Assembly (NCBI RefSeq): GCF_003326015.1
Contig: NZ_CP023860.1
Location: forward strand, 310,001 to 374,000
DNA: 64,000 nucleotides
Reading direction: 5' to 3'
From: Candidatus Thioglobus sp. NP1
Lineage (GTDB): Bacteria > Pseudomonadota > Gammaproteobacteria > PS1 > Pseudothioglobaceae
Part shown: piece by piece, positions 1 through 64,000 of the stretch
Position numbering within the stretch: the first letter of the stretch is position 1
Layout: every line of letters starts with the position of its first letter
Made by a program: the position numbers and the translations under genes
The notes under the pieces: model-generated
Database searches by the model: none
What the model saw: the letters and a program-made list of their open reading frames with translations, nothing else
What the model was told of the DNA's origin: nothing

Positions 1-912
1 TAATTTTGGATTTAAGGCGTCTCTCATCCAATCTCCTAGTAGGTTAATTGACAAAGCTAATACGATTAAAAAGATAGCTGGAAAAAATGTAATCCACCAT
101 TCACCTGAAAATAAAAAACTATTTCCAAACCTAATTAATGTTCCTAGTGAAGGGGTAGTAGGGGGCACTCCTACACCTAAAAAACTTAGTGTAGACTCAG
201 TGATTATTGCAAGAGCCAATCCTATTGTAGCAATCACTAAGAGGGGTCTGAGTATGTTTGGTAAAATATGTTTAAACATAATAAGGATGTTTGATAATCC
301 TATAATTCTCGAAGCTGATACGTATTCTTTATTTTTTTCAACTAAAGTAGACGCCCTAGAAACTCTGGCAAATTGAGGCCATTCAGAGATACCTATTGCA
401 AAAATTAATACGTATATCGCCATATCATTATGCATCGATTGTGAGATGACTGACTTAGCAATGCCATTTACCAGCAAGGCCATCAGAATGCTTGGTATCG
501 TTAATTGGACATCTGTAATTCGCATGACAACTATCTCGTATTTACCACCTATATAACCAGCAGTAACACCAAGGAATACCCCAAGAATCATAGCAAAAAG
601 TATCGATGCAAATCCCACAATTAATGAAATCCTTGAACCGTAGATAATTGTTGAGAGCATATCTCTTCCTTGCTGATCCGTTCCAAGAAGAAAACTTGAG
701 CTGCCTCCCTCAGACCAAGAAGGTGGAGTAAAAGCATCCATTAATGAAACTGTAGCTGGGTCAAAAGGATTGTAGGGTGAGACTAATCCAGCAAAAGTGG
801 AACAAAGAAAAATAATGAATAAAATTGTAGAAGAGATAATCGCAATTTTTGAATTAAAAAAACTATAACCTATATCTGTATCATAAATTTTATTAAAGGT
901 TTTGTATAACAT
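1..912 (-). CDS. Peptide ABC transporter permease, DppC/OppC type (3' end outside window)
   Basis: Second inner-membrane permease of a di/oligopeptide ABC importer. The frame reads from an ATG at 912 (MLYKTFNKIYDTDIGYSFFN) to the window edge, 304 codons without a stop. The visible C-terminal part reads LLGDWMRDALNPKL, the conserved end of DppC/OppC proteins, so very little is missing. A cytoplasmic N-terminus with one membrane segment is followed by the FLLGTDQQGRDMLS motif typical of DppC and then further hydrophobic segments. The start lies 2 nt after the stop of the upstream DppB-like gene, so the two are probably translationally coupled. Substrate preference cannot be read from the sequence. 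ATPase genes are not visible and may lie beyond the edge. Confidence 0.9.
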   Translation of the reverse strand, partial: MLYKTFNKIYDTDIGYSFFNSKIAIISSTILFIIFLCSTFAGLVSPYNPFDPATVSLMDAFTPPSWSEGGSSSFLLGTDQQGRDMLSTIIYGSRISLIVGFASILFAMILGVFLGVTAGYIGGKYEIVVMRITDVQLTIPSILMALLVNGIAKSVISQSMHNDMAIYVLIFAIGISEWPQFARVSRASTLVEKNKEYVSASRIIGLSNILIMFKHILPNILRPLLVIATIGLALAIITESTLSFLGVGVPPTTPSLGTLIRFGNSFLFSGEWWITFFPAIFLIVLALSINLLGDWMRDALNPKL

Positions 913-914
913 CT

Positions 915-1892
915 CTAGCCCGCCTCTTCTTTAAGTCTTATTCTTGGGTCAATAAAATAATATGTGATATCAACAATGAAATTTATCATAACAAAAATAA
1001 AAGCAACCATAATCATATAGGCTGACATTATTGGTATGTCAACAAAGTAGACTGCGTTAATAAAAAGAAGCCCCATACCAGGCCACTGGAAAACTGTTTC
1101 AGTAATAATTGAAAAGGCTATTAAAGTTCCAATGTTAATTCCAGTAATAGTAATTACTGGTATTAAGCCATTTTTAAGAGCATGCTTATAATTGATAGTG
1201 TTTCTTTTAATACCTCTTGCTCTAGCGAATTTAATATAATCGGTTTGTAATATTTCCATCATTTCTGCACGAACTAGTCTAATGACATATGTCATTTGAA
1301 ATAAACTTAAGGTGACTGAGGGCAATATTAATGCCTTTAGTCCTGAGGGGGTTAAAAAACCTGTTGCCCAGAAACCTAATTGCACAACCTCACCTCTTCC
1401 AAAAGAAGGGAGGACCCCTAGTATTACAGAGAACAAGTAAATTAACATTATTCCGATAATGAATGTAGGAAGAGAGACGCCAGCTAGTGATACTACTAGG
1501 ATGACATTTGAAATAAAGCTATCCCTATGGATACCAGTATAAACACCCAAAATGACGCCAGTTATTATCGCAAGTAAAGCCGACACAAATACTAACTCTA
1601 GAGTTGCTGGCATTCGTTCTGCAATAAGATCAGAAACCTCTCTTTTTAATTGATAAGATATACCAAAATCACCTTGGATAACATTACCTAAAAATCTTGA
1701 GAATTGAATATAGACAGGATCGTTTAATCCTAAAATCTCCCTAACCTCAGCTTGTCTTTCATATGAGGCATCTATTCCAGTCATGCTATTTACAGGGTCT
1801 CCAACAAAATTGAATAAAGAAAAGGAAACAAAGGCAACAACAATCATTACAAGAACAGATTGGAAAAGCCTTTTAAAAAAATAGATAAACAT
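915..1892 (-). CDS. Peptide ABC transporter permease, DppB/OppB type
   Basis: 325 aa, the normal length for DppB/OppB permeases. It begins with one membrane helix (FFKRLFQSVLVMIVVAFVSF), then the periplasmic segment seen in this family (ASYERQAEVREILGLNDPVY and QFSRFLGNVIQGDFGISYQ), then five further helices. The EAA loop that contacts the ATPase is near residues 205-240 (RAEMMEILQTDYIKFARARG). It would form the heterodimeric channel with the DppC-like protein encoded 2 nt downstream. It lies downstream of the binding-protein gene, separated by a strong stem-loop. The family is clear; whether it carries dipeptides or oligopeptides is not. Confidence 0.93.
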   Translation of the reverse strand: MFIYFFKRLFQSVLVMIVVAFVSFSLFNFVGDPVNSMTGIDASYERQAEVREILGLNDPVYIQFSRFLGNVIQGDFGISYQLKREVSDLIAERMPATLELVFVSALLAIITGVILGVYTGIHRDSFISNVILVVSLAGVSLPTFIIGIMLIYLFSVILGVLPSFGRGEVVQLGFWATGFLTPSGLKALILPSVTLSLFQMTYVIRLVRAEMMEILQTDYIKFARARGIKRNTINYKHALKNGLIPVITITGINIGTLIAFSIITETVFQWPGMGLLFINAVYFVDIPIMSAYMIMVAFIFVMINFIVDITYYFIDPRIRLKEEAG

Positions 1893-1939
1893 GGATGAAT
1901 AGAGATGAAAAGGGAGTTATGTTACATTAACTTAAAGTG

Positions 1940-1969
1940 TTTTTCTGGCCAGATAACTGGCCAGAAAAA
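1940..1969 (-). promoter_or_regulatory. Stem-loop between binding-protein and permease genes
   Basis: A perfect inverted repeat, CTGGCCAG / ATAA loop / CTGGCCAG (1945-1964), is extended by T5 on one side and A5 on the other to a 13-bp stem. On the transcribed minus strand no U-tract follows the stem, so it is not a canonical terminator. Its place between a solute-binding protein gene and its permeases fits an element that protects or trims the 3' end of the abundant binding-protein mRNA, as known in other ABC operons. That role is inferred. Confidence 0.7.
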
Positions 1970-1981
1970 ATATAAACTATG

Positions 1982-3556
1982 TTAGTTTACGTTGGCAAAT
2001 CTAAATAATGGTTCGTTGTTCATTCTAATTGGAACATCGACATTACCTTTAGATGCTTGGTTAACAACTTGGTGATGTAAAGGTAGATATGTTACATCGT
2101 CTTGAGTAATATCCCAAGCCTCTGCAATCATAGCATTTCTTTTATCTAAGTCAGTTTCAACACCCATTGCCGCAACTAATTCGTCGACTCTAGCGTTATT
2201 GAAATTTACTTTATTCCAGCTACCAGAGCTTTCAAACAAGTATGAATATACATAGTGACTGTCAAAAGTTGGGACACCCCAACCTAACATATACATATCA
2301 CTAGTCATACCATTAGCATCACCCTCTTTTACTTCAGAGAAATGCTGACTCTTAGTTTTTGCATCAAGGTTTACTGTAACACCAATTTTTGCAAACATAC
2401 TAATAGCTGCTACACAAATTGCTTCATCATTGATGTAACGATCATTAGGACAATCCAAAGTGACTTCAAAACCATCAGGATAACCTGCTTCAGCTAAAAG
2501 TTTCTTTGATGTCATAGGATCGTAAGCCATTCTTTCATCACGAGCCGCTGTATGACCATTAACACCTGGAGCAGTAATAATACCTGCTGGTACACTTTGA
2601 CCTCTCATGACCTTATCCTTAATAGCTTCCATATCTAAAGCATGGTACATCGCCAGACGAACTCTTTTATCTGCAAAAGGATTTTTTCCTTTAATATTAG
2701 ATGAATTTAATTCAGCTGAACCTTGATCCATACCAAAGAAAATAGTCCTATTTTGAGGAGTCATTTTCACAGCATGACTTGATGAAGAGTCGATTCTTTT
2801 AATATCTTGAACCGGCACAACGTTAGTATAATCGATCTCTCCTGAAAGAAGCGCCGCAACTCTTGTTGCATCATTCTTAATTGGGAGTAATTCAATTTTA
2901 TCTAAATTGTGAGTATAGTGATTTCCCCACCAGTTATTATTTTTTTCAAAAACAGTTCTTACGTCCTGCTCTCTAAAAGTAATTTCAAATGGGCCAGTTC
3001 CATTCGCATTGGATGCACAATAAGATGTTTCACCTGCATCCCAATTGTATGAAGCTTCACAGCCATTCGCTTTTGCCCAAGATTCAGACATTACAAATAT
3101 CTGAGTCAGTTGGTTCAAAAGAATTGGATTTGGTCCATCAGTTTTTATTTCAACAGTATGATCATCAATTGCTCTTGCTGATTTAACACTCTTAATTAAA
3201 TCAACCATATCAGATGGAGCAGTTCTTGCTCTATTGACACTAAAAGCAATATCACCTGCTGTCAAGGCTGATCCATCATGAAATGTCACACCTCTTCGAA
3301 CATTAAATACCCATGTATCGTCAGCTGTAGTAGTCCATGACTCAGCTAGCTGAGGAAGTACCTCCATATTAATGCCTGGAGTTACCAAGCCTTCATATAT
3401 TTGACGAGAAACCATGTGTGTTGGTCCTTCATTTTGAGCATGCGGATCAAGAGTTAAAGAATCACCAGGCATCGACCATTTAATCGAATTTGCAAAAGCC
3501 GGTGAAAAAATACCCATAATTAGCAATGACAAAACAATGCTTATAATTTTTTTCAT
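1982..3556 (-). CDS. Periplasmic peptide-binding protein, DppA/OppA family (SBP_bac_5)
   Basis: 524 aa with a cleavable signal peptide (MKKIISIVLSLLIMGIFSPAFA, cut likely before NS). The mature protein has the family 5 binding-protein pattern: SMPGDSLTLDPHAQNEGPTH near the start, the VFNVRRGVTFHDGSALTAGD segment that marks this family, and the PLFRFANVN C-terminus. It captures peptides in the periplasm and delivers them to the permeases encoded downstream. It is first in the operon, behind a good sigma70 promoter with a hairpin at the mRNA 5' end. Upstream TTTAGGAGAAAAAAATG gives a clear ribosome-binding site. Two cysteines (in ANGCEASYN and SYCASNA) could form a disulfide. Substrate not determinable. 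Confidence 0.93.
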   Translation of the reverse strand: MKKIISIVLSLLIMGIFSPAFANSIKWSMPGDSLTLDPHAQNEGPTHMVSRQIYEGLVTPGINMEVLPQLAESWTTTADDTWVFNVRRGVTFHDGSALTAGDIAFSVNRARTAPSDMVDLIKSVKSARAIDDHTVEIKTDGPNPILLNQLTQIFVMSESWAKANGCEASYNWDAGETSYCASNANGTGPFEITFREQDVRTVFEKNNNWWGNHYTHNLDKIELLPIKNDATRVAALLSGEIDYTNVVPVQDIKRIDSSSSHAVKMTPQNRTIFFGMDQGSAELNSSNIKGKNPFADKRVRLAMYHALDMEAIKDKVMRGQSVPAGIITAPGVNGHTAARDERMAYDPMTSKKLLAEAGYPDGFEVTLDCPNDRYINDEAICVAAISMFAKIGVTVNLDAKTKSQHFSEVKEGDANGMTSDMYMLGWGVPTFDSHYVYSYLFESSGSWNKVNFNNARVDELVAAMGVETDLDKRNAMIAEAWDITQDDVTYLPLHHQVVNQASKGNVDVPIRMNNEPLFRFANVN

Positions 3557-3606
3557 TTTTTTCTCCTAAATAAACGCCTAAGATAAGACGCAACAAATTT
3601 TTCAAT

Positions 3607-3636
3607 AAAAAAACCAGCTAATAGAACATTCGCTGG
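3607..3636 (-). promoter_or_regulatory. 5'-terminal leader hairpin with U-tract (possible attenuator) of the binding-protein operon
   Basis: On the minus strand CCAGC (3636-3632) pairs with GCTGG (3618-3614), extended inside by a short AAT/ATT helix, and is followed at once by seven T (3613-3607). This has the form of an intrinsic terminator, but it begins only about two bases after the predicted transcription start and about 50 nt upstream of the binding-protein start codon. It may be an attenuator or a 5' stabilising hairpin. The structure is visible; the function is inferred. A similar arrangement is seen in front of the proteorhodopsin gene. Confidence 0.6.
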
Positions 3637-3644
3637 CTGTTAAC

Positions 3645-3673
3645 ACTATATAGTATCGAAAATGTTAGGTCAA
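3645..3673 (-). promoter_or_regulatory. Sigma70-type promoter of the peptide-transport operon
   Basis: On the minus strand -35 TTGACC (3673-3668), a 17-bp spacer and -10 TATAGT (3650-3645). The predicted start is around 3638. Both boxes are near consensus and spacing is ideal. Confidence 0.7.
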
Positions 3674-3825
3674 GGTTAATTTATTTGAGTAATGCTAATA
3701 ATTTCACAACGTGACAAAATCAAAGCCATTTAAAAAAAACTATCTGTCATAAAAAACCATAATCCTTATATGTGTAATTGGCTGTCTTTAAGCCTATTAT
3801 TTAAACTGACAAAAAATACATATAA

Positions 3826-4407
3826 ATGATGAAAAAAATTCTGACGTTCATAACCCTCCTGATGATTTGTTCATATTCAAATGCGCATAAACCGGTAATG
3901 AATGAAAATTCAAGCTACCCACCTGATGCACCTTATGAGGTTGAAGAACCAGAAATCTCAAAAGCAATATATTCCACACTGACTGGGGATCCTCATTTTT
4001 ATCGGATACAGTCTGAAACTGACTTTAATTTTTATGCAGGTATTCTAGCAGCAAAGATTGGGGAATGTGCACTAGAGGAAAAGTTTTCTTTTGAGGTTTT
4101 AGATTCAGACTTCCATGTTTTATTCGTTGCTGATGGCGAAAACTTTGAGTGGACACCTTGGTATGAAGAATACGGTAAGCAGTGGTATTGGAATGGCCCT
4201 GAGGTTGGAAAAAACTTTCTCTCTGATCGGGTTTTCAAAGCTGGTACCTACTATGTAAGGGTTTTTAATAATTCTAATACTGGCCAATATATTATGGCTA
4301 TTGGTGATATAGAAAAGTTTTCGTTTACTGATATTGTGGGACTAATTTTTTCTATGGGAAAAATCGAAGATGAATTTTGGAATCCAAGTTTATGCCCTAG
4401 TGGCTAA
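3826..4407 (+). CDS. Secreted hypothetical protein, possible PPC-like beta-sandwich
   Basis: 193 aa with an N-terminal signal peptide (MMKKILTFITLLMICSYSNA, cut likely before HKP). The family is not securely recognised. The segment FKAGTYYVRVFNNSNTGQYI MAIGD (about residues 138-162) resembles the closing strands of bacterial pre-peptidase C-terminal (PPC)-type domains, which often have G-T-Y-Y-V-R and G-x-Y-x-L-A-I-G-x patterns. Two cysteines (about C66 and C191) may pair after export. A monocistronic gene whose last 4 bp overlap the convergent ftsK stop. Upstream of the start there is no strong ribosome-binding site. Confidence 0.75.
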   Translation: MMKKILTFITLLMICSYSNAHKPVMNENSSYPPDAPYEVEEPEISKAIYSTLTGDPHFYRIQSETDFNFYAGILAAKIGECALEEKFSFEVLDSDFHVLFVADGENFEWTPWYEEYGKQWYWNGPEVGKNFLSDRVFKAGTYYVRVFNNSNTGQYIMAIGDIEKFSFTDIVGLIFSMGKIEDEFWNPSLCPSG

Positions 4408-6731
4408 GTTTCATCAGGATTAATTGGCTCTGGAGCTAAAACGTCTCTATTGCCTGCGCTATTCATTGAACTAACAATACCACTGGCTTCCATGTCCTCA
4501 ATGATTCTGGCCGCACGATTATAGCCAATACGCATTCTTCTTTGTAGACTAGAAATTGAAGCTCTTCTAGTCGAGGTAACTATTTGAACAGCTTCATCAA
4601 AAAGGGGATCAAGTTCACCAGAAGCTTGGGCTGAATCTTGAGAAGAACCTTCATTTTGAGGTGTCAAAATTCCTGCTAAGTAGTTTGGATTGGAGTTCTT
4701 TTTGAGGTGTTTCACCACCCGAAGTATTTCACTATCCTCAACAAATGCCCCATGAACACGAGTTAGGTGGGTCATACCTGGTGCCATATATAGCATGTCA
4801 CCCATACCCAATAATTGCTCAGCACCAGATTGATCAAGGATGGTTCTAGAATCTGTTTTAGATGAAACTTTAAAAGAAACTCTAGTTGGAATATTTGATT
4901 TAATGAGACCAGTTATAACGTCAACGCTTGGTCTTTGCGTTGCAACAATTAAATGAATTCCTGCCGCACGAGCCTTTTGGGCAATACGAACAATAAGACC
5001 TTCAACACGTTTGGATTTAGCACGATCTTCCTGAGCTAGAGCACCCAACATATCGGCATATTCATCGATAACAATAACAATAAGAGGAAGTGCCTCAAGT
5101 TCTGGATGCTGTTCCCCTTCTTTAGCAGTATCTGGGTTAAACGAAGGATCTAATAATGGTTTGCCACTTGTTTGAGCGCTGGAATGCTTTTCGTTGAATG
5201 ATTCAATATTCCTTACGCCAAATTTTGCAAGAAGGCTATAGCGTCTTTCCATTTCATTAACGCACCACCATAGTGCGCTTGCAGCCTCATTCATATTTGT
5301 GATAACGGGTGTCAATAGGTGGGGAATATCAGCATAAGAGGCAAGTTCAACAATTTTTGGATCAATCATAATTAGCCTAGCCTGCTCAGGGGATGCTTTA
5401 TAAAGGATACTTAGGATAATGGCATTAAGACCTACTGATTTTCCCATGCCAGTTGCTCCAGCAACTAAAAGATGCGGCATCTTAGCAAGATCAACAACTA
5501 CTGGAAAGCCATTAATATCTTTACCAAGGCCCATCGAAAGTATGGATTTAGATTTAATGAAAGTTTCACTAGCAAGTATTTCTTTGAGGCCAATCATTTC
5601 TCTATTATTGTTTGGAATTTCTAGCCCAATAACAGGCTTGCCAGGAATCACATCAACAATTCTTACACTTTCAACAAGTAATGCGCGGGCTAAATCTTTA
5701 TTAAGATTCATAATCTGACTTACCTTGATACCTGGCGCAAGCGATATTTCAAATTGTGTAACAACTGGCCCTGGAGTAACAGCTGTAATAGTTACATCAA
5801 ATCCAAAATCTTTTAATTTAATTTCAACTTGCTGTCCCATCTCAACAAGAAATTCCTCAGTATAACCCAGCCCAGAATTATTGACATCATCAAGAAGAGT
5901 TAGACTTGGAAGTCCAGCTGTTCCAGCAGATTTATAGAGATTACTACTTTCAGCTTTTTTAGGCTTCTCAGCTTTTTTAGGCTTCTCAGCTTTTTTAGGC
6001 TTCTCAGCCTTTTGTGTTTTATCAACTTTCTTTTCTATTGCCTCTGGCTCTGAGTTTTGAGAGTTAATGATTTCAGGCCTGGGCTTTATTTTGCTAGTTT
6101 TTATTGATAAGTCAGTATCAGCTTTTGAGCCTTTTCTTAGGATTGATGAGCCAATGTTTTTCCATGAGGCGCTGGTTGAAACACTAAAGCTCACTAAAAT
6201 AATGCCAACATAAATTATGGTAGATGAGCTTCCAAATAACTCATAAAATACAAGTTCATGCATTGACTTTCCAATCATTCCTCCAGCTAAAAAGGTCTCC
6301 TTGAGTCCTTCCATTATCTTAATTTCTGGAGCAAATTGGTGAGCAAGTGCAGTTGTAAAGAATAACATTACAAAGAATGCAAGAAGTCTAATTATGAAGG
6401 TCAGTTGGCTTTTTTGTTCTTTTTTAGCATCACGGTGAAAGTTATAACCAAGCCAGACTAGGGCTATAGGAATGACATATGAGACATATCCAAGTATCCC
6501 AAGACTTATGTCACTGACATAAGCACCAAATATACCTGCACCATTAGCAACTGGTTTTGCAAGTTCAGCACCACCAGTCCAAGGATCCTCAGAGGAAGTA
6601 TAAGTTATCAATGAAATCAGGAAAACAACCCCTAGTGTTAGGAGTAGTATAAAAATTGCCTCGCTTACAACTTTTGAGCGCGGATTATTTGTGGGGGTAT
6701 TTTCGACCGTGCGTTTATTATTTTTTTTCAA
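4404..6731 (-). CDS. ftsK: DNA translocase FtsK
   Basis: 775 aa. FtsK anchors at the division septum and pumps chromosome termini during segregation, activating XerCD at dif. Membrane segments lie at about residues 24-44, 70-97, 112-132 and 165-185, giving the usual four-helix N-terminal domain. A lysine/proline linker with KAEKPKK repeats (about 241-260) is very short compared with E. coli FtsK. The motor follows: Walker A GATGMGKS (425-432), Walker B LIVIVIDEYAD (about 550-560). The C-terminal gamma winged helix (about 708-770, SISSLQRRMRIGYNRAARII) recognises KOPS sites. The stop overlaps the end of the convergent secreted-protein gene by 4 bp. Confidence 0.96.
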   Translation of the reverse strand: MKKNNKRTVENTPTNNPRSKVVSEAIFILLLTLGVVFLISLITYTSSEDPWTGGAELAKPVANGAGIFGAYVSDISLGILGYVSYVIPIALVWLGYNFHRDAKKEQKSQLTFIIRLLAFFVMLFFTTALAHQFAPEIKIMEGLKETFLAGGMIGKSMHELVFYELFGSSSTIIYVGIILVSFSVSTSASWKNIGSSILRKGSKADTDLSIKTSKIKPRPEIINSQNSEPEAIEKKVDKTQKAEKPKKAEKPKKAEKPKKAESSNLYKSAGTAGLPSLTLLDDVNNSGLGYTEEFLVEMGQQVEIKLKDFGFDVTITAVTPGPVVTQFEISLAPGIKVSQIMNLNKDLARALLVESVRIVDVIPGKPVIGLEIPNNNREMIGLKEILASETFIKSKSILSMGLGKDINGFPVVVDLAKMPHLLVAGATGMGKSVGLNAIILSILYKASPEQARLIMIDPKIVELASYADIPHLLTPVITNMNEAASALWWCVNEMERRYSLLAKFGVRNIESFNEKHSSAQTSGKPLLDPSFNPDTAKEGEQHPELEALPLIVIVIDEYADMLGALAQEDRAKSKRVEGLIVRIAQKARAAGIHLIVATQRPSVDVITGLIKSNIPTRVSFKVSSKTDSRTILDQSGAEQLLGMGDMLYMAPGMTHLTRVHGAFVEDSEILRVVKHLKKNSNPNYLAGILTPQNEGSSQDSAQASGELDPLFDEAVQIVTSTRRASISSLQRRMRIGYNRAARIIEDMEASGIVSSMNSAGNRDVLAPEPINPDET
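5951..6013 (-). repeat. 18-bp tandem repeat encoding the FtsK linker
   Basis: The 18-bp unit CAGCTTTTTTAGGCTTCT (plus-strand reading) occurs three times in a row at 5951-6004, then a partial fourth copy. It encodes KAEKPK-type repeats in the FtsK linker, in frame, so copy-number slippage would change linker length without breaking the gene. Confidence 0.85.
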
Positions 6732-6757
6732 GACAGTTTATAATACTTATTTAATAA

Positions 6758-7732
<975 letters not shown>

Positions 7733-7795
7733 CAGGCTTTACAAGCCTAAATTCAAACGCACTTTTGATTTCCCTTGTGTATAATTACGCGCTTT

Positions 7796-7871
7796 GGCCA
7801 TATAGCTCAGTTGGTAGAGCAAGGGACTGAAAATCCCTGTGTCCCTAGTTCAATTCTAGGTGTGGCCACCA
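7796..7871 (+). tRNA. tRNA-Phe (GAA), CCA encoded
   Basis: 76 nt. Acceptor stem GGCCATA pairs with TGTGGCC (one T-G wobble), then discriminator A and an encoded CCA. D arm GCTC/GAGC, anticodon stem AGGGA/TCCCT with loop CTGAAAA (anticodon GAA), T arm CCTAG/CTAGG with TTCAATT. A -10 box TATAAT at 7780-7785 gives a predicted start about 4 nt before the tRNA; the matching -35 is weak. Confidence 0.97.
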
Positions 7872-7878
7872 TTTTTTT

Positions 7879-7915
7879 AAAGCCGAATCAGACTTATGTT
7901 TAATTCGGCTTTTTT
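7879..7915 (+). terminator. Intrinsic terminator after tRNA-Phe
   Basis: AAAGCCGAAT (7879-7888) pairs with ATTCGGCTTT (7903-7912) across a 14-nt loop and runs into a T-tract (to 7915). It ends the tRNA transcript just before the convergent membrane-protein gene. Confidence 0.85.
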
Positions 7916-7919
7916 ATAA

Positions 7920-8288
7920 CTAGCTAGTAGTGCGTGTTTTCCAAAAGAATAAAGCAGCTAAAAGTAAGGCTGGAATCATTCCCATTGGATCAAAATTTGC
8001 AGCTCTTGTTGAGATATGAAAAACTTGAACTGCCACCAGTGCAAGATTAATGTAGACACCAAAAATCATACCAACTTTATTAATGTTATCCCCTACCCAT
8101 GTTGGTGCCATCCAAGCAAATAATCCTAAGGCAAACAATGGAATTGCTAGTACTTGTCCAAAAGAAACCATGTTTGCAGTTAAAGTCCATCCTGGTCCTT
8201 GAGCAGCCATTTGAGGTGCTACCCAAAACAATGCTGCATAGAGCCATACAAATATTGCTTGTGCTTTAAATAAATTTCCTAAAGTCAT
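7920..8288 (-). CDS. Small four-helix membrane protein of unknown function
   Basis: 122 aa with four predicted membrane segments (about residues 8-28, 42-62, 73-93, 101-118). Family not recognised. It resembles the 121-aa protein at 29232-29597 in length, four-helix layout and local pattern (LFAWMAPTWVGDN here, FWMLPSWTSED there), so the two may be distant paralogs, one in the core genome and one in the island. The ribosome-binding site AAGGAG lies upstream of the start. Single gene between a convergent tRNA and ygfB. Confidence 0.75.
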   Translation of the reverse strand: MTLGNLFKAQAIFVWLYAALFWVAPQMAAQGPGWTLTANMVSFGQVLAIPLFALGLFAWMAPTWVGDNINKVGMIFGVYINLALVAVQVFHISTRAANFDPMGMIPALLLAALFFWKTRTTS

Positions 8289-8404
8289 TTTATTACTCCT
8301 TAAATTATTTAATAAAATCTTTATCCACTCCTTTTTTAAGAAAAAAGAAGTTAATATATTATAAACCTAAAATGGAATGGTTCATTTAGAACCTATTGTT
8401 AGGC

Positions 8405-8962
8405 TTAATGCAAAAGATCTGGGCTAATAAAGTCCTGTTTTGAAGGCTGAAGGGTTTCTTGAATAAAGAGAACACCTATACGAACAAACTCAACAATCTC
8501 ATAAAAGTCTTGAGCATTCTCCTCATTGTCTAATAGGTCAGCATCTAGCTGTGAAATCTCACTAATGTCTTTAATCATTTCTAACACCTCCTCATCTGAG
8601 GTCTCAACTGAGCTAAGTCCAAGACCAACTAATAATCCTTGGCACCATTCAATAAGAGTATTTGCTTGTTCTCTTAAAGAAGACTCATCATCAGCAATAA
8701 CTGGCCAGAAATTGAGTGTTGGGTCAGACAGTTGCTCGCTTGTGTTGTTAAATATTTCTGCAAGTACTTGGTGTGCTTCTTTTTCAATGAGATTGTTTAA
8801 ATCAATAGTCACTAGTATTTCATTGAGCCAATCATCTAGACCGATGTCTTGTTTAACACAATAGAATCCGCACAATAAGCCATGAGCTGATGAGATTGTG
8901 TCATCAGTATTTAGTTTTTGAAGTGCATCCATTGCAAGCTCAAAATTAATAGGCTGGCTCAC
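8405..8962 (-). CDS. ygfB: UPF0149 family protein, YgfB-like
   Basis: 185 aa. The pattern SSAHGLLCGFYCVKQDIGLD (about 20-40) and LIEWCQGLLVGLGLS (about 103-117) matches the YgfB/YecA (UPF0149) helical family, found in gammaproteobacteria next to core genes. The molecular role is not settled in general; YgfB has been linked to regulation in Pseudomonas. It is the last gene of the mltB-like/ruvX/pyrB/ygfB run, 3 nt after the pyrB stop. It lacks the C-terminal SEC-C zinc motif that YecA proteins carry. Confidence 0.8.
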   Translation of the reverse strand: MSQPINFELAMDALQKLNTDDTISSAHGLLCGFYCVKQDIGLDDWLNEILVTIDLNNLIEKEAHQVLAEIFNNTSEQLSDPTLNFWPVIADDESSLREQANTLIEWCQGLLVGLGLSSVETSDEEVLEMIKDISEISQLDADLLDNEENAQDFYEIVEFVRIGVLFIQETLQPSKQDFISPDLLH

Positions 8963-8965
8963 TTT

Positions 8966-9925
8966 TTAAAAGGCTCCTGCTAAAATTTCCATAGCAGCCA
9001 TGCGAACTGCAATGCCATTAGTTACCTGCTGCAGGATGACTGACTGGGGTCCATCTGCAACACTAGATTCAAGTTCAATGCCTCTATTAACTGGTCCAGG
9101 ATGCATCACAATAGCGTCTGGTTTTGCATGTTTTAAAATCTCATTAGTAAGACCAAAATTATCAAAATATGTCTGCTCATCTGGAATATCTGCTGCAATC
9201 ATTCTTTCTTTTTGTAGTCTCAAGGAAATAATAACATCAGCACCCTCAATACCTTTCTTGAGGTTATCAAAGCGTTCTAAATCAGGTGTCTCTTCTTTAT
9301 AATGAAGGGTCTCAGGCGCTATAAGGCGAATATCTGTTGTGCCTAATGTCTTCATCGCTTGGATTCCAGAGCGGGCAACTCGCGAGTGTCTAATGTCACC
9401 CACAATAGCAACTGATAAGTTGTCAAATTGTCCTTTGCGCTGTCTTATTGTAAGGACGTCTAGTAAAGCTTGTGTTGGGTGCGCATTAATGCCATCACCA
9501 GCATTTAAAATTGAAACTCCCTCAATATTCTCTGCAACATGATGAGGTATTCCATTTTGTTTGTGACGAATAACAAACATGTCAATTTGCATAGCCTTAA
9601 GGGTATGCATTGTATCCATCAAGGTTTCATTTTTTTTGGTTGCTGAATTTGCAAGATCCACATTTATTGTCTTAGCACTTGTTCTCTTGGCAGCAATTTC
9701 AAAAGTATTTCGAGTTCTAGTTGACGGTTCAAAGAATAGATTTGCAACCGACATATCCCTTAAGATTTTTGATTTTTGGAGATTTCCTTTACTATCTATA
9801 AGTCCATCAGCTACATCTAATATTTTCTCTAGCTGATTTTTTGGAAGTCCTTTTAAGCCTAAGAGATGGACCAACCTTCCATTTGAGTTTAGTTGTGATT
9901 CGTTGCTAATCGTGTGTGGTTTCAT
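8966..9925 (-). CDS. pyrB: Aspartate carbamoyltransferase catalytic subunit
   Basis: 319 aa. Condenses carbamoyl phosphate and aspartate to carbamoyl aspartate, the committed step of pyrimidine synthesis. Seen: the carbamoyl-phosphate loop FEPSTRTR (65-72), the HPTQALLDVLTI motif of the aspartate domain, IVGDIRHSRVARS, and HPGPVNRGIE near the end. The start overlaps the ruvX stop by 20 nt, indicating coupled translation. No pyrI regulatory subunit is beside it. The layout ruvX-pyrB is known in Pseudomonas-like genomes, there with pyrR between the two; pyrR is absent here. Confidence 0.96.
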   Translation of the reverse strand: MKPHTISNESQLNSNGRLVHLLGLKGLPKNQLEKILDVADGLIDSKGNLQKSKILRDMSVANLFFEPSTRTRNTFEIAAKRTSAKTINVDLANSATKKNETLMDTMHTLKAMQIDMFVIRHKQNGIPHHVAENIEGVSILNAGDGINAHPTQALLDVLTIRQRKGQFDNLSVAIVGDIRHSRVARSGIQAMKTLGTTDIRLIAPETLHYKEETPDLERFDNLKKGIEGADVIISLRLQKERMIAADIPDEQTYFDNFGLTNEILKHAKPDAIVMHPGPVNRGIELESSVADGPQSVILQQVTNGIAVRMAAMEILAGAF

Positions 9926-10334
9926 TAAGCCAAGTCTGTAAAATTAGTTTGGCTGAGCGCTTATCTACATCGCCCCTGTCAGCATTCTTATGAGCGTAGT
10001 GCCATTTTAGTTGTTTTTTCGCTTCTGACGATGATAAATATTCGTCAATAAAAATGACTTCTTTATCAAATCGTTTCTCAAGCTTTCTCCCAAAGGAGCG
10101 AGCTATAAATGTCATCTCCTGCTCTTTATTATCTTTATCAAGGGGCACACCAACTATGAATTTATCTGGCTGATGTTTGTTAATAGTTTTTTCGAGTTGT
10201 GCCCAATTAGTTGATCCATCTTTGTTATGCAGGATAGTTTCAATGCCACTAGCATGTAAAGTCAAACTATTAGCAATTGCAATACCCGTTCTTTTAGTGC
10301 CAACATCAAAACCAAGGTAGGTTTTGATTATCAT
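9906..10334 (-). CDS. ruvX: RuvX/YqgF, RNase H-fold nuclease
   Basis: 142 aa, typical length. RuvX (YqgF) is an RNase H-fold nuclease described as a Holliday-junction resolvase and as a factor in pre-16S rRNA 5'-end maturation. The N-terminal GFDVGTKRTGIAIAN carries the first catalytic Asp; IVGVPLDKDN and FIDEYLSS carry the later acidic strand positions. The ATG overlaps the stop of the upstream transglycosylase gene (ATGA), and its own end overlaps pyrB. Confidence 0.92.
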   Translation of the reverse strand: MIIKTYLGFDVGTKRTGIAIANSLTLHASGIETILHNKDGSTNWAQLEKTINKHQPDKFIVGVPLDKDNKEQEMTFIARSFGRKLEKRFDKEVIFIDEYLSSSEAKKQLKWHYAHKNADRGDVDKRSAKLILQTWLNETTHD

Positions 10335-11497
10335 TGAAGGACTTGGAATAACTCATACCCAATATAACCATCAGCTACAAGACCAATATCAGACTGAAAC
10401 ATTCTTGTTGCTTCTCTTGTCTTTGGTCCTGCCATTCCATCTGGAGTTCCAGTGTCATAGCCAAGTAAATTTAAAGTATTCTGTATTTGCATTACGTTCT
10501 CTTTACTCAAAAGTGGTTCATCTATTAATTTGGCGCTTAATTTCCCCCCACCTTTAATACGATCTGATAAATAAGCGACGGATAGTGCATAAAGAATTGA
10601 ACGATTCCAACCCATAATTGTATCAAAGTTTCGATACACTAAAAAGGCAGGACCTTTATGGCCCATTGGCACAATTAAAGATGATTTGAAATTTGAGGTA
10701 GGTAGGCTTGAGCCATTCCCTTTTAAGACTCCTAATGCAGCCCATTCATTAACCGTTTTTTCGTTTTTTAAACCCGTTAAGCGGTAATCAAAGTTCTTAG
10801 GTATTTTAGCTTCACGCCCCCATTTTTCTCCTTTTTTCCAGCCAAGTTTTTTAAGAAAGTTTGCAGCACTTGCATAAATATCTGCTTTGTCATTCCAAAG
10901 GTCAACCTTACCATCATTATTAGCATCAACACCATAGGCAATAACATTTGTAGGCATGAACTGAACAGCTCCCATGGCTCCAGCCCAAGATCCTTTTGCA
11001 TTAATTGGTATGGTGTTCTTGTCCATAAGTTTTAATGCAGCAATTAGTTCTTTTGTGAAAAACCCTGAGCGTCTTGGGTCATAAGCAAGGGTTGCTAGAG
11101 AACGCACAAGACTTTCATTCCCCATGTAATTACCATAGTTACTTTCAAGGCCTAAAAATGCTACTAGAACGTATGCAGGCACACCATATTTTTCAGATGT
11201 TTTATTGAGTAATGAGGCATTTTGTTTTAAGCTTTCTCTTCCATTACTGAGACGAACATTGCTTACTCTTTTATTGACATAGTGCCAAAAATTTTGATTA
11301 AATTCAGCTTGAGAGCTGTCTGATTTGAGGATATCTGTATTAGGAGTAAGTTCGAAAAATGCTTTATCAATTGTCATTTTAGAGACACCCTGTTCTATTG
11401 CAGTCGTTCTGACCTGACTTAGGAAGTCCTCAAATGATTGGGAATTAGCAAATACGCTTGTTGTAAAAAAAACAAGGCAAAAAAATCTTAAAAACAT
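10331..11497 (-). CDS. Lytic murein transglycosylase, MltB/SLT family 3 with peptidoglycan-binding domain
   Basis: 388 aa from the ATG at 11497, chosen because it begins a clean signal peptide (MFLRFFCLVFFTTSVFANS); an in-frame start at 11557 would prepend 20 residues that hide it. Cleaves the glycan strand of peptidoglycan to 1,6-anhydro products in the periplasm. Catalytic Glu in LVAFLGLESNYGNYMG, the GSWAGAMGAVQFMPTN motif, and a calcium-like loop DANNDGKVDLW. The last 60 residues (MQIQNTLNLLGYDTGTPDG, GPKTREATRMFQ) form a PG_binding_1 domain. No lipobox, so likely soluble. The first gene of a four-gene overlapping run. Confidence 0.92.
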   Translation of the reverse strand: MFLRFFCLVFFTTSVFANSQSFEDFLSQVRTTAIEQGVSKMTIDKAFFELTPNTDILKSDSSQAEFNQNFWHYVNKRVSNVRLSNGRESLKQNASLLNKTSEKYGVPAYVLVAFLGLESNYGNYMGNESLVRSLATLAYDPRRSGFFTKELIAALKLMDKNTIPINAKGSWAGAMGAVQFMPTNVIAYGVDANNDGKVDLWNDKADIYASAANFLKKLGWKKGEKWGREAKIPKNFDYRLTGLKNEKTVNEWAALGVLKGNGSSLPTSNFKSSLIVPMGHKGPAFLVYRNFDTIMGWNRSILYALSVAYLSDRIKGGGKLSAKLIDEPLLSKENVMQIQNTLNLLGYDTGTPDGMAGPKTREATRMFQSDIGLVADGYIGYELFQVLQ

Positions 11498-11583
11498 GGG
11501 TAAATTATAATGTTTAAATATGCGCTTATGGTAACAAATAAAGAAGATAATAATCAAAGTACAAAATTAATTTTTTAATATTT

Positions 11584-12837
11584 ATGTCGACTTATCAACC
11601 ATTAGCTGAGGTATTACGTCCTACTAAATTAAATGATTTTATAGGACAAGACCACCTCCTTAAATCTGATAAACCTATTGGTAAAGCCCTGGCAGATAAG
11701 CAATTCCTTTCAATGGTTTTTTGGGGTCCTTCAGGAGTTGGAAAGACAACTCTTGCAAGAATTATTTGCTCGCAGATGGGAGCCCACTTTGAGCAGATGT
11801 CAGCTGTGCTAGATGGAATTAAAGAGCTTAGAAATGTAATTGAACATGCTGAACTTTATAAGCAACATGATAAAAATACAATCTTATTCGTAGACGAAAT
11901 TCATCGTTTCAATAAAGCTCAGCAGGATGCTTTTTTGCCTCATATTGAGTCTGGACTTATTACCTTAATTGGCGCTACTACTGAAAATCCCTCTTTTGAG
12001 ATTAACTCTTCATTATTATCAAGGATGCGTGTTTATATTCTTAATAAGCTCAGAGATGAAGACCTGAAAATAATTGCAAGCAAGGCCATCAAAAGCCAAA
12101 AAATTACACTTAAAGATGATGACGCATTGTCTTTAATCATTGAGCATAGTGATGGTGATGCTCGTCGTTTAATTAATATCATTGAGCAGCTAACAGACAA
12201 ATCAAATCGAACATTAAGTATAAATGATGTCTCTAAAATTTTGCAAACTAAGGTAGCCAGTTTTGATAAGGGTGGTGATATTTATTATCAACAATTATCA
12301 GCATTTCATAAGTCGGTTCGAGGTTCATCTCCAGATGGCGCTCTTTATTGGATGGCGAGAATGATTGTTTCAGGTTGTGACCCAAAGGTTATTGCAAGAA
12401 GACTTCTAGCAATCGCTTCTGAAGATATTGGAAATGCCGATCCTAGAGCCCTTCAAATTGCACTTAATGCATGGGATGTGTATGAGCGTTTAGGGGATAA
12501 AGAGGGTAATCGAGCTATTGCCCATGCCGCAGTTTTTTGCTCTTGTGCACCAAAATCTAATGCGGTTTATAAAGCTTTCAATAAGGCTATGGATGTTGCT
12601 AAGGAGACGAGTCATCTTGATGTTCCTATCCATCTTAGAAATGCCACTACAAAGTTACTTGAGGAGCTTGGGCATGGCAAGGATTATCGATACTCGCATA
12701 ATGAGCCTGATGCATTCAGTGAAGGACAGACCTATTTTCCTGAGGAGATGGGAGAGCAGATTTATTATGAGCCTACTGAGCGCGGTCTTGAGATTAAAAT
12801 TAAAGAAAAATTAAAGCAATTGAGGCCAAAATTATGA
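11584..12837 (+). CDS. rarA: Replication-associated recombination protein A (AAA+ ATPase)
   Basis: 417 aa. RarA/MgsA acts at stalled forks as a clamp-loader-like AAA+ tetramer. The N-terminus PLAEVLRPTKLNDFIGQDHL is typical. Walker A GPSGVGKT (48-55), Walker B FVDEIHRFN with D104-E105, sensor 1 GATTENPSFE, and the C-terminal tetramerisation region with SEDIGNADPRAL. Divergent from the transglycosylase gene. Its end overlaps crcB by 4 nt (ATGA), so the two are co-translated. Confidence 0.96.
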   Translation: MSTYQPLAEVLRPTKLNDFIGQDHLLKSDKPIGKALADKQFLSMVFWGPSGVGKTTLARIICSQMGAHFEQMSAVLDGIKELRNVIEHAELYKQHDKNTILFVDEIHRFNKAQQDAFLPHIESGLITLIGATTENPSFEINSSLLSRMRVYILNKLRDEDLKIIASKAIKSQKITLKDDDALSLIIEHSDGDARRLINIIEQLTDKSNRTLSINDVSKILQTKVASFDKGGDIYYQQLSAFHKSVRGSSPDGALYWMARMIVSGCDPKVIARRLLAIASEDIGNADPRALQIALNAWDVYERLGDKEGNRAIAHAAVFCSCAPKSNAVYKAFNKAMDVAKETSHLDVPIHLRNATTKLLEELGHGKDYRYSHNEPDAFSEGQTYFPEEMGEQIYYEPTERGLEIKIKEKLKQLRPKL

Positions 12838-13235
12838 GTGCATTAACGTCGATAGCAACTATTGGAATAGGGGCAACGGTTGGCGCAAGTTGCCGTTATT
12901 ATATTGGTATTGTATCTGTTCAGTATCTTGGAAAAGCTCTACCATATGGCACTTTAATTTCAAATGTTTTAGGCTCATTTATTGCAGGACTCTTAGTCGT
13001 TTTTATTTTGGAAAAACTATTACTTAGTGAGACCTATAGGTTGATGTTACTCGTTGGATTGACAGGTTCCTTAACAACCATGTCAGCGCTTTCAATAGAG
13101 TCAGTTGAGATGCTTAGTGGAGGAAGTTATAGTCAAGCGCTATTAAATATTTTATTAAATGTTGGGCTGTCAGTTCTGGCAGCTAGCTTAGGTTTTATGC
13201 TCGCAAAATATGGATTTAATCTAGCCCAGTCCTAA
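12834..13235 (+). CDS. crcB: CrcB/Fluc-type fluoride channel
   Basis: 133 aa, four membrane helices, the normal size for dual-topology Fluc/CrcB fluoride channels. Seen: GASCRYYIG in helix 1, GTLISNVLGSFIAG in helix 2 with the conserved Asn, and GLTGSLTTMSALSIESVEML in helix 3. In most family members that last stretch reads TTFSTF, whose two Phe line the pore; here the positions are Met and Leu, an unusual substitution. Start overlaps rarA. Its 3' end overlaps the convergent gshB by 15 bp. No fluoride riboswitch is possible within so tight a junction. Confidence 0.85.
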   Translation: MSALTSIATIGIGATVGASCRYYIGIVSVQYLGKALPYGTLISNVLGSFIAGLLVVFILEKLLLSETYRLMLLVGLTGSLTTMSALSIESVEMLSGGSYSQALLNILLNVGLSVLAASLGFMLAKYGFNLAQS

Positions 13236-14177
13236 TTTAGTTTCAACTGCATCAAGAATTGAAGAGGAAATATTAAGGTTGAACTCGCTATCGAGTTCTC
13301 GAATGCATGTTGGGCTCGTAACATTTATCTCTGTTATATAATCACCAATTACATCAAGACCAACAAATAACAAATCTTTTTCAATCAGCATTGGTGCAAT
13401 CTGCTTGCATAAAAAACGGTCTCTATCAGATAGCTCTTGACCAACTCCTTTGGCACCAGCAGCAAGATTACCTTTGAAGCTTCCTTTAGCTGGCATGCGA
13501 GCAAGGGCATAGTCAACAGGCTCTCCATTTATTAGTAAGATTCTCTTATCCCCGTACTTGATTTCAGGCAGAAATTCTTGTGCCATTATGAAGCGTTTTC
13601 CTTGATTAGTTATTTTCTGAAGCACCTCTTTAATATTTGCATCACCCCTCTGAAGTTTGTATATATCTTTACCACCCATACCATCAAGAGGTTTTACAAC
13701 AACTTCATTATTACTGTTAATAAAGTCTATTAGTTTTTCATTGTTTGAACTAACAAGAGTTTTGGGAATACAATCTGGAAAGTTAAGGGCAAACATTTTT
13801 TCATTTGCATCTCTTAGTGAGCTTGGTTTGTTGACAACTAAAACGCCACTTAATTCTGCTTGCTCTAGGAGGTAAGTTGCATAGATATAATCCATATCAA
13901 AGGGCGGGTCTTTTCTCATAAATACAACATCTGTTTCAGATAAAGGAAGTGTTATAGGCTCTTCACACTGATACCAATCTAGCTCAGAGTCTTTAAGTTT
14001 GGTTTTGCAAGCATTGGCAAAAACTTCTCCCTTAAGATGAAACATATCATTACTATCAAAAGTATAAATTATCCAGCCACGCCTTTGTGCCTCTAGCATC
14101 ATGGCAAATGAGGAGTCTTTTTTAGGTTTAATGCTGGCAATATCATCCATCAGCACACCGAGTATAATTTGCTTCAT
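13221..14177 (-). CDS. gshB: Glutathione synthetase
   Basis: 318 aa. ATP-grasp ligase that joins glycine to gamma-glutamylcysteine. Typical features: N-terminal GVLMDDIASIKPKKDSSFAM, FMRKDPPFDMDYIYATYLLE, the ATP-grasp region VVKPLDGMGGKDIYKL, and the C-terminal DVIGDYITEINVTSPTCIRE. Length matches E. coli GshB (316). gshA is not in the window. The two convergent stops, of gshB and crcB, are read through each other's coding sequence, a sign of a compact genome. Independent minus-strand transcription from the gap before tRNA-fMet. Confidence 0.96.
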   Translation of the reverse strand: MKQIILGVLMDDIASIKPKKDSSFAMMLEAQRRGWIIYTFDSNDMFHLKGEVFANACKTKLKDSELDWYQCEEPITLPLSETDVVFMRKDPPFDMDYIYATYLLEQAELSGVLVVNKPSSLRDANEKMFALNFPDCIPKTLVSSNNEKLIDFINSNNEVVVKPLDGMGGKDIYKLQRGDANIKEVLQKITNQGKRFIMAQEFLPEIKYGDKRILLINGEPVDYALARMPAKGSFKGNLAAGAKGVGQELSDRDRFLCKQIAPMLIEKDLLFVGLDVIGDYITEINVTSPTCIRELDSEFNLNISSSILDAVETKLGLG

Positions 14178-14233
14178 GGGCTTATTATAAAGTAAGCTGT
14201 TTCAGAATAAATACGCATACAGGGTGAAAAATG

Positions 14234-14262
14234 TTGAAGTAGAAAGGTTTTCGGCGTATAAT
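14234..14262 (+). promoter_or_regulatory. Promoter of the tRNA-fMet/rimP/nusA/infB operon
   Basis: -35 TTGAAG (14234-14239), 17-bp spacer, -10 TATAAT (14257-14262), then a GC-rich TTCGCC discriminator typical of stable-RNA promoters. Predicted start near 14269, 7 nt before the tRNA. Confidence 0.8.
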
Positions 14263-14275
14263 TTCGCCTCTTTAG

Positions 14276-14352
<77 letters not shown>

Positions 14353-14358
14353 ATTTAG

Positions 14359-14380
14359 ACCCCCTCTTTTGGGGGTTTTT
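14359..14380 (+). terminator. Intrinsic terminator between tRNA-fMet and rimP
   Basis: CCCCC (14360-14364), TCTTTT loop, GGGGG (14371-14375), TTTTT. It lies 14 nt before the rimP start, and no separate promoter fits in between, so it is probably a partial terminator that lets some transcription through into rimP-nusA-infB. Confidence 0.8.
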
Positions 14381-14394
14381 ATTAGGAATTTTTT

Positions 14395-14856
14395 GTGGCC
14401 AAGATTGCTGACAAGTTGTTTTCAATAATTAACCCAAGTATTAATGATTTGGGCTATGAGCTACTGGGTGTAGAATACGTCTCCAGTGGTAAGCACTCAG
14501 TATTAAGGCTTTATATTGATTCAGAGAAAGGCATTGGAGTGGATGATTGTGAGACAGTTTCAAGGCAAGTGAGCGCAATAATGGATGTTGAAGATCCTAT
14601 AAGTGGTCAGTATAATCTTGAGGTTTCCTCACCAGGCATTGAGAGACCTCTTTTTAAAGTGGCTCACTACCAACGTTTTTTAGGACATGATGTTCGTTTA
14701 AGGACTTATAGACCATTAGATGGCAGAAGAAATTTTACTGGAGCCATTGGAAGTGTAAGTGAAACCAGTAATACTTTTGAGTTAGTAACTGAGCTTGGCC
14801 CAGTTACACTTGATATAGATTTAATTGAAAAAGCAAATTTAGTTGCTCATTTTTAG
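14395..14856 (+). CDS. rimP: Ribosome maturation factor RimP
   Basis: 153 aa, usual length. Helps 30S maturation, acting on the S12/S19 region. Two-domain pattern: INPSINDLGYELLGVEYVSS and LRLYIDSEKGIGVDDCETVS in the N-terminal alpha/beta domain, LEVSSPGIERPLFKVAHYQR at the junction, then an Sm-like C-terminal domain. Starts at GTG (14395), preceded by TAGGAA at good spacing. First protein gene of the operon, 9 bp ahead of nusA. Confidence 0.94.
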   Translation: MAKIADKLFSIINPSINDLGYELLGVEYVSSGKHSVLRLYIDSEKGIGVDDCETVSRQVSAIMDVEDPISGQYNLEVSSPGIERPLFKVAHYQRFLGHDVRLRTYRPLDGRRNFTGAIGSVSETSNTFELVTELGPVTLDIDLIEKANLVAHF

Positions 14857-14865
14857 GAGAAGTAG

Positions 14866-16341
14866 ATGGATGGCAAAGAGTTATTTTTAATGATTGAGGC
14901 AATCTCAAATGAAAAAAATATAACTAAAGATGATGTTATAGAGTCATTAGAAGAGGCCTTAGCAGTGGCAACAAAAAAACGCAACAATATCGATGTCCGT
15001 GTCGAAGTCGATAGACATAGTGGTGAATTTAATACCTTTAGGCGTTGGCAAGTTATTGAAGATGGTGAGCAATTTGTAGATGACGATGGAAACACATTTG
15101 ATTCAGAGCTCCATATTTATCAGGCAGAGTCAGGCGGTCTTGAAGTTGATGCATATGTTGAAGAGCCTATGGAATCTATGGAGTTTGGTAGGATTGCCGC
15201 ACAAGTTGCTAAGCAAGTTATTATTCAAAAGGTGCGCGAAGCCGAGAGGACAGTCGTTGTTGATAACTTCACTCAGCGTGTTGGTGAGGTAGTTATGGCT
15301 ACTGTCAAAAGGGTTGATAGGGGTAATGTCTTTGTTGATATGGGTGGTATTGACGGCATGATTTCAAAGTATGACCTGATACCTAATGAGTCTATAAGAA
15401 AAAATGATCGATTAAGGGCCTATATTAAAGAAGTGAAGTCCACACCTCGTGGTGCACAAATCTTTTTGAGTAGAACCGTTAATGACATGATGATCGAACT
15501 TTTTGAAATGGAGGTTCCTGAGATTAGTGAGGGCGTCATTGAGATTAAGGCTGGAGCAAGAGATCCAGGTCTTCGTTCAAAGCTTGCTGTCAAAGCAAAA
15601 GATAAGCGCATTGATCCAATTGGTTCTTGCATTGGTATGAGAGGTGCTCGTGTACAAGCAGTCTCAAATGAACTTAATGGTGAGCGAGTTGATATTATTC
15701 TTTGGGACGAGGATCCTGCGCAATTTGTCATTAATGCAATGGCACCAGCAGAGGTTAGCTCGATCATTGTTGATGAGGAAAAGGGATCTATGGATATCGC
15801 AGTTGAAGAAGATCAATTAGCATTAGCAATTGGAAGAGGTGGTCAAAATATCAAATTAGCAAGTAAGTTAACTGGTTGGAAGCTAAATGTAATGTCACTA
15901 GCTGATGCAGATGATATGCAGGCAAAAGAGCTGCAAAAAACTGGTGAAAAACTCGCTGAAAAACTTGGCGTTGATGCAGAGGTTGCTGGCGTGTTAATTG
16001 ATGAAGGTTATACGAGTCTTGATGAAATTGCGGATGCTGAATCAGATGTATTATCAAAGATTGAGGAGTTTGATTCTGAGATGGTGGGGGAGCTTCAAGA
16101 GAGGGCGCAAGATGCTCAGCTTGTAAAAGCATTAAATGACTCTGAAGCTACAGAAATTTTATTAAGTGTTGAGGGTGTTGATGACGTGCTTGCAAATTCA
16201 CTTGTGGATGCTGAAATAACTACAGTAGAGGCACTTGCAGAGCTAGCAATTGTTGAGCTTCTAGAGATACAAGATGTTGGCAACGATAATGCTTCAGCTA
16301 TCATTATGGCAGCAAGAGAAAAAGAAGGCTGGTTTGACTAA
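14866..16341 (+). CDS. nusA: Transcription termination/antitermination factor NusA
   Basis: 491 aa. Binds RNA polymerase to control pausing, termination and rRNA antitermination. Order: N-terminal polymerase-binding domain (1-125), S1 domain (about 130-200, GEVVMATVKRVDRGNVFVDM), KH1 with GSCIGMRGARVQAVSNEL, KH2 with LAIGRGGQNIKLASKLTGW, and two C-terminal acidic helix-hairpin repeats (about 350-490), as in E. coli NusA. A ribosome-binding site (TTAGGAGAAG) is present 5 nt before the ATG. Overlapped by long antisense reading frames that carry no support. Confidence 0.97.
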   Translation: MDGKELFLMIEAISNEKNITKDDVIESLEEALAVATKKRNNIDVRVEVDRHSGEFNTFRRWQVIEDGEQFVDDDGNTFDSELHIYQAESGGLEVDAYVEEPMESMEFGRIAAQVAKQVIIQKVREAERTVVVDNFTQRVGEVVMATVKRVDRGNVFVDMGGIDGMISKYDLIPNESIRKNDRLRAYIKEVKSTPRGAQIFLSRTVNDMMIELFEMEVPEISEGVIEIKAGARDPGLRSKLAVKAKDKRIDPIGSCIGMRGARVQAVSNELNGERVDIILWDEDPAQFVINAMAPAEVSSIIVDEEKGSMDIAVEEDQLALAIGRGGQNIKLASKLTGWKLNVMSLADADDMQAKELQKTGEKLAEKLGVDAEVAGVLIDEGYTSLDEIADAESDVLSKIEEFDSEMVGELQERAQDAQLVKALNDSEATEILLSVEGVDDVLANSLVDAEITTVEALAELAIVELLEIQDVGNDNASAIIMAAREKEGWFD

Positions 16342-16392
16342 TTTTATGAGTTTTTTTTAAGAATGATTATCACGAATATATAGGCAATAAAT

Positions 16393-18828
16393 ATGGCACA
16401 TACTGTAGAAAGTTTATCTAAATTACTCAGAAAAACACCTGATCAAGTCATAGCAATTCTAATAGGTGCTGGGATTTCAGGAAAAACAGCAGAATCAAAT
16501 ATCTCTGCAGATGAAAGACAGATTTTAATGTCAAGTTTAAGCAAACGTTCTGGCACTAAATCTACTATATCTGTTTCTCGAAAAACGCCTAAGCAACCTG
16601 AAAAGACTCCCTCTTCAGGTGGTGTTAAGATTCAGGTTAAAAAGAAGCGTGAGGTTCCTCAAAATATAACCTCTGAAACTGTTGATGACACTGCAATTTT
16701 GAAAGCCAAGCAGGCTCTAGAAGCTGGAAGACTCTCTGAACAGAAAGATGAAGAGCATGATGCTAAGCGCAATGATATGGTTCGTCAGCAAAAAATAAAA
16801 ACCGAAGAGTTGCAAGCCCAGAAAATACAAAATGAAACTGCTGAAAAAGATGAGCAGACTAAAAAAGATAAAGATAAGGTTGAGTCTGAAAAAGCTAATG
16901 ATGCAAAAAAACAGCCTAAACGACTGAGGAATACTCCTGCTCCTAATCGAAAAGAGCTTCATGTTGCCAGACATAATCCTAATAGAAAGCTTAAGAAAAA
17001 GGAGCGCACAAAGATTTCACAAAAAGTTCAAGATGAACAAGCACAGCACGGTTTTCATATGCCAGTTGAACCTATCAAGCATGACGTGCATATTCCTGAG
17101 ATGATTAAAATTTCTGAGCTGGCTAGCAAAATGACTACAAAAGCTGGTGAGGTTCTCAAAGTGATGATGGGTATGGGTGTTATGGCAACACTTAATGATG
17201 TTATTGATCAAGATACTGCAATGCTTGTTGTCGAAGAAATGGGCCATACACCTATTGCAAGTAGTGAAGAAACTATTGAAGATACTTTGGTGCAGGAAGT
17301 TACTGAAGATCTAGAGACATCACCAAGGCCACCTGTAGTTGCAATTATGGGCCATGTTGACCATGGAAAAACTTCTCTTCTAGACTATATCCGAAAATCT
17401 AAAGTTGCCTCTGTAGAGGCTGGAGGCATTACTCAACATATTGGTGCATATCAAGTTAGCCAAAAGGATAACCGTATTACATTTATTGATACTCCGGGAC
17501 ATGCTGCATTTTCTAAAATGAGGCTTCGTGGAGCAACAGCAACTGATATCGTTATTTTAGTTGTTGCAGCTGATGACGGTGTTATGCCCCAAACTATTGA
17601 ATCCATTAAACATGCTAAAGATTCCAATGTACCAATTATTGTTGCAATTAATAAGATTGACAAAGAGGGTGCAGATATTGATAAAGTCAAACAGGTTCTC
17701 TCTACTCATGACGTTATTTCTGATGAATGGGGTGGTGATGTATTAATGGTTGGAGTTTCAGCCCATACTGGTGAAGGCATTGATGAACTTCTTGAAAGTA
17801 TTTCTTTGACTGCTGAAATGAATGAAATTACTGCAGTTGTAGATAAGCCAGCTAGTGGCGTTGTTCTTGAGGCTAGGTTAGATAAAGGTCGTGGTAAAGT
17901 TACTACTATACTTGTTCAGTCAGGAACTCTTAACAAAGGCGATATTGTGATTGCAGGACAGGAGTTTGGTAAGGTTAAACAAATTATTGATGATAATGGA
18001 AAGACTATAAACAAGGCTTTACCCTCCGCACCTGTTGAAATTCTAGGGTTATCAGGTGTTCCAGATTCTGGTGCTGAAGTTCTTGTAGTTGAAAGTGAAA
18101 GAAAGGCTAGAGAAGTTGCAGAATTCAGAAAGACTAAAGATCGTGAGTCTGAACTTCAAAAACAACAAGCAGGAAAGATGGACGATTTCTTTTCTAAGAT
18201 GGAAGAAGGCGAGGTGTCAACTGTAAATGTGTTGCTTAAATCAGATGTTCGTGGTTCAGCTCAAGCATTAGTCGAGGCTTTAGAAGAGCTTTCTACAGAT
18301 GAGGTTAAGGTAAAGGTTATTGCTTCCGGTGTTGGTGCAATTAATAATACCGACATTTCTTTAGCTAGCGCATCAGGCGCCCTAGTTCTTGGTTTTAATG
18401 TGAGAGCTGATGCTGTTGCCAGGAAAACTGCTGATACAGAGGATGTTAAAATAGAATATTACAGCATCATTTATAATGTGATTGATGATATCAAGGCTAT
18501 TATGGGTGGTTTACTAAGTCCAGAACTAAGTGAAAATATTATTGGAATTGCAGGAGTGAAGGATGTCTTTAGATCTCCAAAATTTGGTGATATAGCAGGT
18601 TGTATGGTTGAAGAAGGTGTTGTCAAAAAAGATAGTCCAATTCGTGTTTTACGAGAAAGTGTGGTTATTTATGAGGGTGAATTAGAGTCTCTAAGGCGCT
18701 TCAAAGACGATGTTAAAGAGGTTAAGTCTGGAACTGAATGTGGTATTGGAGTTCTGAACTATAAAGATGTTCAGCCTGGTGATCAAATTGAGGTATTCGA
18801 GCGAATCGAGCGTGCTCGGACTCTATAG
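16393..18828 (+). CDS. infB: Translation initiation factor IF-2
   Basis: 811 aa. GTPase that places fMet-tRNA on the 30S subunit and promotes subunit joining. Starts with the IF2_N winged domain ([20 protein letters not shown]), a long charged linker (about 60-215), a second IF2_N ([20 protein letters not shown]), then the G domain: G1 GHVDHGKT (about 319-326), G2 [12 protein letters not shown]3 DTPGHAAF, G4 NKIDK, followed by domains II, III and the fMet-binding C2 domain. It shares its transcript with the initiator tRNA upstream. Alternative internal starts (IF2-beta) are possible but not evident. Confidence 0.97.
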
Positions 18829-18842
18829 GAGTTTTATTCTTA

Positions 18843-19181
18843 ATGGCACAGCAAACCAGTTATAGAGCCGAAAGGGTAAATGAGCTTATAAGGCGTGAAC
18901 TGGTGCTTTTGCTAAGCAAAGAAACAAAAGATCCTAGACTTCAAGAAGTTGTAATTACAGATGTCAAGGTAAGTCGTGATTTGACAAGTGCAAAAGTGTT
19001 TTTTTCTGTTGATGAAAGTGTACAAAAAACTGTTACTACTCTTCTTAATAAGGCCAGTGGTTTTTTTAGATCCAGTCTTTCTAAGGTTTTAGATTTGCGT
19101 CATACGCCGGCACTTAGTTTTATCTATGATACTGCTCCTAATACTGGGGCTCGAATGGATGACCTTTTAAGTAAACTCTGA
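18843..19181 (+). CDS. rbfA: Ribosome-binding factor A
   Basis: 112 aa. KH-fold protein that binds pre-30S subunits and helps 16S 5'-end processing, important in the cold. RAERVNELIRRELVLLLSKE at the N-terminus, then ITDVKVSRDLTSAKVFFSV and LRHTPALSFIYDTAPNTGAR, the family signature. 14 bp after infB and 8 bp before truB, as in the standard operon. Confidence 0.94.
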   Translation: MAQQTSYRAERVNELIRRELVLLLSKETKDPRLQEVVITDVKVSRDLTSAKVFFSVDESVQKTVTTLLNKASGFFRSSLSKVLDLRHTPALSFIYDTAPNTGARMDDLLSKL

Positions 19182-19189
19182 ATCAATAA

Positions 19190-20101
19190 ATGTCAAGACG
19201 AAATCCAACTGGCAGAGACATCAATGGAGTTATACTTCTAGATAAAAGCACTGGAAAAAGCTCTAATACAGTTCTTCAAGAAGTTAAACGTTTGTTTGAT
19301 GCTAATAAGGCTGGACATACTGGTAGTTTAGATCCATTAGCAAGTGGTTTGCTGCCAATTTGCCTTGGTCAGGCAACAAAAGTTGCCCAATTTCTTCTAG
19401 ACGGCGATAAACAATATTATGTTCGTGCAAAGATGGGTCAGTCAAGTACTACTGGAGACTCTGAGGGCAATATAGTTGATTGTGGCTCCACTTCAGCTAT
19501 TAATAAAAATGTAATTAAGGATAGCTTGATTAACTTCATTGGTGATATTGAGCAAATCCCCCCTATGTATTCTGCACTTAAGAGAAATGGCACTCCTCTT
19601 TATAAGCTGGCTAGGAAAGGTATTGAAGTTGATAGAGCTGCAAGGCCAGTTAAAATTTATGATATTAGTTTTATTGATTATGCAGACGATATCATGACAA
19701 TAAGCGTTTCATGTTCTAAGGGGACCTATATCAGAACTTTGGTTGAGGATATTGGAGTAAATCTTGGATCTAGTGCTTATGTTGTTGAGCTCAGAAGAAC
19801 AGGTTTTTGTCATTTTGATATTAGTCAAAGTTTAAATTATGAACAGTTAGTAAGGCTAAAAGAAGTAGGTTTTGAAAATTTAGATACGGTAATTTTAAAC
19901 GCCGATGAGATGTTACCTACTCTTCAAAGTATTCATCTAAATGAAGAACAAACTAATGATATAAAACTTGGCAGAAAAATCTCTTTCAGTGGTTTTGACT
20001 CAATTAAGAAACTTAGGCTTTATGATCATAACAATCAGTTTATTGGCATTGGTGAAAGTAGTCTTCTATCTGAGGTTTTGCCAAAACGCTTATTTGTATA
20101 G
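19190..20101 (+). CDS. truB: tRNA pseudouridine-55 synthase
   Basis: 303 aa. Makes pseudouridine 55 in the T loop of tRNAs. Catalytic Asp in AGHTGSLDPLASGLLPICLG (D45 region), the IPPMYSALKRNGTPLYKLAR motif, and VSCSKGTYIRTLVEDIG. The C-terminal PUA-like part is present (about 240-303). Last gene of the classic operon here; rpsO and pnp, which follow in E. coli, are not next, and purD comes 78 bp later. Confidence 0.95.
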   Translation: MSRRNPTGRDINGVILLDKSTGKSSNTVLQEVKRLFDANKAGHTGSLDPLASGLLPICLGQATKVAQFLLDGDKQYYVRAKMGQSSTTGDSEGNIVDCGSTSAINKNVIKDSLINFIGDIEQIPPMYSALKRNGTPLYKLARKGIEVDRAARPVKIYDISFIDYADDIMTISVSCSKGTYIRTLVEDIGVNLGSSAYVVELRRTGFCHFDISQSLNYEQLVRLKEVGFENLDTVILNADEMLPTLQSIHLNEEQTNDIKLGRKISFSGFDSIKKLRLYDHNNQFIGIGESSLLSEVLPKRLFV

Positions 20102-20179
20102 CAAATATTCTTGCCTAGTCATTATAATTCAAAGACTAATTATTCTATTTTTTCTTAGAAAAAAAATAAGGAAACATTA

Positions 20180-21451
20180 ATGAAAGTTTTAATCATTGGA
20201 TCTGGAGGAAGAGAGCATGCACTGGCTTGGCAGTGTGCTAATTTCTCTGAAGTGACGCATGTTTTTGTAGCGCCTGGTAATGCTGGATGTGCCTTAGAAA
20301 AAAAAATATCAAATGTAAAAATAAATTCAGAAGACATACCCGCACTTATAGAATTTGCTAAATATGAATCAATAGATATTACAATTGTTGGTCCTGAAGC
20401 TCCTTTAGTCATGGGAATTGTGGATGACTTTTGTCAACAGGGCTTAGCTATATTTGGACCCAGTAAACAAGCGTCACAATTAGAGGGCTCCAAGGCATTT
20501 TGTAAGGACTTTTTGCAGAGAAACAATATTCCTACAGCTTTTTATAAGGTTTTTACTGAGACGGAAAAAGCTACTAACTATGTAAAAGAAAAAGGAACTC
20601 CAATCGTAATTAAAGCTGATGGGCTTGCTGCAGGAAAAGGTGTCATTATCGCAAGTACATTACAAGAAGCAACAGACGCAATTGAAGATATGTTAGAAGG
20701 GAATCGATTTGGAGATGCTGGGTCAAGAGTGGTTATTGAGGAGTTTTTAACTGGCGAAGAGGCTAGCTTTATTGTCATGGTGGACGGGGTTAATATTCTT
20801 CCAATGGCAACATCACAAGATCACAAGGCTCGAGATAATGAAGATAAAGGTCCAAATACTGGTGGTATGGGGGCATACTCACCAGCACCATGTGTTACTG
20901 ACGCTATTTATGATCAGGTGATGGACGGAGTAATAAGAAAAACAGTAGATGCAATGCAATCAGAAGGTATGCCTTATACTGGTTTTTTATACGCAGGACT
21001 TATGATCAATAAAAAGGGTGAAATAAAAGTTTTAGAGTACAACTGTAGATTTGGGGATCCTGAGACGCAACCAATTATGATGCGTTTAAAGTCAAATTTA
21101 GCCCAACTTTGCCTTTCTGCTTCTCAAGGAACTTTAGATACACAATCGGCTGAGTGGGATGATAGAACAGCTTTAGGTGTTGTTATGGCAGCAAAGGGTT
21201 ATCCAAATTCCTATAAAAAAGGTGAAAAAATTGAGCTACCACAAGAGCCTTTAGACTCTAAGATTTTTCACGCAGGGACAATTGAAAACCAAGGAAATAT
21301 CCTTAGTAATGGTGGCCGAGTTCTTTGTGTAACAAGCCTAGGTTATGATATCAAAGATTCACAAAAAAAAGCTTATGATCTTATTAAAAATGTCAAATGG
21401 CAAACACCTTACTATAGAACTGATATTGGATTTAAAGGAGTTTCAACTTGA
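20180..21451 (+). CDS. purD: Phosphoribosylamine-glycine ligase
   Basis: 423 aa. Second step of purine synthesis, joining glycine to phosphoribosylamine with ATP. N-terminal KVLIIGSGGREHALAWQ, EAPLVMGIVDDFCQQGL, the ATP-grasp part VIKADGLAAGKGVIIA and the signature RFGDPETQPIMMRL. Ribosome-binding site AAGGAAA. Its final TGA overlaps the TTG start of rnhB. It may be read from the upstream truB operon or from its own promoter in the 78-bp gap. Confidence 0.96.
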   Translation: MKVLIIGSGGREHALAWQCANFSEVTHVFVAPGNAGCALEKKISNVKINSEDIPALIEFAKYESIDITIVGPEAPLVMGIVDDFCQQGLAIFGPSKQASQLEGSKAFCKDFLQRNNIPTAFYKVFTETEKATNYVKEKGTPIVIKADGLAAGKGVIIASTLQEATDAIEDMLEGNRFGDAGSRVVIEEFLTGEEASFIVMVDGVNILPMATSQDHKARDNEDKGPNTGGMGAYSPAPCVTDAIYDQVMDGVIRKTVDAMQSEGMPYTGFLYAGLMINKKGEIKVLEYNCRFGDPETQPIMMRLKSNLAQLCLSASQGTLDTQSAEWDDRTALGVVMAAKGYPNSYKKGEKIELPQEPLDSKIFHAGTIENQGNILSNGGRVLCVTSLGYDIKDSQKKAYDLIKNVKWQTPYYRTDIGFKGVST

Positions 21452-22023
21452 TCATTATTGGTGTAGATGAAGCTGGAAGGGGGCCTTTAGTTGGAAGTGT
21501 TATTGCAGCTGCAGTAGCTTTTCCTGAAAATTTCTATTTAGAGGGCTTGACTGACTCAAAAAAATTAACTGAAAAAAAACGGGAAAGTTTCTACTCTCAA
21601 ATTGTTCAGAAATGTAATTGGTCTGTTGGCGAAGCTAGCAGCATTGAGATAGATCAAATTAATATTCTTCAGGCAACAATGCTTGCAATGAAAAGAGCAG
21701 TTAATAATTTACAACTGGAGCTTTCTATAAGTGACAAAGATGATCAATTTAGTGTTCTTGTGGATGGGAATCAATGTCCAGATGTTGGCAATTGTCAGGC
21801 AATAGTCAAAGGTGATCTAATCGAACCAGTTATATCAGCAGCATCTGTTATTGCAAAAGTTACAAGGGATAGACAAATGAAAGAGCTTGATTTAAATTAT
21901 CCAGGCTATGGCTTTGCTAAACATAAAGGTTACGGTACAAGGGAACACCTTGATGCTCTTAATAAATTCGGCCCTATAAAGGGCATTCATAGAGCCTCAT
22001 TTGCACCAATAAAAAATTATTAA
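21448..22023 (+). CDS. rnhB: Ribonuclease HII
   Basis: 191 aa. Removes RNA from RNA-DNA hybrids and single ribonucleotides in DNA. Metal-binding set visible: IGVDEAGRGPLVG (Asp and Glu), LTDSKKLTEKKRE, the VDGNQCP Asp, and KVTRDRQM Asp. Begins with TTG at 21448, overlapping the purD stop (TTGA); GGAG lies 8 nt upstream within purD. Ends by overlapping the convergent BON lipoprotein gene by 4 bp. Confidence 0.94.
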   Translation: MIIIGVDEAGRGPLVGSVIAAAVAFPENFYLEGLTDSKKLTEKKRESFYSQIVQKCNWSVGEASSIEIDQINILQATMLAMKRAVNNLQLELSISDKDDQFSVLVDGNQCPDVGNCQAIVKGDLIEPVISAASVIAKVTRDRQMKELDLNYPGYGFAKHKGYGTREHLDALNKFGPIKGIHRASFAPIKNY

Positions 22024-22742
22024 TTTGAGTTGAGTTCGTCCATCTGTCTTTGAAGCTCAGCTTGAGCAGCTTCAAGTTCAGCCCTTTTAGCATCTAACTC
22101 TGCTTTTCTTTCTGCATCTTCCTTTTTCTTATTGTCTCTTTCAATTTCTTCTGCAGGACGAACTAATAAATAGTTAAATAGTTTAACTACTTTATTTACA
22201 TTTTTTGCTTTACTAGCAACATTGGTAGCATGCTCTGCCTCCCTTTTCGTCACTGATCCCATTAGATAAACTGTCTTTCTTTCGGTAAGAACCGATACAT
22301 GTCTGGGATGAAAAACCTCTTGGTCAAGAAATAATGCTTCAATTTGCACAGAAATTACACCATCTTTTGCACGGGATAAGTAACTACTGTTTGGCATTAC
22401 CTCTACCTCATTAATGAGTTGTTTCATTAAGGGAGCTCTTCTTTTAACTTGCTCCTCTAAATAATTTTTAAGATCATCATCTGGAGCTTCACCAGTCATA
22501 AGAACAGATTTATTAAATACATTGAAATTGATATGCGCATCATCCAACATTGGATCCTTATTAACAAGATTGCTCAAATCCATATACAGTGCTTTGTCAT
22601 CTAAAATTTCACCCATAGATCGACGATCATTTGCCATTGTTGCAACAGTGGTAACGGCAGCAGCACCTTGAATAATTGGTGAGCAAGAGCTTAAGAAGGA
22701 TGCAGAAATTAATAAAAAGCCTAAAAGAATTACTTTTTTCAT
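22020..22742 (-). CDS. BON-domain outer-membrane lipoprotein, YraP/DolP-like
   Basis: 240 aa. Lipoprotein signal with lipobox LSSC (C20). The next ~150 residues hold two BON domains (about 45-115 and 120-190; KSVLMTGEAPDDDLKNYLEE and KTVYLMGSVTKREAEHATNV). YraP/DolP maintains the outer-membrane barrier in E. coli and sits near rsmI there as here. An added C-terminal tail of about 50 residues is a charged coiled coil (KKKEDAERKAELDAKRAELE), not present in E. coli DolP. The ribosome-binding site AAGGAG is present. Divergent from rsmI. Confidence 0.88.
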   Translation of the reverse strand: MKKVILLGFLLISASFLSSCSPIIQGAAAVTTVATMANDRRSMGEILDDKALYMDLSNLVNKDPMLDDAHINFNVFNKSVLMTGEAPDDDLKNYLEEQVKRRAPLMKQLINEVEVMPNSSYLSRAKDGVISVQIEALFLDQEVFHPRHVSVLTERKTVYLMGSVTKREAEHATNVASKAKNVNKVVKLFNYLLVRPAEEIERDNKKKEDAERKAELDAKRAELEAAQAELQRQMDELNSN

Positions 22743-22914
22743 TATTACTCCTTGTTTCTAATTAGTCGAAATTTTAAAAAAAGATATATATTCTATTTTA
22801 AATCAGATTAAGTATTTTTTTGAGCTAAAGATAAAGATTAATCTAGGAAACACTCGTCTTATAAAGCATAATGATGACTACTAACAATATTTATTTAATG
22901 TTTAATAAATTTTT

Positions 22915-23745
22915 ATGACTGGAAAGCTTTTTATTGTTGCAACGCCTATCGGTAACTTAAGTGATATCACCCTGAGAGCTATTGATATTCTAAAGAGTGT
23001 TGATATTGTTCTTGCAGAAGATACTAGACACAGTAAAAAACTATTTACTCATTATGAAATCACCACATCAATTAGAGCCTTACATGAGCATAATGAGAGA
23101 GAAAAAACAGATTCAATAATAGCTGAAATTAATGACGGCAAGCAGGTTGCCCTAATAAGTGATGCAGGTACTCCTCTTATAAGTGATCCAGGGTTTGTTC
23201 TAGTTTCAACTGCAAAAAAAGAAGGTATTGATGTTGTCCCTATCCCAGGGCCAAGTGCCTTAATTACAGCATTGTCAGCCTCTGGGTTAGCCATTGATAA
23301 GTTTACTTTCTTTGGCTTTCTTCCATCAAGACAGGCTGCTAGATTAAAGATGCTTCAAGCCAAAACAAATCTTCAAGAAACGATAATTTTCTATGAATCT
23401 CCTAAGCGTATTTTGTCAACAATGGAAGACTTGCTTAAAGTTTTTGGAGCCAGTCGTGATGTTTGTATTGCAAAAGAGTTAACAAAATCCTTCGAGACAA
23501 TCCTTACCAATAAACTACCTAATTTAATTGAATACTTTGCAACTGACGAAAGTCACCAAAAAGGTGAATTTGTGATTTTAGTTTCTCCTGCTGATAAAAT
23601 AGACATAGATGAGGCTGAAACTCAGCTTGAAATGTTATTGCCGATTCTATGCTCTGAAATGGGAGCTGCAAAGGCTGCTAAATTAGCATCTAAAATTACT
23701 GGAATTGATAAAAAAAACTGTTACAAGAGAGCTATAGCGTTATGA
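22915..23745 (+). CDS. rsmI: 16S rRNA (cytidine1402-2'-O)-methyltransferase
   Basis: 276 aa. SAM-dependent, tetrapyrrole-methylase fold; methylates the ribose of C1402 in the decoding centre. LFIVATPIGNLSDITLRAI at the start, AEDTRHSKKL, ALISDAGTPLISDPG and VPIPGPSALITALSASGL are family signatures. The start is ATG at 22915 without a strong ribosome-binding site. The stop overlaps the ATG of the ferredoxin gene (ATGA). Confidence 0.95.
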   Translation: MTGKLFIVATPIGNLSDITLRAIDILKSVDIVLAEDTRHSKKLFTHYEITTSIRALHEHNEREKTDSIIAEINDGKQVALISDAGTPLISDPGFVLVSTAKKEGIDVVPIPGPSALITALSASGLAIDKFTFFGFLPSRQAARLKMLQAKTNLQETIIFYESPKRILSTMEDLLKVFGASRDVCIAKELTKSFETILTNKLPNLIEYFATDESHQKGEFVILVSPADKIDIDEAETQLEMLLPILCSEMGAAKAAKLASKITGIDKKNCYKRAIAL

Positions 23746-24056
23746 GTAATTTTTACAAACACCATATTTTTTTCTGCAACAATGTTCGGGTTGATGGTAA
23801 GCAGTGCTGCTCACAAAGTGGTGCTAAAGAGATGTATCGTTATGCTAAGGATAAGTGCCGTGCCAATCAGTCATTGGGAAAAGGGGGTCTCGGTGTAAGT
23901 GAGTCTCGGTGCCTGGGGCGTTGTGAAAATGGACCTGTTTTGGTTGTCTACCCAGATAATGTCTGGTATCAATACATTGATGAAGAAGATATTGATGAGA
24001 TTCTTGAATCCCACCTTGAGGGTGGAAAAATTGTTGATAGGTTACTAATTAAATAG
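23742..24056 (+). CDS. Thioredoxin-fold [2Fe-2S] ferredoxin
   Basis: 104 aa. Small cytoplasmic electron carrier of the thioredoxin-like ferredoxin type. Cysteines C12, C22/C23, C57 and C61 (FFCNN, KQCCSQSG, SRCLGRC, the last followed by ENGPVLVVYPDN) fit the 2Fe-2S ligand spacing C-x9/10-C ... C-x3-C. An acidic end IDEEDIDEILESHLEGG is typical. Coupled to rsmI by ATGA overlap. The redox partner is unknown. Confidence 0.88.
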   Translation: MSNFYKHHIFFCNNVRVDGKQCCSQSGAKEMYRYAKDKCRANQSLGKGGLGVSESRCLGRCENGPVLVVYPDNVWYQYIDEEDIDEILESHLEGGKIVDRLLIK

Positions 24057-24064
24057 TATTTTTA

Positions 24065-24703
24065 TTATTTCACTTTTGCTATTGCTTCAATAATATAAGG
24101 CCTTAAGTTGGCTGCGATAGTCTTAATTCCCTGTGCATTTGGATGTTTATAATCAGGGAGTAATAATGCTTTTTGAAGGGCAACTTCCTCCAATAAAAAA
24201 GGCATGAAAATAAGGCTATGTTTTTCTGAAAGTTCAGGATAAATGTTATCAAACTCAGTTTGATAATCAGGCCCCATACTCTCTGGAGAGAGCATTCCAG
24301 CAAGTATCACAACGGCATCATTTTTTTTAAATTTAGTTATTATTCTATTGAGATTATTACTAGTAAGAGTTGGACTGAGGCCTCTTAACATGTCGTTGGC
24401 ACCTAAACATAAAATTACTATATCTGGGTTATCACCAAGAGACCAATCCAATCTAGATAAACCATTTTTAGAAGTATTTCCAGAAATGCTGGCATTAATA
24501 AATTTTAATGCGGGCCCATCTGTAAAGTTTCTTGAAAGTTCTGAGGCTAAGTTTTCATTTTGAGGTAGTCCATATCCAGCCATTAGGCTGTCACCATAGA
24601 GCATAACTTTTAGATAATTATCTGCATAGGCATTTGATATAAAAAATATAAGCACCAAGCTTACAAATAATGATTTGACACTATATTTTTTTGAGATAAT
24701 CAT
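24065..24703 (-). CDS. tesA: SGNH-hydrolase, TesA-like arylesterase/lysophospholipase
   Basis: 212 aa with an N-terminal hydrophobic signal (SLFVSLVLIFFISNAYA), cut likely before DN. Block I YGDSLMAGYG with the nucleophile Ser, block III GANDMLRG and block V with the Asp-His pair in LPDYKHPNAQG. TesA of E. coli is a periplasmic thioesterase/lysophospholipase L1 and lies divergent from ybbA-ybbP, exactly as here (27-bp gap). Exported, so likely acts on lysophospholipids or esters in the periplasm. Confidence 0.88.
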   Translation of the reverse strand: MIISKKYSVKSLFVSLVLIFFISNAYADNYLKVMLYGDSLMAGYGLPQNENLASELSRNFTDGPALKFINASISGNTSKNGLSRLDWSLGDNPDIVILCLGANDMLRGLSPTLTSNNLNRIITKFKKNDAVVILAGMLSPESMGPDYQTEFDNIYPELSEKHSLIFMPFLLEEVALQKALLLPDYKHPNAQGIKTIAANLRPYIIEAIAKVK

Positions 24704-24730
24704 GCGCTGAATTTTATATTAGATTGTGAA

Positions 24731-25396
24731 ATGAGTGCAGCCATCAAGTTCAATAATGTTTCCTTAAATTACGGCAATAAAAATGACATTGTTGAAGTTT
24801 TAAAGAGTATCAGTTTCTCAATTGATAGTGAGGAGGTTGTTTCTATTGTTGGGCCAAGTGGCTCAGGAAAAACTTCAATTATTATGCTAGCCTCTGGGCT
24901 TGAAACTGCATCAACAGGATCTATTAAAATTAATGATCACGAAATAGTTGGGTTAAAAGAGAATGAACTATCAGAAGTTAGAAGAAAAAATATTGGCATT
25001 GTCTTTCAATCTTTTTACTTAATTCCAAATCTTACTGCTATTGAAAATGTTCTATTGTCTCTTGAGGCAAATCATCAATATAATCGAGAACAAGATGCTG
25101 AGGAGCTTCTTGGTGAATTTGGGCTTTCGCACCGTATTCATCATCTTCCAGGTGAGTTATCTGGAGGTGAGCAACAAAGAGTAGCAATAGCGAGAGCTCT
25201 AATCAACAAGCCTAAGATTATTTTGGCTGATGAGCCAACCGGTAATTTAGACAGTGCAAACTCAGAAAGTATGATCGACTTACTTTTTGACTATACAAAA
25301 AAAAGTAAAACCTCACTTATCATGGTAACTCATGATAATTCAGTGGCTGATCGATGTGATCGTATTATTGAAATAAGGGATGGCCAGATTGTTTGA
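24731..25396 (+). CDS. ybbA: ABC transporter ATP-binding protein, YbbA/LolD type
   Basis: 221 aa. MacB/LolD-type ATPase. Walker A GPSGSGKTS, Q-loop VFQSFYLIPNLTAIENV, signature LSGGEQQRVAIARAL, Walker B ILADEPTGNLDS, and the switch His in VTHDN. Partner of the following FtsX-type permease, with which it overlaps by 17 nt. The order tesA/ybbA/ybbP matches E. coli; the transported substrate is not established, with export of esters or lipids a common guess. Confidence 0.9.
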   Translation: MSAAIKFNNVSLNYGNKNDIVEVLKSISFSIDSEEVVSIVGPSGSGKTSIIMLASGLETASTGSIKINDHEIVGLKENELSEVRRKNIGIVFQSFYLIPNLTAIENVLLSLEANHQYNREQDAEELLGEFGLSHRIHHLPGELSGGEQQRVAIARALINKPKIILADEPTGNLDSANSESMIDLLFDYTKKSKTSLIMVTHDNSVADRCDRIIEIRDGQIV

Positions 25397-27914
25397 TTTT
25401 CAACAGTTCAAATTAATTAATAAGTATGCCTTAAGAGACTTCTCAAGAAGTTATAAAAAACTATGGGTTGTAACATCAACTCTTTTCGTTAGTTTATTAC
25501 TTCTTTCATTAACCTTTTCTGTGAAAGAATCTTTGAATAGTGAAATTACAAATAATTCAAAAGAGCTTCTAGGTGGAGATATCCAGGTTGATAGTGATAT
25601 AGATCCACTTCCTGGGAGCATTATTAAGAAGTTCAAAGATCTTGGAGAAGTCAGTGCTTCTATTGAATTTGCAACGATGCTTTCAAAGCAAGGGGAGTCG
25701 CCAGTATTTACAGAACTCAGGGCAGTTGATAATAATTACCCACTCTATGGCCAGATTGAAACAATACCTGAGGGTGTGGCAAATCAAATATTTTTAAATA
25801 CTCAAAAACCAGCTGTCTTAATTAATGAGAGTATTAAGAATCTTCTAAATATAAGTGTTGGCGATGATATTGTAATAATGGGACAAGAATTTAAAGTCGC
25901 TGGATTAGTTTCTTCAGTTCCAGACCTAGCTGAAAGTGCTGTTTTCGGTGAATTTGCGATTATTAGTATGGATAGTTATGAGCAATTTGGACTTAGTTCA
26001 GGAGGGAGTTTTCTTGATCACAAGTATAGACTTAAATTTAATAATTCAAATGAGCCTAAGAAGCAAGAAGCGTTAGTAAATTCTATTATTTCTTATGATG
26101 ACAAAATTAAGACTCGTCTTCCTGGGCAGAGTGGGCGACGTCTGAGTAGTGTGATTGATAACTTTTCAAATTTTTTAAACTTAGTCTCTGTCAGTGCAAT
26201 GGTGATTGCTGGTATTGGAATTAGCAATACACTTCTTTCGTTTGTTAATCAAAGTAATACAAGTATAGCCGTGAAAAAATCGATTGGATTCTCCTCTGAC
26301 TTTATTCAAATAATGTATTTTTATGAGATTATGTTGATCCTAGTTTTAACTTCAATCTTTGCTTATTTCATAGGTGTCTTTAGTCCATTATTGGCTAATG
26401 AGTTTCTACCAGAGTCACTTGGCATAGATTTACAGCCTGCGTTTAGTTATCTAGGATATCTTAACATTTTTTTTATTGGTTTTTTAGTAGTACTAATTTT
26501 CTCTATACCCTCTCTATATTCAATTAGCGAAATTAAAGCAGCCTCTTTATTTCGAAATACTTTTAATCCTGTAAGCTTAAATTTCTCCTTAAAGAATATT
26601 CTTTTGTTGAGTATTTTGGTAGTTATTTTGATGGCCTATTTTGTCAATCAAACTGATCAGAAGTTTTATACAGTTTTATACTTTGTATCTTTTTTTGTAA
26701 CCATGCTTATTTTTTATGGCGTGTCAAAATTATTAATCTTATTCATTAAGCACTTCTATAAATTTTCTAACAACAGCTATAGGATAGCTTATAGAAATAT
26801 TGTAGCAAAAAAATCTCTTGCACCAATTATGACAATCTCTTTAGGGATTGGCTTAACCCTATTGCTTACTCTAAGTTTTGTTGCAAATAATTTAAAAAAA
26901 GAAATATCAGACAGCATTCCAGCAATGGCACCAGATTTATTTTTTGTTAGCATTGATAAAGATATTCAGCCTGCTCTTGAATCTTTTATTATGGATATTG
27001 ATCCTAATGCAGAGCTCGAATTTAGTCCAATGGCTAGTGCCTCATTTATCTCATTAAATGGAATTCCCATTGAGGAAGTTGTTTCGAATAATAATAGATC
27101 TGCCTGGGTTGTAAGGGGTGACAGACGAATTTCTTGGGCTGAAAAGCCACAGCCAGACAATCCTATTATTGAGGGAGAGTGGTGGCAGCCTGGCAATGAG
27201 AATGAAATGTTTATCTCTATGGATAGTAGGGCTGCATATGATCTAGGCATGAAGATTAATGATAAGATAGTGTTGAATATATTAGGTCGAGATGTTACTG
27301 GTACTATTAAGAACTTTAGAGAGGTTGACTATCGAGATATTTCCATTAACTTTGCCATAATTATTAATAAAGCCTTTGCTAATAAACTCCCTTATGAGAA
27401 TGTTGGAACATTAAAGTCAGAGCTCCCATCTGATGAAATTTTGTCAATGGTTGTTGAAAAATTCCCAAATGTATCAGCAATAAGGATTGATAGGATCTTG
27501 TCTCAGATAAGCGAAGTATTAAATAAAATATTTATAGCAGTTACGGCCATATCTTTGATTGTAATTATTATTGGCCTAATAGTTATCGTCAGTGCAGTTC
27601 TTGTTCAAACAACATTTAGAAGATACAACAACCTAATATATAAGATTGTGGGTGTAGACTTTCCAACTATACTCAAGGCCATGACAATGGAATTTGCATT
27701 TATATATGGCACCTTAATATTTTTTGCTGTTTCTGTTGCAACTATAAGTTCTTACCTTGTTGTAGAAAAAGCTTTACAGCTTACATGGCAGTTTGATTTT
27801 GGATTAACACTTTGGATTATTGTATCAACTGCTTTAGTATCATTTGTTTTAATTCTATTGGCTAATAGAAGTATTTTTAGCCCGAAGGTCTACCCATTGA
27901 TTCGTAATGAGTAA
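25380..27914 (+). CDS. ybbP: FtsX/MacB-type ABC transporter permease, YbbP
   Basis: 844 aa, close to E. coli YbbP (804). N-terminal helix (KKLWVVTSTLFVSLLLLSL), a large periplasmic domain (about 45-255), then three helices, a second core helix and periplasmic domain (about 475-700, TISLGIGLTLLLTLSFVANN at its start) and three C-terminal helices. Two FtsX-family units in one polypeptide, so a single copy may work with an ATPase dimer. Begins within ybbA at ATG 25380. AT-rich like its neighbours. Confidence 0.88.
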   Translation: MARLFDFQQFKLINKYALRDFSRSYKKLWVVTSTLFVSLLLLSLTFSVKESLNSEITNNSKELLGGDIQVDSDIDPLPGSIIKKFKDLGEVSASIEFATMLSKQGESPVFTELRAVDNNYPLYGQIETIPEGVANQIFLNTQKPAVLINESIKNLLNISVGDDIVIMGQEFKVAGLVSSVPDLAESAVFGEFAIISMDSYEQFGLSSGGSFLDHKYRLKFNNSNEPKKQEALVNSIISYDDKIKTRLPGQSGRRLSSVIDNFSNFLNLVSVSAMVIAGIGISNTLLSFVNQSNTSIAVKKSIGFSSDFIQIMYFYEIMLILVLTSIFAYFIGVFSPLLANEFLPESLGIDLQPAFSYLGYLNIFFIGFLVVLIFSIPSLYSISEIKAASLFRNTFNPVSLNFSLKNILLLSILVVILMAYFVNQTDQKFYTVLYFVSFFVTMLIFYGVSKLLILFIKHFYKFSNNSYRIAYRNIVAKKSLAPIMTISLGIGLTLLLTLSFVANNLKKEISDSIPAMAPDLFFVSIDKDIQPALESFIMDIDPNAELEFSPMASASFISLNGIPIEEVVSNNNRSAWVVRGDRRISWAEKPQPDNPIIEGEWWQPGNENEMFISMDSRAAYDLGMKINDKIVLNILGRDVTGTIKNFREVDYRDISINFAIIINKAFANKLPYENVGTLKSELPSDEILSMVVEKFPNVSAIRIDRILSQISEVLNKIFIAVTAISLIVIIIGLIVIVSAVLVQTTFRRYNNLIYKIVGVDFPTILKAMTMEFAFIYGTLIFFAVSVATISSYLVVEKALQLTWQFDFGLTLWIIVSTALVSFVLILLANRSIFSPKVYPLIRNE

Positions 27915-27939
27915 CTAATATATTTGGGTAATCTAAAAT

Positions 27940-28554
27940 TTACAGGAGTGAAAGTAATTTTTGATTAAGCTCTTTAACCATAATCTTTAAATCACTTATC
28001 TTAGAATTATTCTCAATAATATCAGTAGGAAGATGGTTTTCTAGTTGAAGGCGCTCTTCACGAGTGGCTTGAGCCATCAACATTATTTTAGCTTTTTCTT
28101 TACTAATTTTCTCTCTAGACATCAGGCGAGATAATTGATTTTCAATTTCACAATCAACTACTATCGCTCTATCAAATGGTTCCCATAATTTTTTCTCAAC
28201 TAGTAAAGGAATTACTACAATCATGATTCCTTCTTGACATGAATTCATAGCGGCATTCATTTTATGAAGTATTTTTGGATGTAAAATTTTTTCAATTAAA
28301 GCTCTATTGCGCCCTTTTTTATAAAGCTCATCCCTAAGGTGTTTCCGATTAAGCATACCATTAGGTAATACAATAGAGTCTCCAAAAACCTCTATTAATT
28401 CATTAAGTCCTTCTGTGCCAGGGAGAACAACTTCTCGAGAAATAACATCTAAATCAATAATATGGCAACCATAGATTCCCAGTAAGTCACTAACAAGAGA
28501 TTTGCCTGATGCTATGCCACCAGTTAGCGACACCTTAAGAATTTTTTTCACCAT
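27940..28554 (-). CDS. coaE: Dephospho-CoA kinase
   Basis: 204 aa from the ATG at 28554 (MVKKILKVSLTGGIASGKS); a TTG at 28569 would add five residues and is less likely. Last step of CoA synthesis. P-loop GGIASGKS, the ISREVVLPGTEGLNEL segment and the LIEKILHPKILHKM motif with lid residues REKISKEKAKIMLMAQATRE. Convergent with ybbP, 25 bp between stops. Directly upstream (on the other strand) is the tRNA-Met locus. Confidence 0.93.
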   Translation of the reverse strand: MVKKILKVSLTGGIASGKSLVSDLLGIYGCHIIDLDVISREVVLPGTEGLNELIEVFGDSIVLPNGMLNRKHLRDELYKKGRNRALIEKILHPKILHKMNAAMNSCQEGIMIVVIPLLVEKKLWEPFDRAIVVDCEIENQLSRLMSREKISKEKAKIMLMAQATREERLQLENHLPTDIIENNSKISDLKIMVKELNQKLLSLL

Positions 28555-28656
28555 TATGGTTGATTTCAAATAATAGTAGTTACTTAAATTTTATATTGAA
28601 ATTTAGGGAATACAATATGAATGATATTAATATATTTCTTAATTATGGTTTTTAGC

Positions 28657-28685
28657 TTGACTTTCCAAGTAAAAATTTCGATAAT
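28657..28685 (+). promoter_or_regulatory. Promoter of the elongator tRNA-Met
   Basis: -35 TTGACT (28657-28662), 17-bp spacer, -10 GATAAT (28680-28685). The predicted start is about 6 nt before the tRNA. Confidence 0.75.
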
Positions 28686-28697
28686 AGGCGCTCTTTT

Positions 28698-28774
28698 GGT
28701 TATGTAGCTCAGCTGGTTAGAGCACAGCATTCATAATGCTGGGGTCGGTGGTTCAAGTCCACCCATAACCACCA
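28698..28774 (+). tRNA. tRNA-Met elongator (CAT), CCA encoded
   Basis: 77 nt. Fully paired acceptor GGTTATG/CATAACC, D arm GCTC/GAGC, anticodon stem CAGCA/TGCTG with loop TTCATAA, T arm GGTGG/CCACC. The paired 1-72 end and the stem without three G-C pairs exclude the initiator. A CAT anticodon could also mark a lysidine tRNA-Ile, but the overall sequence matches elongator tRNA-Met better. No clear terminator follows; the accessory island begins here. Confidence 0.9.
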
Positions 28775-28995
28775 TATCCTATAAGGCTTTAAGCCATTTC
28801 ACTTAAATCAAAATATTGCTCCAGTACACACTCAGTACACAATAGGACTAAAAAACACCCCTTTTCTACACTTCGCTTAAGTTCAAATAATTATATAAAT
28901 AATAACAATTAAATACATAGTGACTAATAACCGTTGGTTTGAAGTGTATATAACCGATGGTTTAGATAAATACTATGAAAAAAGTACCATCCTTC
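28775..28995. other. Gene-free junction between tRNA-Met and the island, with short repeats
   Basis: No gene is seen here. It contains a weak hairpin just after the tRNA (AGGCTTTAAGCC), a tandem pair of CAGTACACA (28822-28830 and 28833-28841), and two near-identical 14-bp sites, ATAACCGTTGGTTT (28927-28940) and ATAACCGATGGTTT (28950-28963), each with an inner AACC/GGTT palindrome. Their place next to a tRNA 3' end fits an old attachment region of an integrated element; no integrase gene is in the window. The role is inferred. Confidence 0.5.
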
Positions 28996-29120
28996 GCATA
29001 TATATACTGACTTTGAAGGTACGGGTGGGGAGGCTCATTGCGATAACGGATAGATATATATACCCTCACTCACACATCAAACGAAGTTTGAATTTCTAAA
29101 TGAGCTGTAATTCCTGAATG
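28996..29120 (+). repeat. Island promoter repeat, copy A (long form)
   Basis: Upstream block 28996-29061 (GCATATATATACTGACTTTG, then a G-rich stretch and GAGGCTCATTG), then core 29062-29095 with a perfect TCAAAC-GAA-GTTTGA hairpin. -35-like TTGAAT (29088-29093), -10-like TGTAAT (29106-29111), and an ATG at 29118 exactly 6 nt after it. That ATG opens only a 6-codon frame (MKKIII, stop), resembling the remnant of a lost signal-peptide gene. The next real gene starts at 29232 from its own site. Confidence 0.8.
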
Positions 29121-29151
29121 AAAAAAATCATAATATAAAAAAAAAGAGTTA

Positions 29152-29180
29152 TTGAATGCCCTTTCTTACATATATAGTAT
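29152..29180 (+). promoter_or_regulatory. Promoter of the 29232 gene
   Basis: -35 TTGAAT (29152-29157), 17-bp spacer, -10 TAGTAT (29175-29180). It lies outside repeat copy A and is followed by a normal leader with TTAGGAG (29219-29225). Confidence 0.55.
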
Positions 29181-29231
29181 TCACTGTAAAAAATACATAC
29201 CTTATATTTACAATAACTTAGGAGTTAAAAA

Positions 29232-29597
29232 ATGACATTAACAAGGATTTATAAAATTTTTGGTGGCTTTCATATTTTCTTTGGATTAGTATTACTATCT
29301 GGCCTTGGACCTCTTCCAACTGACTGGGTTGCTTCTGTTGGAATTCCAACAATGGCCGAACATTTTGGCTCTGCGATGATGGTCATAGGTTATATGTTCT
29401 GGATGCTTCCAAGCTGGACATCTGAAGACCAGCTTAAAACTGCCACTATGCCATTGATATGGGCTCAATTTTTTCTATTCTTGATGCCAATCTATCATGT
29501 TGTAAATGGCTCGATACCTGCTGATGCTGGTTTCTGGCTACAGAGTGTAATCTTAGTAGTATTTATGGTGCTTTTCTATAGACAATCTCGCGCCTAA
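29232..29597 (+). CDS. Small four-helix membrane protein of unknown function
   Basis: 121 aa with four predicted membrane helices. Not recognised as a named family. It looks distantly like the 122-aa membrane protein at 7920-8288 (same length, four helices, FWMLPSWTSED against FAWMAPTWVGDN). Start chosen at the ATG 7 nt after TTAGGAG. Ended by a strong terminator at 29625-29654. First gene of the tRNA-Met island. Confidence 0.75.
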   Translation: MTLTRIYKIFGGFHIFFGLVLLSGLGPLPTDWVASVGIPTMAEHFGSAMMVIGYMFWMLPSWTSEDQLKTATMPLIWAQFFLFLMPIYHVVNGSIPADAGFWLQSVILVVFMVLFYRQSRA

Positions 29598-29624
29598 ATA
29601 TTAATTTATTCTATTTTAATATTC

Positions 29625-29654
29625 AAAAGGAGGTCATGATTGACCTCCTTTTTT
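29625..29654 (+). terminator. Intrinsic terminator
   Basis: AAAAGGAGGTCA (29625-29636) pairs perfectly with TGACCTCCTTTT (29641-29652) over a TGAT loop, continuing into T's. It separates the 29232 gene from repeat copy B seven bases later. Confidence 0.9.
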
Positions 29655-29660
29655 AATTAC

Positions 29661-29724
29661 ACCCTCCCTCACACATCAAACGAAATTTGGACTTGAGTTC
29701 AAGTTGATATACAATCCTAGTATG
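29661..29724 (+). repeat. Island promoter repeat, copy B (core form, drives a gene)
   Basis: Core 29661-29694 reads ACCCTCCCTCACACATC then AAACGAAATTTGGACTT. -35 TTGGAC (29687-29692), 17-bp spacer, -10 TACAAT (29710-29715), then CCTAGT and the ATG of the phosphodiesterase gene at 29722. With a start 7 nt after the -10 the mRNA would begin at the ATG, so it is predicted to be leaderless. Confidence 0.85.
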
Positions 29725-30567
29725 AAAAATAAAGTTATTTTGCTCATTTTAGATGGATTAGGTTATTCTTACGCGCGCAAGCTGATGGGAAATTTAGAAG
29801 GTTGGGTAGAGGCTGGAGATGCGAAGGTTTGGCAAGGCCAATCAGTCTTGCCCTCTGCGTCTGGCCCATGTTACGCCAGCATTCACACGGGACTCACTCC
29901 CCAAGACCATGGTGTGACCTCTAACTACCATCAAGGCAGACTGGAAAATGCTGACATTTTTAGTGCCGTCAAAGCTGCAGGTGGAACCACAGGAGCTGTA
30001 GCCCATTCATTCTTTTCAGATTATTTTCAATCCAGTCCATTTAATCACCTGCGCGACATGGAGGTGGACGACATTAATCGGCCTATTCAACACGCCCGCT
30101 TTTACACCATGACTGGAGAAAATAAAGCCCAGCCTGCAACACCTTCAGACATTGACCTGTTCTGGCAAATGAGTTTAGTAATTCAACGCCATCATCCGGA
30201 CTATTTTTTATTCCACTCCTGTACCCTAGACAGCTTAGGTCATAATTATGGCTTTGATTCCATTCAAATAGACAAAAATTGTTATACCATTGACGCAGCT
30301 CTGGGCGACTTTATCCCGCGCTGGCAAGAGCAAGGTTATGACGTCATAATCACCGCAGATCATGGCCAAAGCGCTCGGGGCCACCATGGTGGCACCGAAG
30401 CCATCATGCGCGACATTCCCATCTACTACTTTGCTAACCCTAACCATCCTGTTCAAGGGCCAGCACCAGATCATGTGATTCACCAAACCGCCATTGCACC
30501 CAGTATACTTCAACGCATGGGCGTTGCGATTCCTGAATCAATGCAATCCACCCCCGTGTGGACATAA
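29722..30567 (+). CDS. Alkaline phosphatase superfamily: type I phosphodiesterase/nucleotide pyrophosphatase-like
   Basis: 281 aa from the ATG at 29722. An upstream TTG (29704) lies inside the promoter and is rejected. Metal-dependent hydrolase of the alkaline phosphatase superfamily: first metal Asp in LLILDGLGYS, nucleophile region LPSASGPCYASIHTGLTPQD (Ser in the place of the usual Thr/Ser), DSLGHNYG and ITADHGQSARGHHGG with the other metal ligands. No signal peptide. The substrate is not determinable. The sequence is visibly richer in G and C than its neighbours, which suggests recent transfer. No ribosome-binding site; expected leaderless. Confidence 0.85.
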   Translation: MKNKVILLILDGLGYSYARKLMGNLEGWVEAGDAKVWQGQSVLPSASGPCYASIHTGLTPQDHGVTSNYHQGRLENADIFSAVKAAGGTTGAVAHSFFSDYFQSSPFNHLRDMEVDDINRPIQHARFYTMTGENKAQPATPSDIDLFWQMSLVIQRHHPDYFLFHSCTLDSLGHNYGFDSIQIDKNCYTIDAALGDFIPRWQEQGYDVIITADHGQSARGHHGGTEAIMRDIPIYYFANPNHPVQGPAPDHVIHQTAIAPSILQRMGVAIPESMQSTPVWT

Positions 30568-30603
30568 TAAAAATAATTTTTTTTTCCAATCAAAGATATA
30601 CAC

Positions 30604-30653
30604 ACCCTCCCTCACACATCAAACGAAGTTTGGACTTGTAATCCTACCCCATG
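30604..30653 (+). repeat. Island promoter repeat, copy C (orphan)
   Basis: Core 30604-30637 with TTGGAC (30630-30635); a -10-like TGTAAT (30637-30642) follows after only 1 bp, and the ATG at 30651 is followed at once by TAG. No plus-strand gene follows: the next gene is on the minus strand and its stop (30644) lies inside the repeat. Possibly a cassette whose gene was lost or replaced, with the spacer collapsed. Confidence 0.75.
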
Positions 30654-30928
30654 TAGTATTCATCTATTTGCGTCAAAACGGTTGTTGATGCAACGTCTGC
30701 ACCGGCTGCTTCTCTAATTTCTATAATATCAGCGCGCTCACCAAATGATTTTACAAATGATGGGTCTTTCGCTTCGATTAATGCATAAACAGCTGTTTCA
30801 TCTGGATTTGTACCTGCCCAAATCATCTTTGCACCTTGCTCATTCATCTGAGGCTCAAGACCTTTTGCCATCTCTGACCAGGTTTTCCAGCCCTTAGAAA
30901 TATTAATTGTCACCAACATACGTATCAT
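30644..30928 (-). CDS. Small protein of unknown function, possible ferredoxin-like alpha/beta fold
   Basis: 94 aa, no signal peptide or membrane segment. MIRMLVTINISKGWKTWSEM with later TAVYALIEAKDPSFVKSF suggests a dimeric alpha/beta-barrel type protein (as in monooxygenase-like small proteins), but the family is not recognised. It has its own ribosome-binding site (AAGGAATAAAAATG region). It is the only gene in the repeat-bearing island that runs against the repeats, and its 3' end overlaps repeat copy C. Confidence 0.7.
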   Translation of the reverse strand: MIRMLVTINISKGWKTWSEMAKGLEPQMNEQGAKMIWAGTNPDETAVYALIEAKDPSFVKSFGERADIIEIREAAGADVASTTVLTQIDEYYMG

Positions 30929-30976
30929 TTTTATTCCTTCTTATTATTAAAAAAATTTAATTATAGCTCAAAAAAA

Positions 30977-31031
30977 TCTCTCCCTCACATATCAAACGAA
31001 ATTTGGACTTTAATTTAAGTTAACATATAAT
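30977..31031 (+). repeat. Island promoter repeat, copy D (core form, leadered gene)
   Basis: Core 30977-31010, -35 TTGGAC (31003-31008), 17-bp spacer, -10 TATAAT (31026-31031): close to a perfect sigma70 promoter. Unlike the other active copies, the gene start at 31056 is 24 nt away and preceded by TAGGAGA. Confidence 0.85.
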
Positions 31032-31055
31032 TCTATTTTTTTAGGAGAGACTAAT

Positions 31056-31568
31056 ATGGCTCGATCAAAACATGTGGATTTAAATGTTCTAAGCTTCTCA
31101 ATCTATGCGATTGCCATTATCACATCAGGTGCTTATCTGGGTAACTTAATCAATATGGGAGTGGTACATGCGGCTTTCTGGTTAACCTTAGAGCCAGTTG
31201 CATTCATGAATGACTTCGCAGGTAAATTTGATTTGCTTGTGATGACTCTGCCCTTAACGTTTTTACCTAGCTTACTTGCGATAATTGTTGCTATCTGGAG
31301 CACACGGAAAACTATGCTCGCTCGAAATTATTGGCTTTGTGCGCTTGTTCTAACTTTGATCGGGCTTGGCCTATCTGCTGTCTACTTTTTACCAATGAAT
31401 AATGGGTTTGTTGCGCAATCATTTACACCAGAAGAGGCTCGTGTAAATCTTGAATTCTGGTACAACTTACATTGGGTCCGAGTTGCACTATCTGCTGTGT
31501 CTTGCCTTTTTACGCTCTTGGCATTCAAAGCTACGGTAAATGCTCACCACCAAATAATCCAAAGTTAG
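31056..31568 (+). CDS. Four-helix membrane protein, DUF1772 (anthrone oxygenase-like) type
   Basis: 170 aa with four membrane helices (about 12-34, 62-84, 94-116, 143-162). The layout and the segment TPEEARVNLEFWYNLHWVRV before the last helix resemble DUF1772/anthrone-oxygenase-like membrane proteins, where a W-x-x-x-H-W-x-R-x pattern is common. Function unknown. Good ribosome-binding site (TAGGAGA, 31043-31049). Driven by repeat copy D. Confidence 0.75.
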   Translation: MARSKHVDLNVLSFSIYAIAIITSGAYLGNLINMGVVHAAFWLTLEPVAFMNDFAGKFDLLVMTLPLTFLPSLLAIIVAIWSTRKTMLARNYWLCALVLTLIGLGLSAVYFLPMNNGFVAQSFTPEEARVNLEFWYNLHWVRVALSAVSCLFTLLAFKATVNAHHQIIQS

Positions 31569-31654
31569 AATTGGTAATGGCAATTCAAAACCTTATGTAA
31601 GGTTTGAGATGTAATGGTCGAATGAGGTCAATGAACAAAGTTACACATGAATAA

Positions 31655-31720
31655 ACCCTCCCTCACACATCAGACGCAATTTGGACTTATAATCTTTTTA
31701 TGAGATAAAATCTTATCATG
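31655..31720 (+). repeat. Island promoter repeat, copy E (double -10/ATG)
   Basis: Core 31655-31688 with TTGGAC (31681-31686). Two -10/ATG units follow: TATAAT-CTTTTT-ATG (31688-31702), whose frame stops after two codons, and TAAAAT-CTTATC-ATG (31706-31720), which starts the PhyH gene. The 6-nt gap is kept in both. The second -10 is 19 bp from the -35 box. Confidence 0.8.
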
Positions 31721-32449
31721 CAAAAATTAACACAACAAAAAGTCAATGAATTCAAATCTCAAGGCTTTCTTGTATTAGAAGATTTTGTTAGTTCAGGAGT
31801 ATTGTTAGAGCTTAAAGAGTCACTCAATAGCATCTTTAAAGAAATTCATAAAGAATCGAGAAGAGTAAAACAATCATATGACAATAAGCATTATGGTGAT
31901 ATCTCAAAAGCTGGTCGAAAATTTACTAAAAATCAAAGTAAATATTATCCTTCAATTCAGAAATACCTTAAAAGCAATCGTATAAAGGAAGTAGTTACAA
32001 CGTTACTTGATGGTGATGCATTTATTTTCAATGAACAATTCGTAACGAAAGAGCCTAGCACGCCGTCAAGCTTTAATTGGCATCAAGATTCAGGATACAT
32101 AAATTTTGATCATAAACCCTATTTGACAACTTGGTTGGCGCTTGATGATACCAATTCATTGAATGGACCTTTGTCGATTATTCCTACAAATATAGAGACC
32201 ACTTTAGAAGTATTTACTCACCAATGGTCAGACAAATCAAAAGACTTATTTATTGAGGTTGATGAAACTAAAGCAAAGACTTTACATGTTTCTGCAGGAA
32301 CTCTAGTGGTATTTTCTAGCCTTACTCCACATGCCTCTGGAGCAAATCAATCAGCCAAAACAAGAACAGCTTATCTAGCTCAATATTCATCAGAGCCAAT
32401 TATTGACCCAAATACAGGATTAGATAGAAATCAAGCGATTCCAATTTAA
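31718..32449 (+). CDS. Phytanoyl-CoA dioxygenase (PhyH) family protein
   Basis: 243 aa, usual size. Fe(II)/2-oxoglutarate-dependent dioxygenase fold. The iron triad is visible: H and D in NWHQDSGYINFD (about residues 120-128) and the distal His in LTPHASGANQS (about 205), followed by the Arg in KTRTAYLAQYS that binds 2-oxoglutarate. The N-terminus VNEFKSQGFLVLEDFVSS is the family opening. The substrate is unknown. No ribosome-binding site; the ATG lies 6 nt after a -10 box, so the mRNA is predicted leaderless. Confidence 0.87.
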   Translation: MQKLTQQKVNEFKSQGFLVLEDFVSSGVLLELKESLNSIFKEIHKESRRVKQSYDNKHYGDISKAGRKFTKNQSKYYPSIQKYLKSNRIKEVVTTLLDGDAFIFNEQFVTKEPSTPSSFNWHQDSGYINFDHKPYLTTWLALDDTNSLNGPLSIIPTNIETTLEVFTHQWSDKSKDLFIEVDETKAKTLHVSAGTLVVFSSLTPHASGANQSAKTRTAYLAQYSSEPIIDPNTGLDRNQAIPI

Positions 32450-32473
32450 ACTAATTACTAATTTAATTATATA

Positions 32474-32567
32474 GGGGAGCCCCTCTCTGCATTTCGGATA
32501 GATATATACACTCTCCCTCACACATCAAACAAAATTTGAATTCCTTTTGAACTATAATTCTATTATG
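32474..32567 (+). repeat. Island promoter repeat, copy F (medium form)
   Basis: A shortened upstream block (32474-32509: GGGGAGCCCC palindrome, then CGGATAGATATATACA as in copy A) and core 32510-32543. -35-like TTGAAT (32536-32541), -10 TATAAT (32553-32558) with only 11 bp between them, then TCTATT and the ATG at 32565, again a 6-nt gap. The short spacer means a different -35 may be used. Confidence 0.8.
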
Positions 32568-34391
32568 AAGAGACTATTCATACTTTTAATTCTATCCTTT
32601 TTCTCAGCTCAAGGTCTCGCTGGGTCTTGTCCTGATGGCAGTGAGCCAGTAAAGAGTATTTCTGCTGATGGTACTTATTTTATATACAACTGTGGAGGTT
32701 CAACAACCTCTTCTTATGAAACCTCAAGTGCAAAGTCCAATGGACTATTACCAGATACACTTAAACAAATCAAAGTTGTGAAGGATTGGGAACCCGTTGC
32801 TGATTTTGAAGCTTTAAAAGAATATGCCAAACAAGTCCCAATAAATGGATTTCGAGTTAAAAAAAATAAAGAATGGAATTGTGTAAATAGAATTACAAAT
32901 GTAAATCCATATCCAGATGAAGATTCACATCGTGCATGGTTTCATTGTCAAGCTTATGTTCATGGATTAGCGGCAAGCAATCCACAAATATTAGCAGACA
33001 TATTACTTACGTGGGCATCAGCTACAAAAGATCCTATGTTTGTTATACCTGTTACAAAGTCTGGGGGTTACAATGTTGCAGGCTATGATATACCATCCAC
33101 GATCGGAACATTTGCCCAGTCTTATGCGTTTTGGTATGACGAAATAGAGTACACACCAGATGAGCGTAAACAGGTAGATTCTTACATGACTAAAAAGCTA
33201 ATAGAGCAAAAGTTTCCTGTGATGAATTATGGAACAAGGCCTTGTGATATAAATAATATTAACAGTGTCTTTCATAAAGATACAGGTACAAATAACTGTG
33301 GCAACATTCGAATGAAAGTAGCAGTGGGTGAAATTATGCTGGGCTTTAGATTAGAAAATCAAACTTTGTTAGATAAAGGGCATGATGATATGTATGTGGT
33401 GCATGCTTTTGTTAATGAAGATGGTATTAATATTAATCACGCCTCTAGAGGTGGAAATACATTGAATTACTCTTGGGAATACACATACTATGCAAGTTTA
33501 CTAGCAGAGATATATGATGCAGTTGGCTATGACTATCTTGAACATACGCTTCCTCGCGGTGCAAAAGTGCATGAGTATTTAAGCTTTAATTACAGATTTT
33601 TAAAAGACTTTAAGCTGACTGCTCAATGGGCAAAATATGATGTTGGGTCAATGTGGCTTCCCTATAGTCAGATAAAGAATTTATCACAAGAAGAATATGA
33701 AAAAAGTGACAATGGTCAAAATGTTTATCGATGGGAAGATGGTGACAATGAATTTGTAAAAGCCCATACTAAATTTGTTAAGCGATATATGCCAGAACTT
33801 TATACTTTTGATGTAAAAAATTACATGGGTTCAAATTTTAATGAATCACCAAACTTTGGCGTTCATCCCTACATGCTTCATTTGGGTAATAATATTATAG
33901 AAGAAAATAACAATGTTGAGCTCATTCAGAAGCAAGCTGAACTCGAAGTTGAGCTCCTTCAGAAACAAGCTGAACTCCAAGATGAAAAAGATGCTATTGA
34001 CTGTAAAGAAAGTAGTCTTCGTGGAAGTGAATATATTGCCAAATGGTATGTGGCAATTCCAGAAGAAAACTGGGAGCTTAAATATAAAGGAATGGACAGA
34101 CTGACTTTAGCCACAGACAATTGTAAGGGCAAAATCCATAGCAGCGAAAGGTTCTGGCCATCGAGCTCAGATGGAGGTAAGTTAAAAAATAGTTCAGTTA
34201 GAGATAAATTAAAAATTAGATGGAAAACTAATGGTCAAATTACCATTTCAGGAGATCTTATATATTGGCCTTTAGGAGGGATTTCAGCCACATCTTTACA
34301 AGGTAATTTAAATAATGGCAAGATCTCTGGGGAAAACGATTTTGGAGATAAAGTTGTTATCGAAATTATTAGTAATAACAATCTTGAATAA
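32565..34391 (+). CDS. Large secreted protein, alpha-helical lyase-like core plus coiled coil (unassigned)
   Basis: 608 aa from the ATG at 32565, whose frame opens with a signal peptide (MKRLFILLILSFFSAQGLAG). The middle (about 60-420) is rich in aromatic, helix-forming stretches (TFAQSYAFWYDEIEYTPDE, VHAFVNEDGININHASRGG, SLLAEIYDAVGYDYLE) that recall (alpha/alpha) barrel alginate-lyase-like polysaccharide lyases; this is a weak resemblance. A coiled coil with a 33-bp DNA duplication (about 450-475) links to a C-terminal beta-rich domain (about 480-608). Driven by repeat F, expected leaderless. Confidence 0.75.
   Translation: MKRLFILLILSFFSAQGLAGSCPDGSEPVKSISADGTYFIYNCGGSTTSSYETSSAKSNGLLPDTLKQIKVVKDWEPVADFEALKEYAKQVPINGFRVKKNKEWNCVNRITNVNPYPDEDSHRAWFHCQAYVHGLAASNPQILADILLTWASATKDPMFVIPVTKSGGYNVAGYDIPSTIGTFAQSYAFWYDEIEYTPDERKQVDSYMTKKLIEQKFPVMNYGTRPCDINNINSVFHKDTGTNNCGNIRMKVAVGEIMLGFRLENQTLLDKGHDDMYVVHAFVNEDGININHASRGGNTLNYSWEYTYYASLLAEIYDAVGYDYLEHTLPRGAKVHEYLSFNYRFLKDFKLTAQWAKYDVGSMWLPYSQIKNLSQEEYEKSDNGQNVYRWEDGDNEFVKAHTKFVKRYMPELYTFDVKNYMGSNFNESPNFGVHPYMLHLGNNIIEENNNVELIQKQAELEVELLQKQAELQDEKDAIDCKESSLRGSEYIAKWYVAIPEENWELKYKGMDRLTLATDNCKGKIHSSERFWPSSSDGGKLKNSSVRDKLKIRWKTNGQITISGDLIYWPLGGISATSLQGNLNNGKISGENDFGDKVVIEIISNNNLE
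33918..33983 (+). repeat. 33-bp tandem duplication encoding a coiled coil
   Basis: Two adjacent 33-bp units (33918-33950, 33951-33983), each beginning GAGCTC and containing AAGCTGAACTC, with about 7 mismatches. They encode two ELxQKQAELxx heptad-like repeats, in frame. Confidence 0.85.
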
Positions 34392-34476
34392 GATAGAGTA
34401 AGAATATTGTTTGGTGGAGTGTGTAACATAAGCAACAGATTGTCCAATAAGTTTATAAACAATAAGGAATTGAGAA

Positions 34477-35577
34477 ATGAGAATCGAAGAAGATATAAAG
34501 TTAGATTATAACAATGTTTTAATAAGACCAAAACGAAGCACATTAGGTTCTCGCAAGGAAGTTGACTTAGAACGCGGTTTTAAATTTCGCAACTATAAAG
34601 GCGACACAATAGATGATTATCGACATTATCGAGGTGTGCCAATTATGGCCTCTAATATGGATGGAGTTGGTACATTTGAAATGGCAGACATCCTTTCAAA
34701 ACAACAAATTTTTACCTGTCTTGTGAAGACCCTAGCAGTAGACGAACTCGTTAATTACTTTAATGCCAAGAATGATTTTAGACGTGAACATGTGGCAATG
34801 AGTATTGGTATTACTGATAATGATTCAGCAAAGTTCAAAGAAGTATACAAACAAGTTGATAAAGGCAATCTGAAGTATGTTTGTATTGATGTAGCAAATG
34901 GATATAGTGAGCGTTTTAGCAACTTCGTTAGAAAGTTTAGAAAACAATATCCGAATGTAGTAATCATTGCAGGCAATGTAGTCACTGGTGAAATGACAGA
35001 AGAATTAATTCTAAATGGTGCTGATATCGTTAAAGTCGGCATCGGACCAGGAAGTGTTTGTACTACTCGTATTCAAACTGGTGTTGGATATCCACAATTA
35101 TCAGCAGTCATTGAATGTGCCGATGCGGCCCACGGACTAGGCGGACATATTATTGCTGATGGTGGTTGTGCTTCACCAGGTGATGTTGTTAAAGCATTTG
35201 CAGGAGGATCTGACTTTGTAATGCTAGGTGGAATGTTAGCTGGACATGACGAGGGTGGTGGTAAGATAATTACTAAAGAATATATTACAAAAGAAGTTGA
35301 TGTGACTGAAAAAAAGTCATTTATTCAGTTCTATGGCATGAGTTCAGATGCAGCAAATGTAAAACACTTTGGCGGACTGAAAGATTATCGAAGCTCTGAA
35401 GGTCGTGAAGTATTAGTCCCATATCGAGGTGAAGTATCAAAAACAATTCAGGACATATTAGGTGGTATTAGAAGTTCATGTACCTACGCAGGTGCTCAAC
35501 GTCTCAAACACTTAATGAGATGTACTACATTCATTCGTTGTTATGACACTCATAACAGAGTATATGAGAATAATTAA
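34477..35577 (+). CDS. guaC: GMP reductase
   Basis: 366 aa. Converts GMP to IMP with NADPH (purine salvage). IKLDYNNVLIRPKRSTLGSR at the start, ASNMDGVGTFEMA, and the catalytic loop GIGPGSVCTTRIQTGVGYPQ with the active Cys, then GGHIIADGGCASPGDVVKAF and DFVMLGGMLAGHDE. This is the GuaC form rather than IMP dehydrogenase: no CBS domains, short flap. Somewhat longer than E. coli GuaC (347). Upstream ATAAGGAAT acts as ribosome-binding site. No promoter repeat in front, unlike many genes of the island. Confidence 0.94.
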   Translation: MRIEEDIKLDYNNVLIRPKRSTLGSRKEVDLERGFKFRNYKGDTIDDYRHYRGVPIMASNMDGVGTFEMADILSKQQIFTCLVKTLAVDELVNYFNAKNDFRREHVAMSIGITDNDSAKFKEVYKQVDKGNLKYVCIDVANGYSERFSNFVRKFRKQYPNVVIIAGNVVTGEMTEELILNGADIVKVGIGPGSVCTTRIQTGVGYPQLSAVIECADAAHGLGGHIIADGGCASPGDVVKAFAGGSDFVMLGGMLAGHDEGGGKIITKEYITKEVDVTEKKSFIQFYGMSSDAANVKHFGGLKDYRSSEGREVLVPYRGEVSKTIQDILGGIRSSCTYAGAQRLKHLMRCTTFIRCYDTHNRVYENN

Positions 35578-35580
35578 TCT

Positions 35581-35711
35581 CGGATACATATACAGACTTT
35601 GAAGGATACGGGGGAGTAGCCTATTGATATCGGCTTTATATATATAATCCCTCCCTAATACCTCAAACGAAATTTTGACTTTGGTTCAAGCTCTTATAAA
35701 ATCCTAGTATG
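35581..35711 (+). repeat. Island promoter repeat, copy G (long form, drives a gene)
   Basis: Upstream block 35581-35647 (ACATATACAGACTTTGAAGG, GGGGGAGTAGCCTATTG), core 35648-35681, -35 TTTGAC (35674-35679), 17-bp spacer, -10 TAAAAT (35697-35702), CCTAGT, ATG at 35709. The last 11 bases, CCTAGTATGAA, are the same as in copy B although the genes are unrelated. Confidence 0.85.
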
Positions 35712-36062
35712 AAGAAAATACTCCTACTTTTATTGCTATCTATCAGTTTAAAAACCATCTCTTCATCTGGCTATCTTGATGAGTGGAATGATGACCAAAG
35801 TTGTGAGAGGGTGAATAATCAATCCCCCCACACTCGAATTGATGATGAGTTTATTATGAAAAGCTATTATTGTGTTGATGGTAGTTTTAATAAAGTAGAT
35901 AAAGCGCCAATTATTAACAGTTCAATTCTAGTAAATAAACTTAAAAGTATGAATAAAATATTAAGAGGCAAGAAACCTATTTATAGCACTAGTGGTGGCA
36001 CTCAAATTAAAATAGAGCCATTAGATGAAGAAAAATCCATAATACTTAATAAACTCTTTTAA
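35709..36062 (+). CDS. Small secreted protein of unknown function
   Basis: 117 aa with a signal peptide (MKKILLLLLLSISLKTISSS). The mature part has two cysteines (about C33 and C55) that may form a disulfide, and no recognised domain. No ribosome-binding site; the ATG lies 6 nt after the -10 of repeat G, so it should be translated from a leaderless message. Flanked on both sides by long-form repeats (G and H), which makes G-gene-H the clearest single cassette unit in the island. Confidence 0.7.
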   Translation: MKKILLLLLLSISLKTISSSGYLDEWNDDQSCERVNNQSPHTRIDDEFIMKSYYCVDGSFNKVDKAPIINSSILVNKLKSMNKILRGKKPIYSTSGGTQIKIEPLDEEKSIILNKLF

Positions 36063-36080
36063 TATGAGATTAGATCCCTA

Positions 36081-36204
36081 GCATATATATACTGACTTTG
36101 AAGTTATGGGGAGAGGCTCATTGAACTCGGTTAACTATAAATAATCCCTCCCTCACACATCAAACGAAATTTGGACTTTCAACTATTCTAACCTAATAAA
36201 TATG
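36081..36204 (+). repeat. Island promoter repeat, copy H (long form)
   Basis: Upstream block 36081-36144 (GCATATATATACTGACTTTG as in copy A, then GGGGAGAGGCTCATTG), core 36145-36178, -35 TTGGAC (36171-36176), 17-bp spacer, -10-like TAATAA (36194-36199). An ATG at 36202 opens a frame of five codons only; the next gene starts at 36272 on its own. The remaining 67 bp hold a second TATAAT near 36230 with a poor -35. Confidence 0.8.
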
Positions 36205-36271
36205 TTTCTAATGAAGTGATAATAAAATTTGTATAATTGGTAATTTAAAGTATATATCAATTTGGATTCTT

Positions 36272-37300
36272 ATGATTGATCCGCGCCAAGCCAATAAGGC
36301 GGCATACAAGAAGTATTGTGACACATTTCGCAGCAACGCAAGTGGAGGTCTATTCAACGCCTGTAAGGAATTCCATAGTGATAATGCAGCCATTCATGTC
36401 ACTGCACCAATAAATTTTGTCAATGGTTTTTCTGGCTTGTATGAGTCATTATATGAACCTTTGCTATATGCCATGCCTGATCTTTATCGCCGTACTGAAT
36501 TACTTTTTTCCGGCAACGCTAAGGGCGGTGACTGGGTGACGGGCCATGGGCATCTTGTTGGAACCTTTAAGAAAGACTGGATGGGGATTCCCGCAACTGG
36601 ACAAATTGTGTTTATACGATTTGGCGAATTTCACCGTATGGAAGATGGCCGGGCATTAGAATCCTATCTATTTTTTGACATTATTGACCTGATGCGTCAG
36701 ATTGATCGCTGGCCACTGCCTGTTCCAAGCATTGGTGAAGAGTTTTTTATTCCTGGCCCCATTACTTGTGATGGGCTGGTGATGGCACCACAAGATGATG
36801 CTGACAGTAAAAAAAGCGTCAATATGGTCTTTGATATGTTGAAGTGCCTTTACACAAAAGATGAGGCTTGGCGTCCCTACTGGCATGAAAATATGATGTG
36901 GTACGGACCGGCTGGCTATGGAAGTTATATCGGTATTGATGGGTTTGCTCGGTTCCAAATGCCTTACGAAAGTGTTTTTGATCCTCGCCGAAAAGGGGAA
37001 ACTGGTTTAACTGGTGAACCTGGCTCAGATCTAGACAAAGCTGTCAAAGGACATTTCACCAGATTTGCAGAAGGAAATTATGTGGCATCCGGTGGATGGC
37101 CTTCTCATGGAAGTTATTTGACAAAGGACTGGTTGGGAGTGAAGGCTTCGGGACAGTTGTTCGCAGTTCGTGTTGCCGACTGGTGGCGCCGCGATGGTGA
37201 TCTGCTAGTTGAGAATTGGGTGTTTGTCGATCTTATCGATATGTTGTTGCAGCTTGACTATGATGTGTTTGAGGCGGTGGATATCAAGTTGGACTTATAA
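36272..37300 (+). CDS. Tandem SnoaL/NTF2-like domain protein
   Basis: 342 aa, no signal peptide. Two copies of an NTF2-fold, SnoaL-like domain: GDWVTGHGHLVGTFKKDWMG with GIPATGQIVFIRFGEFHRME (first half) and GGWPSHGSYLTKDWLGVKAS with GQLFAVRVADWWRRDGD (second half), each closing with a W/F-F-x-D-(I/L)-I-D-(L/M)-(M/L)-x-Q-(I/L) strand. SnoaL relatives include polyketide cyclases and hydroxylases; the reaction here is unknown. Base composition is richer in G and C than the neighbours, suggesting transfer from another genome. Weak ribosome-binding site. Confidence 0.85.
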   Translation: MIDPRQANKAAYKKYCDTFRSNASGGLFNACKEFHSDNAAIHVTAPINFVNGFSGLYESLYEPLLYAMPDLYRRTELLFSGNAKGGDWVTGHGHLVGTFKKDWMGIPATGQIVFIRFGEFHRMEDGRALESYLFFDIIDLMRQIDRWPLPVPSIGEEFFIPGPITCDGLVMAPQDDADSKKSVNMVFDMLKCLYTKDEAWRPYWHENMMWYGPAGYGSYIGIDGFARFQMPYESVFDPRRKGETGLTGEPGSDLDKAVKGHFTRFAEGNYVASGGWPSHGSYLTKDWLGVKASGQLFAVRVADWWRRDGDLLVENWVFVDLIDMLLQLDYDVFEAVDIKLDL

Positions 37301-37320
37301 TATTGGTGGAGTTATTAATT

Positions 37321-37623
37321 ATGGCAAAGTATGGAGTTATTTTAAAATTAAGTAGTAAAGGAAAATCTATTGAAGAAGCAGATGTGCCTATCATTATTGA
37401 CGCACTTGACCTAAAAGAATTATTCCATACACTTCAAGAAGATATGGAAATTCAAATTGAACTAGAGGATTTTGCAAGTCAGAATTATGGGGAGCTTGAA
37501 TTTGATGCTTGGAAACCCATAAAGATTTTCCAATTTACCTTAACTGAAGATGGTGAAATAGATGAAGGTAATGAGCCATCTGTTGTTTGGGAAACAGGAG
37601 ATGGTGAAGTAAGAATGAATTAA
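37321..37623 (+). CDS. Small acidic cytoplasmic protein of unknown function
   Basis: 100 aa from the ATG at 37321, chosen because GGTGGAG lies 9 nt upstream; an in-frame TTG at 37303 is less likely. No signal, membrane segment or known motif. Strongly acidic. It follows the SnoaL-like gene by 20 bp and precedes the secreted protein gene by 7 bp, so the three may form one transcript. Confidence 0.7.
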   Translation: MAKYGVILKLSSKGKSIEEADVPIIIDALDLKELFHTLQEDMEIQIELEDFASQNYGELEFDAWKPIKIFQFTLTEDGEIDEGNEPSVVWETGDGEVRMN

Positions 37624-37630
37624 TAATTAT

Positions 37631-38089
37631 ATGAAAAAAAAACTACTCCTACTAATCTTCTCTTTATTGCTCTCCTTTAATTCTTATGGTGAGTGGATTC
37701 AAGTACCTACTAATGAAAAAGCTAATACATACATTGATTTTGATAATCTTCAGTTGAGAGCTGACGGGTATGTTTATTGGTGGATGATGGCATCTGATTC
37801 ATCATCAAGTCAAAAGGCTTATATACAAACTGATTGTGAAACTAAAGCTATAAATGTTTTACAACTAGATTCTTATGATGAACCAATGGGTGCTGCAGAT
37901 TTGACTTCAACTAAACCAGATGAGGGGTGGCTATATGTAGCACCAGACAGAGGAATTTATAGATTTATAAGAGTTGTTTGTAAACTGGCTGAAGAAACTC
38001 CTGAAGAAAGGGAAAAGAGTATTACTAATCTTCTAATGGAACTTGAATATAAAACTAAGATTAATACATTAAGTGAAGAGCAAACTTAA
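37631..38089 (+). CDS. Secreted protein, surface-adhesin protein E-like
   Basis: 152 aa with a signal peptide (MKKKLLLLIFSLLLSFNSYG, mature from EWIQV). The mature start WIQVPTNEKANTYIDFDNLQ and GYVYWWMMASDSSSSQKAYI, then two cysteines and RFIRVVCKLA, follow the layout of the small adhesin-E-like periplasmic family (W..v.......yiD.....). The actual function in free-living bacteria is unknown. Last plus-strand gene of the island; convergent with the deiminase-like gene. Confidence 0.75.
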   Translation: MKKKLLLLIFSLLLSFNSYGEWIQVPTNEKANTYIDFDNLQLRADGYVYWWMMASDSSSSQKAYIQTDCETKAINVLQLDSYDEPMGAADLTSTKPDEGWLYVAPDRGIYRFIRVVCKLAEETPEEREKSITNLLMELEYKTKINTLSEEQT

Positions 38090-38127
38090 TATACAAGAAT
38101 TCCCTAAAAAAATCATACTATATAAAG

Positions 38128-39249
38128 TTAAAGACTATTTTTGATTGGATTAGCAGGCTGATCATTTGTATGGCAGTGAACTCCCCCACCAGCCGCCCAA
38201 GAACTTAACATTTCAATTAAATATACGTCACGATTTGGAAAGTAATTTTCAATACGAGATTTAGCTGAGATATCAGTTTCAGTATTCCCAAAGCCAGGCA
38301 CAATTACAAATCCGTTACCAACTAACCAGTTCATGTAATTTGTATCAAATTTTTGATTATTATATTTTACAAAACCCTCAATAGGCTCTCTTATTACATT
38401 AAGCCCTGCCTTCTTAATTACTTTTGCTGCATTATCATAAATCTCAGCATCTTTACTATTTGGTTGACATAAAGAGCGAGATGTACATTGAACTACAACA
38501 ACAGTTCCTACTCCTATAAAGCGGGCGATGCCATCAATATGTCCTTTGGTAAGGTCTCCATCCGGAATACCCTCAATGAAAATAACATTTGTTACACCAA
38601 AGTGCTTCTTCAGGTCACTTTCTGCCTGTTGTTTATTGTAGTTCAAATTGCGACTTGGATCACCTAAGGTGCTCCAACTTGTAATAACTGTATCTAATCC
38701 GTTAAACTCTAAGTTGCCACGTTCATGTACTATGTTTATGTAATCAACAGGCATATCAAGTATCGCTCCAACTTTGTCCGGGACCATGTTGTCCAAACTA
38801 AAAGGAATGTCTGAGCCAAAAGCACCACCCCATGCATTAAAATCCCAATTTTGAATTCTTAACTCATTATCTTCTAAAACAAAAATAGGACCATTATCTC
38901 TCATCCAAGCATTATTGTTAGGCACTGCATGCCATTGGATATTATTATTTTGAGGGTCTGCTCCTATGTTATTTAACGCTTTACGCGCGTCTAGATAAAT
39001 TTTTTCAGAATTATATAAAATGTGTAGTTTTTCATAACGAGAAATAATCGCAGATATCTTTGCAAAGGTTGGTTCATATTCTTTTTCCCAATAACCAGGC
39101 CATTGCATCCAAATTGCTTCTTGAGGTTCCCATTCAGCTGGAACACGTTTTGTTGTATTGTTAACTTCATTTGCGAAAGTATTAACCTCAATCACTGAAA
39201 GTAAAAGTACTATTGAGATAAACCAAATTTTACTTTTTTTGGTTATCAA
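38128..39249 (-). CDS. Secreted agmatine deiminase/peptidylarginine deiminase-family protein
   Basis: 373 aa. Guanidine-modifying (PAD_porph) family: hydrolyses agmatine or arginine side chains to N-carbamoylputrescine or citrulline and ammonia. Seen: RVPAEWEPQEAIWMQWPGYW, AWMRDNGPIFV, VHERGNLEFNG, KGHIDGIARF and the catalytic Cys in AAGGGVHCHTNDQPANP. An N-terminal signal peptide (IWFISIVLLLSVIEVNTFAN) indicates export, unusual for an agmatine deiminase and more like secreted PADs. Last gene of the minus-strand operon, 3 nt after its upstream neighbour. Confidence 0.87.
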   Translation of the reverse strand: MITKKSKIWFISIVLLLSVIEVNTFANEVNNTTKRVPAEWEPQEAIWMQWPGYWEKEYEPTFAKISAIISRYEKLHILYNSEKIYLDARKALNNIGADPQNNNIQWHAVPNNNAWMRDNGPIFVLEDNELRIQNWDFNAWGGAFGSDIPFSLDNMVPDKVGAILDMPVDYINIVHERGNLEFNGLDTVITSWSTLGDPSRNLNYNKQQAESDLKKHFGVTNVIFIEGIPDGDLTKGHIDGIARFIGVGTVVVVQCTSRSLCQPNSKDAEIYDNAAKVIKKAGLNVIREPIEGFVKYNNQKFDTNYMNWLVGNGFVIVPGFGNTETDISAKSRIENYFPNRDVYLIEMLSSWAAGGGVHCHTNDQPANPIKNSL

Positions 39250-39252
39250 TTT

Positions 39253-40092
39253 TCAACCATCTCTTAAGTAGGTGGTATCTTCTTCAATGATGCCATTCTT
39301 TAGGGCCCATTCAATGAACTCCTTGGTATCGATTTTAATAGTGTCAATAATTACTTTTCCATTTTCAATGCTAACCTTCTCAACCTTCTTGCTCTTACCA
39401 AAATGCCCTTTAAGAATATTCCATTCCTGAAAATCCTCGAATTTTGTTTTTAATTTGTTAGGAATAGAGTCAACTATCATTGATAGCAAATCCATACTTA
39501 GCATCCAACAAAAAAACTCATTTCTATCCATATCATCAGGAGAAATTCCTAGCATTATCAGAAATGCTTCATGTAGGTAAATATCTGAATATAACTCTAG
39601 GCAATTTAGGTCAAAGGAAGCATCCCGAATTAGATAATGTCTTTTTTTAAATGCGGTTTTGTCATGATTCACTATATGCCAAGTCCAGAATTTTTGTTTG
39701 TCTTCTGGAAAACTTCGTCTGCAAGAAGCACCATCAATCTCTTTAGTGAATTCAGTCCATTTTTCTGAGCTTTTGTCAGGAAGTAGGTCTTTTTTAATCC
39801 AGTTGGCTTGATCTGATTCTTCTATCTTGAAATTATTTTTTAATGTTAGTTTTCCTTTGACTTCTTTCCATCTATGTTTTACATAAACATCTCGCCATTG
39901 GTCGAATTCCCAATCATTTTTTCCATTTTTAAAGCCGATGCTGAATAAATCGTCACAAAGGGGTATGGTTTTAATAATTTCAGATGTAAATCTTTTTTCA
40001 ATTGCACTAATTAAAAGGAATTGAGTTTCAAAGTCATAAACTGTCTTTCGTTTTAGGTCTTCTCTTTTGGCATGAGGGATAAAGTAACTCAT
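39253..40092 (-). CDS. Hypothetical protein, paralog of the 43035-43880 protein
   Basis: 279 aa, no signal or membrane segment. Not recognised. It shares a layout with the 281-aa protein at 43035-43880: a W-R-(D/E)-(V/I)-Y-(V/I)-x-H-x-W-x-E segment near residue 70, a helix with L-(G/L)-(I/L)-S-P in the middle (MLGISPDD against TLGLSPSV), and a closing (F)(I/L)(E/K)WA-x-(K/E)-N-x-x-I helix. So both belong to one uncharacterised family. It lies between a DUF4389 membrane gene and the deiminase gene, probably in one operon. Confidence 0.72.
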   Translation of the reverse strand: MSYFIPHAKREDLKRKTVYDFETQFLLISAIEKRFTSEIIKTIPLCDDLFSIGFKNGKNDWEFDQWRDVYVKHRWKEVKGKLTLKNNFKIEESDQANWIKKDLLPDKSSEKWTEFTKEIDGASCRRSFPEDKQKFWTWHIVNHDKTAFKKRHYLIRDASFDLNCLELYSDIYLHEAFLIMLGISPDDMDRNEFFCWMLSMDLLSMIVDSIPNKLKTKFEDFQEWNILKGHFGKSKKVEKVSIENGKVIIDTIKIDTKEFIEWALKNGIIEEDTTYLRDG

Positions 40093-40141
40093 TTCATCTC
40101 ACTCTATAAATATTCAGCAGTCTATTATAATGTTTTATTAT

Positions 40142-40714
40142 TTAATCTTTTAAACGAAACGGCGGATACTCATCAGTTGTTAATAGAAGAGCATAGGCGC
40201 TAACTCTAAGTGTCCATCTCAAAAAACCCTCAACAAAGTTAAAGATTTCTTGTGGATATATACCTGTCAATAGGATAGCTAGTAATGCAAAAATTGTTGA
40301 AAATATAACTCCGATAAAAAGAAAGACAAGGACTATGATATGAGGGATAACAAGAATCCATTTAACAAGTGGCATCCATCTTTTTAAATCATTTTTAACT
40401 TCCGGATATGGCACTGTAATCTGAACTGATTGAGCTTGATCTGTAGAAGGGTATTCATCTTGCATGAGAAAAAAATAAGCTGCGATTCTATAGGCAAATT
40501 TAGTGATACCAATATTCCATTCAAACCAAAACTTTGGGTACTTTTCTTGAAAGAGTAACATCATTGCAATAGCAAATGATAAAGCCTCGGCATAAGTTGA
40601 AATTAAGCCCAAAATAAAAACAATTGGGATAACAAGAATGAACCTAAATAAAGCAGTTAATCGATTCGATGATCCCAAGTAATCAATCTTTAATTTAACT
40701 GGATAGTCTGTCAT
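40142..40714 (-). CDS. Membrane protein, DUF4389 family
   Basis: 190 aa, about four membrane helices in two blocks (about 25-60 and 110-150), each followed by a region with R-x-x-A-Y repeats (KFAYRIAAYFFLMQDEYPS and GFLRWTLRVSAYALLLTTDE). The pattern TDEYPPF at the end and PVKLKIDYLGSSNRLTALFR at the start match DUF4389 proteins. Function unknown. Minus-strand operon with the XRE regulator. Confidence 0.82.
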   Translation of the reverse strand: MTDYPVKLKIDYLGSSNRLTALFRFILVIPIVFILGLISTYAEALSFAIAMMLLFQEKYPKFWFEWNIGITKFAYRIAAYFFLMQDEYPSTDQAQSVQITVPYPEVKNDLKRWMPLVKWILVIPHIIVLVFLFIGVIFSTIFALLAILLTGIYPQEIFNFVEGFLRWTLRVSAYALLLTTDEYPPFRLKD

Positions 40715-40741
40715 GCTTATTCCCTATGTTTTAATATTACT

Positions 40742-40897
40742 TTATTTAAAAAACTCTATATAGATGATATAACTTAAAAGTGTTAGCCATATAACCCCCA
40801 CATTATCAGTATTTCTTTTAGAGCTTTGCTCAATTTTATTTAAGTTGTCATTGATACTATCAATATGATCAATTAACTTATGATTTTCATGAGTCAT
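40742..40897 (-). CDS. Very small protein with C-terminal membrane anchor
   Basis: 51 aa from the ATG at 40897 (MTHENHKLIDHIDSINDNLN). A longer reading from 40990 has no ribosome-binding site. An N-terminal amphipathic helix and a hydrophobic end (VIWLTLLSYIIYIEFF). The start overlaps the end of the upstream small gene by 11 bp, and AGAGAGA upstream may serve as ribosome-binding site. Not recognised. Confidence 0.55.
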   Translation of the reverse strand: MTHENHKLIDHIDSINDNLNKIEQSSKRNTDNVGVIWLTLLSYIIYIEFFK

Positions 40898-41078
40898 TTG
40901 TATCTCTCTTAAAGGTTTCATTAAAAATAGCCTCGACTCTTCTATTAAATTCATCTTGTGTGTAGAGCCCAATAAGTAATCCCTGCACATATTCCTTAAA
41001 TCTTTGAGTTTTTTCCTGGTGCTTTATGAGTTCGACTTGAGTATCTTTTATTTTTGGCTCTAGTTCAGATATTTCCAT
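40887..41078 (-). CDS. Small charged protein of unknown function
   Basis: 63 aa. Helical, charged, no signal. Resembles short-C-terminal-domain-like helices (RFKEYVQGLLIGLYTQDEFN) but no firm family. The AGGAGG ribosome-binding site 6 nt upstream is among the best in the window, which supports it as a real gene. 20 bp after the XRE regulator gene. Confidence 0.68.
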   Translation of the reverse strand: MEISELEPKIKDTQVELIKHQEKTQRFKEYVQGLLIGLYTQDEFNRRVEAIFNETFKRDTNDS

Positions 41079-41098
41079 TACTTCCTCCTAATAAATAT

Positions 41099-41317
41099 TT
41101 ATTTATTTACAAAAAAAACTTCCTGTATCTCCATATCAAATGCCAGGGCAATCTTAAATGCAAGATCTAATGATGGAGTGTATTTGTATTTTTCAATGGC
41201 AACGACGGTCTGTCTTGAGATGCCTACAAGTTCTGCTAATTGCTGTTGTGTCATCTCATCATTATTAAATCTGAGTTTCCTGACAGTATTTTCAATATTA
41301 ATCTTTTTCTTAATCAT
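41099..41317 (-). CDS. XRE/Cro-type transcriptional regulator
   Basis: 72 aa, a bare helix-turn-helix domain: RKLRFNNDEMTQQQLAELVG then ISRQTVVAIEKYKYTPSLDL and a hydrophobic end. This compact form (YozG/YgzD-like) usually follows or precedes a small membrane protein gene, as here (2 nt after its stop). Likely binds the inverted repeats upstream of the membrane gene and controls the whole minus-strand operon. Confidence 0.9.
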   Translation of the reverse strand: MIKKKINIENTVRKLRFNNDEMTQQQLAELVGISRQTVVAIEKYKYTPSLDLAFKIALAFDMEIQEVFFVNK

Positions 41318-41319
41318 TA

Positions 41320-41739
41320 CTACTTGTAGAGGTAAACCTTTAAAAAAAGACTAACAATGCTTGCTGTAAATCCCGAAAAAGTAATAGCAATTAGGCCTGC
41401 ATTAATAGTGAGATTAAACCAGCCTAATAAAACAAGAGTTATTACAAGAGTAATACCAAATATTGCGCTACTAACTTGCAAGGCGTAGAGTTCAAAAATT
41501 TTATCCCTTTCATCATCAATATCTTTCTCAAGTTTGCCAGTAACCATTGAAAAGAGCATGTTCATAACTACATTAAGGGCAATAATTAAAATAATGCTGA
41601 TTCCAATGCCCTGAGCAAGCACTTTAGACACAGAATCTATAGTCATTATTGCACTTTCAGTTAAGTGGAGCAACATCCAAATCATCGCGATTAATGCTCC
41701 TATTATTTCTCCCAAGGTATTTCTAATTTTAATATTCAT
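41320..41739 (-). CDS. Four-helix membrane protein paired with the XRE regulator
   Basis: 139 aa, four membrane helices in two hairpins (about 10-30, 40-66, 85-105, 112-136), with an acidic cytoplasmic loop between (GKLEKDIDDERDKIFELYAL). The layout resembles DUF2178-like proteins that occur next to small XRE regulators in many bacteria; the family call is tentative. First gene of the operon running down to 38128. Its promoter region carries the inverted repeats described at 41759-41826. Confidence 0.75.
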   Translation of the reverse strand: MNIKIRNTLGEIIGALIAMIWMLLHLTESAIMTIDSVSKVLAQGIGISIILIIALNVVMNMLFSMVTGKLEKDIDDERDKIFELYALQVSSAIFGITLVITLVLLGWFNLTINAGLIAITFSGFTASIVSLFLKVYLYK

Positions 41740-41758
41740 TATGTATGTTATAAGTTAC

Positions 41759-41826
41759 TTAATGTATATTATAACAGATATAAAGTAAGATATAAATTAC
41801 GTAATGTAAAAAATAATATACATTAA
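41759..41826. promoter_or_regulatory. Candidate operator region of the XRE operon
   Basis: TTAATGTATATTAT (41759-41772) returns as its exact reverse complement ATAATATACATTAA (41813-41826). Between them TTACGTAATGTA (41797-41808) repeats TTACTTAATGTA (41755-41766) with one change. Three related sites in 70 bp directly upstream of the membrane/XRE gene pair suggest autoregulation. AT-richness raises the chance level, but 14 matching bases are well above it. Confidence 0.6.
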
Positions 41827-41961
41827 TTTCAAACCTGTGTACGGGAATAGTTTTTTTTGAGAATTAATAATATTGTATGGGTCTTTTTGAGATATTTACT
41901 TTCAAATAATTAACGGATATAATGCTTTTTTAAAATAATCTTGTCTGCGGAGAAACTTAGA

Positions 41962-42369
41962 ATGAGTAATAGATTTCATTTAGCAGTAGAGGCTGGAGAT
42001 TTATCAATCACTGTTCCTTGGTATCAAGAGGTACTTGGCTGTAAATTAGATATGGCTGAGGATGGCCTATGGCAGGATATTGATTTTTGGGGTAATGAAT
42101 TAACGCTCCATAGCTCAAAACCTAGGCTATCATCAGATAGGATTCGACATGATGTTGACATGGGGAATGTAGTAGTTCCTCACTTTGGGGTGCATTTAGA
42201 GATGGACCAATATAAGCAAGTTCGACAAAATGTTCTTGATCACAATGGATTTCTAGACGATCCATATATTCGATTTGAAGGTACAGATTATCAGCAGGAA
42301 ACTTTCTTTGTTGAAGATCCAAATCTTAATGTTCTAGAAATTAAACATATGGTGAATCCAAGAGACTAA
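41962..42369 (+). CDS. VOC (glyoxalase/dioxygenase fold) family protein
   Basis: 135 aa from the ATG at 41962, preceded by GGAG at 9 nt; a TTG at 41941 would start within that site. Two beta-alpha-beta-beta-beta modules: FHLAVEAGDLSITVPWYQEV and VPHFGVHLEMDQYKQVRQNV. Metal ligand candidates are His in RFHLAVE, His in HFGVHLE and Glu in NVLEIKHM. Close to glyoxalase-like proteins with F-F-V-E-D-P-N-x-N. Substrate unknown. Confidence 0.87.
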   Translation: MSNRFHLAVEAGDLSITVPWYQEVLGCKLDMAEDGLWQDIDFWGNELTLHSSKPRLSSDRIRHDVDMGNVVVPHFGVHLEMDQYKQVRQNVLDHNGFLDDPYIRFEGTDYQQETFFVEDPNLNVLEIKHMVNPRD

Positions 42370-42468
42370 TATCCACATAAGAACTTCACTTGAAGCAAAA
42401 AACTTCTAAATTAATTGTATTATCTAGTTGATAATACGTGAACTAAATTTATTTAAAAAAAGAATTGT

Positions 42469-42657
42469 ATGAAAATTAAAATTGGGAAAATAGCGCTTTT
42501 TCTAGCAACATTAGCGGTCATTTGGCTTTTGCTTGGTATGGTTAATATTGTCCCATTCTTAATAGAGTTGCCCCAGGAAACTAGTATAAGAGCGCATGCC
42601 TCATTGGCAGTCATTTTCTTATTAATAGGTTCTTGGGCTTTTTGGAATGAAGATTAA
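42469..42657 (+). CDS. Small membrane protein (two helices)
   Basis: 62 aa; helices at about 8-28 and 42-58. Not recognised. It is followed by two still smaller membrane-protein genes (21 and 2 bp gaps), so the three likely make one transcript upstream of, and in the other direction from, the proteorhodopsin region. Stop at 42657. Confidence 0.6.
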   Translation: MKIKIGKIALFLATLAVIWLLLGMVNIVPFLIELPQETSIRAHASLAVIFLLIGSWAFWNED

Positions 42658-42678
42658 TTTTTAAAAGAGGGTGTAATT

Positions 42679-42855
42679 ATGATTAAAACGTCAGATATTT
42701 GTATTTTAATTTCTGTTGCAGTTGCATTTGTAACAACTGCTTTTCTTTGGTTTCAAGGTGTTGATACTAAGCAAGAAGCATTGTTTACTTCAACTTGGAT
42801 TCCATCAATTTTAACGTTTGCTATTTATTTTAAAATAATAGCAAGGAAGGACTAA
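42679..42855 (+). CDS. Small membrane protein, 58 aa
   Basis: Reads MIKTSDICILISVAVAFVTT through a second hydrophobic stretch (WIPSILTFAIYFKII) to IARKD and TAA at 42855. AAGAGGGTG upstream is a fair ribosome-binding site. Two helices. No family recognised. Sits between two other tiny membrane proteins in the same direction. Confidence 0.55.
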   Translation: MIKTSDICILISVAVAFVTTAFLWFQGVDTKQEALFTSTWIPSILTFAIYFKIIARKD

Positions 42856-42857
42856 AT

Positions 42858-42968
42858 ATGGAAGATTCATTATTATTCTTTACCGGTTTATTTTGTTTTG
42901 TGCTTGCAATAATTGGAGCTGTATTGACGGTGAAAGAATTTAAAAATATTGAAGCTGAAGATAAATAA
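42858..42968 (+). CDS. Small membrane protein, 36 aa
   Basis: Reads MEDSLLFFTGLFCFVLAIIG then AVLTVKEFKNIEAEDK, stop at 42968. One helix followed by a charged tail. Starts 2 nt after the stop of the 58-aa gene; AAGGAAGG lies 8 nt upstream of the ATG, within that gene. Too short for family assignment; its coupling to the upstream gene supports it being real. Confidence 0.5.
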   Translation: MEDSLLFFTGLFCFVLAIIGAVLTVKEFKNIEAEDK

Positions 42969-43034
42969 TAGCTTATAGTTTCGTAGTTATTTAAAAAGCA
43001 TTAGTAACGTATCTTGTTTGAATGGTGAAGTAAC

Positions 43035-43880
43035 TCAGTTAATTCTGATGTTATTTCCATCTGGGTTTACGGCTTTAATTATTTGTTCTATATATTTATT
43101 TTCATAAGCCCATTTTAGGAATTTTTGAGAAGACAGCCTGTCGTTAAATTGTGATGGCTGTCCTCTAGTTCCTATTCTCTCGATCAACGTGTATTCTTTT
43201 CTTGATTTAAGATACCACTCTATGTGCCCATAACCATCATTGCTATATAAGTTACTACTTATTTCAAAAGCAAATCCATTGTAATTTTTGTAATTAACTT
43301 TGTTAGTTTTGAATAGCTTTTCTTCAAGGCTAAAGTTTTCAAAACCTTTTGTGCCTACAACTGAGGGACTTAGGCCAAGAGTGACAAGGAGAGCATCCTC
43401 TAGTCGAGTAAAATTTGTTTGAGTGACTCTACCCATGTTAAAAGTTTCCAATGCTAGTTTATCAATTCTAAGACGCCATTTTTGATGGTACCTACTCCAA
43501 GCTTTCCAGATGTCTAAGTAGGAGATATCAAGCTCATAGGAGGCAAAATATTGTTCGTCTGCATTATCATTTTCTTTATTTGATTTGAGCTTTCCAAGAC
43601 CATTTTCAAATGTTATGCCTTGGGGATCATAACAGCAATTGTGAGCAGAGATTTCCACCCATCCATGACTAATATAAATCTCTCTCCATTCTTCATAAGT
43701 AATATTATTATCTTTAATTTTCCCAAAAGCCCTGCTATCTAATTTTTTCTTCCAATCATTTAAAGACTGCTCAACTATATCTAGCTCTTTTTTAAGCTCA
43801 CTAATTGTTCTCTGAGTTAGCTTTTCAGAGATTGTGAAACGCATGTCTTCATTGAATCTTGAGAGTGCTGTATTTATCAT
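43035..43880 (-). CDS. Hypothetical protein, paralog of the 39253-40092 protein
   Basis: 281 aa, soluble. Not recognised. The parts shared with the 39253 protein are the YEEWREIYISHGWVEI segment, the LGLSPSV helix and the closing KFLKWAYENKYIEQI helix. The N-terminal third is a predicted coiled-coil helix (KLTQRTISELKKELDIVEQS). Alone, minus strand, downstream (in its own direction) of proteorhodopsin's terminator. Confidence 0.7.
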   Translation of the reverse strand: MINTALSRFNEDMRFTISEKLTQRTISELKKELDIVEQSLNDWKKKLDSRAFGKIKDNNITYEEWREIYISHGWVEISAHNCCYDPQGITFENGLGKLKSNKENDNADEQYFASYELDISYLDIWKAWSRYHQKWRLRIDKLALETFNMGRVTQTNFTRLEDALLVTLGLSPSVVGTKGFENFSLEEKLFKTNKVNYKNYNGFAFEISSNLYSNDGYGHIEWYLKSRKEYTLIERIGTRGQPSQFNDRLSSQKFLKWAYENKYIEQIIKAVNPDGNNIRIN

Positions 43881-43930
43881 CTTTCTGTTGAAATTTCTTA
43901 TTAAGATATTTTTTAAAAAAAAATAGAGTT

Positions 43931-43959
43931 AAAAAAAGCCCTCATAAAGAGGGCTTTTT
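43931..43959 (-). terminator. Intrinsic terminator of the proteorhodopsin gene
   Basis: On the minus strand AAAAAGCCCTC, TTTAT loop, GAGGGCTTTTTTT. Symmetric A/T flanks would let it work in both directions. It lies about 20 bp past the proteorhodopsin stop. Confidence 0.88.
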
Positions 43960-43978
43960 ATTATTCTATTATCTAAAA

Positions 43979-44665
43979 TTAAGCAGATTCTTTTACTGCT
44001 ACGTTCCAAATAATTAAACCAAATAAGATTTTGTTAACAAAATCTGCAAGGTTATAAAGAATATTTAGAGAGCCTGCATCTACACTACCCATCATATATC
44101 CGAAGATATAGCCTAGTGGATAAATAGCCCAGCCTACTAATACAATTATTCTTAGTGCATTGAATGCAGTTTTTACACCTTCATTCGCTTCAGCTGCTTT
44201 ACTAGCTTCACCACCAAAGATTTCCCAGATGATAATTGCCCAACCTACCATACCTATGATAAATCCTAGGGAAGCAGAGATTAGCATTGCTTCACCTGCA
44301 AAACCACCGATAAGCATAACTAGTGTACCACCCAACAATCTCCAAAAAGAGTTTGTTGAAATTGTTGCACCTACCGCTTTAAGAATGATGAAGAATTCAA
44401 TCATTAATAAAGGCACAGTAATTAACCAGTCAATGTATCTATAGACTACTGGAGAACTTTGAGTTGCAACCCAGTGATCTCTCATATAGTAATAGTGAAT
44501 AGCAGCAACTAATGTAACTAATCCAGCAACTGTCATTGAAAGTTTCCATTCTTTATTTACGTTCATACCCTCGTAAAAGAAGAATACTGTTGAGGCAACC
44601 ATAGCAACAGATACTAACCAAAATGAGACGCCAACAAAATCTCCAGCTTGTAACATACCGTCCAT
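43979..44665 (-). CDS. Proteorhodopsin (green-type light-driven proton pump)
   Basis: 228 aa, seven membrane helices. All pump residues are visible: H57 (AAIHYYY) and D79 proton acceptor (RYIDW), E90 proton donor (LLMIEFF), R76, and K212 for retinal (DFVNKILFG). The spectral-tuning position, L87, is Leu, predicting green absorption. No cleavable signal peptide, unlike the original SAR86 protein. Start ATG 44665 has AAGGAG 5 nt upstream. No carotenoid or blh (retinal-forming) genes lie nearby. Single-gene transcript with a 5' hairpin leader and its own terminator. A light-powered proton gradient is expected. Confidence 0.96.
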   Translation of the reverse strand: MDGMLQAGDFVGVSFWLVSVAMVASTVFFFYEGMNVNKEWKLSMTVAGLVTLVAAIHYYYMRDHWVATQSSPVVYRYIDWLITVPLLMIEFFIILKAVGATISTNSFWRLLGGTLVMLIGGFAGEAMLISASLGFIIGMVGWAIIIWEIFGGEASKAAEANEGVKTAFNALRIIVLVGWAIYPLGYIFGYMMGSVDAGSLNILYNLADFVNKILFGLIIWNVAVKESA

Positions 44666-44687
44666 ACTAACTCCTTGATATTTTTTT

Positions 44688-44730
44688 AAAAAACCATACA
44701 GCCTCAGAGGCCTGTAAGGATGAAAATATA
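44688..44730 (-). promoter_or_regulatory. Proteorhodopsin leader: -10 box, 5' hairpin and U-tract
   Basis: On the minus strand a -10 TATATT (44730-44725; -35 poor), then, 9 nt on, a hairpin ACAG(G)CCT / CTG / AGGCTGT (44715-44698, one bulge), then ATGG-like bases and T6 (44693-44688), followed 17 nt later by AAGGAG and the start codon. The hairpin starts near the predicted first base of the mRNA, as in the leader at 3607-3636. Confidence 0.55.
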
Positions 44731-44867
44731 CCCTTTTTTAATACAAATTAGACATGAAACAATAATGGTTTTTTATGAACTATATATTTACCTATAATCC
44801 AATAACATCAAATATTTTTTTTATCTAAAATGTATGTATATTTTACGATATTCTGGGAGTAAATCAA

Positions 44868-45560
44868 ATGGATTTAAAAATTATATATTTTGATATGCCT
44901 TTCTGGAGGGCTGAGGTTGCTAGGTTATCTTTATTCATGGCTAATATTGATTTTGATGATGTTAGGATTACTGGTGATGACAATAAGTTTTTAAAGGAGC
45001 ATGGTAAGCTTAAAGACGGTACATCAATTCCTTTCAGACAACTTCCTGTATTAGTTATTGATGGTCAGAGTGTTGCTCAGTCTGGCGGTATTGCTCGAAT
45101 CTGTGGTAAGCTCAGTGGCATGTATCCTGAGGATATGGTTGAGGCAGGAAAAGTCGATCAAATTATTGACACGGTGACCGATATGAATGTAATGTTGAAT
45201 CTCTCAATGCGAGAAAATGATCCAATAATAAAAAAGCAAATGAGAGCCGATTTAACAAACACAGACTTGCCCAGATACTTTGGTTACTTAGAAGAGATTA
45301 TCGATGCAAATAGTTCCCATTGGTTTGTGGGAGACACAGTGACAGTTGCTGATATTGCAGTATGGAGTTTTCTAGGTTGGATTGCCCAAGGAGTACTTGA
45401 TGATATTCCACCAGAAGTTATTCAGCCTTTTGTTGGCCTTAGAAAAGTATATAACGAGCTAGGTGAGCACCCTCTTGTTGGTCAGTGGAAGAAAAAAACC
45501 TATTCACATGATGAGTCCTCCTCAGATGAATATAACTATGATATACCGGATAGAATTTAA
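44868..45560 (+). CDS. Glutathione S-transferase
   Basis: 230 aa. Thioredoxin-like N-terminal domain (1-85: DLKIIYFDMPFWRAEVARLS, with the Tyr of sigma-type GSTs and RQLPVLVIDGQSVAQSGGIA holding the cis-Pro and the Gln-Ser that bind glutathione), then the helical C-terminal domain (95-210; WFVGDTVTVADIAVW). A gshB gene elsewhere in the window provides glutathione. Substrate unknown. GGGAG upstream is the ribosome-binding site. Confidence 0.92.
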   Translation: MDLKIIYFDMPFWRAEVARLSLFMANIDFDDVRITGDDNKFLKEHGKLKDGTSIPFRQLPVLVIDGQSVAQSGGIARICGKLSGMYPEDMVEAGKVDQIIDTVTDMNVMLNLSMRENDPIIKKQMRADLTNTDLPRYFGYLEEIIDANSSHWFVGDTVTVADIAVWSFLGWIAQGVLDDIPPEVIQPFVGLRKVYNELGEHPLVGQWKKKTYSHDESSSDEYNYDIPDRI

Positions 45561-45575
45561 ATTTTTTTCTATTAA

Positions 45576-46754
45576 TTAGCCAGATATTCTTGCAAGATAC
45601 TTAGTAAACTGCCAAAGATTTTTTTCAATTGGATGGAGTGTGCCCTCTGGTAATATGCGAGAGCCGGTGCCTCGATTAAGACCCTGCACAAGAAGTTTAT
45701 CTTCATTATTAGCGGTCTCCATATAGTTGGTCATTTGTTGCACCCACTCATCGTATTCTGCTTCGGGAATTTCTTTAAGTATTTCTGGTGGGACTGCCAC
45801 ACCCCATGTTGCTTTGAAGCGATTGATTCCCTCAGGCATCACAGAAATCCACCAAAGATAATCTGGCATGAGCGTAATTAAATGATTAGGAAAAATACAA
45901 AAATCAACCATTGTCCTTCTCCATGGCCCTTCTAGTTTGGTATTATTTGGATGAGCAGCGCCAGGACCACTTTCTGCTTCTTGAGGTGCATAATGATAGC
46001 AATAATGGTCATTATCTTCACCACATACATAGTCTTCAATAGCTTTTTTATGATTAGCAAATGTTTTATGGTGGGCAATGGGAACATGATAACTTTCAGT
46101 AAAGTTTTCAATTAAATTTTTCCAGTTCGCATCCCATGACATGCTCTCACGTATTAAGGTCTTATAACTAGCCATGTCATATTGGCCAACGATTTTTTTA
46201 CGTAACTCTTCAAGTGAAGGAGCAACTTTTTTGCTAGGATCTTTTGCAAGCGTTATGTAAATAAACCCCTCCCAAACCTCAGTACTAAGAGTTTTCAAGC
46301 GATGACTTTCAATATCAAAATCATTTTTCATCTCCATAAAGGGCGCATGCTTTAAAGTACCATCTAGTGCATATGTCCAGGCATGGTTGGGGCAGGTAAA
46401 AGCAAATGCATTACCAGTTTGCTTTGATACAAGATAGGTAAATCGGTGGGCACAAACATTTACAAATCCCATAATCTCACTAGATTCTTGGCGAACAATT
46501 AGGATCGGCGTACCTGCTATATCATGAGTAAGATAATCTCCAGTATTGGGAATTTCATCGGTCCGACCTATACAAATCCATTCTTGATTAAAAATACGAT
46601 CTTGTTCATGATTATAAAATTCGACAGAATGATTTACTGCTGCTGGAATGGGTGTTGCATCTTCAAATGATTTTTTAGCTGATTCATTAAGCATCTTTAC
46701 TACGCTATCAAGCGATGCGTTAGAGTGATGATTCTGATAGATTTTAGTTTCCAT
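45576..46754 (-). CDS. Rieske non-heme iron oxygenase, alpha subunit
   Basis: 392 aa. Rieske 2Fe-2S centre with C101-x-H103 and C121-x2-H124 (VCAHRF, TCPNHAW), then the catalytic domain with the iron-binding NFTESYHVPIAHH motif. Overall like choline/glycine-betaine/carnitine-type oxygenases and other ring-hydroxylating alpha subunits; the exact substrate is not determinable, and no reductase gene is adjacent. Only 20 bp separate its start from the terminator after the upstream cupin gene, so it may depend on read-through from that gene. Confidence 0.88.
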   Translation of the reverse strand: METKIYQNHHSNASLDSVVKMLNESAKKSFEDATPIPAAVNHSVEFYNHEQDRIFNQEWICIGRTDEIPNTGDYLTHDIAGTPILIVRQESSEIMGFVNVCAHRFTYLVSKQTGNAFAFTCPNHAWTYALDGTLKHAPFMEMKNDFDIESHRLKTLSTEVWEGFIYITLAKDPSKKVAPSLEELRKKIVGQYDMASYKTLIRESMSWDANWKNLIENFTESYHVPIAHHKTFANHKKAIEDYVCGEDNDHYCYHYAPQEAESGPGAAHPNNTKLEGPWRRTMVDFCIFPNHLITLMPDYLWWISVMPEGINRFKATWGVAVPPEILKEIPEAEYDEWVQQMTNYMETANNEDKLLVQGLNRGTGSRILPEGTLHPIEKNLWQFTKYLARISG

Positions 46755-46770
46755 ATAAAAAAATGTGACT

Positions 46771-46801
46771 AAAAAAAACCCTATTTAATAGGGTTTTTTT
46801 T
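46771..46801 (-). terminator. Terminator between cupin and Rieske genes (possible attenuator)
   Basis: A3-8 CCCTAT, TTA/TAA loop, ATAGGG T8 on either strand. On the minus strand it lies after the cupin gene and 17 bp before the Rieske start, leaving no room for a separate promoter downstream. Confidence 0.85.
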
Positions 46802-46817
46802 AAATAAAAACCGTCTT

Positions 46818-47183
46818 TTAACTATCCCAAACTGCAAAAGATTTGCCTTGATTATTAAATTCATAGCCAATAAAAGGCTCATCACTGATTATCTCGCCAT
46901 CATGGCCTGGAGAAATAGAGTAGGCATCTCCGGCACTTACAATCATCTCTGTGCCGTCATCATGAGTGACACGCATAGTGCCTTGGATACATGTGCCTAG
47001 ATGACCTGCTTGACAGCTCTCACCACCAACATGGGGCTTGATGCATTCAGACCACATCCATCCCGGTTGCAGGGTAATTCTGTTGGCTTTTACTGAGCCA
47101 AACTCTAGGGTTGCTACGCTAGTTTTATCAGGTGTTACTGAATCATCTGGATTATCAAAAGATTTTTTTACTAAATTAGCCAT
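46818..47183 (-). CDS. Cupin-fold protein
   Basis: 121 aa, single cupin barrel: LEFGSVKANRITLQPGWMWS, HVGGESCQAGHLGTCIQGTM, and VSAGDAYSISPGHDGEIISD. Metal ligand candidates are the His residues in KPHVGGE and AGHLGT and in SPGHDGE. Close to small cupins that carry no clear enzyme assignment. Shares a transcript with the Rieske gene through a leaky terminator. The ribosome-binding site AGGAGA is at 47190-47195. Confidence 0.82.
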   Translation of the reverse strand: MANLVKKSFDNPDDSVTPDKTSVATLEFGSVKANRITLQPGWMWSECIKPHVGGESCQAGHLGTCIQGTMRVTHDDGTEMIVSAGDAYSISPGHDGEIISDEPFIGYEFNNQGKSFAVWDS

Positions 47184-47276
47184 TATACTTCTCCTAAATG
47201 TTATAAAAAAATTTACTTATTTAGCCTTCACAGGTATTCTATATCAATTAATTAAATTCTACAAATATTAAAAACT

Positions 47277-47804
47277 ATGAAAAATTTATTGTTCTTTTTT
47301 CTTTTTTCTATAACTATTATTACTTCAGTAGGGGCTAATAGTGCTGATGAGTGGCAAAATGTTGATTTCAATATTGATTCGTTAAATCAATTAAATCAGT
47401 GTAATAGCTGTAATTTAAGAGACTCAGATTTTAACGGCTTAAACTTCATTGGAGCTAGTCTCAGTGGAGCAAACTTTATAGAAGCAAACCTTAGTGGCAC
47501 AAATTTCTTTGGATCAAACTTTGAAGGTTCAAGTTTATATGGCTCTAATCTGGAAGGTGCTAACTTAGAGAACACATCATTTTTTGCAGCAAATTTATTT
47601 GGTGTAAAGCTTAAAGAGGCGTGGATGATTGGGGCTGATTTGAGACAGGCAGACTTGGCAAAAGCTGACCTTACTAAAGCTAATCTTACTGACGCCAATC
47701 TTACAGGTGCAAACCTTATGGGCGCTATTCTCAATGGTGCAATTTTTTGCAATACTAAGACTCCATGGGGCATAGACAATTCTTCATGCGATTTAGATAA
47801 GTAG
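47277..47804 (+). CDS. Secreted pentapeptide-repeat protein
   Basis: 175 aa with a signal peptide (NLLFFFLFSITIITSVGANS). About 20 consecutive A(D/N)LxX repeats (from LRDSDFNGLNFIGASLSGAN to NLTGANLMGAILNGAIF) form a right-handed beta-helix. Cysteines before and after the helix (CNSCN and the closing FCNTKTPWGIDNSSC) may cap it. Exported; binding partner unknown. The antisense strand also has a long open frame, an effect of the repeat. Confidence 0.9.
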   Translation: MKNLLFFFLFSITIITSVGANSADEWQNVDFNIDSLNQLNQCNSCNLRDSDFNGLNFIGASLSGANFIEANLSGTNFFGSNFEGSSLYGSNLEGANLENTSFFAANLFGVKLKEAWMIGADLRQADLAKADLTKANLTDANLTGANLMGAILNGAIFCNTKTPWGIDNSSCDLDK

Positions 47805-47828
47805 AATTTAGAGTTACTTTCTGACGTT

Positions 47829-48602
47829 TTAATTAAGTGTTCTAGAGTCTTCTAGATAAGGCATCTTTTCCTGCACTAATGAAATTTGTTTGGTATCTAT
47901 TTCCCCAATAATAGTCTTTTCTCCTTTCTTGGCATTAATAATATCTAATCCATCAGGGCCAATAACCTTACTCTCACCCATAAAATTAATACCATTGAGA
48001 TCTCCTGTAGAGTTGGCATACGCCACAAAAATACCATTCTCAAATGCTCTACTGCGGCATATGTATTTTGCAGCAGCTGGCCAATGAGAAGACTGTCCAG
48101 TTGGAGCAAGAATTAATTGCACGCCAGCCAAAGATAATTTCCTTATTAGTTCTGGAAACTCCAATTCGTAGCATATAACAATTGCCGTTTTGATGCCATT
48201 GATCCAGACGATAGAGTCCCCATCACCAGGTGTAAATATTTTGGATTCGCTGGCAGTTGGTGGCAACATTTTTTTTCTATGATTGGCTAGTGACTTCCCA
48301 TTTTTATCAAAAAGCTGGGCAGCATTAAAGAGCTTGTTGCTATTTTTTTCAGGATAACCATAGAGGATTGCAGTTGCGTATGTTTTTGCAAGCAGACTAA
48401 TTTTTTTTGCATAATCACCCTTACTTGACTCACAAAATTCCTTAATTTTATCTTCACTACCGTATCCTGAAAGAAAGAGCTCAGGGCATATCATTAAATC
48501 TAAGGCTCTATTTTTCTTTAAATGAGCATCAAGCCTTTTGATTCTTGCATGAGGGGTTTCATTACGCATTTTGTATTGAAATATACCAATATTTAGTTTC
48601 AT
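47829..48602 (-). CDS. Carbon-nitrogen hydrolase (nitrilase superfamily)
   Basis: 257 aa. Glu-Lys-Cys triad visible: E in CPELFLSGYG, K in NHRKKMLPP, C in VICYELEFPE. Likely an aliphatic amidase or omega-amidase-like enzyme; no N-terminal extension and no ligase domain. Substrate unknown. The ATG overlaps the stop of the upstream 81-aa membrane protein gene (ATGA), so the two are co-translated. Confidence 0.88.
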   Translation of the reverse strand: MKLNIGIFQYKMRNETPHARIKRLDAHLKKNRALDLMICPELFLSGYGSEDKIKEFCESSKGDYAKKISLLAKTYATAILYGYPEKNSNKLFNAAQLFDKNGKSLANHRKKMLPPTASESKIFTPGDGDSIVWINGIKTAIVICYELEFPELIRKLSLAGVQLILAPTGQSSHWPAAAKYICRSRAFENGIFVAYANSTGDLNGINFMGESKVIGPDGLDIINAKKGEKTIIGEIDTKQISLVQEKMPYLEDSRTLN

Positions 48603-48844
48603 TTTTTTTGACCAGAGTTACGAATTTTTTTTATCCATTTATAAGGCCGTATAGCAAACCAATATAGCCAAACTGGAATTCCTACTATATAGAATATATG
48701 CCAATAAACATTATAAAAATCAAACCAACTAATTATTATTTGATCATTGAGCTTTGAGTATGTAGTTGCAATAAAAAAAGCAAAAAGCATCCAAAGGACA
48801 CTGCAATAAAGAGCAACCCTAGTTTTTAAAGAGAAATTTATCAT
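48599..48844 (-). CDS. Small membrane protein coupled to the nitrilase-family enzyme
   Basis: 81 aa, two helices (about 8-26 and 44-64), basic C-terminus (RPYKWIKKIRNSGQKK). Not recognised. Overlaps the start of the carbon-nitrogen hydrolase gene. Divergent from the dehydrogenase gene at 48912. Confidence 0.65.
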   Translation of the reverse strand: MINFSLKTRVALYCSVLWMLFAFFIATTYSKLNDQIIISWFDFYNVYWHIFYIVGIPVWLYWFAIRPYKWIKKIRNSGQKK

Positions 48845-48911
48845 TTGAAAATAAACTTTGCAGCCATTAATATAACTATAATTTAATTTGTAAATTTATA
48901 GGGACTTTTTG

Positions 48912-49919
48912 ATGATAAAAACATTGCAAATAAGTGAAAAGGAGGCTTGGGATTTAGCCTTTAATGCTTTAATAAATAACCAAACTTCAGATGTAAATGC
49001 AAAAGAAGTTGCTGATGCTCTAATCAATGCTGAGTTTGATGGTCAAGCTGGGCACGGCTTATCACGAATTCCTTCTTACGTTGAGCAAGTCATTGCTGGT
49101 AAGGTTGCTGGCAGTGTATCTCCTTCAATCTTAAGTTCAAAGGGGAGTGTGATTCGTGTTGATGCAAATCATGGTTTTGCTTTCCCTGCAATTTCATTAG
49201 CCCTTAGTGAGATAACAAAAACTTGTAAAAGTTTTGGCATTGCAGCTGCCAGTATTTCTCGTTCTCATCATTTTGGTCAGGCGGGAAGGCACGTTGAAAG
49301 ACTTGCAGAAGAAGGCCTAATTGGCTTGATGTTTGGTAATACGCCTAAAGCTATCCCACCTTGGGGAGGCACTCAAGCCTTATTTGGCACCAATCCAATT
49401 GCATTTGCATCGCCCAGAGATTCAGCAGTACCCTTAGTAATCGATATGAGCCTTAGCAAAGTGGCTCGTGGGAAAGTGATGGTGGCTAATCAACTTAATG
49501 AAAAAATCCCAGAGGACTGGGCAATAGATAAAGATGGTAAGCCGACAACGGATGCTAAAAAAGCTCTTGAAGGAGCAATGCTTCCAATTGGAGATGCTAA
49601 AGGGAGTGCTCTAGCACTGATGGTGGAGGTTCTTTCAGCAGGACTGACTGGTTCAAACTTTGGCTTTGAGGCAAGTTCTTTTCTTAACGCTGAGGGCGAT
49701 GCCCCAGGTGTTGGTCAGCTAATTATTGCCATTGATCCTAGTTTTTTCTCTGGAGAAAGCTTTGGTGAGAGGACTGAAACTTTGGTCGGTGCAATTCTTG
49801 AGCAACCTGGTACAAGACTTCCAGGTGATAAGCGAATTGAAAAAAGGAAGGTCCGTGAGAAGTCAGAAATGATAACTATCTCCAAAGACTTATATGAAAA
49901 AATAGAATTATTAACTTAG
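48912..49919 (+). CDS. Malate/L-lactate/sulfolactate dehydrogenase family (Ldh_2) oxidoreductase
   Basis: 335 aa from the ATG at 48912. NAD(P)-dependent dehydrogenase family with the unusual Ldh_2/ComC fold. FDGQAGHGLSRIPSYVEQVI, SRSHHFGQAGRHVERL (catalytic His region), FGNTPKAIPPWGGTQALFGT with NPIAFASPRD, and IGDAKGSALALMVEVLSAGL are the family marks. Members act on malate, lactate, (2R)-sulfolactate, ureidoglycolate or cyclic imines, and the substrate cannot be chosen from sequence alone; sulfolactate is worth testing in a sulfur-oxidising relative. Confidence 0.88.
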   Translation: MIKTLQISEKEAWDLAFNALINNQTSDVNAKEVADALINAEFDGQAGHGLSRIPSYVEQVIAGKVAGSVSPSILSSKGSVIRVDANHGFAFPAISLALSEITKTCKSFGIAAASISRSHHFGQAGRHVERLAEEGLIGLMFGNTPKAIPPWGGTQALFGTNPIAFASPRDSAVPLVIDMSLSKVARGKVMVANQLNEKIPEDWAIDKDGKPTTDAKKALEGAMLPIGDAKGSALALMVEVLSAGLTGSNFGFEASSFLNAEGDAPGVGQLIIAIDPSFFSGESFGERTETLVGAILEQPGTRLPGDKRIEKRKVREKSEMITISKDLYEKIELLT

Positions 49920-50032
49920 AATTTTCAACAAATTATGGAAAAAAATAGTCCATTTTGAGATATATACATATAGTAAGTACCCCTATATAATACATCCTGT
50001 TTTAAATTATTTATTTATCGGGGATATATGAT

Positions 50033-50959
50033 ATGAAAATATCAAGTTCAAGTATAACAAAGACTTCGCTTAGTGCAGTTTTGACAATGTTGCTTGGTTT
50101 TTCTTTGAGCGTAAGTGCTGATGATTCTGAGCAAATTAAATCATCGCTGATGAGCAGAATGACTAGTTCTGCCAGTTCTTTTGTGTCAACTGGAATAGGT
50201 GCTCTTCTCAGTCCAACCTTTGATACGGTTGAGGTGAGTACAAACCTAAAAGAAGGTGACTCCTCAGTTGATATTGGGGTCCTTAAGGCTTATGGTGATA
50301 ACCGTAATTCTTTCTTATTTAACCAATTCAACCTTAATCGATTTGATAATAGAACAACTGTTAATGTTGGTCTTGGTTACAGAAGACTTAATCAAGATGA
50401 GACATGGATGACAGGTGTTAATGCATTTTATGACCATGAATTTCCAAATGATCACAAACGTAACGGTATTGGCTTTGAGCTTATTAGCTCAGTCTTTGAG
50501 ACAAGAGTGAACTCATATAACGGAACAACAGGTTACATCAAAGATAAGAGTGGCACGGACTCTAAAGCGCTTGATGGAAGGGACATGGGCTTTAAGGTAG
50601 CCCTTCCTTACCTACCTGGAATGATGTTTGGAATGAATGCAGTCCAGTGGAAAGGAGTTGATGGTATGAAAGATCAAAAAGACAGGAAGTACACCTTAGG
50701 CGGTCACCTCTCAGATAATCTTTCACTGAACTACATCCGCACTGATTATAAGGATGCTGCTAAGAAGGATACTGATACTATCTCTCTTAACTATACTTGG
50801 GCCTTTGGCCAAGAAAAACACGTAAGGCCAACACTATTTACTTTATCTGATAAGGCTTACGAGTTTAAGAAGCTCGGTGCTGAAAGGTATGATCTTGTTC
50901 AGCGTGAAAATCGAATTATTAAGAAAAAAACTGGTGTATTAACGGTGGCAGGATACTAA
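50033..50959 (+). CDS. Inverse-autotransporter beta-barrel protein without passenger
   Basis: 308 aa with a signal peptide (LSAVLTMLLGFSLSVSADDS). The rest matches the intimin/invasin-type beta-domain: FVSTGIGALLSPTFDTVEVS near the start, LGYRRLNQDETWMTGVNAFY with DHEF, and KKLGAERYDLVQRENRIIKK at the end. In intimins the last motif leads into Ig-like passenger domains; here the protein ends 12 residues later (TGVLTVAGY). The next gene (2 nt away) encodes a secreted protein. Outer-membrane location expected. Confidence 0.88.
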   Translation: MKISSSSITKTSLSAVLTMLLGFSLSVSADDSEQIKSSLMSRMTSSASSFVSTGIGALLSPTFDTVEVSTNLKEGDSSVDIGVLKAYGDNRNSFLFNQFNLNRFDNRTTVNVGLGYRRLNQDETWMTGVNAFYDHEFPNDHKRNGIGFELISSVFETRVNSYNGTTGYIKDKSGTDSKALDGRDMGFKVALPYLPGMMFGMNAVQWKGVDGMKDQKDRKYTLGGHLSDNLSLNYIRTDYKDAAKKDTDTISLNYTWAFGQEKHVRPTLFTLSDKAYEFKKLGAERYDLVQRENRIIKKKTGVLTVAGY

Positions 50960-50960
50960 T

Positions 50961-51899
50961 ATGAAAACATTTAATTTAAATAAAATAATACTATTAATTA
51001 GCTTATTTTTAATATCAGCTGTTTTCTCAACAGCAGCTGAAGCAAGCTGTAGGTATACAGATGCTGGATTGCTCGACGTTGTATCAGGTAATACTGATGC
51101 GCCAGTTTATGAAACTTCTCGAAGTGCGCGAGGTGACCAGTGTTCAGATACGCCAGATGAATACGAGATAACGTTTTATAAGTTAGGACTTTGTACTGCT
51201 TCAACTGCTGCAAATGATTTGAGTTCATGTCAGTATATTGTTGATAATGCCGCTGGTGTAAAACATGTTATTGTTGCAGGAACTTCTGGTGCAATGGCCA
51301 TTCCTGAGTTTGCAATTGACCCTGGGACATATCCATACATGGTTGTAGTTTTAAGTAATAAGCTTGGTATCAAGCACTCGTTTACAGCTAGCAATAGTGT
51401 TACTGGTGTAAGTTCTAGTGCTGGAACGACCTGTTGGACCTCTGTTGCAGGCCCTAGCTCCTATACAAACGAACAATTTACTTCGCCTCATGGTGCTACC
51501 ACTGCTGATGGTGCGCAATTAATATCATGTGGAGCTCTGGCTGATTCAGCACCTGCTTTCTCTTATGAGGTTATCAATAAGTTAACAGGAGAAGAGTGCT
51601 CTGATAGTTGGGTGGCTAATGGAGATTATGCTAGTTTTGGAACTGTTGGTAATGGTTCAGCAGAAGTTTCTCTACTTAAATCAACAGATGTTTTTGCAAC
51701 AGCTTGTACAGATGCTGCAAAAATTCTTTGGACTACAACGCTGACAACGCCTTATGTGGTGACAACAGAATCAACTTGGCAACTGAATATGAGAACAACT
51801 GATTCAGTATCAATTGATTTTGATGGTGATGAAAACAATAATAATATTATTAAAATGGGTGCTGACCCAGTTCAGTTGTATCTAACTGTTACTGATTAA
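50961..51899 (+). CDS. Secreted protein coupled to the inverse-autotransporter barrel
   Basis: 312 aa. Starts one base after the barrel gene's stop (TAATATG). Signal peptide (IILLISLFLISAVFSTAAEA, mature from SCRYTD). Several cysteines (about C29, C56, C73, C84) suggest disulfides. Beta-rich, Ser/Thr/Ala-rich composition; no named family recognised. The tight coupling suggests it works with the barrel, either as a separately exported surface partner or by chance of a gene split; neither is shown. Confidence 0.7.
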   Translation: MKTFNLNKIILLISLFLISAVFSTAAEASCRYTDAGLLDVVSGNTDAPVYETSRSARGDQCSDTPDEYEITFYKLGLCTASTAANDLSSCQYIVDNAAGVKHVIVAGTSGAMAIPEFAIDPGTYPYMVVVLSNKLGIKHSFTASNSVTGVSSSAGTTCWTSVAGPSSYTNEQFTSPHGATTADGAQLISCGALADSAPAFSYEVINKLTGEECSDSWVANGDYASFGTVGNGSAEVSLLKSTDVFATACTDAAKILWTTTLTTPYVVTTESTWQLNMRTTDSVSIDFDGDENNNNIIKMGADPVQLYLTVTD

Positions 51900-51924
51900 T
51901 CATTTAGTGGTTGTTCAAGATAAA

Positions 51925-52641
51925 TTAAGATAGTCTTGATCGACCACCATCAACACCAATAATCTGTCCTGTAACCCACGAACTCTCTTCGCTCAGAAGG
52001 AATTTTGCAATCGAGGCAGAGTCTTTTCCCTCACCAACTCTCTTAAGCGGATGTGCTTTAGCAAGTGCCTCAGCAACAATTGGATTTTTGAGCATTGGCT
52101 GAGCAATCTTAGAATTTGTAAGGCTTGGTGCAATACAGTTAACTCTGATGTTAGGTGCAAATTCAGCAGCAAGTGTAACCGTTAACCCTTCAATTGCTGC
52201 CTTGGCAGTAGCAATAATAGTGTGGTTGGTAAAACCTTTCTGGGCGGCAACTGATGAGAATAAGACAATTGATCCACTGTTCTTTTTAAGGTCTTCTTGA
52301 AAACCCTTAATTACTTCAATAGCAGAGTATAGATTCAATTTCATGCAAGCGTGCATGTCACCTTCAGAGACTCTTTTAATTGGTTTTAGGTCTATTGAGC
52401 CAACACAGTAAGCAACACCCTTAATATTAAAGTCAGTGGTATCCACTTTAATTTTTTCAATAAAGTTTTCCTCTAAGACATCTGCAATAGAGTAGCTGCA
52501 ATCTAGCTCATTTGCAATCACTTTGACTTCGTCTTCATTTCTGGCAACGAGATGAACCCCATGGTTTGATTCATGAAGCTGCTTTGCAAGACTAGACCCA
52601 ATTGCACCTGTGGCACCAAAAACTAAATATTTATCTGACAT
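51925..52641 (-). CDS. Short-chain dehydrogenase/reductase with atypical active site
   Basis: 238 aa. Rossmann dinucleotide site FGATGAIGSSLAKQL, catalytic-type Ser in VLFSSVAAQKG. The usual Tyr-x-x-x-Lys reads I-A-T-A-K within NHTIIATAKAAIEGL, so the catalytic Tyr is replaced. IAPSLTNSKI and GQIIGVDGGRSRL at the end are normal for the family. May be a true reductase of a subgroup lacking this Tyr, or a non-enzymatic binder. Substrate unknown. Confidence 0.87.
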   Translation of the reverse strand: MSDKYLVFGATGAIGSSLAKQLHESNHGVHLVARNEDEVKVIANELDCSYSIADVLEENFIEKIKVDTTDFNIKGVAYCVGSIDLKPIKRVSEGDMHACMKLNLYSAIEVIKGFQEDLKKNSGSIVLFSSVAAQKGFTNHTIIATAKAAIEGLTVTLAAEFAPNIRVNCIAPSLTNSKIAQPMLKNPIVAEALAKAHPLKRVGEGKDSASIAKFLLSEESSWVTGQIIGVDGGRSRLS

Positions 52642-52767
52642 ATGATTTTTTAAATTGATGAAAAATTGAATTAACTATTTTACAACTAATAAATATTAAA
52701 GATATTATTTAGTTATCTAATTTGTTTATACTTTATTTATTATTTAAATAAATTTATTAATTACCTG

Positions 52768-53337
52768 ATGAAAAAATTACTAACGATTGCACTCCTATCG
52801 ATTGGACTATTGTCTCCAGTTCAGGCTGATTCAGAAGTTGCTGATAGAGCCATTAGATGTTCAGCTTTAATATATATTGAACTTACTAGGCCTGAGATGG
52901 CAGGGCTTACTGCTGGTGAGGCTCTAATGAATAGAATCTATGCGTACCACTTAATTGATGGTACTGACATGGAAATCACTAATGGTCAAATTACGGCGGC
53001 ACAAACAGAAGCGATAACGACCTTAACGCAAGAATATATTCAAGGTGTCAATCTTGCAGAAGAATACCGACATTGTATTTTCTGGATGACGGATATTGCA
53101 AAATATATAAATATAAGTGAATACGTTTCTGAAGACAATAAAAATAAAGAAGTACAGGCTGAAGAGATGGCATTGTTTTTATCAGCGCCAAAGGAATCCT
53201 CTGTTACAATCTTTAAAAATCCTATAAAAACTTGGGAGCAGCAAGTTGATTTAGGTTTTGCTGCATGGGCATCACAGGAATTAAAGGTGCCCTATAAAGA
53301 GGCAATTCTAGTTAAGGTTAGCGAAAAGTTTGAGTAG
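52768..53337 (+). CDS. Secreted hypothetical protein
   Basis: 189 aa with a signal peptide (MKKLLTIALLSIGLLSPVQA, mature from DSEVA). Mostly helical; two cysteines (about C31 and C103). No recognised domain. 16 bp upstream of the ureohydrolase gene, in the same direction, so probably co-transcribed with it. Absent ribosome-binding site (AATTACCTGATG). Confidence 0.7.
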   Translation: MKKLLTIALLSIGLLSPVQADSEVADRAIRCSALIYIELTRPEMAGLTAGEALMNRIYAYHLIDGTDMEITNGQITAAQTEAITTLTQEYIQGVNLAEEYRHCIFWMTDIAKYINISEYVSEDNKNKEVQAEEMALFLSAPKESSVTIFKNPIKTWEQQVDLGFAAWASQELKVPYKEAILVKVSEKFE

Positions 53338-53353
53338 TAAAGGGATTTAAATT

Positions 53354-54352
53354 ATGGATAAGAAAACCAGAGACAATGCAGCGATGATGAATGGCCTCTA
53401 TTGGTGGGGCGTGCCAACGCTTTTTCGTTGTCCTCATAATCCTGAGACTGAGGGCTGCGATATTGCTCTTGTTGGTGTCCCTCATAGTACTGGAAATGGA
53501 ACCACGCAGCGTGACCAACATCTCGGTCCAAGGGCTGTTCGAAATATTTCAGCGCAGGGTCGACGTGGCCACCTTAAGTTTGGTATTTCGCCTTGGGAGA
53601 TGTGTGAGATCAGAGATTTTGGGGACGTTCCTTTGCCTGAAGCTAATAATAACGAGCAGTGTATCGAGCGCATAACTGATTTTTATGAAATTATTGCTGA
53701 GTCTGGTGTTCGACCAATTTCAATTGGTGGTGACCACTCCATTACCGGTGGAATTTTGCAAGCGATAGCAGGTCCTAAGTCAAAACTAACCGGTGGTGAA
53801 AAAGCAGTGCTTGTTCACTTTGATGCGCATACCGATGCCTTCCATCAACTTGATCATTTCCTGGGTGCTGTAAAGTCTGCCGCTCACTGGGCAAGCTATC
53901 TTGTTAGGGACGGTTTTGTTGATGCATCAAAAAGTATTCAGGTTGGAATTAGGGGTAATACGAGAACCCTAGACTGGCTTAATTCAAGCTATGAGCTAGG
54001 CTATGAGATTATTACCAAAGATCAGTATGACGAGTACGGTGTTGAAAAATGTATTGAGATGATTCAGGAGCGAGTTGGCGACTCCCCAATCTATGTGACC
54101 TTTGATTTGGATTGTCTAGATGTTACTGTGGCACCTGGAGTGTCAAATCTTGAGCCAGCAATTGAGGGCTTTAAAATGCCAGATGTGCTGCAAATGTTAC
54201 AAGGCCTTCGGGGTAAGAATGTAATTGGTGGTGATGTGGTTTGCCTCATGCCAACGGTTGACGCGCCTAACCAAATAACCGCTCATGTTGCCAATGCTAT
54301 TATGTTTGAAATGGTCTGTCTAATTGCAGATAATATAGGCACCAAGCCTTAA
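53354..54352 (+). CDS. Agmatinase-family ureohydrolase
   Basis: 332 aa. Binuclear Mn (or Ni) hydrolase that releases urea from a guanidino compound. Metal motifs: SIGGDHSITGG, VHFDAHTDAF, and TFDLDCLDVTVAPGVSNLEP. In typical agmatinases the last motif reads D-P-A-x-A-P-G-x-G-x-P-E-P; here it is V-T-V-A-P-G-V-S-N-L-E-P, so the substrate may not be agmatine (guanidinobutyrate, guanidinopropionate and guanidine are alternatives). AAGGG ribosome-binding site. Note that another guanidino-compound enzyme (38128) is in the window, but in a distinct operon. Confidence 0.85.
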   Translation: MDKKTRDNAAMMNGLYWWGVPTLFRCPHNPETEGCDIALVGVPHSTGNGTTQRDQHLGPRAVRNISAQGRRGHLKFGISPWEMCEIRDFGDVPLPEANNNEQCIERITDFYEIIAESGVRPISIGGDHSITGGILQAIAGPKSKLTGGEKAVLVHFDAHTDAFHQLDHFLGAVKSAAHWASYLVRDGFVDASKSIQVGIRGNTRTLDWLNSSYELGYEIITKDQYDEYGVEKCIEMIQERVGDSPIYVTFDLDCLDVTVAPGVSNLEPAIEGFKMPDVLQMLQGLRGKNVIGGDVVCLMPTVDAPNQITAHVANAIMFEMVCLIADNIGTKP

Positions 54353-54363
54353 ACTATTAGATT

Positions 54364-54750
54364 TTAGTTCTTGTAATTTTTGAGGTGAATGTCGAGAGCT
54401 TTGGTAGAGATCAGTGTCTCGAGCAATGCAAAAAATAAAGATGCTGAAAGCATTAATAGTCCAAAACCAAAAACATAATTTGCAAGTGTGTCATAATTTA
54501 CGTAGATACAAATAATCGTCAGTAAGTTAAAAATAAAACTGACAATTCCAAAGACTTGCATCCGTTTAATATAGTTAACGCGCTTTTGAAGAATATTAAG
54601 CTGTTCCTCTGTGTGCTTAGTCTTGGATTCTTCACTACCCTCAGTTGTCATAGCTCTAATAAGGACACTTAGAGAGTGAAGACGATTTGTATAGGCAACA
54701 AATAGTAAAGAGATTGCAGGGAAAAGTAGAGCGGGTGTGGTCATATCCAT
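54364..54750 (-). CDS. Membrane protein, DUF2721 family
   Basis: 128 aa; helices at about 6-24, 66-88 and 93-116. The pattern ALLFPAISLLFVAYTNRLHS and the charged loop NILQKRVNYIKRMQ followed by two helices match DUF2721. Function unknown. Convergent with the ureohydrolase gene (12-bp gap). Confidence 0.85.
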   Translation of the reverse strand: MDMTTPALLFPAISLLFVAYTNRLHSLSVLIRAMTTEGSEESKTKHTEEQLNILQKRVNYIKRMQVFGIVSFIFNLLTIICIYVNYDTLANYVFGFGLLMLSASLFFALLETLISTKALDIHLKNYKN

Positions 54751-54784
54751 AGTGCTCTATTTTAATTAGAAATTTATCTCTGTT

Positions 54785-57118
54785 TTAAGGCTTTGCGGAT
54801 TTTATAACACTTATTAGCTGATCAATGTCCTGTTCATCATTGAAAATATGAGGGGACATTCGAATACCATGACTCCTTAAGTCAACACTTATATTATTTT
54901 CCTTAAGATGGCCAAGCATTGTTTGTTGATTTTTACCAAAATCTAATATCATAGTGCCACCTCTAATTGCCTCATCTCTTGGGGAAACAAATTCAACATC
55001 CAGTTCATTCGCAGTCATTGAAATTAAAGCTTGGTTATGCTTTCTGATATTTTTAATACCAATCTTTGTAAAATAATTAATACTATTTGTGGCAATAATG
55101 AATGGTGCAACTACTGGGGTGCCTCCCCAGAACTTAAGAGCAGTATCATGGTAACGAAAATTATGTATATCAAATTCAAAGGGATTTTCATGGCTAAACC
55201 AGCCAACATCTTTTGGATTACACGACGACAAGCGCTTTGAATTGACCCATAAATAAGCAGCTCCTGGGCCACCGCATAACCATTTAACACTTGAGCCAAG
55301 CATAAAGTCTGGTTTTAAAGCTTTTAAATCTATTGGCACAATTCCTGCCGATTGAGCAATATCAAGAATTGAAATAATATCTCTCGACCTTGCCATTGCA
55401 AGAATATCTTTGATTGGCGACAGTTGACCAGTATTAGAGTAGGCATGACTGACAAATACTAAATCTATGTCAGGGGTCATATATTGATTCCATATATTTG
55501 AATCAGTTATGTCTTGATTGGCAGGTATATATCTAATTTCACAATCATCAGGCAATGATTTCTTTAAAGCAAAACCCATTCCAGGAAAATCAATTTCACT
55601 AACTAAGACAATACTTTTCTTCTTTTGAATTTGCACCAAAGACATTAGGATTTTAGTGAGTCCACTGGATAAGTTAACTTGAGGACAGAATTCAGCTTGT
55701 TTACCATTAAAGATTTTAGCTAAAGAGGATGTAAAATCATTAATGGTTTTAAGCCACTGGTCCCATGGCTCACCATTAGAATTTTTCCAAGGCTCATAAA
55801 ATCTTTCAGTAAAATCATTTTCAGAAGTCTTCAAGGGCCTGCCTACGGAATGATTGAGCAGATAATTTGAAGGTGTTAGGATAAAGTCATCCTTAAAGTT
55901 ATTTTTCTGTAATTTAGTAGTCTTCTTCAAGCGTTTTTTTAGAAGCTTAATATCATTAAAGCGCGTTCTTATATCATCACGATTTGCTGCAGCTCTTCGA
56001 TCCCTAAGTTTTTCAAGCGAATCAAGTAACACACTTAGAGGAGGTCCACTCGCTGTAATATTATCAAGTTGAGACTCTTTTAGGTCTGTTGATGGCTTTG
56101 CAATATATTTTTCAACCAATTGATTATGATGCTGGGTTGCTGCCTCACCATGAAGCTGACAAATTTCAAGAAATAAGGTGAGATTTTCTTTATACCAGCT
56201 CTTAGTAGATATTGAAGAATCTAAAAATTCATCCATAATGCTTGTTCTTCTCATGCAATCTCTTAAGATGCTTTGATCTTCTGGGACCATATATAGAAAT
56301 TTATCAACAAGCATTTGAGAATAAGCTGGCTCATTGGCAAAGCATAGACCAAGTAAGATATCAATTACATTTATGCCAGCAAAGTCTCCGGCATTTGCAC
56401 CACGGTAGACCTGAAATCCAACATGATATGGCTTGTAGTAAGGACGAACGCAGTAAAAAAAATCATTAACATCAAGCTCATTAAATAGTGCAGCATTGGA
56501 TTCAATAACTTCTTCTAGAGCATCTTTAACAACAACTAATAATTCTGGACACATTGGATGTGAAATTCCAAGTGGATGCATTTTAAGAAGCGCATCAGCA
56601 GCCCTTTTATAGGCCAGAATTGCTTTAGTATTGTAATCAAGAAAAAGTTTTTCAGCAGGTAGACTGGTGAAACTCTTGTAGACACCATCAACTGCCTTAT
56701 TGTGAGTTGAAAGATGAGCGGTAGCAAAACGAGGGGTAACACCAATTGATGCACCAATATTCATAGCAAGACCAGACGCCTCTTTTAATGGAGAAGTCGA
56801 CTGTTTTGAGGGGTCGGTTATTTCATGTCTTCTGCAAGCTGCCATGTAAAGACCTACATTACCTAATAAATCAAATGCATTATCAAACCCTTCATCGGTA
56901 TTACCTTCAGATAAGAGTGTTTTAATTATTTCCCTACCTTCATTCTCCAGTGCAATTTTTAGATCATTACCAATAGATTCAACATTAGTCCTCTCTGTTT
57001 GATTGGAGTAAAGAACTTCAAGTTCAGTATTTAATTCTACAAAACGATTTCTGATCCAATGATCAAAGGTACGGGAGTTAGGAGTCAACTGTCTATTTAA
57101 GTAATATAAAAAAAGCAA
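54785..57118 (-). CDS. Fusion: PrnB/IDO-like N-terminal domain plus kynureninase-like PLP enzyme
   Basis: 777 aa. C-terminal half (about 410-777) is a class V aminotransferase-fold enzyme: VFVSHAYSNTG, ISILDIAQSAGIVPIDL and the PLP-lysine loop LGSSVKWLCGGPGAAYLWV (Lys near 612), then FWGGTPVVAPF. That loop and the WGGTP end resemble kynureninase. The N-terminal half (about 1-400), with FYCVRPYYKPYHVGFQ, YRGANAGDFAGINVIDILLG and LHGEAATQHHNQL, looks like the PrnB/DUF1864 branch of the indoleamine dioxygenase superfamily. If right, one protein would oxidise an indole and then cleave a kynurenine-like product. Start is TTG at 57118 with no ribosome-binding site, so the N-terminus is uncertain. 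Confidence 0.75.
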   Translation of the reverse strand: MLFLYYLNRQLTPNSRTFDHWIRNRFVELNTELEVLYSNQTERTNVESIGNDLKIALENEGREIIKTLLSEGNTDEGFDNAFDLLGNVGLYMAACRRHEITDPSKQSTSPLKEASGLAMNIGASIGVTPRFATAHLSTHNKAVDGVYKSFTSLPAEKLFLDYNTKAILAYKRAADALLKMHPLGISHPMCPELLVVVKDALEEVIESNAALFNELDVNDFFYCVRPYYKPYHVGFQVYRGANAGDFAGINVIDILLGLCFANEPAYSQMLVDKFLYMVPEDQSILRDCMRRTSIMDEFLDSSISTKSWYKENLTLFLEICQLHGEAATQHHNQLVEKYIAKPSTDLKESQLDNITASGPPLSVLLDSLEKLRDRRAAANRDDIRTRFNDIKLLKKRLKKTTKLQKNNFKDDFILTPSNYLLNHSVGRPLKTSENDFTERFYEPWKNSNGEPWDQWLKTINDFTSSLAKIFNGKQAEFCPQVNLSSGLTKILMSLVQIQKKKSIVLVSEIDFPGMGFALKKSLPDDCEIRYIPANQDITDSNIWNQYMTPDIDLVFVSHAYSNTGQLSPIKDILAMARSRDIISILDIAQSAGIVPIDLKALKPDFMLGSSVKWLCGGPGAAYLWVNSKRLSSCNPKDVGWFSHENPFEFDIHNFRYHDTALKFWGGTPVVAPFIIATNSINYFTKIGIKNIRKHNQALISMTANELDVEFVSPRDEAIRGGTMILDFGKNQQTMLGHLKENNISVDLRSHGIRMSPHIFNDEQDIDQLISVIKSAKP

Positions 57119-57197
57119 TAATATCAGTATTTATCCAGTTTAAATCAACAAAATTACCACTTATTATTAGAAAAATTAGTGAATATAACTAAAAAAA

Positions 57198-57221
57198 GGT
57201 ATATTATTATATAAAAATACC
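57198..57221. promoter_or_regulatory. Palindromic site between the Lrp-type regulator and the fusion gene
   Basis: GGTAT (57198-57202) and ATACC (57217-57221) form an inverted repeat around an AT-rich centre containing a -10-like TATATAA. Its position between divergent genes fits a regulator site. Weak by itself. Confidence 0.35.
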
Positions 57222-57240
57222 ACAATTTTACATTTTAATA

Positions 57241-57717
57241 ATGAATATTAATATTGACAGTAAGGATTTAAAAATATTATCAATACTACAAAGTAAGGGG
57301 AGGATAGCTATTTCTGAGTTAGCAACTCGATTAAATATGTCAGATACACCCTGCTTAAGAAGAGTTAAAAAACTTGAAAAAGCTGGAGTTATCTCAGGAT
57401 ATTCTGCGCAAATAAACCCTGAAGCACTTGGACTAAATGCAATGGTTTATGTTTTTATAAGGCTAACTGAAAATTCAAATACGAGTGCAGATCAATTTGA
57501 AAATGCCATGAAAAAATTACCTCAAGTATTGGAGTGCTCTGTTATTACAGGTTCTCATGATTATCTTCTAAAAATTATTGCTAATAACTTACTTGATTAT
57601 GAAAGTTTCGTTAAAAAATCTCTTGGTAGTTTGACTTGTATTGCCAGTATTGAGTCCACGGTTGTTTTAAAACAAAACTTTTCTAGAGCAGAGTTACCAA
57701 TGGAAGCTCAGGGGTAG
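57241..57717 (+). CDS. Lrp/AsnC-family transcriptional regulator
   Basis: 158 aa, full length. N-terminal winged helix (ISELATRLNMSDTPCLRRVK and KLEKAGVISGYSAQINPEAL), C-terminal RAM domain (VYVFIRLTENSNTSADQFEN, CSVITGSHDYLLKIIANNLL). Such proteins sense amino acids. It is divergent from the kynureninase-like fusion, and in Pseudomonas the Lrp-type KynR controls kynurenine genes, so local control of the fusion gene, perhaps in response to tryptophan or kynurenine, is a reasonable inference. Confidence 0.93.
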   Translation: MNINIDSKDLKILSILQSKGRIAISELATRLNMSDTPCLRRVKKLEKAGVISGYSAQINPEALGLNAMVYVFIRLTENSNTSADQFENAMKKLPQVLECSVITGSHDYLLKIIANNLLDYESFVKKSLGSLTCIASIESTVVLKQNFSRAELPMEAQG

Positions 57718-57725
57718 TCAATATA

Positions 57726-58436
57726 TTAACTTTGTGCTGGAATTAAGCCGCAGCTATTATTAGCAGGGACAGCAACTTTAATTTTTTTCGGCATATCAAG
57801 TTTTAAATTATTTACATTTTTAATAAATGTTTGTTCGTCAAATTCTTCCCTTATCATTGAGTTAAATTTCTTCTCTTCACCAATGGTGCTTGCTGATAGA
57901 CCATTGTAATCATGAGCAGGATATACTTCAGTTGAGTCTGGTAATGCAAACAGCTTGTGAATTGATTTATAAAGTGCTGTCGCTGAACCACCTTGAAAAT
58001 CACAGCGCCCAGTAGTTCTAATGAATAAAGCATCACCAGTAAAAACTTTATTTTCAATATGATAAGACATACAACCTGAGGTATGACCAGGCGTTTCTAT
58101 TGTATTAATTTCATAATCACCTAGAGTAAGTATATGGCCTTCACTCGCCATAATATCTGAGCAATCTTGTGCATCAGTATTCTCTATGCTCATGACAATT
58201 TTTGCTTCTGGAAAATAGTTTTTAAGGCTTAACGCACTTGTTATATGATCGGCATGAATGTGAGTCTCAATAATAAATTTTAAATCGAGATTTAATTCTT
58301 TAAGTAAAGTCGTATCTCGCTCAATCATAATATCGACAGCATCAATTATTGCAGCCTCTCTTGAATTACTATCAGCTAAAAGGTAAGTATATGTGCAACT
58401 TTCTTTTTCAAATAGTTGTTTGAAGATTAAACTCAT
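57726..58436 (-). CDS. Persulfide dioxygenase, ETHE1-like (MBL fold)
   Basis: 236 aa. Oxidises glutathione persulfide to sulfite with O2. Iron-binding and MBL signature: HIHADHIT (H59, H61, D63, H64), GHTSG with H118, GDALFIRTTGRCDFQGG with D135 and the ETHE1-type Cys-Asp, and YPAHDYNG. The FQGGSATALYKSIHKLF stretch is characteristic of ETHE1-type rather than glyoxalase II. Fits sulfur oxidation metabolism. Convergent with the Lrp-type gene, 8-bp gap; no rhodanese domain attached. Confidence 0.92.
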   Translation of the reverse strand: MSLIFKQLFEKESCTYTYLLADSNSREAAIIDAVDIMIERDTTLLKELNLDLKFIIETHIHADHITSALSLKNYFPEAKIVMSIENTDAQDCSDIMASEGHILTLGDYEINTIETPGHTSGCMSYHIENKVFTGDALFIRTTGRCDFQGGSATALYKSIHKLFALPDSTEVYPAHDYNGLSASTIGEEKKFNSMIREEFDEQTFIKNVNNLKLDMPKKIKVAVPANNSCGLIPAQS

Positions 58437-58486
58437 CTTATCAGTCCCAATATATTAGAAATAGATTGTTAAATAAATATTAACAT

Positions 58487-59266
58487 TCAACCCATAAATT
58501 CAAGGTACATTTTTTCGGTGTGAATATAGTAATCATACAACTTTAGATCTGATGCTGCAAGACTATCTAAAACAATAACAACATTTTGGTGGTTTTGAAG
58601 AACACTACCAGGACAGAAAGATGATATCGGCCCCTCAATTAAATCTGCAACTGACTTACTTTTATGTTTACCCAGACCAATTAGAAGGATACTTTCAGCA
58701 TCCATAATTGTTCCAATACCCATAGTCACTGCAATGGACGGTTGCAGCTCATTATCATTAAAGAATCGAGCATTATTTTTAATTGTATTTTCAGTAAGTG
58801 TCTTTACTCTGGTCCTTGAACGAAGGCTAGAAGTAGGTTCATTAAATCCAATATGACCATTGGCCCCTATGCCTAATACTTGAAGGTCTATCCCACCAGT
58901 TGATTTAATCTTTGACTCATAATTTGCACAACATAACTCATAATCCTCATTAAAACATTCAGGAATGTATGTATTTTTCTTATCAATATCAATGTGATTA
59001 AATAACTTATGGTTCATATAATGACGATAGCTTTGACTATGCCCAGGTTTTAAACCAATATATTCATCTAAATTAAAAGTAGTAACTTTTTTAAAGCTTA
59101 AGCCATTAGACGCATGCTTTTTAATTAACTCCTCGTATGTTAAAAGAACAGAGCTACCAGTTGCTAGACCAAGAACTAAATTTTCTTTTTGAGCAATAAA
59201 GTTTTCAATAAATTCTGCAGCGAAACTACTCGCCTCTTTTTCATTTGGAAGAATAACGACTCTCAT
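58487..59266 (-). CDS. nagB: Glucosamine-6-phosphate deaminase
   Basis: 259 aa from the ATG at 59266, which overlaps the nagA stop (ATGA). A longer frame start at 59302 would run inside nagA and is rejected. Converts glucosamine-6-P to fructose-6-P and ammonia. MRVVILPNEKEASSFAAEFI, VLGLATGSSVLLTYEELIKK, FNLDEYIGL, VLGIGANGHIGFNEP with the catalytic acids and TRVKTLTE are typical. Length matches the hexameric E. coli enzyme (266). The last gene of the nagR-nagA-nagB run. Confidence 0.95.
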   Translation of the reverse strand: MRVVILPNEKEASSFAAEFIENFIAQKENLVLGLATGSSVLLTYEELIKKHASNGLSFKKVTTFNLDEYIGLKPGHSQSYRHYMNHKLFNHIDIDKKNTYIPECFNEDYELCCANYESKIKSTGGIDLQVLGIGANGHIGFNEPTSSLRSRTRVKTLTENTIKNNARFFNDNELQPSIAVTMGIGTIMDAESILLIGLGKHKSKSVADLIEGPISSFCPGSVLQNHQNVVIVLDSLAASDLKLYDYYIHTEKMYLEFMG

Positions 59267-60411
59267 GACGCTTCTTGTTTTAGATGTTTGCCAGCAACCC
59301 AAACATTTTTGACATTAAAGTCACTATCAAAGTGAGCAAGGTCAGCTCGATAATTTGCTTTTAATGAACCTAGATAATCACTTACTCCAAGGTATTCTGC
59401 AGGGTAGCTCGTTGCCATTGCAATCGCATCACAAAGTGGAATATTACAAGTAGAATAGGCATTCTTAATGGCATCAATTTGAGTTATTGAGGATCCAGCT
59501 AACTTTCCTTCAGAGTTGATAAGTCGACCATTTGATTCACTAACGACCTCATCATATAACTCAAAAGAAGGTTCACCATGATTAATTGTTGCCATAGAGT
59601 CTGAAACAAAAAAAAGTTTGCCTTTGGGTTTTTGCTTATAGGACATCTCGATCAATGATGGATGGACGTGGTGCAGGTCAACAATAATACTTGCCGAAGT
59701 ATTATTAAAATTTAATGCTGAGCCAACCACGCCTGGCTCACGTGCTGAAATTTGTCCCATCGCATTAAAAAGATGCGTGAAGCCATCAAGGCCATATTTA
59801 ATTGCCTCCTCTAGCTGGTCATAACTAGCGTCAGTGTGTCCTGCTAGAATTTTAAAACCAAGTGATTTAAGATGTTTTAACTGCTTGATAGAAATACATT
59901 CTGGAGCTAAAGTTAGCATCACTGGGAAGCCTTGAAGGCTTTCAAACAAGTTTAAGTAATCATTGTTTATCGTATTGATATATTGCTTTTGATGCACACC
60001 TCGATACTTAACATTAAAGAAGGGGCCTTCAATATGAACGCCTAGAAGGGATTTGTTATTATTGATTTCATTAGATATTGTTGAAGTACATCTTTGAAGA
60101 ACATTCAAGGAATCACTGATAACAGTTGGCATTATGCTTGTCGTACCAAAGTGTTGATGAGATTTTATTATTTCATCCAAACTCTCTTTATCAGGTGAGT
60201 TGTTAAATAATTTTCCACCCCCACCATTTACTTGAAGATCAATAAAGCCAGGAGAGAGAATGCCACCGTTTAATTGTTTAATTTTAATATTATCTGGAAT
60301 ATCATTTTTAGCAACAATACCAATAATATTTTCACCATCAATTAAGAGAGCCTTGTTATCAAGCAATTTGTGATCTGAAAATATTTTGGCACCAGTGATT
60401 GCTTGTTTCAT
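59263..60411 (-). CDS. nagA: N-acetylglucosamine-6-phosphate deacetylase
   Basis: 382 aa. Removes acetate from GlcNAc-6-P. Amidohydrolase barrel: PGFIDLQVNGGGGKLFN, GVHIEGPFFN with the metal Glu, LAGHTDASYDQ, THLFNAMGQISAREPG and VDLHHVHPS, catalytic Asp in FFVSDSMATI. Overlaps by ATGA both with the upstream GntR gene and with nagB, so all three are translated as a unit. Confidence 0.95.
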   Translation of the reverse strand: MKQAITGAKIFSDHKLLDNKALLIDGENIIGIVAKNDIPDNIKIKQLNGGILSPGFIDLQVNGGGGKLFNNSPDKESLDEIIKSHQHFGTTSIMPTVISDSLNVLQRCTSTISNEINNNKSLLGVHIEGPFFNVKYRGVHQKQYINTINNDYLNLFESLQGFPVMLTLAPECISIKQLKHLKSLGFKILAGHTDASYDQLEEAIKYGLDGFTHLFNAMGQISAREPGVVGSALNFNNTSASIIVDLHHVHPSLIEMSYKQKPKGKLFFVSDSMATINHGEPSFELYDEVVSESNGRLINSEGKLAGSSITQIDAIKNAYSTCNIPLCDAIAMATSYPAEYLGVSDYLGSLKANYRADLAHFDSDFNVKNVWVAGKHLKQEAS

Positions 60412-61160
60412 CCTAATTCCACCACATAGTCATAGCGATCACCACGATAATAAGACTGAGTATATTCAACGACTCTGCCATTAGAGTCTTTACCCCTTCT
60501 TTCAACAAATAATACTGCGCTGCCTGGTTTTACTTCAAGTTTATCAGCCAAGTTATCATCTGCAGTGATGGCATGAATATTTTGTTTTGCAATTACTGGG
60601 TTCATATTCTTAGATTCAAGAAGCTCATAAAGTGAATCATCAATCGCTGATGTAATAGATATTATGGCTGCAGGGATTACAGCAATTTCATAAAGTAGTG
60701 GCTCATTTACCAAATACCTTACTCTATTAAGACGGTGCACATAATCATCCTCACCTAAATTTAAAATTAATGCCTCTTTAGAGCTAGCTTTACCTTCCTC
60801 GCGCAATATAGTTCTAGAATAAGATTCTAGTCCCCTCTTTTTCATGTCAGCAGTAAAGCTATTGAGCGATGAAAGGCTTTTGTGAAGAACTAGATCAACA
60901 CTTTCAGCAACAATAGTGCCAGCACCTTGACGTTTTGTTAATAGTCCTATTTCAACTAGTTGATCAATGGCCTTACGAACAGTAATTCTAGACATATTTA
61001 GCCTGGATGCTAACTCCCTTTCTGGCATTAAAGCATCACCTGGAGTTAAAAGACCTTGTTGAATTGCTCTATTAAGTGACTTAGATAATTGTTTATAAAG
61101 CGAGTCTGGGCGATCATTAGACGGCATTAAAAAATTAATTAGATTGTTAGTATCATCCAT
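60408..61160 (-). CDS. GntR/HutC-type regulator, NagR/NagQ-like
   Basis: 250 aa. N-terminal winged helix (PERELASRLNMSRITVRKAI, DQLVEIGLLTKRQGAGTIVA) and UTRA sensor domain (KPGSAVLFVERRGKDSNGRV, VEYTQSYYRGDRYDYVVELG). HutC-type GntR proteins next to nag genes usually respond to GlcNAc-6-P or GlcN-6-P. It likely represses itself with nagAB and the divergent hexosaminidase/transport genes through the two 21-bp sites in the 340-bp intergenic region. Confidence 0.9.
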   Translation of the reverse strand: MDDTNNLINFLMPSNDRPDSLYKQLSKSLNRAIQQGLLTPGDALMPERELASRLNMSRITVRKAIDQLVEIGLLTKRQGAGTIVAESVDLVLHKSLSSLNSFTADMKKRGLESYSRTILREEGKASSKEALILNLGEDDYVHRLNRVRYLVNEPLLYEIAVIPAAIISITSAIDDSLYELLESKNMNPVIAKQNIHAITADDNLADKLEVKPGSAVLFVERRGKDSNGRVVEYTQSYYRGDRYDYVVELG

Positions 61161-61182
61161 TAAGTTGAATAAATAATAAAAT

Positions 61183-61203
61183 ATTGGTATTAAATTGGTA
61201 TTA
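61183..61203. promoter_or_regulatory. GntR operator candidate 1 (nagR side)
   Basis: A direct repeat of ATTGGTATTA (61183-61192 and 61194-61203) spaced by one A. It lies 22 bp upstream of the regulator start and touches a minus-strand -10 box TATAAT (61208-61203), so a bound regulator would block its own promoter. Confidence 0.65.
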
Positions 61204-61398
61204 TTATAATCTATTCTAAATTAAAAGAGTAAATTTTTATAATCTATTCAATTGCGATTGAAAATAACTAAATTTTTCATCTATTTATAACAATAGAATC
61301 AATCCCTGAATAGGTATTTATAGAATTCAAAGAAATTTAATATATTCTCACTAAGAAAATCATAAAACTTATCTACTTTTTATTAAATACCTGTTATA
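61204..61398. other. Gene-free control region between nagR and the hexosaminidase gene
   Basis: Part of the 340-bp stretch without a gene (61161-61500). AT-rich, holding the divergent promoters; apart from the two 21-bp sites at either end I see no further repeat, hairpin or small gene. Confidence 0.6.
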
Positions 61399-61419
61399 TA
61401 ATACCATTTCATTACCAAT
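61397..61419 (+). promoter_or_regulatory. GntR operator candidate 2 overlapping the hexosaminidase -10 box
   Basis: 61399-61419 (TAATACC... ATTACCAAT) is the reverse complement of site 1 with three changes out of 21. It overlaps a -10 TATAAT (61397-61402), so occupation would prevent transcription of the hexosaminidase/transport genes. The -35 box is weak. Confidence 0.65.
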
Positions 61420-61500
61420 TATTTGTTAGAACTGATCAGCATAGATAGCTGTACGAAGGCTTTTTGTTCTAATTAATATTTAGTTGAAGAGGAGAAGGAA

Positions 61501-63495
61501 TTGAGTTTAGCCGAATTTGTTATGACTACTGAAATTGATTCTGATGGCTTTTTTTGCTCAAAATTGATAAATAACAGTGGGCGTAAGATTGATAGTTTTT
61601 CTTTTTGTTTTAGTCTACTTTCTCCAGTTAAGTCCCAACAAAATTGTGTTGTTACTAAAAGTATCGGTGGTTATTCTGAGCTTTCTCATCCCTCCAAGCC
61701 AACTTTACACGCAGGCGAAGAGTGGAGTTTTAAATATGGCTATGCATTAGATAGACATTCACCACTGAATTATACTTGGGGACCACAAGGGGGTTTTTTA
61801 AAACTTCAAAACGGTAACATAATTAATCTAAGTATGACAGATATAGAATTGCAACATATCTCCTCCGTGGCACCAACCCTCAAAGTAATGGGTGATCATA
61901 TTATTCCCTCTGAGTCATTAAGGTTGGTGCCACAACCTTATCTTTGGAATCCTAGTGCCGGTGTTTGTAATTCAAGTGGATTTTTGAATGTTGTTTTAGA
62001 TCAATCTGAGGTCATTATTAAGAGTTATAAAGCTGCCTCAGATCTTGGAAAAAGAATTAATATTGATATACTCCCATCAAAAACAAATCAAAATTTAAAT
62101 GATACTTCTACATCATTACTGGTGAAATTTCAAAAATTCTCAGATGCTTCTGCCTATAATTTAACTATCACTAGTGATGTTATTGAGCTAACTGCTGGAG
62201 ATGAAAGTGGTTTCTACTATGGCCTTGTATCACTCCTCCAGTTGCATCAAACGTATCATAAGTTAATTCCTTGCGGCTTGATTAATGATAAGCCTCGTTT
62301 TAGTTGGAGAGGTCAGCATCTTGATACAGTCAGACATTTTTATTCCGTTAAAAGTCTTTTAAGATTACTGGACTTAATGAGCTTATTTAAACTTAATAAG
62401 TTTCATTGGCATGGAACTGATGATGAGGCATTTCGTTTCAATCTTGATAATAACTATGAGCTTGCTAATGCAACAGCACAAAGAGGTAATAATCTTCTTG
62501 TACCACCTGTTTTTGGCTCTGGCCCAAATCCTACTGGAGGGAGTTATGATAAAGTTGATATCCAGAAAGTTACAGAACGGGCTGCAGCAAATTATATTGA
62601 TGTTATGCCTGAATTCGATCTACCAGGCCATAATATGGCTCTAATTAACTTCTGCCCTTCTGTTCGAGATTCACAAGATAAAAGTAATGAGGTTTCAGTC
62701 CAAGGCTACTCAGAAAATACACTTAACCCAGCAATGCCAGAAACATTTACTCTCATTGAGTCTTTAATTGATGATTTGTGTGACGCTTTTCCAGGTGATT
62801 ATATTCATTTGGGCGGTGATGAAGTTGCTCCAGAATCGTGGACAAAATCTCCTGCAATTGATGAATTGAAATTAAAGCATGAGCTCGATAATGGTAAAGA
62901 TATTGCTTCTTGGTTTATTAACAAGCTTTCTCAAAGAGTAGAGCAGAATAACAAAAAAACGGCTTCTTGGCAGGAGGCCGAAGATGGTAATCATAAAGAT
63001 ACAAAGACAGAAAAACTATTATTTTCTTGGCAAAATCTTGAGTCTGGTTATAAATTAGCTAGAGATGGATTCAAGGTTGTTTTATGTCCAGCAGAGCATA
63101 TTTATTTTGATATGGCTCAAAGCAACAATTATAGTGATCGAGGTCTTAATTGGGCTGCAATTGTAGAATTTGAAGATACCGTTGACTGGCAAATTATTCC
63201 TGAAGATGAACCAGAACTTGAGACAAATATTGAGGGTATTCAAGGCCATTTATGGTCTGAAACTATTCTTGAGGACAGCGATATGGAGGCTATGCTTTGT
63301 CCTAGAATTATTGGTTTAGCAGAGGGTGCCTGGTCGAGTGCGGCTAGTAAAAGAAATGGCAGTGAGTTAAGTACTTTAATTCTTAATAGTTTTAAAGATT
63401 TATTCAATCATATTGGATGGAGTTGCTATCAGAGTCAAAATTTTGATATCATGTCCGATCCATTAACGAATAAGGAGGCTTTGGTAAGTGAGTAG
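61501..63495 (+). CDS. Family GH20 beta-N-acetylhexosaminidase (cytoplasmic)
   Basis: 664 aa. Releases GlcNAc from chitobiose or similar, by substrate-assisted catalysis. An N-terminal beta domain (1-150), a GH20b-like domain (about 165-265), then the catalytic barrel: WRGQHLDTVRHFYSVKSLLR, FHWHGTDDEAFR, MPEFDLPGHNMALI, and HLGGDEVAPESW with D440-E441 as the catalytic pair. No signal peptide, so it acts inside the cell on sugars imported by the ABC system that begins right after it. Start is TTG at 61501, supported by GAGGAG 7 nt upstream. Confidence 0.93.
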   Translation: MSLAEFVMTTEIDSDGFFCSKLINNSGRKIDSFSFCFSLLSPVKSQQNCVVTKSIGGYSELSHPSKPTLHAGEEWSFKYGYALDRHSPLNYTWGPQGGFLKLQNGNIINLSMTDIELQHISSVAPTLKVMGDHIIPSESLRLVPQPYLWNPSAGVCNSSGFLNVVLDQSEVIIKSYKAASDLGKRINIDILPSKTNQNLNDTSTSLLVKFQKFSDASAYNLTITSDVIELTAGDESGFYYGLVSLLQLHQTYHKLIPCGLINDKPRFSWRGQHLDTVRHFYSVKSLLRLLDLMSLFKLNKFHWHGTDDEAFRFNLDNNYELANATAQRGNNLLVPPVFGSGPNPTGGSYDKVDIQKVTERAAANYIDVMPEFDLPGHNMALINFCPSVRDSQDKSNEVSVQGYSENTLNPAMPETFTLIESLIDDLCDAFPGDYIHLGGDEVAPESWTKSPAIDELKLKHELDNGKDIASWFINKLSQRVEQNNKKTASWQEAEDGNHKDTKTEKLLFSWQNLESGYKLARDGFKVVLCPAEHIYFDMAQSNNYSDRGLNWAAIVEFEDTVDWQIIPEDEPELETNIEGIQGHLWSETILEDSDMEAMLCPRIIGLAEGAWSSAASKRNGSELSTLILNSFKDLFNHIGWSCYQSQNFDIMSDPLTNKEALVSE

Positions 63496-64000
63496 TTTTA
63501 TACAAATGCTTAAACCAAAAACTAAATCACAAACAACAACAATGTTTGCTTGGGCTTTGATTGCGCCTGCTGCACTGGTTATGTTTTGGATTGTCCTTTG
63601 GCCTCTTTACGAAACCTTCCGCCTTTCTTTCACTAACTCAAATCTTGGAACTCTTATGGGGGGTGCTGATTTTATTGGCTGGGAGAATTATGAAAAAGCC
63701 ATAGGTGGTAGGAAATTTCCTGCCATTGTCACGCGAACCTTTTACTGGATGTTTCTTTCAGTTGGTTTTAAGATGATTTTAGGTTTGATTGGTGCTACGC
63801 TCTTAGCAAGTAATATAAAGGGTCGTGGTATTATGCGCGCTCTGGTAATGCCACCATGGATTGTACCAATAGCTATTGGTTGTTTTGGTTGGGTATGGCT
63901 TTATAATGGTCATTTTGGCTTACTCTCAAACTTTATTGAGATGGTCGGTATCACTAATGGGCCCTTTAGTTTCTTAGCCTATAAGCAGAGCGCTTTTTAT
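63488..64000 (+). CDS. Sugar ABC transporter permease, MalF/UgpA type (3' end outside window)
   Basis: At least 171 aa. GTG at 63488 overlaps the hexosaminidase end by 8 bp; an ATG six codons later (63506) is an alternative start. First helix FAWALIAPAALVMFWIVLWP, then LYETFRLSFTNSN and FIGWENYEKAI, typical of MalF/UgpA-like permeases, a second helix and LVMPPWIVPIAIGCFGW. In this position likely imports N-acetylglucosamine oligomers (chitobiose), together with other genes beyond the window end. Confidence 0.9.
   Translation, partial: MSSFIQMLKPKTKSQTTTMFAWALIAPAALVMFWIVLWPLYETFRLSFTNSNLGTLMGGADFIGWENYEKAIGGRKFPAIVTRTFYWMFLSVGFKMILGLIGATLLASNIKGRGIMRALVMPPWIVPIAIGCFGWVWLYNGHFGLLSNFIEMVGITNGPFSFLAYKQSAFY

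Follow-up and report, generated by a model that had tools for sequence, protein, structure and literature searches.

The window, the stretch of 64,000 nucleotides analysed here, carries an array of direct copies of a short core repeat (consensus ACCCTCCCTCACACATCAAACGAAATTTGGACTTTA, about 34-36 bp) that parts mostly single genes, and related arrays occur across the genus. Comparison of these arrays shows that their cassettes are mobile as whole units, mostly of a single gene and bounded by the core. Our favoured reading, which we regard as probable, is that these are integron-like gene-cassette arrays in which core-bounded units are moved by a site-specific recombinase.

The core array and its promoter information

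A PWM built from the eight cores recovered exactly those eight in the window, all on the + strand and at 48-61 bits, and the best non-core place on either strand of the 64 kb scored 3.0 bits. The repeat array reported in the first-pass annotation is real, and its copies have the starts (29062, 29661, 30604, 30977, 31655, 32510, 35648 and 36145) and the orientation claimed for them. With up to three mismatches, a 33-mer gave 5 matches in the window (0 in 100 shuffles) and the same 5 only in the 1.69 Mb genome, none outside the array, and a 25-mer genome search gave 7 matches, every one inside the array; the 33-mer misses 3 and the 25-mer 1 of the 8 array copies, and a more diverged copy elsewhere could escape both. 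Genome-wide scatter of the core, which the annotation had named as evidence against its reading, was not seen, the copies found in the own genome lying in the array only.

Table 1. Features of the array, in window coordinates
Feature	Position	Strand	Basis
tRNA-Met(CAT), upstream anchor of array	28698..28774	+	ARAGORN, Rfam tRNA; same locus in relatives
Long-form element upstream of core 1	28990..29061	+	sequence comparison with genus sites
Core copy 1, proposed array entry site, 288 bp after tRNA	29062..29097	+	PWM
Cassette 1 ORF, 121 aa, no family match	29232..29597	+	
Core copy 2	29661..29696	+	PWM
Cassette 2 ORF, 287 aa, type I phosphodiesterase-like	29704..30567	+	PF01663 4.9e-22
-10-like box TACAAT, 17 bp past TTGGAC of core 2	29710..29715	+	
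Core copy 3	30604..30639	+	PWM
Cassette 3 ORF, 94 aa, reversed relative to core, no family match	30644..30928	-	
Core copy 4	30977..31012	+	PWM
-10-like box TATAAT, 17 bp past TTGGAC of core 4	31026..31031	+	
Cassette 4 ORF, 170 aa, anthrone-oxygenase-like	31056..31568	+	26.7 bits, just below cut-off 27.3
Core copy 5	31655..31690	+	PWM
Cassette 5 ORF, 243 aa, phytanoyl-CoA dioxygenase family	31718..32449	+	PF05721 2.7e-23
Core copy 6	32510..32545	+	PWM
Cassette 6 first ORF, 614 aa, no family match	32547..34391	+	
Cassette 6 second ORF, 366 aa, GMP reductase	34477..35577	+	NF003470 519.3 bits, cut-off 397
Long-form element upstream of core 7	35576..35647	+	
Core copy 7	35648..35683	+	PWM
-10-like box TAAAAT, 17 bp past TTTGAC of core 7	35697..35702	+	
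Cassette 7 ORF, 117 aa, no family match	35709..36062	+	
Long-form element upstream of core 8	36075..36144	+	
Core copy 8 (last)	36145..36180	+	PWM
Gene after last core, 342 aa, SnoaL-like	36272..37300	+	PF07366 1.8e-18

The placement of cores ahead of island genes holds for seven of the eight, which precede forward ORFs, and fails at 30604, where the following ORF (30644-30928, -) is reversed. The intervals are genes, with cores at a median spacing of 1221 bp, which sets the array apart from CRISPR, and a scan of 10 array ORFs of the window recognised no transposase, in agreement with the initial view that this is not a recognised IS. By eye, the ATG codons at 29722 and 32566 are the likelier starts of the cassette 2 ORF and of the first cassette 6 ORF. 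A 97.6% identical copy of cassette 4 lies behind a core in locus L073, with a different upstream flank and its right border outside the view. Translations compared by eye also place a close relative of the gene after the last core directly behind a core in genome G002 (L045).

A -35-like box does lie at constant offset 26 of the core, reading TTGGAC in five, TTGAAT in two and TTTGAC in one of the eight copies, and a -10-like hexamer (at least 5/6) follows at a spacing of 16-18 in three of them. Across the genus, a TATAAT-like box (at least 5/6) was found at spacing 17 in 30% of sites and at spacing 18 in 12%, with 0-6% of sites at other spacings from 8 to 39; these two spacings together, 42% of sites, bear out the claim that the core carries promoter -35 information. 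Among forward single-ORF cassettes the corresponding shares are 36% and 16%, and with the 3' part of the core supplying TTGGAC, about half of these cassettes would arrive with a recognisable promoter. The hairpin CAAAC-GAA-GTTTG, also put forward as a core feature, did not hold up: its perfect form needs G at core position 24, which is mostly A, and since G stands there in just 34 of 222 genus copies (A in 184), the hairpin is not a conserved feature.

Arrays across the genus

The core was present in 28 of 29 genomes of its own genus, presumably Pseudothioglobus, marine bacteria related to the SUP05 group, in both genomes of a sister genus and in none of 52 from nine other genera. Among the 80 core-bearing stretches listed, 7 are labelled Hellea, Rhodospirillales, Uhrbacteria or PS1 clade and may be misbinned or true transfers. 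The genus loci were taken from core-search matches, which enriches the set for cores, and the PWM was refined on loci that were also scanned with it; in this set of 222 non-duplicate cores, all 123 neighbours less than 4 kb apart share orientation. Exactly one ORF (mechanical calls, at least 60 aa) occupies 84 of the 123 core-to-core intervals, with median gaps of 35 bp from core to ORF and 38 bp from ORF to next core, and in 17 of these 84 the ORF is reversed relative to the core. That the core is a plain regulon signal, a transcription-factor or promoter element before accessory genes and unrelated to mobility, is very unlikely: it would suit the strong -35/-10 geometry and the forward ORFs behind most window copies, yet it sits badly with the reversed ORFs and predicts neither the uniformly direct neighbours nor units moving with both borders at cores.

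Core identity is 0.855 within genomes and 0.843 between them; the cores are conserved yet not homogenised, the pattern one would look for when the site is read by a conserved factor. Neighbouring cores resemble each other no more than randomly chosen pairs do (0.843 vs 0.850); a target-site-duplication model was rejected on this comparison, which also separates the core from MITE and REP elements. Those elements, too, are short non-coding repeats that occupy numerous intergenic regions, but the core stands in direct arrays, to which its own-genome copies found are confined, and borders mobile genes.

An element of about 72 bp is conserved just upstream of the cores at 29062, 35648 and 36145, and in part at 32510. 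This long form was found at 43 of 176 genus sites, where it makes up more than 100 bp of related sequence together with the core, and 133 sites are without it; in a control, 2 of 170 windows 300-400 bp upstream reached the same match count. The consensus fold hinted at a hairpin between long form and core (pairing GGGGAG with CTCCC and TTTGA with TCAAA), which was not retained; its variants do not compensate by eye, and no compensating stem was found by eye in the long form. Carriage by phages or plasmids was likewise set aside: long form plus core is unmatched in two collections, one of them of 72,556 plasmid records, and a 23-letter pattern had no exact match in viral contigs.

A core lies 240-873 bp downstream of tRNA-Met, on the same strand, in all 12 genomes with about 1.5 kb of sequence there, and close relatives with the same gene set but no repeat, the other outcome named as speaking against the original reading, were not encountered among them. 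The first genes behind this core belong to several families, three of the eight classified falling in one and two in another; the comparison that the annotation had proposed came out positive, with the repeat kept in place and the genes behind it differing from species to species. A same-strand tRNA lies within 1.5 kb upstream of 11 of 71 array starts, compared with 2.9% of random positions, and 8 of these 11 are the same tRNA-Met locus. A block of five of the window's cassettes may be absent at this tRNA-Met site in G004 and G019, the flag for it resting on a 17-member paralogous family. Proximity to tRNA genes recalls tRNA-targeted islands, but for 59 of the 71 array starts there is none within 1.5 kb, and whereas island integration duplicates the tRNA (G006), an array unit is as a rule a single gene provided with a short site of its own. 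The borders differ as well: the scan of 10 array ORFs of the window, 5 of which have no family, recognised no integrase, and the final 40 bases of tRNA-Met occur in exact form just once in the window.

Pfam scans covered 20 of the 72 representatives of cassette families, chosen mainly among the longer ones, in addition to the 10 window genes, and 18 of those 20 have a family, mostly enzymes and transporters. Cassette genes include fumarase/lyase, GMP reductase, Rieske oxygenase, aldo-keto reductase and transporters. PADLOC, run on 10 proteins, matched three (a protease domain, the ABC-type ATPase mad3 and TPR repeats), which are taken to be domain-level matches.

Cassette mobility and the proposed exchange zone

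Thirteen whole cassettes recur between arrays among the 123 intervals, at 84.7-98.5% identity and a coverage of at least 0.95. Both flanks could be judged for 11 of them, none being dropped; the neighbours are different on either side in 10 and on a single side in 1. The annotation's view that the mobile part is a promoter is not supported: what recurs in new surroundings is the whole core-to-core interval including its gene, with unrelated sequence to left and right in 10 of 11 judged pairs. The likeness to a cassette system drawn in the first-pass annotation is supported, and its interpretation is, overall, partly supported. Across pairs of all sites, 69 are alike upstream of the core only, 180 downstream only and 5 on both sides, and the five site pairs that keep both neighbours were counted against the site-specific model.

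At the right border of recurring cassettes (23 independent pairs) mismatches reach chance level near core position 6, and at the left border (16 independent pairs) they drop below chance from core position 17-21; shared homology ends within the core or near it. No one fixed crossover position accounts for the borders: a fit with two separate edges is better than the best single exchange point by about 17 log units (our own sum of profiles over independent pairs), a pattern expected of spread crossovers or of heteroduplex. Some recurring units, L041/L045 and L038/L082, diverge already in the long-form element, not in the core. Both observations count against the site-specific model.

From these comparisons we infer site-specific recombination by some enzyme, homologous recombination being the main rival. 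According to the latter, which we hold possible though unlikely, cores are conserved promoter repeats, and RecA exchange of incoming DNA, for instance by natural transformation, at the cores and at the long form shuffles genes with no dedicated recombinase. The spread of the exchange edges fits this account, as does the search for an array-linked recombinase, which found none. Some exchanges fall in the long form, which extends the related sequence at 43 of the 176 sites; the other 133 offer no such extension, and the longest identical run between random core pairs has a median of 15 bp (27 bp is reached by 11.5%). We take identical runs this short to be a poor substrate for RecA. A promoter role could explain core conservation, yet decay is not significantly greater in cores before reversed ORFs than in those before forward ones (median score 47.9, n = 17, vs 55.4, n = 67; p = 0.59, with low power), and whole cassettes swap both neighbours yet keep their core-to-core borders.

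Under the preferred site-specific reading, the recombinase would act in the core, with exchange somewhere in positions about 6-21. The excised or inserted unit would then comprise the 3' part of a core with its -35 box, the cassette's own promoter, the gene and the 5' part of the next core, and such units would move through circles or between arrays.

Candidate recombinases and known systems

No recombinase could be tied to the arrays in the 29 genus genomes, which were searched for IntI, serine resolvase, Y1 transposase and island integrase. IntI (TIGR02249) was over cut-off in none of the 29, several of which are incomplete and 11 at least 90% complete; the best score, 78.1 bits against a cut-off of 265, came from a 295-aa XerD-like protein. 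The boxes RYYYAAC and GTTRRRY, which we take to be the attC consensus, were found 40-130 nt apart at none of 215 sites (2 in shuffles), and GTTRRRY is present at all in only 3 cores. On this box pattern and the absence of IntI over cut-off we rejected attC identity of the core; the earlier annotation, too, had seen no obvious attC array. A strongly diverged integron or CALIN with unrecognised attC sites, despite its similar array architecture and direct repeats, is hardly credible on the same two findings and on the want of a compensating stem, by eye, in the long form.

Serine resolvase (4 of 29 genomes) and Y1 transposase (1 of 29) are too rare to be the cassette enzyme. Tyrosine recombinases of 294-295 aa occur in 25 of the 29 genomes and others, of 305-342 aa or cut, in 23; we take these two types, named by length, to be XerD-like and XerC-like, and the identity of coaE is likewise our own reading. 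The two Xer-like types are the only ones found in most genus genomes, and a tyrosine recombinase would be our guess. It is doubtful that the cassettes are XerC-dependent, with the core as a half dif site used by XerC/XerD in the manner of dif modules or Xer-exploiting mobile elements. The layout would place a XerC-like arm at core positions 15-25, a 6-bp spacer at 9-14, within the exchange zone, and a degenerate XerD arm. The reverse-complement core ATTTCGTTTGA agrees with a published XerC arm of pdif at 9 of 11 positions (reached by 4.6% of shuffles) and the own dif arm at 8 of 11 (13%), but 29% of shuffles match as well once both own Xer arms are allowed, and no XerD arm was found in the core. 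Against the whole own dif the core matches at 13 of 27 positions, near the shuffle average of 12.1, and dif is single wherever found (22 of 29 genomes). Whole-core dif or pdif identity was rejected on this comparison, the XerC-like half site being a weak lead. Pdif sites moreover occur in C/D and D/C orientation, according to PMC13141974, whereas all neighbouring cores here are direct.

A genomic-island integrase (333-349 aa, tRNA-targeting) was present in 9 of the 29 genomes by our own reading of the match list. That this enzyme moves the cassettes, its own gene providing an attI-like site at the 3' end, is improbable. It is suggested by the order in G015, where tRNA-His is followed by the integrase, the long form directly past its stop codon, a core, a cassette, a core, a cassette and a core; by integrase 3'-end fragments that recur in three islands; and by the motif TTTCAGAATAAACTACAAT, which stands behind most of these 3' ends and also follows a core in G006. 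Direct adjacency of integrase and core was seen just once, however, and the enzyme was not found in most of the genomes, among them G012 (94% complete, 8 core hits) and G018 (95%, 36 core hits). Its G006 island, too, is bounded by tRNA-Arg repeats rather than cores and is separate from the arrays.

Of described systems, integrons and CALINs come close in that their units, mostly holding a single ORF, stand in direct tandem between recombination sites, that cassettes are common to species of a genus and that some cassettes have their own promoters, as set out in PMC8618304. The arrays here differ in lacking IntI over cut-off and attC boxes and in a core that is conserved in sequence and holds the -35 box of many cassettes. 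The same paper describes the genes of sedentary integron cassettes as mostly of unknown function, unlike the largely assignable cassette proteins scanned here. With the dif modules of Acinetobacter plasmids (XerC/XerD), the arrays share small gene modules with short conserved border sites, as presented in PMC13141974; the core is unlike dif beyond one weak XerC-like arm, all its neighbours are direct, and long form plus core is unmatched among plasmid records. No description of this site was found among the top-listed titles of a search of open-licence papers. The whole looks like an integron-like gene-trading arrangement in which none of the integron's defining parts was found. The chances seem to us evenly balanced for the fuller proposal of a cassette system apart from integrons and dif modules, with the core as both recombination site and -35 half, tRNA-Met as entry point, and a new recombinase or a repurposed XerC or island integrase.

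If true, this would be another type of cassette array in addition to integrons and dif modules, its site doubling as part of a promoter, a combination of interest for genetic engineering. Gene diversity in small-genome marine bacteria is an open question, raised for SUP05 from Arctic cultures in PMC12421898, where four cultured Arctic strains with 95% ANI are reported. A genus-wide system with metabolic cassettes would be a concrete, testable answer, by which marine bacteria would swap single, ready-to-express metabolic genes between species.

Core repeats and array architecture

A position weight matrix built from the eight cores listed by the first-pass annotation recovered all of them in place between 29062 and 36180, all on the + strand, at 48-61 bits each, the runner-up site in the window reaching 3.0 bits. 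Searching with a 33-mer (≤3 mismatches), which misses three of the eight array copies, gave five matches in the window, none in 100 shuffles and no others in the whole genome, a single contig of 1,689,404 bases of which the window is 310001-374000; with a 25-mer, which misses one copy, all seven genomic matches fell within the window array.

For the comparison across 143 loci, 222 non-duplicate cores were retained out of 361, identical contexts being entered once, as in L048 (contig C57 of genome G015), where core matches are mirrored between the contig's two ends a pattern suggestive of a large inverted duplication that may have arisen as an artefact of amplification. All 123 adjacent core pairs less than 4 kb apart had the same orientation, with a median core-to-core spacing of 1221 bp and median gaps of 38 bp from the preceding ORF to the core and 35 bp from the core to the next ORF. 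Exactly one ORF (≥60 aa) occupied 84 of the 123 intervals (67 forward, 17 reversed), while seven had none and 32 more than one. The conserved stretch of the core spans positions 3-34, and a long form (CATATWTATTCAGACTTTGAAGG, then a G-rich run) lies upstream in 43 of 176 sites; among 170 control windows placed 300-400 bp upstream, two reached the same match count.

Downstream of the TTGGAC box at core positions 26-31, a TATAAT-like hexamer (≥5/6) occurs at a spacing of 17 in 30% of sites and of 18 in 12%, compared with 0-6% at all other spacings from 8 to 39. Such -10-like hexamers accompany 36% (spacing 17) and 16% (spacing 18) of forward single-ORF cassettes, and 18% and 0%, respectively, of reversed-ORF cassettes. 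On these spacing statistics, the initial reading of the repeat as a promoter holds for many cassettes and not for all; in the window, three of the eight cores have the hexamer. Cores of the 17 reversed-ORF cassettes do not score significantly worse than those of the 67 forward ones (median 47.9 vs 55.4, p = 0.59) and have a poorer -10 match (p = 0.015), which, in a test of little power, argues for a putative role of the core beyond promotion.

Genes of the window array, examples of shared cassettes, and places with an island integrase 3' end
Feature	Location	Content or identity
Interval gene 1		121-aa protein without assigned family
Interval gene 2		phosphodiesterase-like protein
Interval gene 3		94-aa protein without assigned family, reversed
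Interval gene 4		anthrone-oxygenase-like, slightly below Pfam cut-off
Interval gene 5		PhyH dioxygenase
Interval 6		614-aa protein without assigned family, and a GMP reductase
Interval gene 7		117-aa protein without assigned family
Gene behind last core		SnoaL-like
Shared cassette	L041:8288-9304 and L045:1226-2241	aldo-keto reductase, 98.5%
Shared cassette	L050 and L052	peptidyl-arginine-deiminase family, 96.3%
Integrase 3' end	L166:12540 and L167:7508	G000, ~962.5 and ~973.5 kb
Integrase 3' end	L168:1890 and 7079	G006
Integrase 3' end	L172, L173, L174, L175

Cassettes as mobile units

Comparison of 123 intervals identified 13 whole cassettes common to different loci at 84.7-98.5% identity, six of them of identical length. 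All 13 were kept in the flank comparison and none excluded: among the 11 with both flanks judged, sequence was unrelated on both sides in ten, on one side in one and shared on both sides in none, and the remaining two differed on the single visible side. The window cassette 30977-31655 was found again in L073 at 97.6%, behind different sequence. As judged from these sequence comparisons, cassettes move as whole units. Site pairs from different loci were similar solely downstream of the core in 180 cases, solely upstream in 69 and on both sides in five, these pairs not being independent because one paralogous family of cassette genes has 17 members.

The longest ORF per cassette has a median of 318 aa (n = 116). 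A protein-family scan of 20 representatives of the 72 cassette families, picked mainly from the longer ones, returned, among others, enzymes (fumarase/lyase, Rieske oxygenase, fatty-acid desaturase, NAD(P)H-hydrate dehydratase, aldo-keto reductase, deiminase, FAD-dependent oxidoreductase with a GCV_T domain, transhydrogenase subunit, DEAD helicase, PLP enzyme and a beta-lactamase-family protein), transporters (permease, ABC transporter) and repeat proteins (FG-GAP, MORN, pentapeptide, TPR), and no family for two of the 20.

Downstream of the window array, a deiminase-type gene (38122-39249) with no core beside it shares 95% identity with a core-bounded cassette of G014 and 94% with one of G003, and is possibly a decayed or differently inserted cassette. 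Stretches at 41090-41828, 47334-47788 and 48633-48844, with no cores nearby, are 71-78% similar to cassettes of other genomes (56-87% covered), and the island may extend past the last core.

Exchange point and candidate recombinases

Junction analysis, at ≥85% ungapped identity outside the core, yielded 23 independent right-hand and 16 left-hand junctions. On the right, the mismatch rate lies under the level of random core pairs through position 5 and near it from 6 onward; on the left, it stays near random until roughly position 16 and is for the most part lower from 17-21 onward. These profiles place the exchange within the core. No single exchange point accounts for all junctions, at a resolution limited by divergence of up to 15%, and some recurring units (L041/L045, L038/L082) diverge already inside the long form. 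Core identities (adjacent vs random, 0.843 vs 0.850; within vs between genomes, 0.855 vs 0.843) gave no indication that targets are duplicated or cores homogenised locally, which suggests that the cores form a common pool kept near one consensus.

Among the 29 genomes of the genus, IntI was above the cut-off in none, a serine resolvase was present in four and a Y1 transposase in one. Tyrosine recombinases comprised one type of 294-295 aa in 25 genomes and another of 305-342 aa in 23 (one cut), which we take, by length, for XerD and XerC, a tRNA-targeting island integrase in nine (the G019 copy with one internal stop) and sporadic matches outside these types; G012 (94% complete, 8 core matches) showed only the Xer-like pair. 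A single dif-like site was found in 22 genomes and none in the other seven, themselves 54-81% complete. It is doubtful that XerC and XerD act on the core: the XerC-like arm of the reverse-complement core matches the genome's own dif at 8/11 positions (as do 13% of shuffles) and published pdif arms at 9/11 (4.6%), 29% of shuffles reach the match once both own Xer arms are allowed, and the reverse-complement core contains no XerD arm. Even less probable is the island integrase as cassette recombinase; what speaks for it is one striking adjacency in G015, where long form and core come immediately after its stop codon, together with the presence of 3'-end fragments of the integrase gene in three islands.

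On the recombinase surveys, the dif and Xer-arm comparison and the G015 adjacency, we favour site-specific recombination at the core by a putative, probably tyrosine, recombinase as the likely explanation, and keep homologous recombination by RecA, which we consider rather unlikely, as its main rival. The Xer and island-integrase readings are partly versions of the site-specific explanation, and their probabilities overlap with it.

At most of the tabulated places, TTTCAGAATAAACTACAAT (0-2 mismatches) and then a differing gene lie behind the integrase 3' end, be it complete or a short fragment, an arrangement resembling a second cassette border. The fragment at L175:6341 has long-form-like sequence behind it instead, and that at L168:6451 neither. 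TTTCAGAATAAACTACAAT occurs in 14 of the 29 genomes (control 0), about half of its 21 places being without an integrase end. In G006, an island at 874.6-888.3 kb (L054:6834 with L168) is flanked on both sides by identical copies of a tRNA-Arg (112-bp repeat, 98%); the integrase occupies one end, and an inward-pointing core, then TTTCAGAATAAACTACAAT, the other.

Distribution, tRNA-Met locus and known systems

With the 25-mer (≤3 mismatches), the core was detected in 28 of 29 genomes of the genus, in both genomes of a sister genus and in none of 52 genomes of nine further genera; the reversed-pattern control gave no match with the 25-mer and one with a 23-mer, in the NP1 genome itself. The exact 23-letter pattern occurs in at least 80 stretches among 84,980 species genomes, and among the 80 matches listed, the label is Thioglobus, Pseudothioglobus, SUP05 or uncultured gammaproteobacteria in 73 and some other name in seven. 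Viral contigs gave no match to this exact pattern, nor phage or plasmid records to long form plus core.

The window array begins 288 bp past a tRNA-Met(CAT) preceded by an ORF that we take to be coaE, and the stretch behind this tRNA is a proposed point of entry into the array. A search for this junction in the 29 genomes, with the loci of 21 inspected, found a complete tRNA-Met in 17 and four matches without it. All 12 genomes with ~1.5 kb of downstream sequence carry a same-strand core 240-873 bp past the tRNA, scoring 35-67 (lowest G023, 35, and G001, 42); in the other five, sequence stops after 42-968 bp, without a core in that span. In nine of the 12, the first genes encode 121, 350, 375, 381, 761, 97, 71, 815 and 385 aa; of the eight classified, the 17-member family accounts for three (G004, G015, G019) and a Rieske-type family for two (G006, G022), each of the remaining three representing a family of its own. 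A same-strand tRNA lies within 1.5 kb of 11 of 71 array starts, vs 2.9% of random positions, eight of the 11 being this same tRNA-Met locus, and a tRNA lies within 4 kb of 4 of 59 array ends. Copies of the tRNA-Met 3' part only (45-53 bp, 100%) occur at L196:1340, L200:13 and L212:9194 (reverse strand), in G023, G002 and G028, with a core 216-1209 bp past them, and are possibly traces of islands integrated there; the G002 copy may simply have its 5' part cut off, as its contig begins there.

Architecture and unit mobility resemble those of integron arrays, as described in PMC8618304; IntI above the cut-off was looked for in the 29 genomes and attC at the core sites, and neither was found. From dif modules, as covered in PMC13141974, the arrays differ in site and orientation. 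Searches of open-licence papers gave no account of the core repeat among the titles listed. A paper on Arctic cultures asks how SUP05 maintains its diversity, the words cassette and integrase being absent from the main text as excerpted (PMC12421898). The apparent way of working of the arrays is already known, while their site, promoter coupling and missing integrase appear not to have been known previously, and we therefore class them as gene-cassette arrays.
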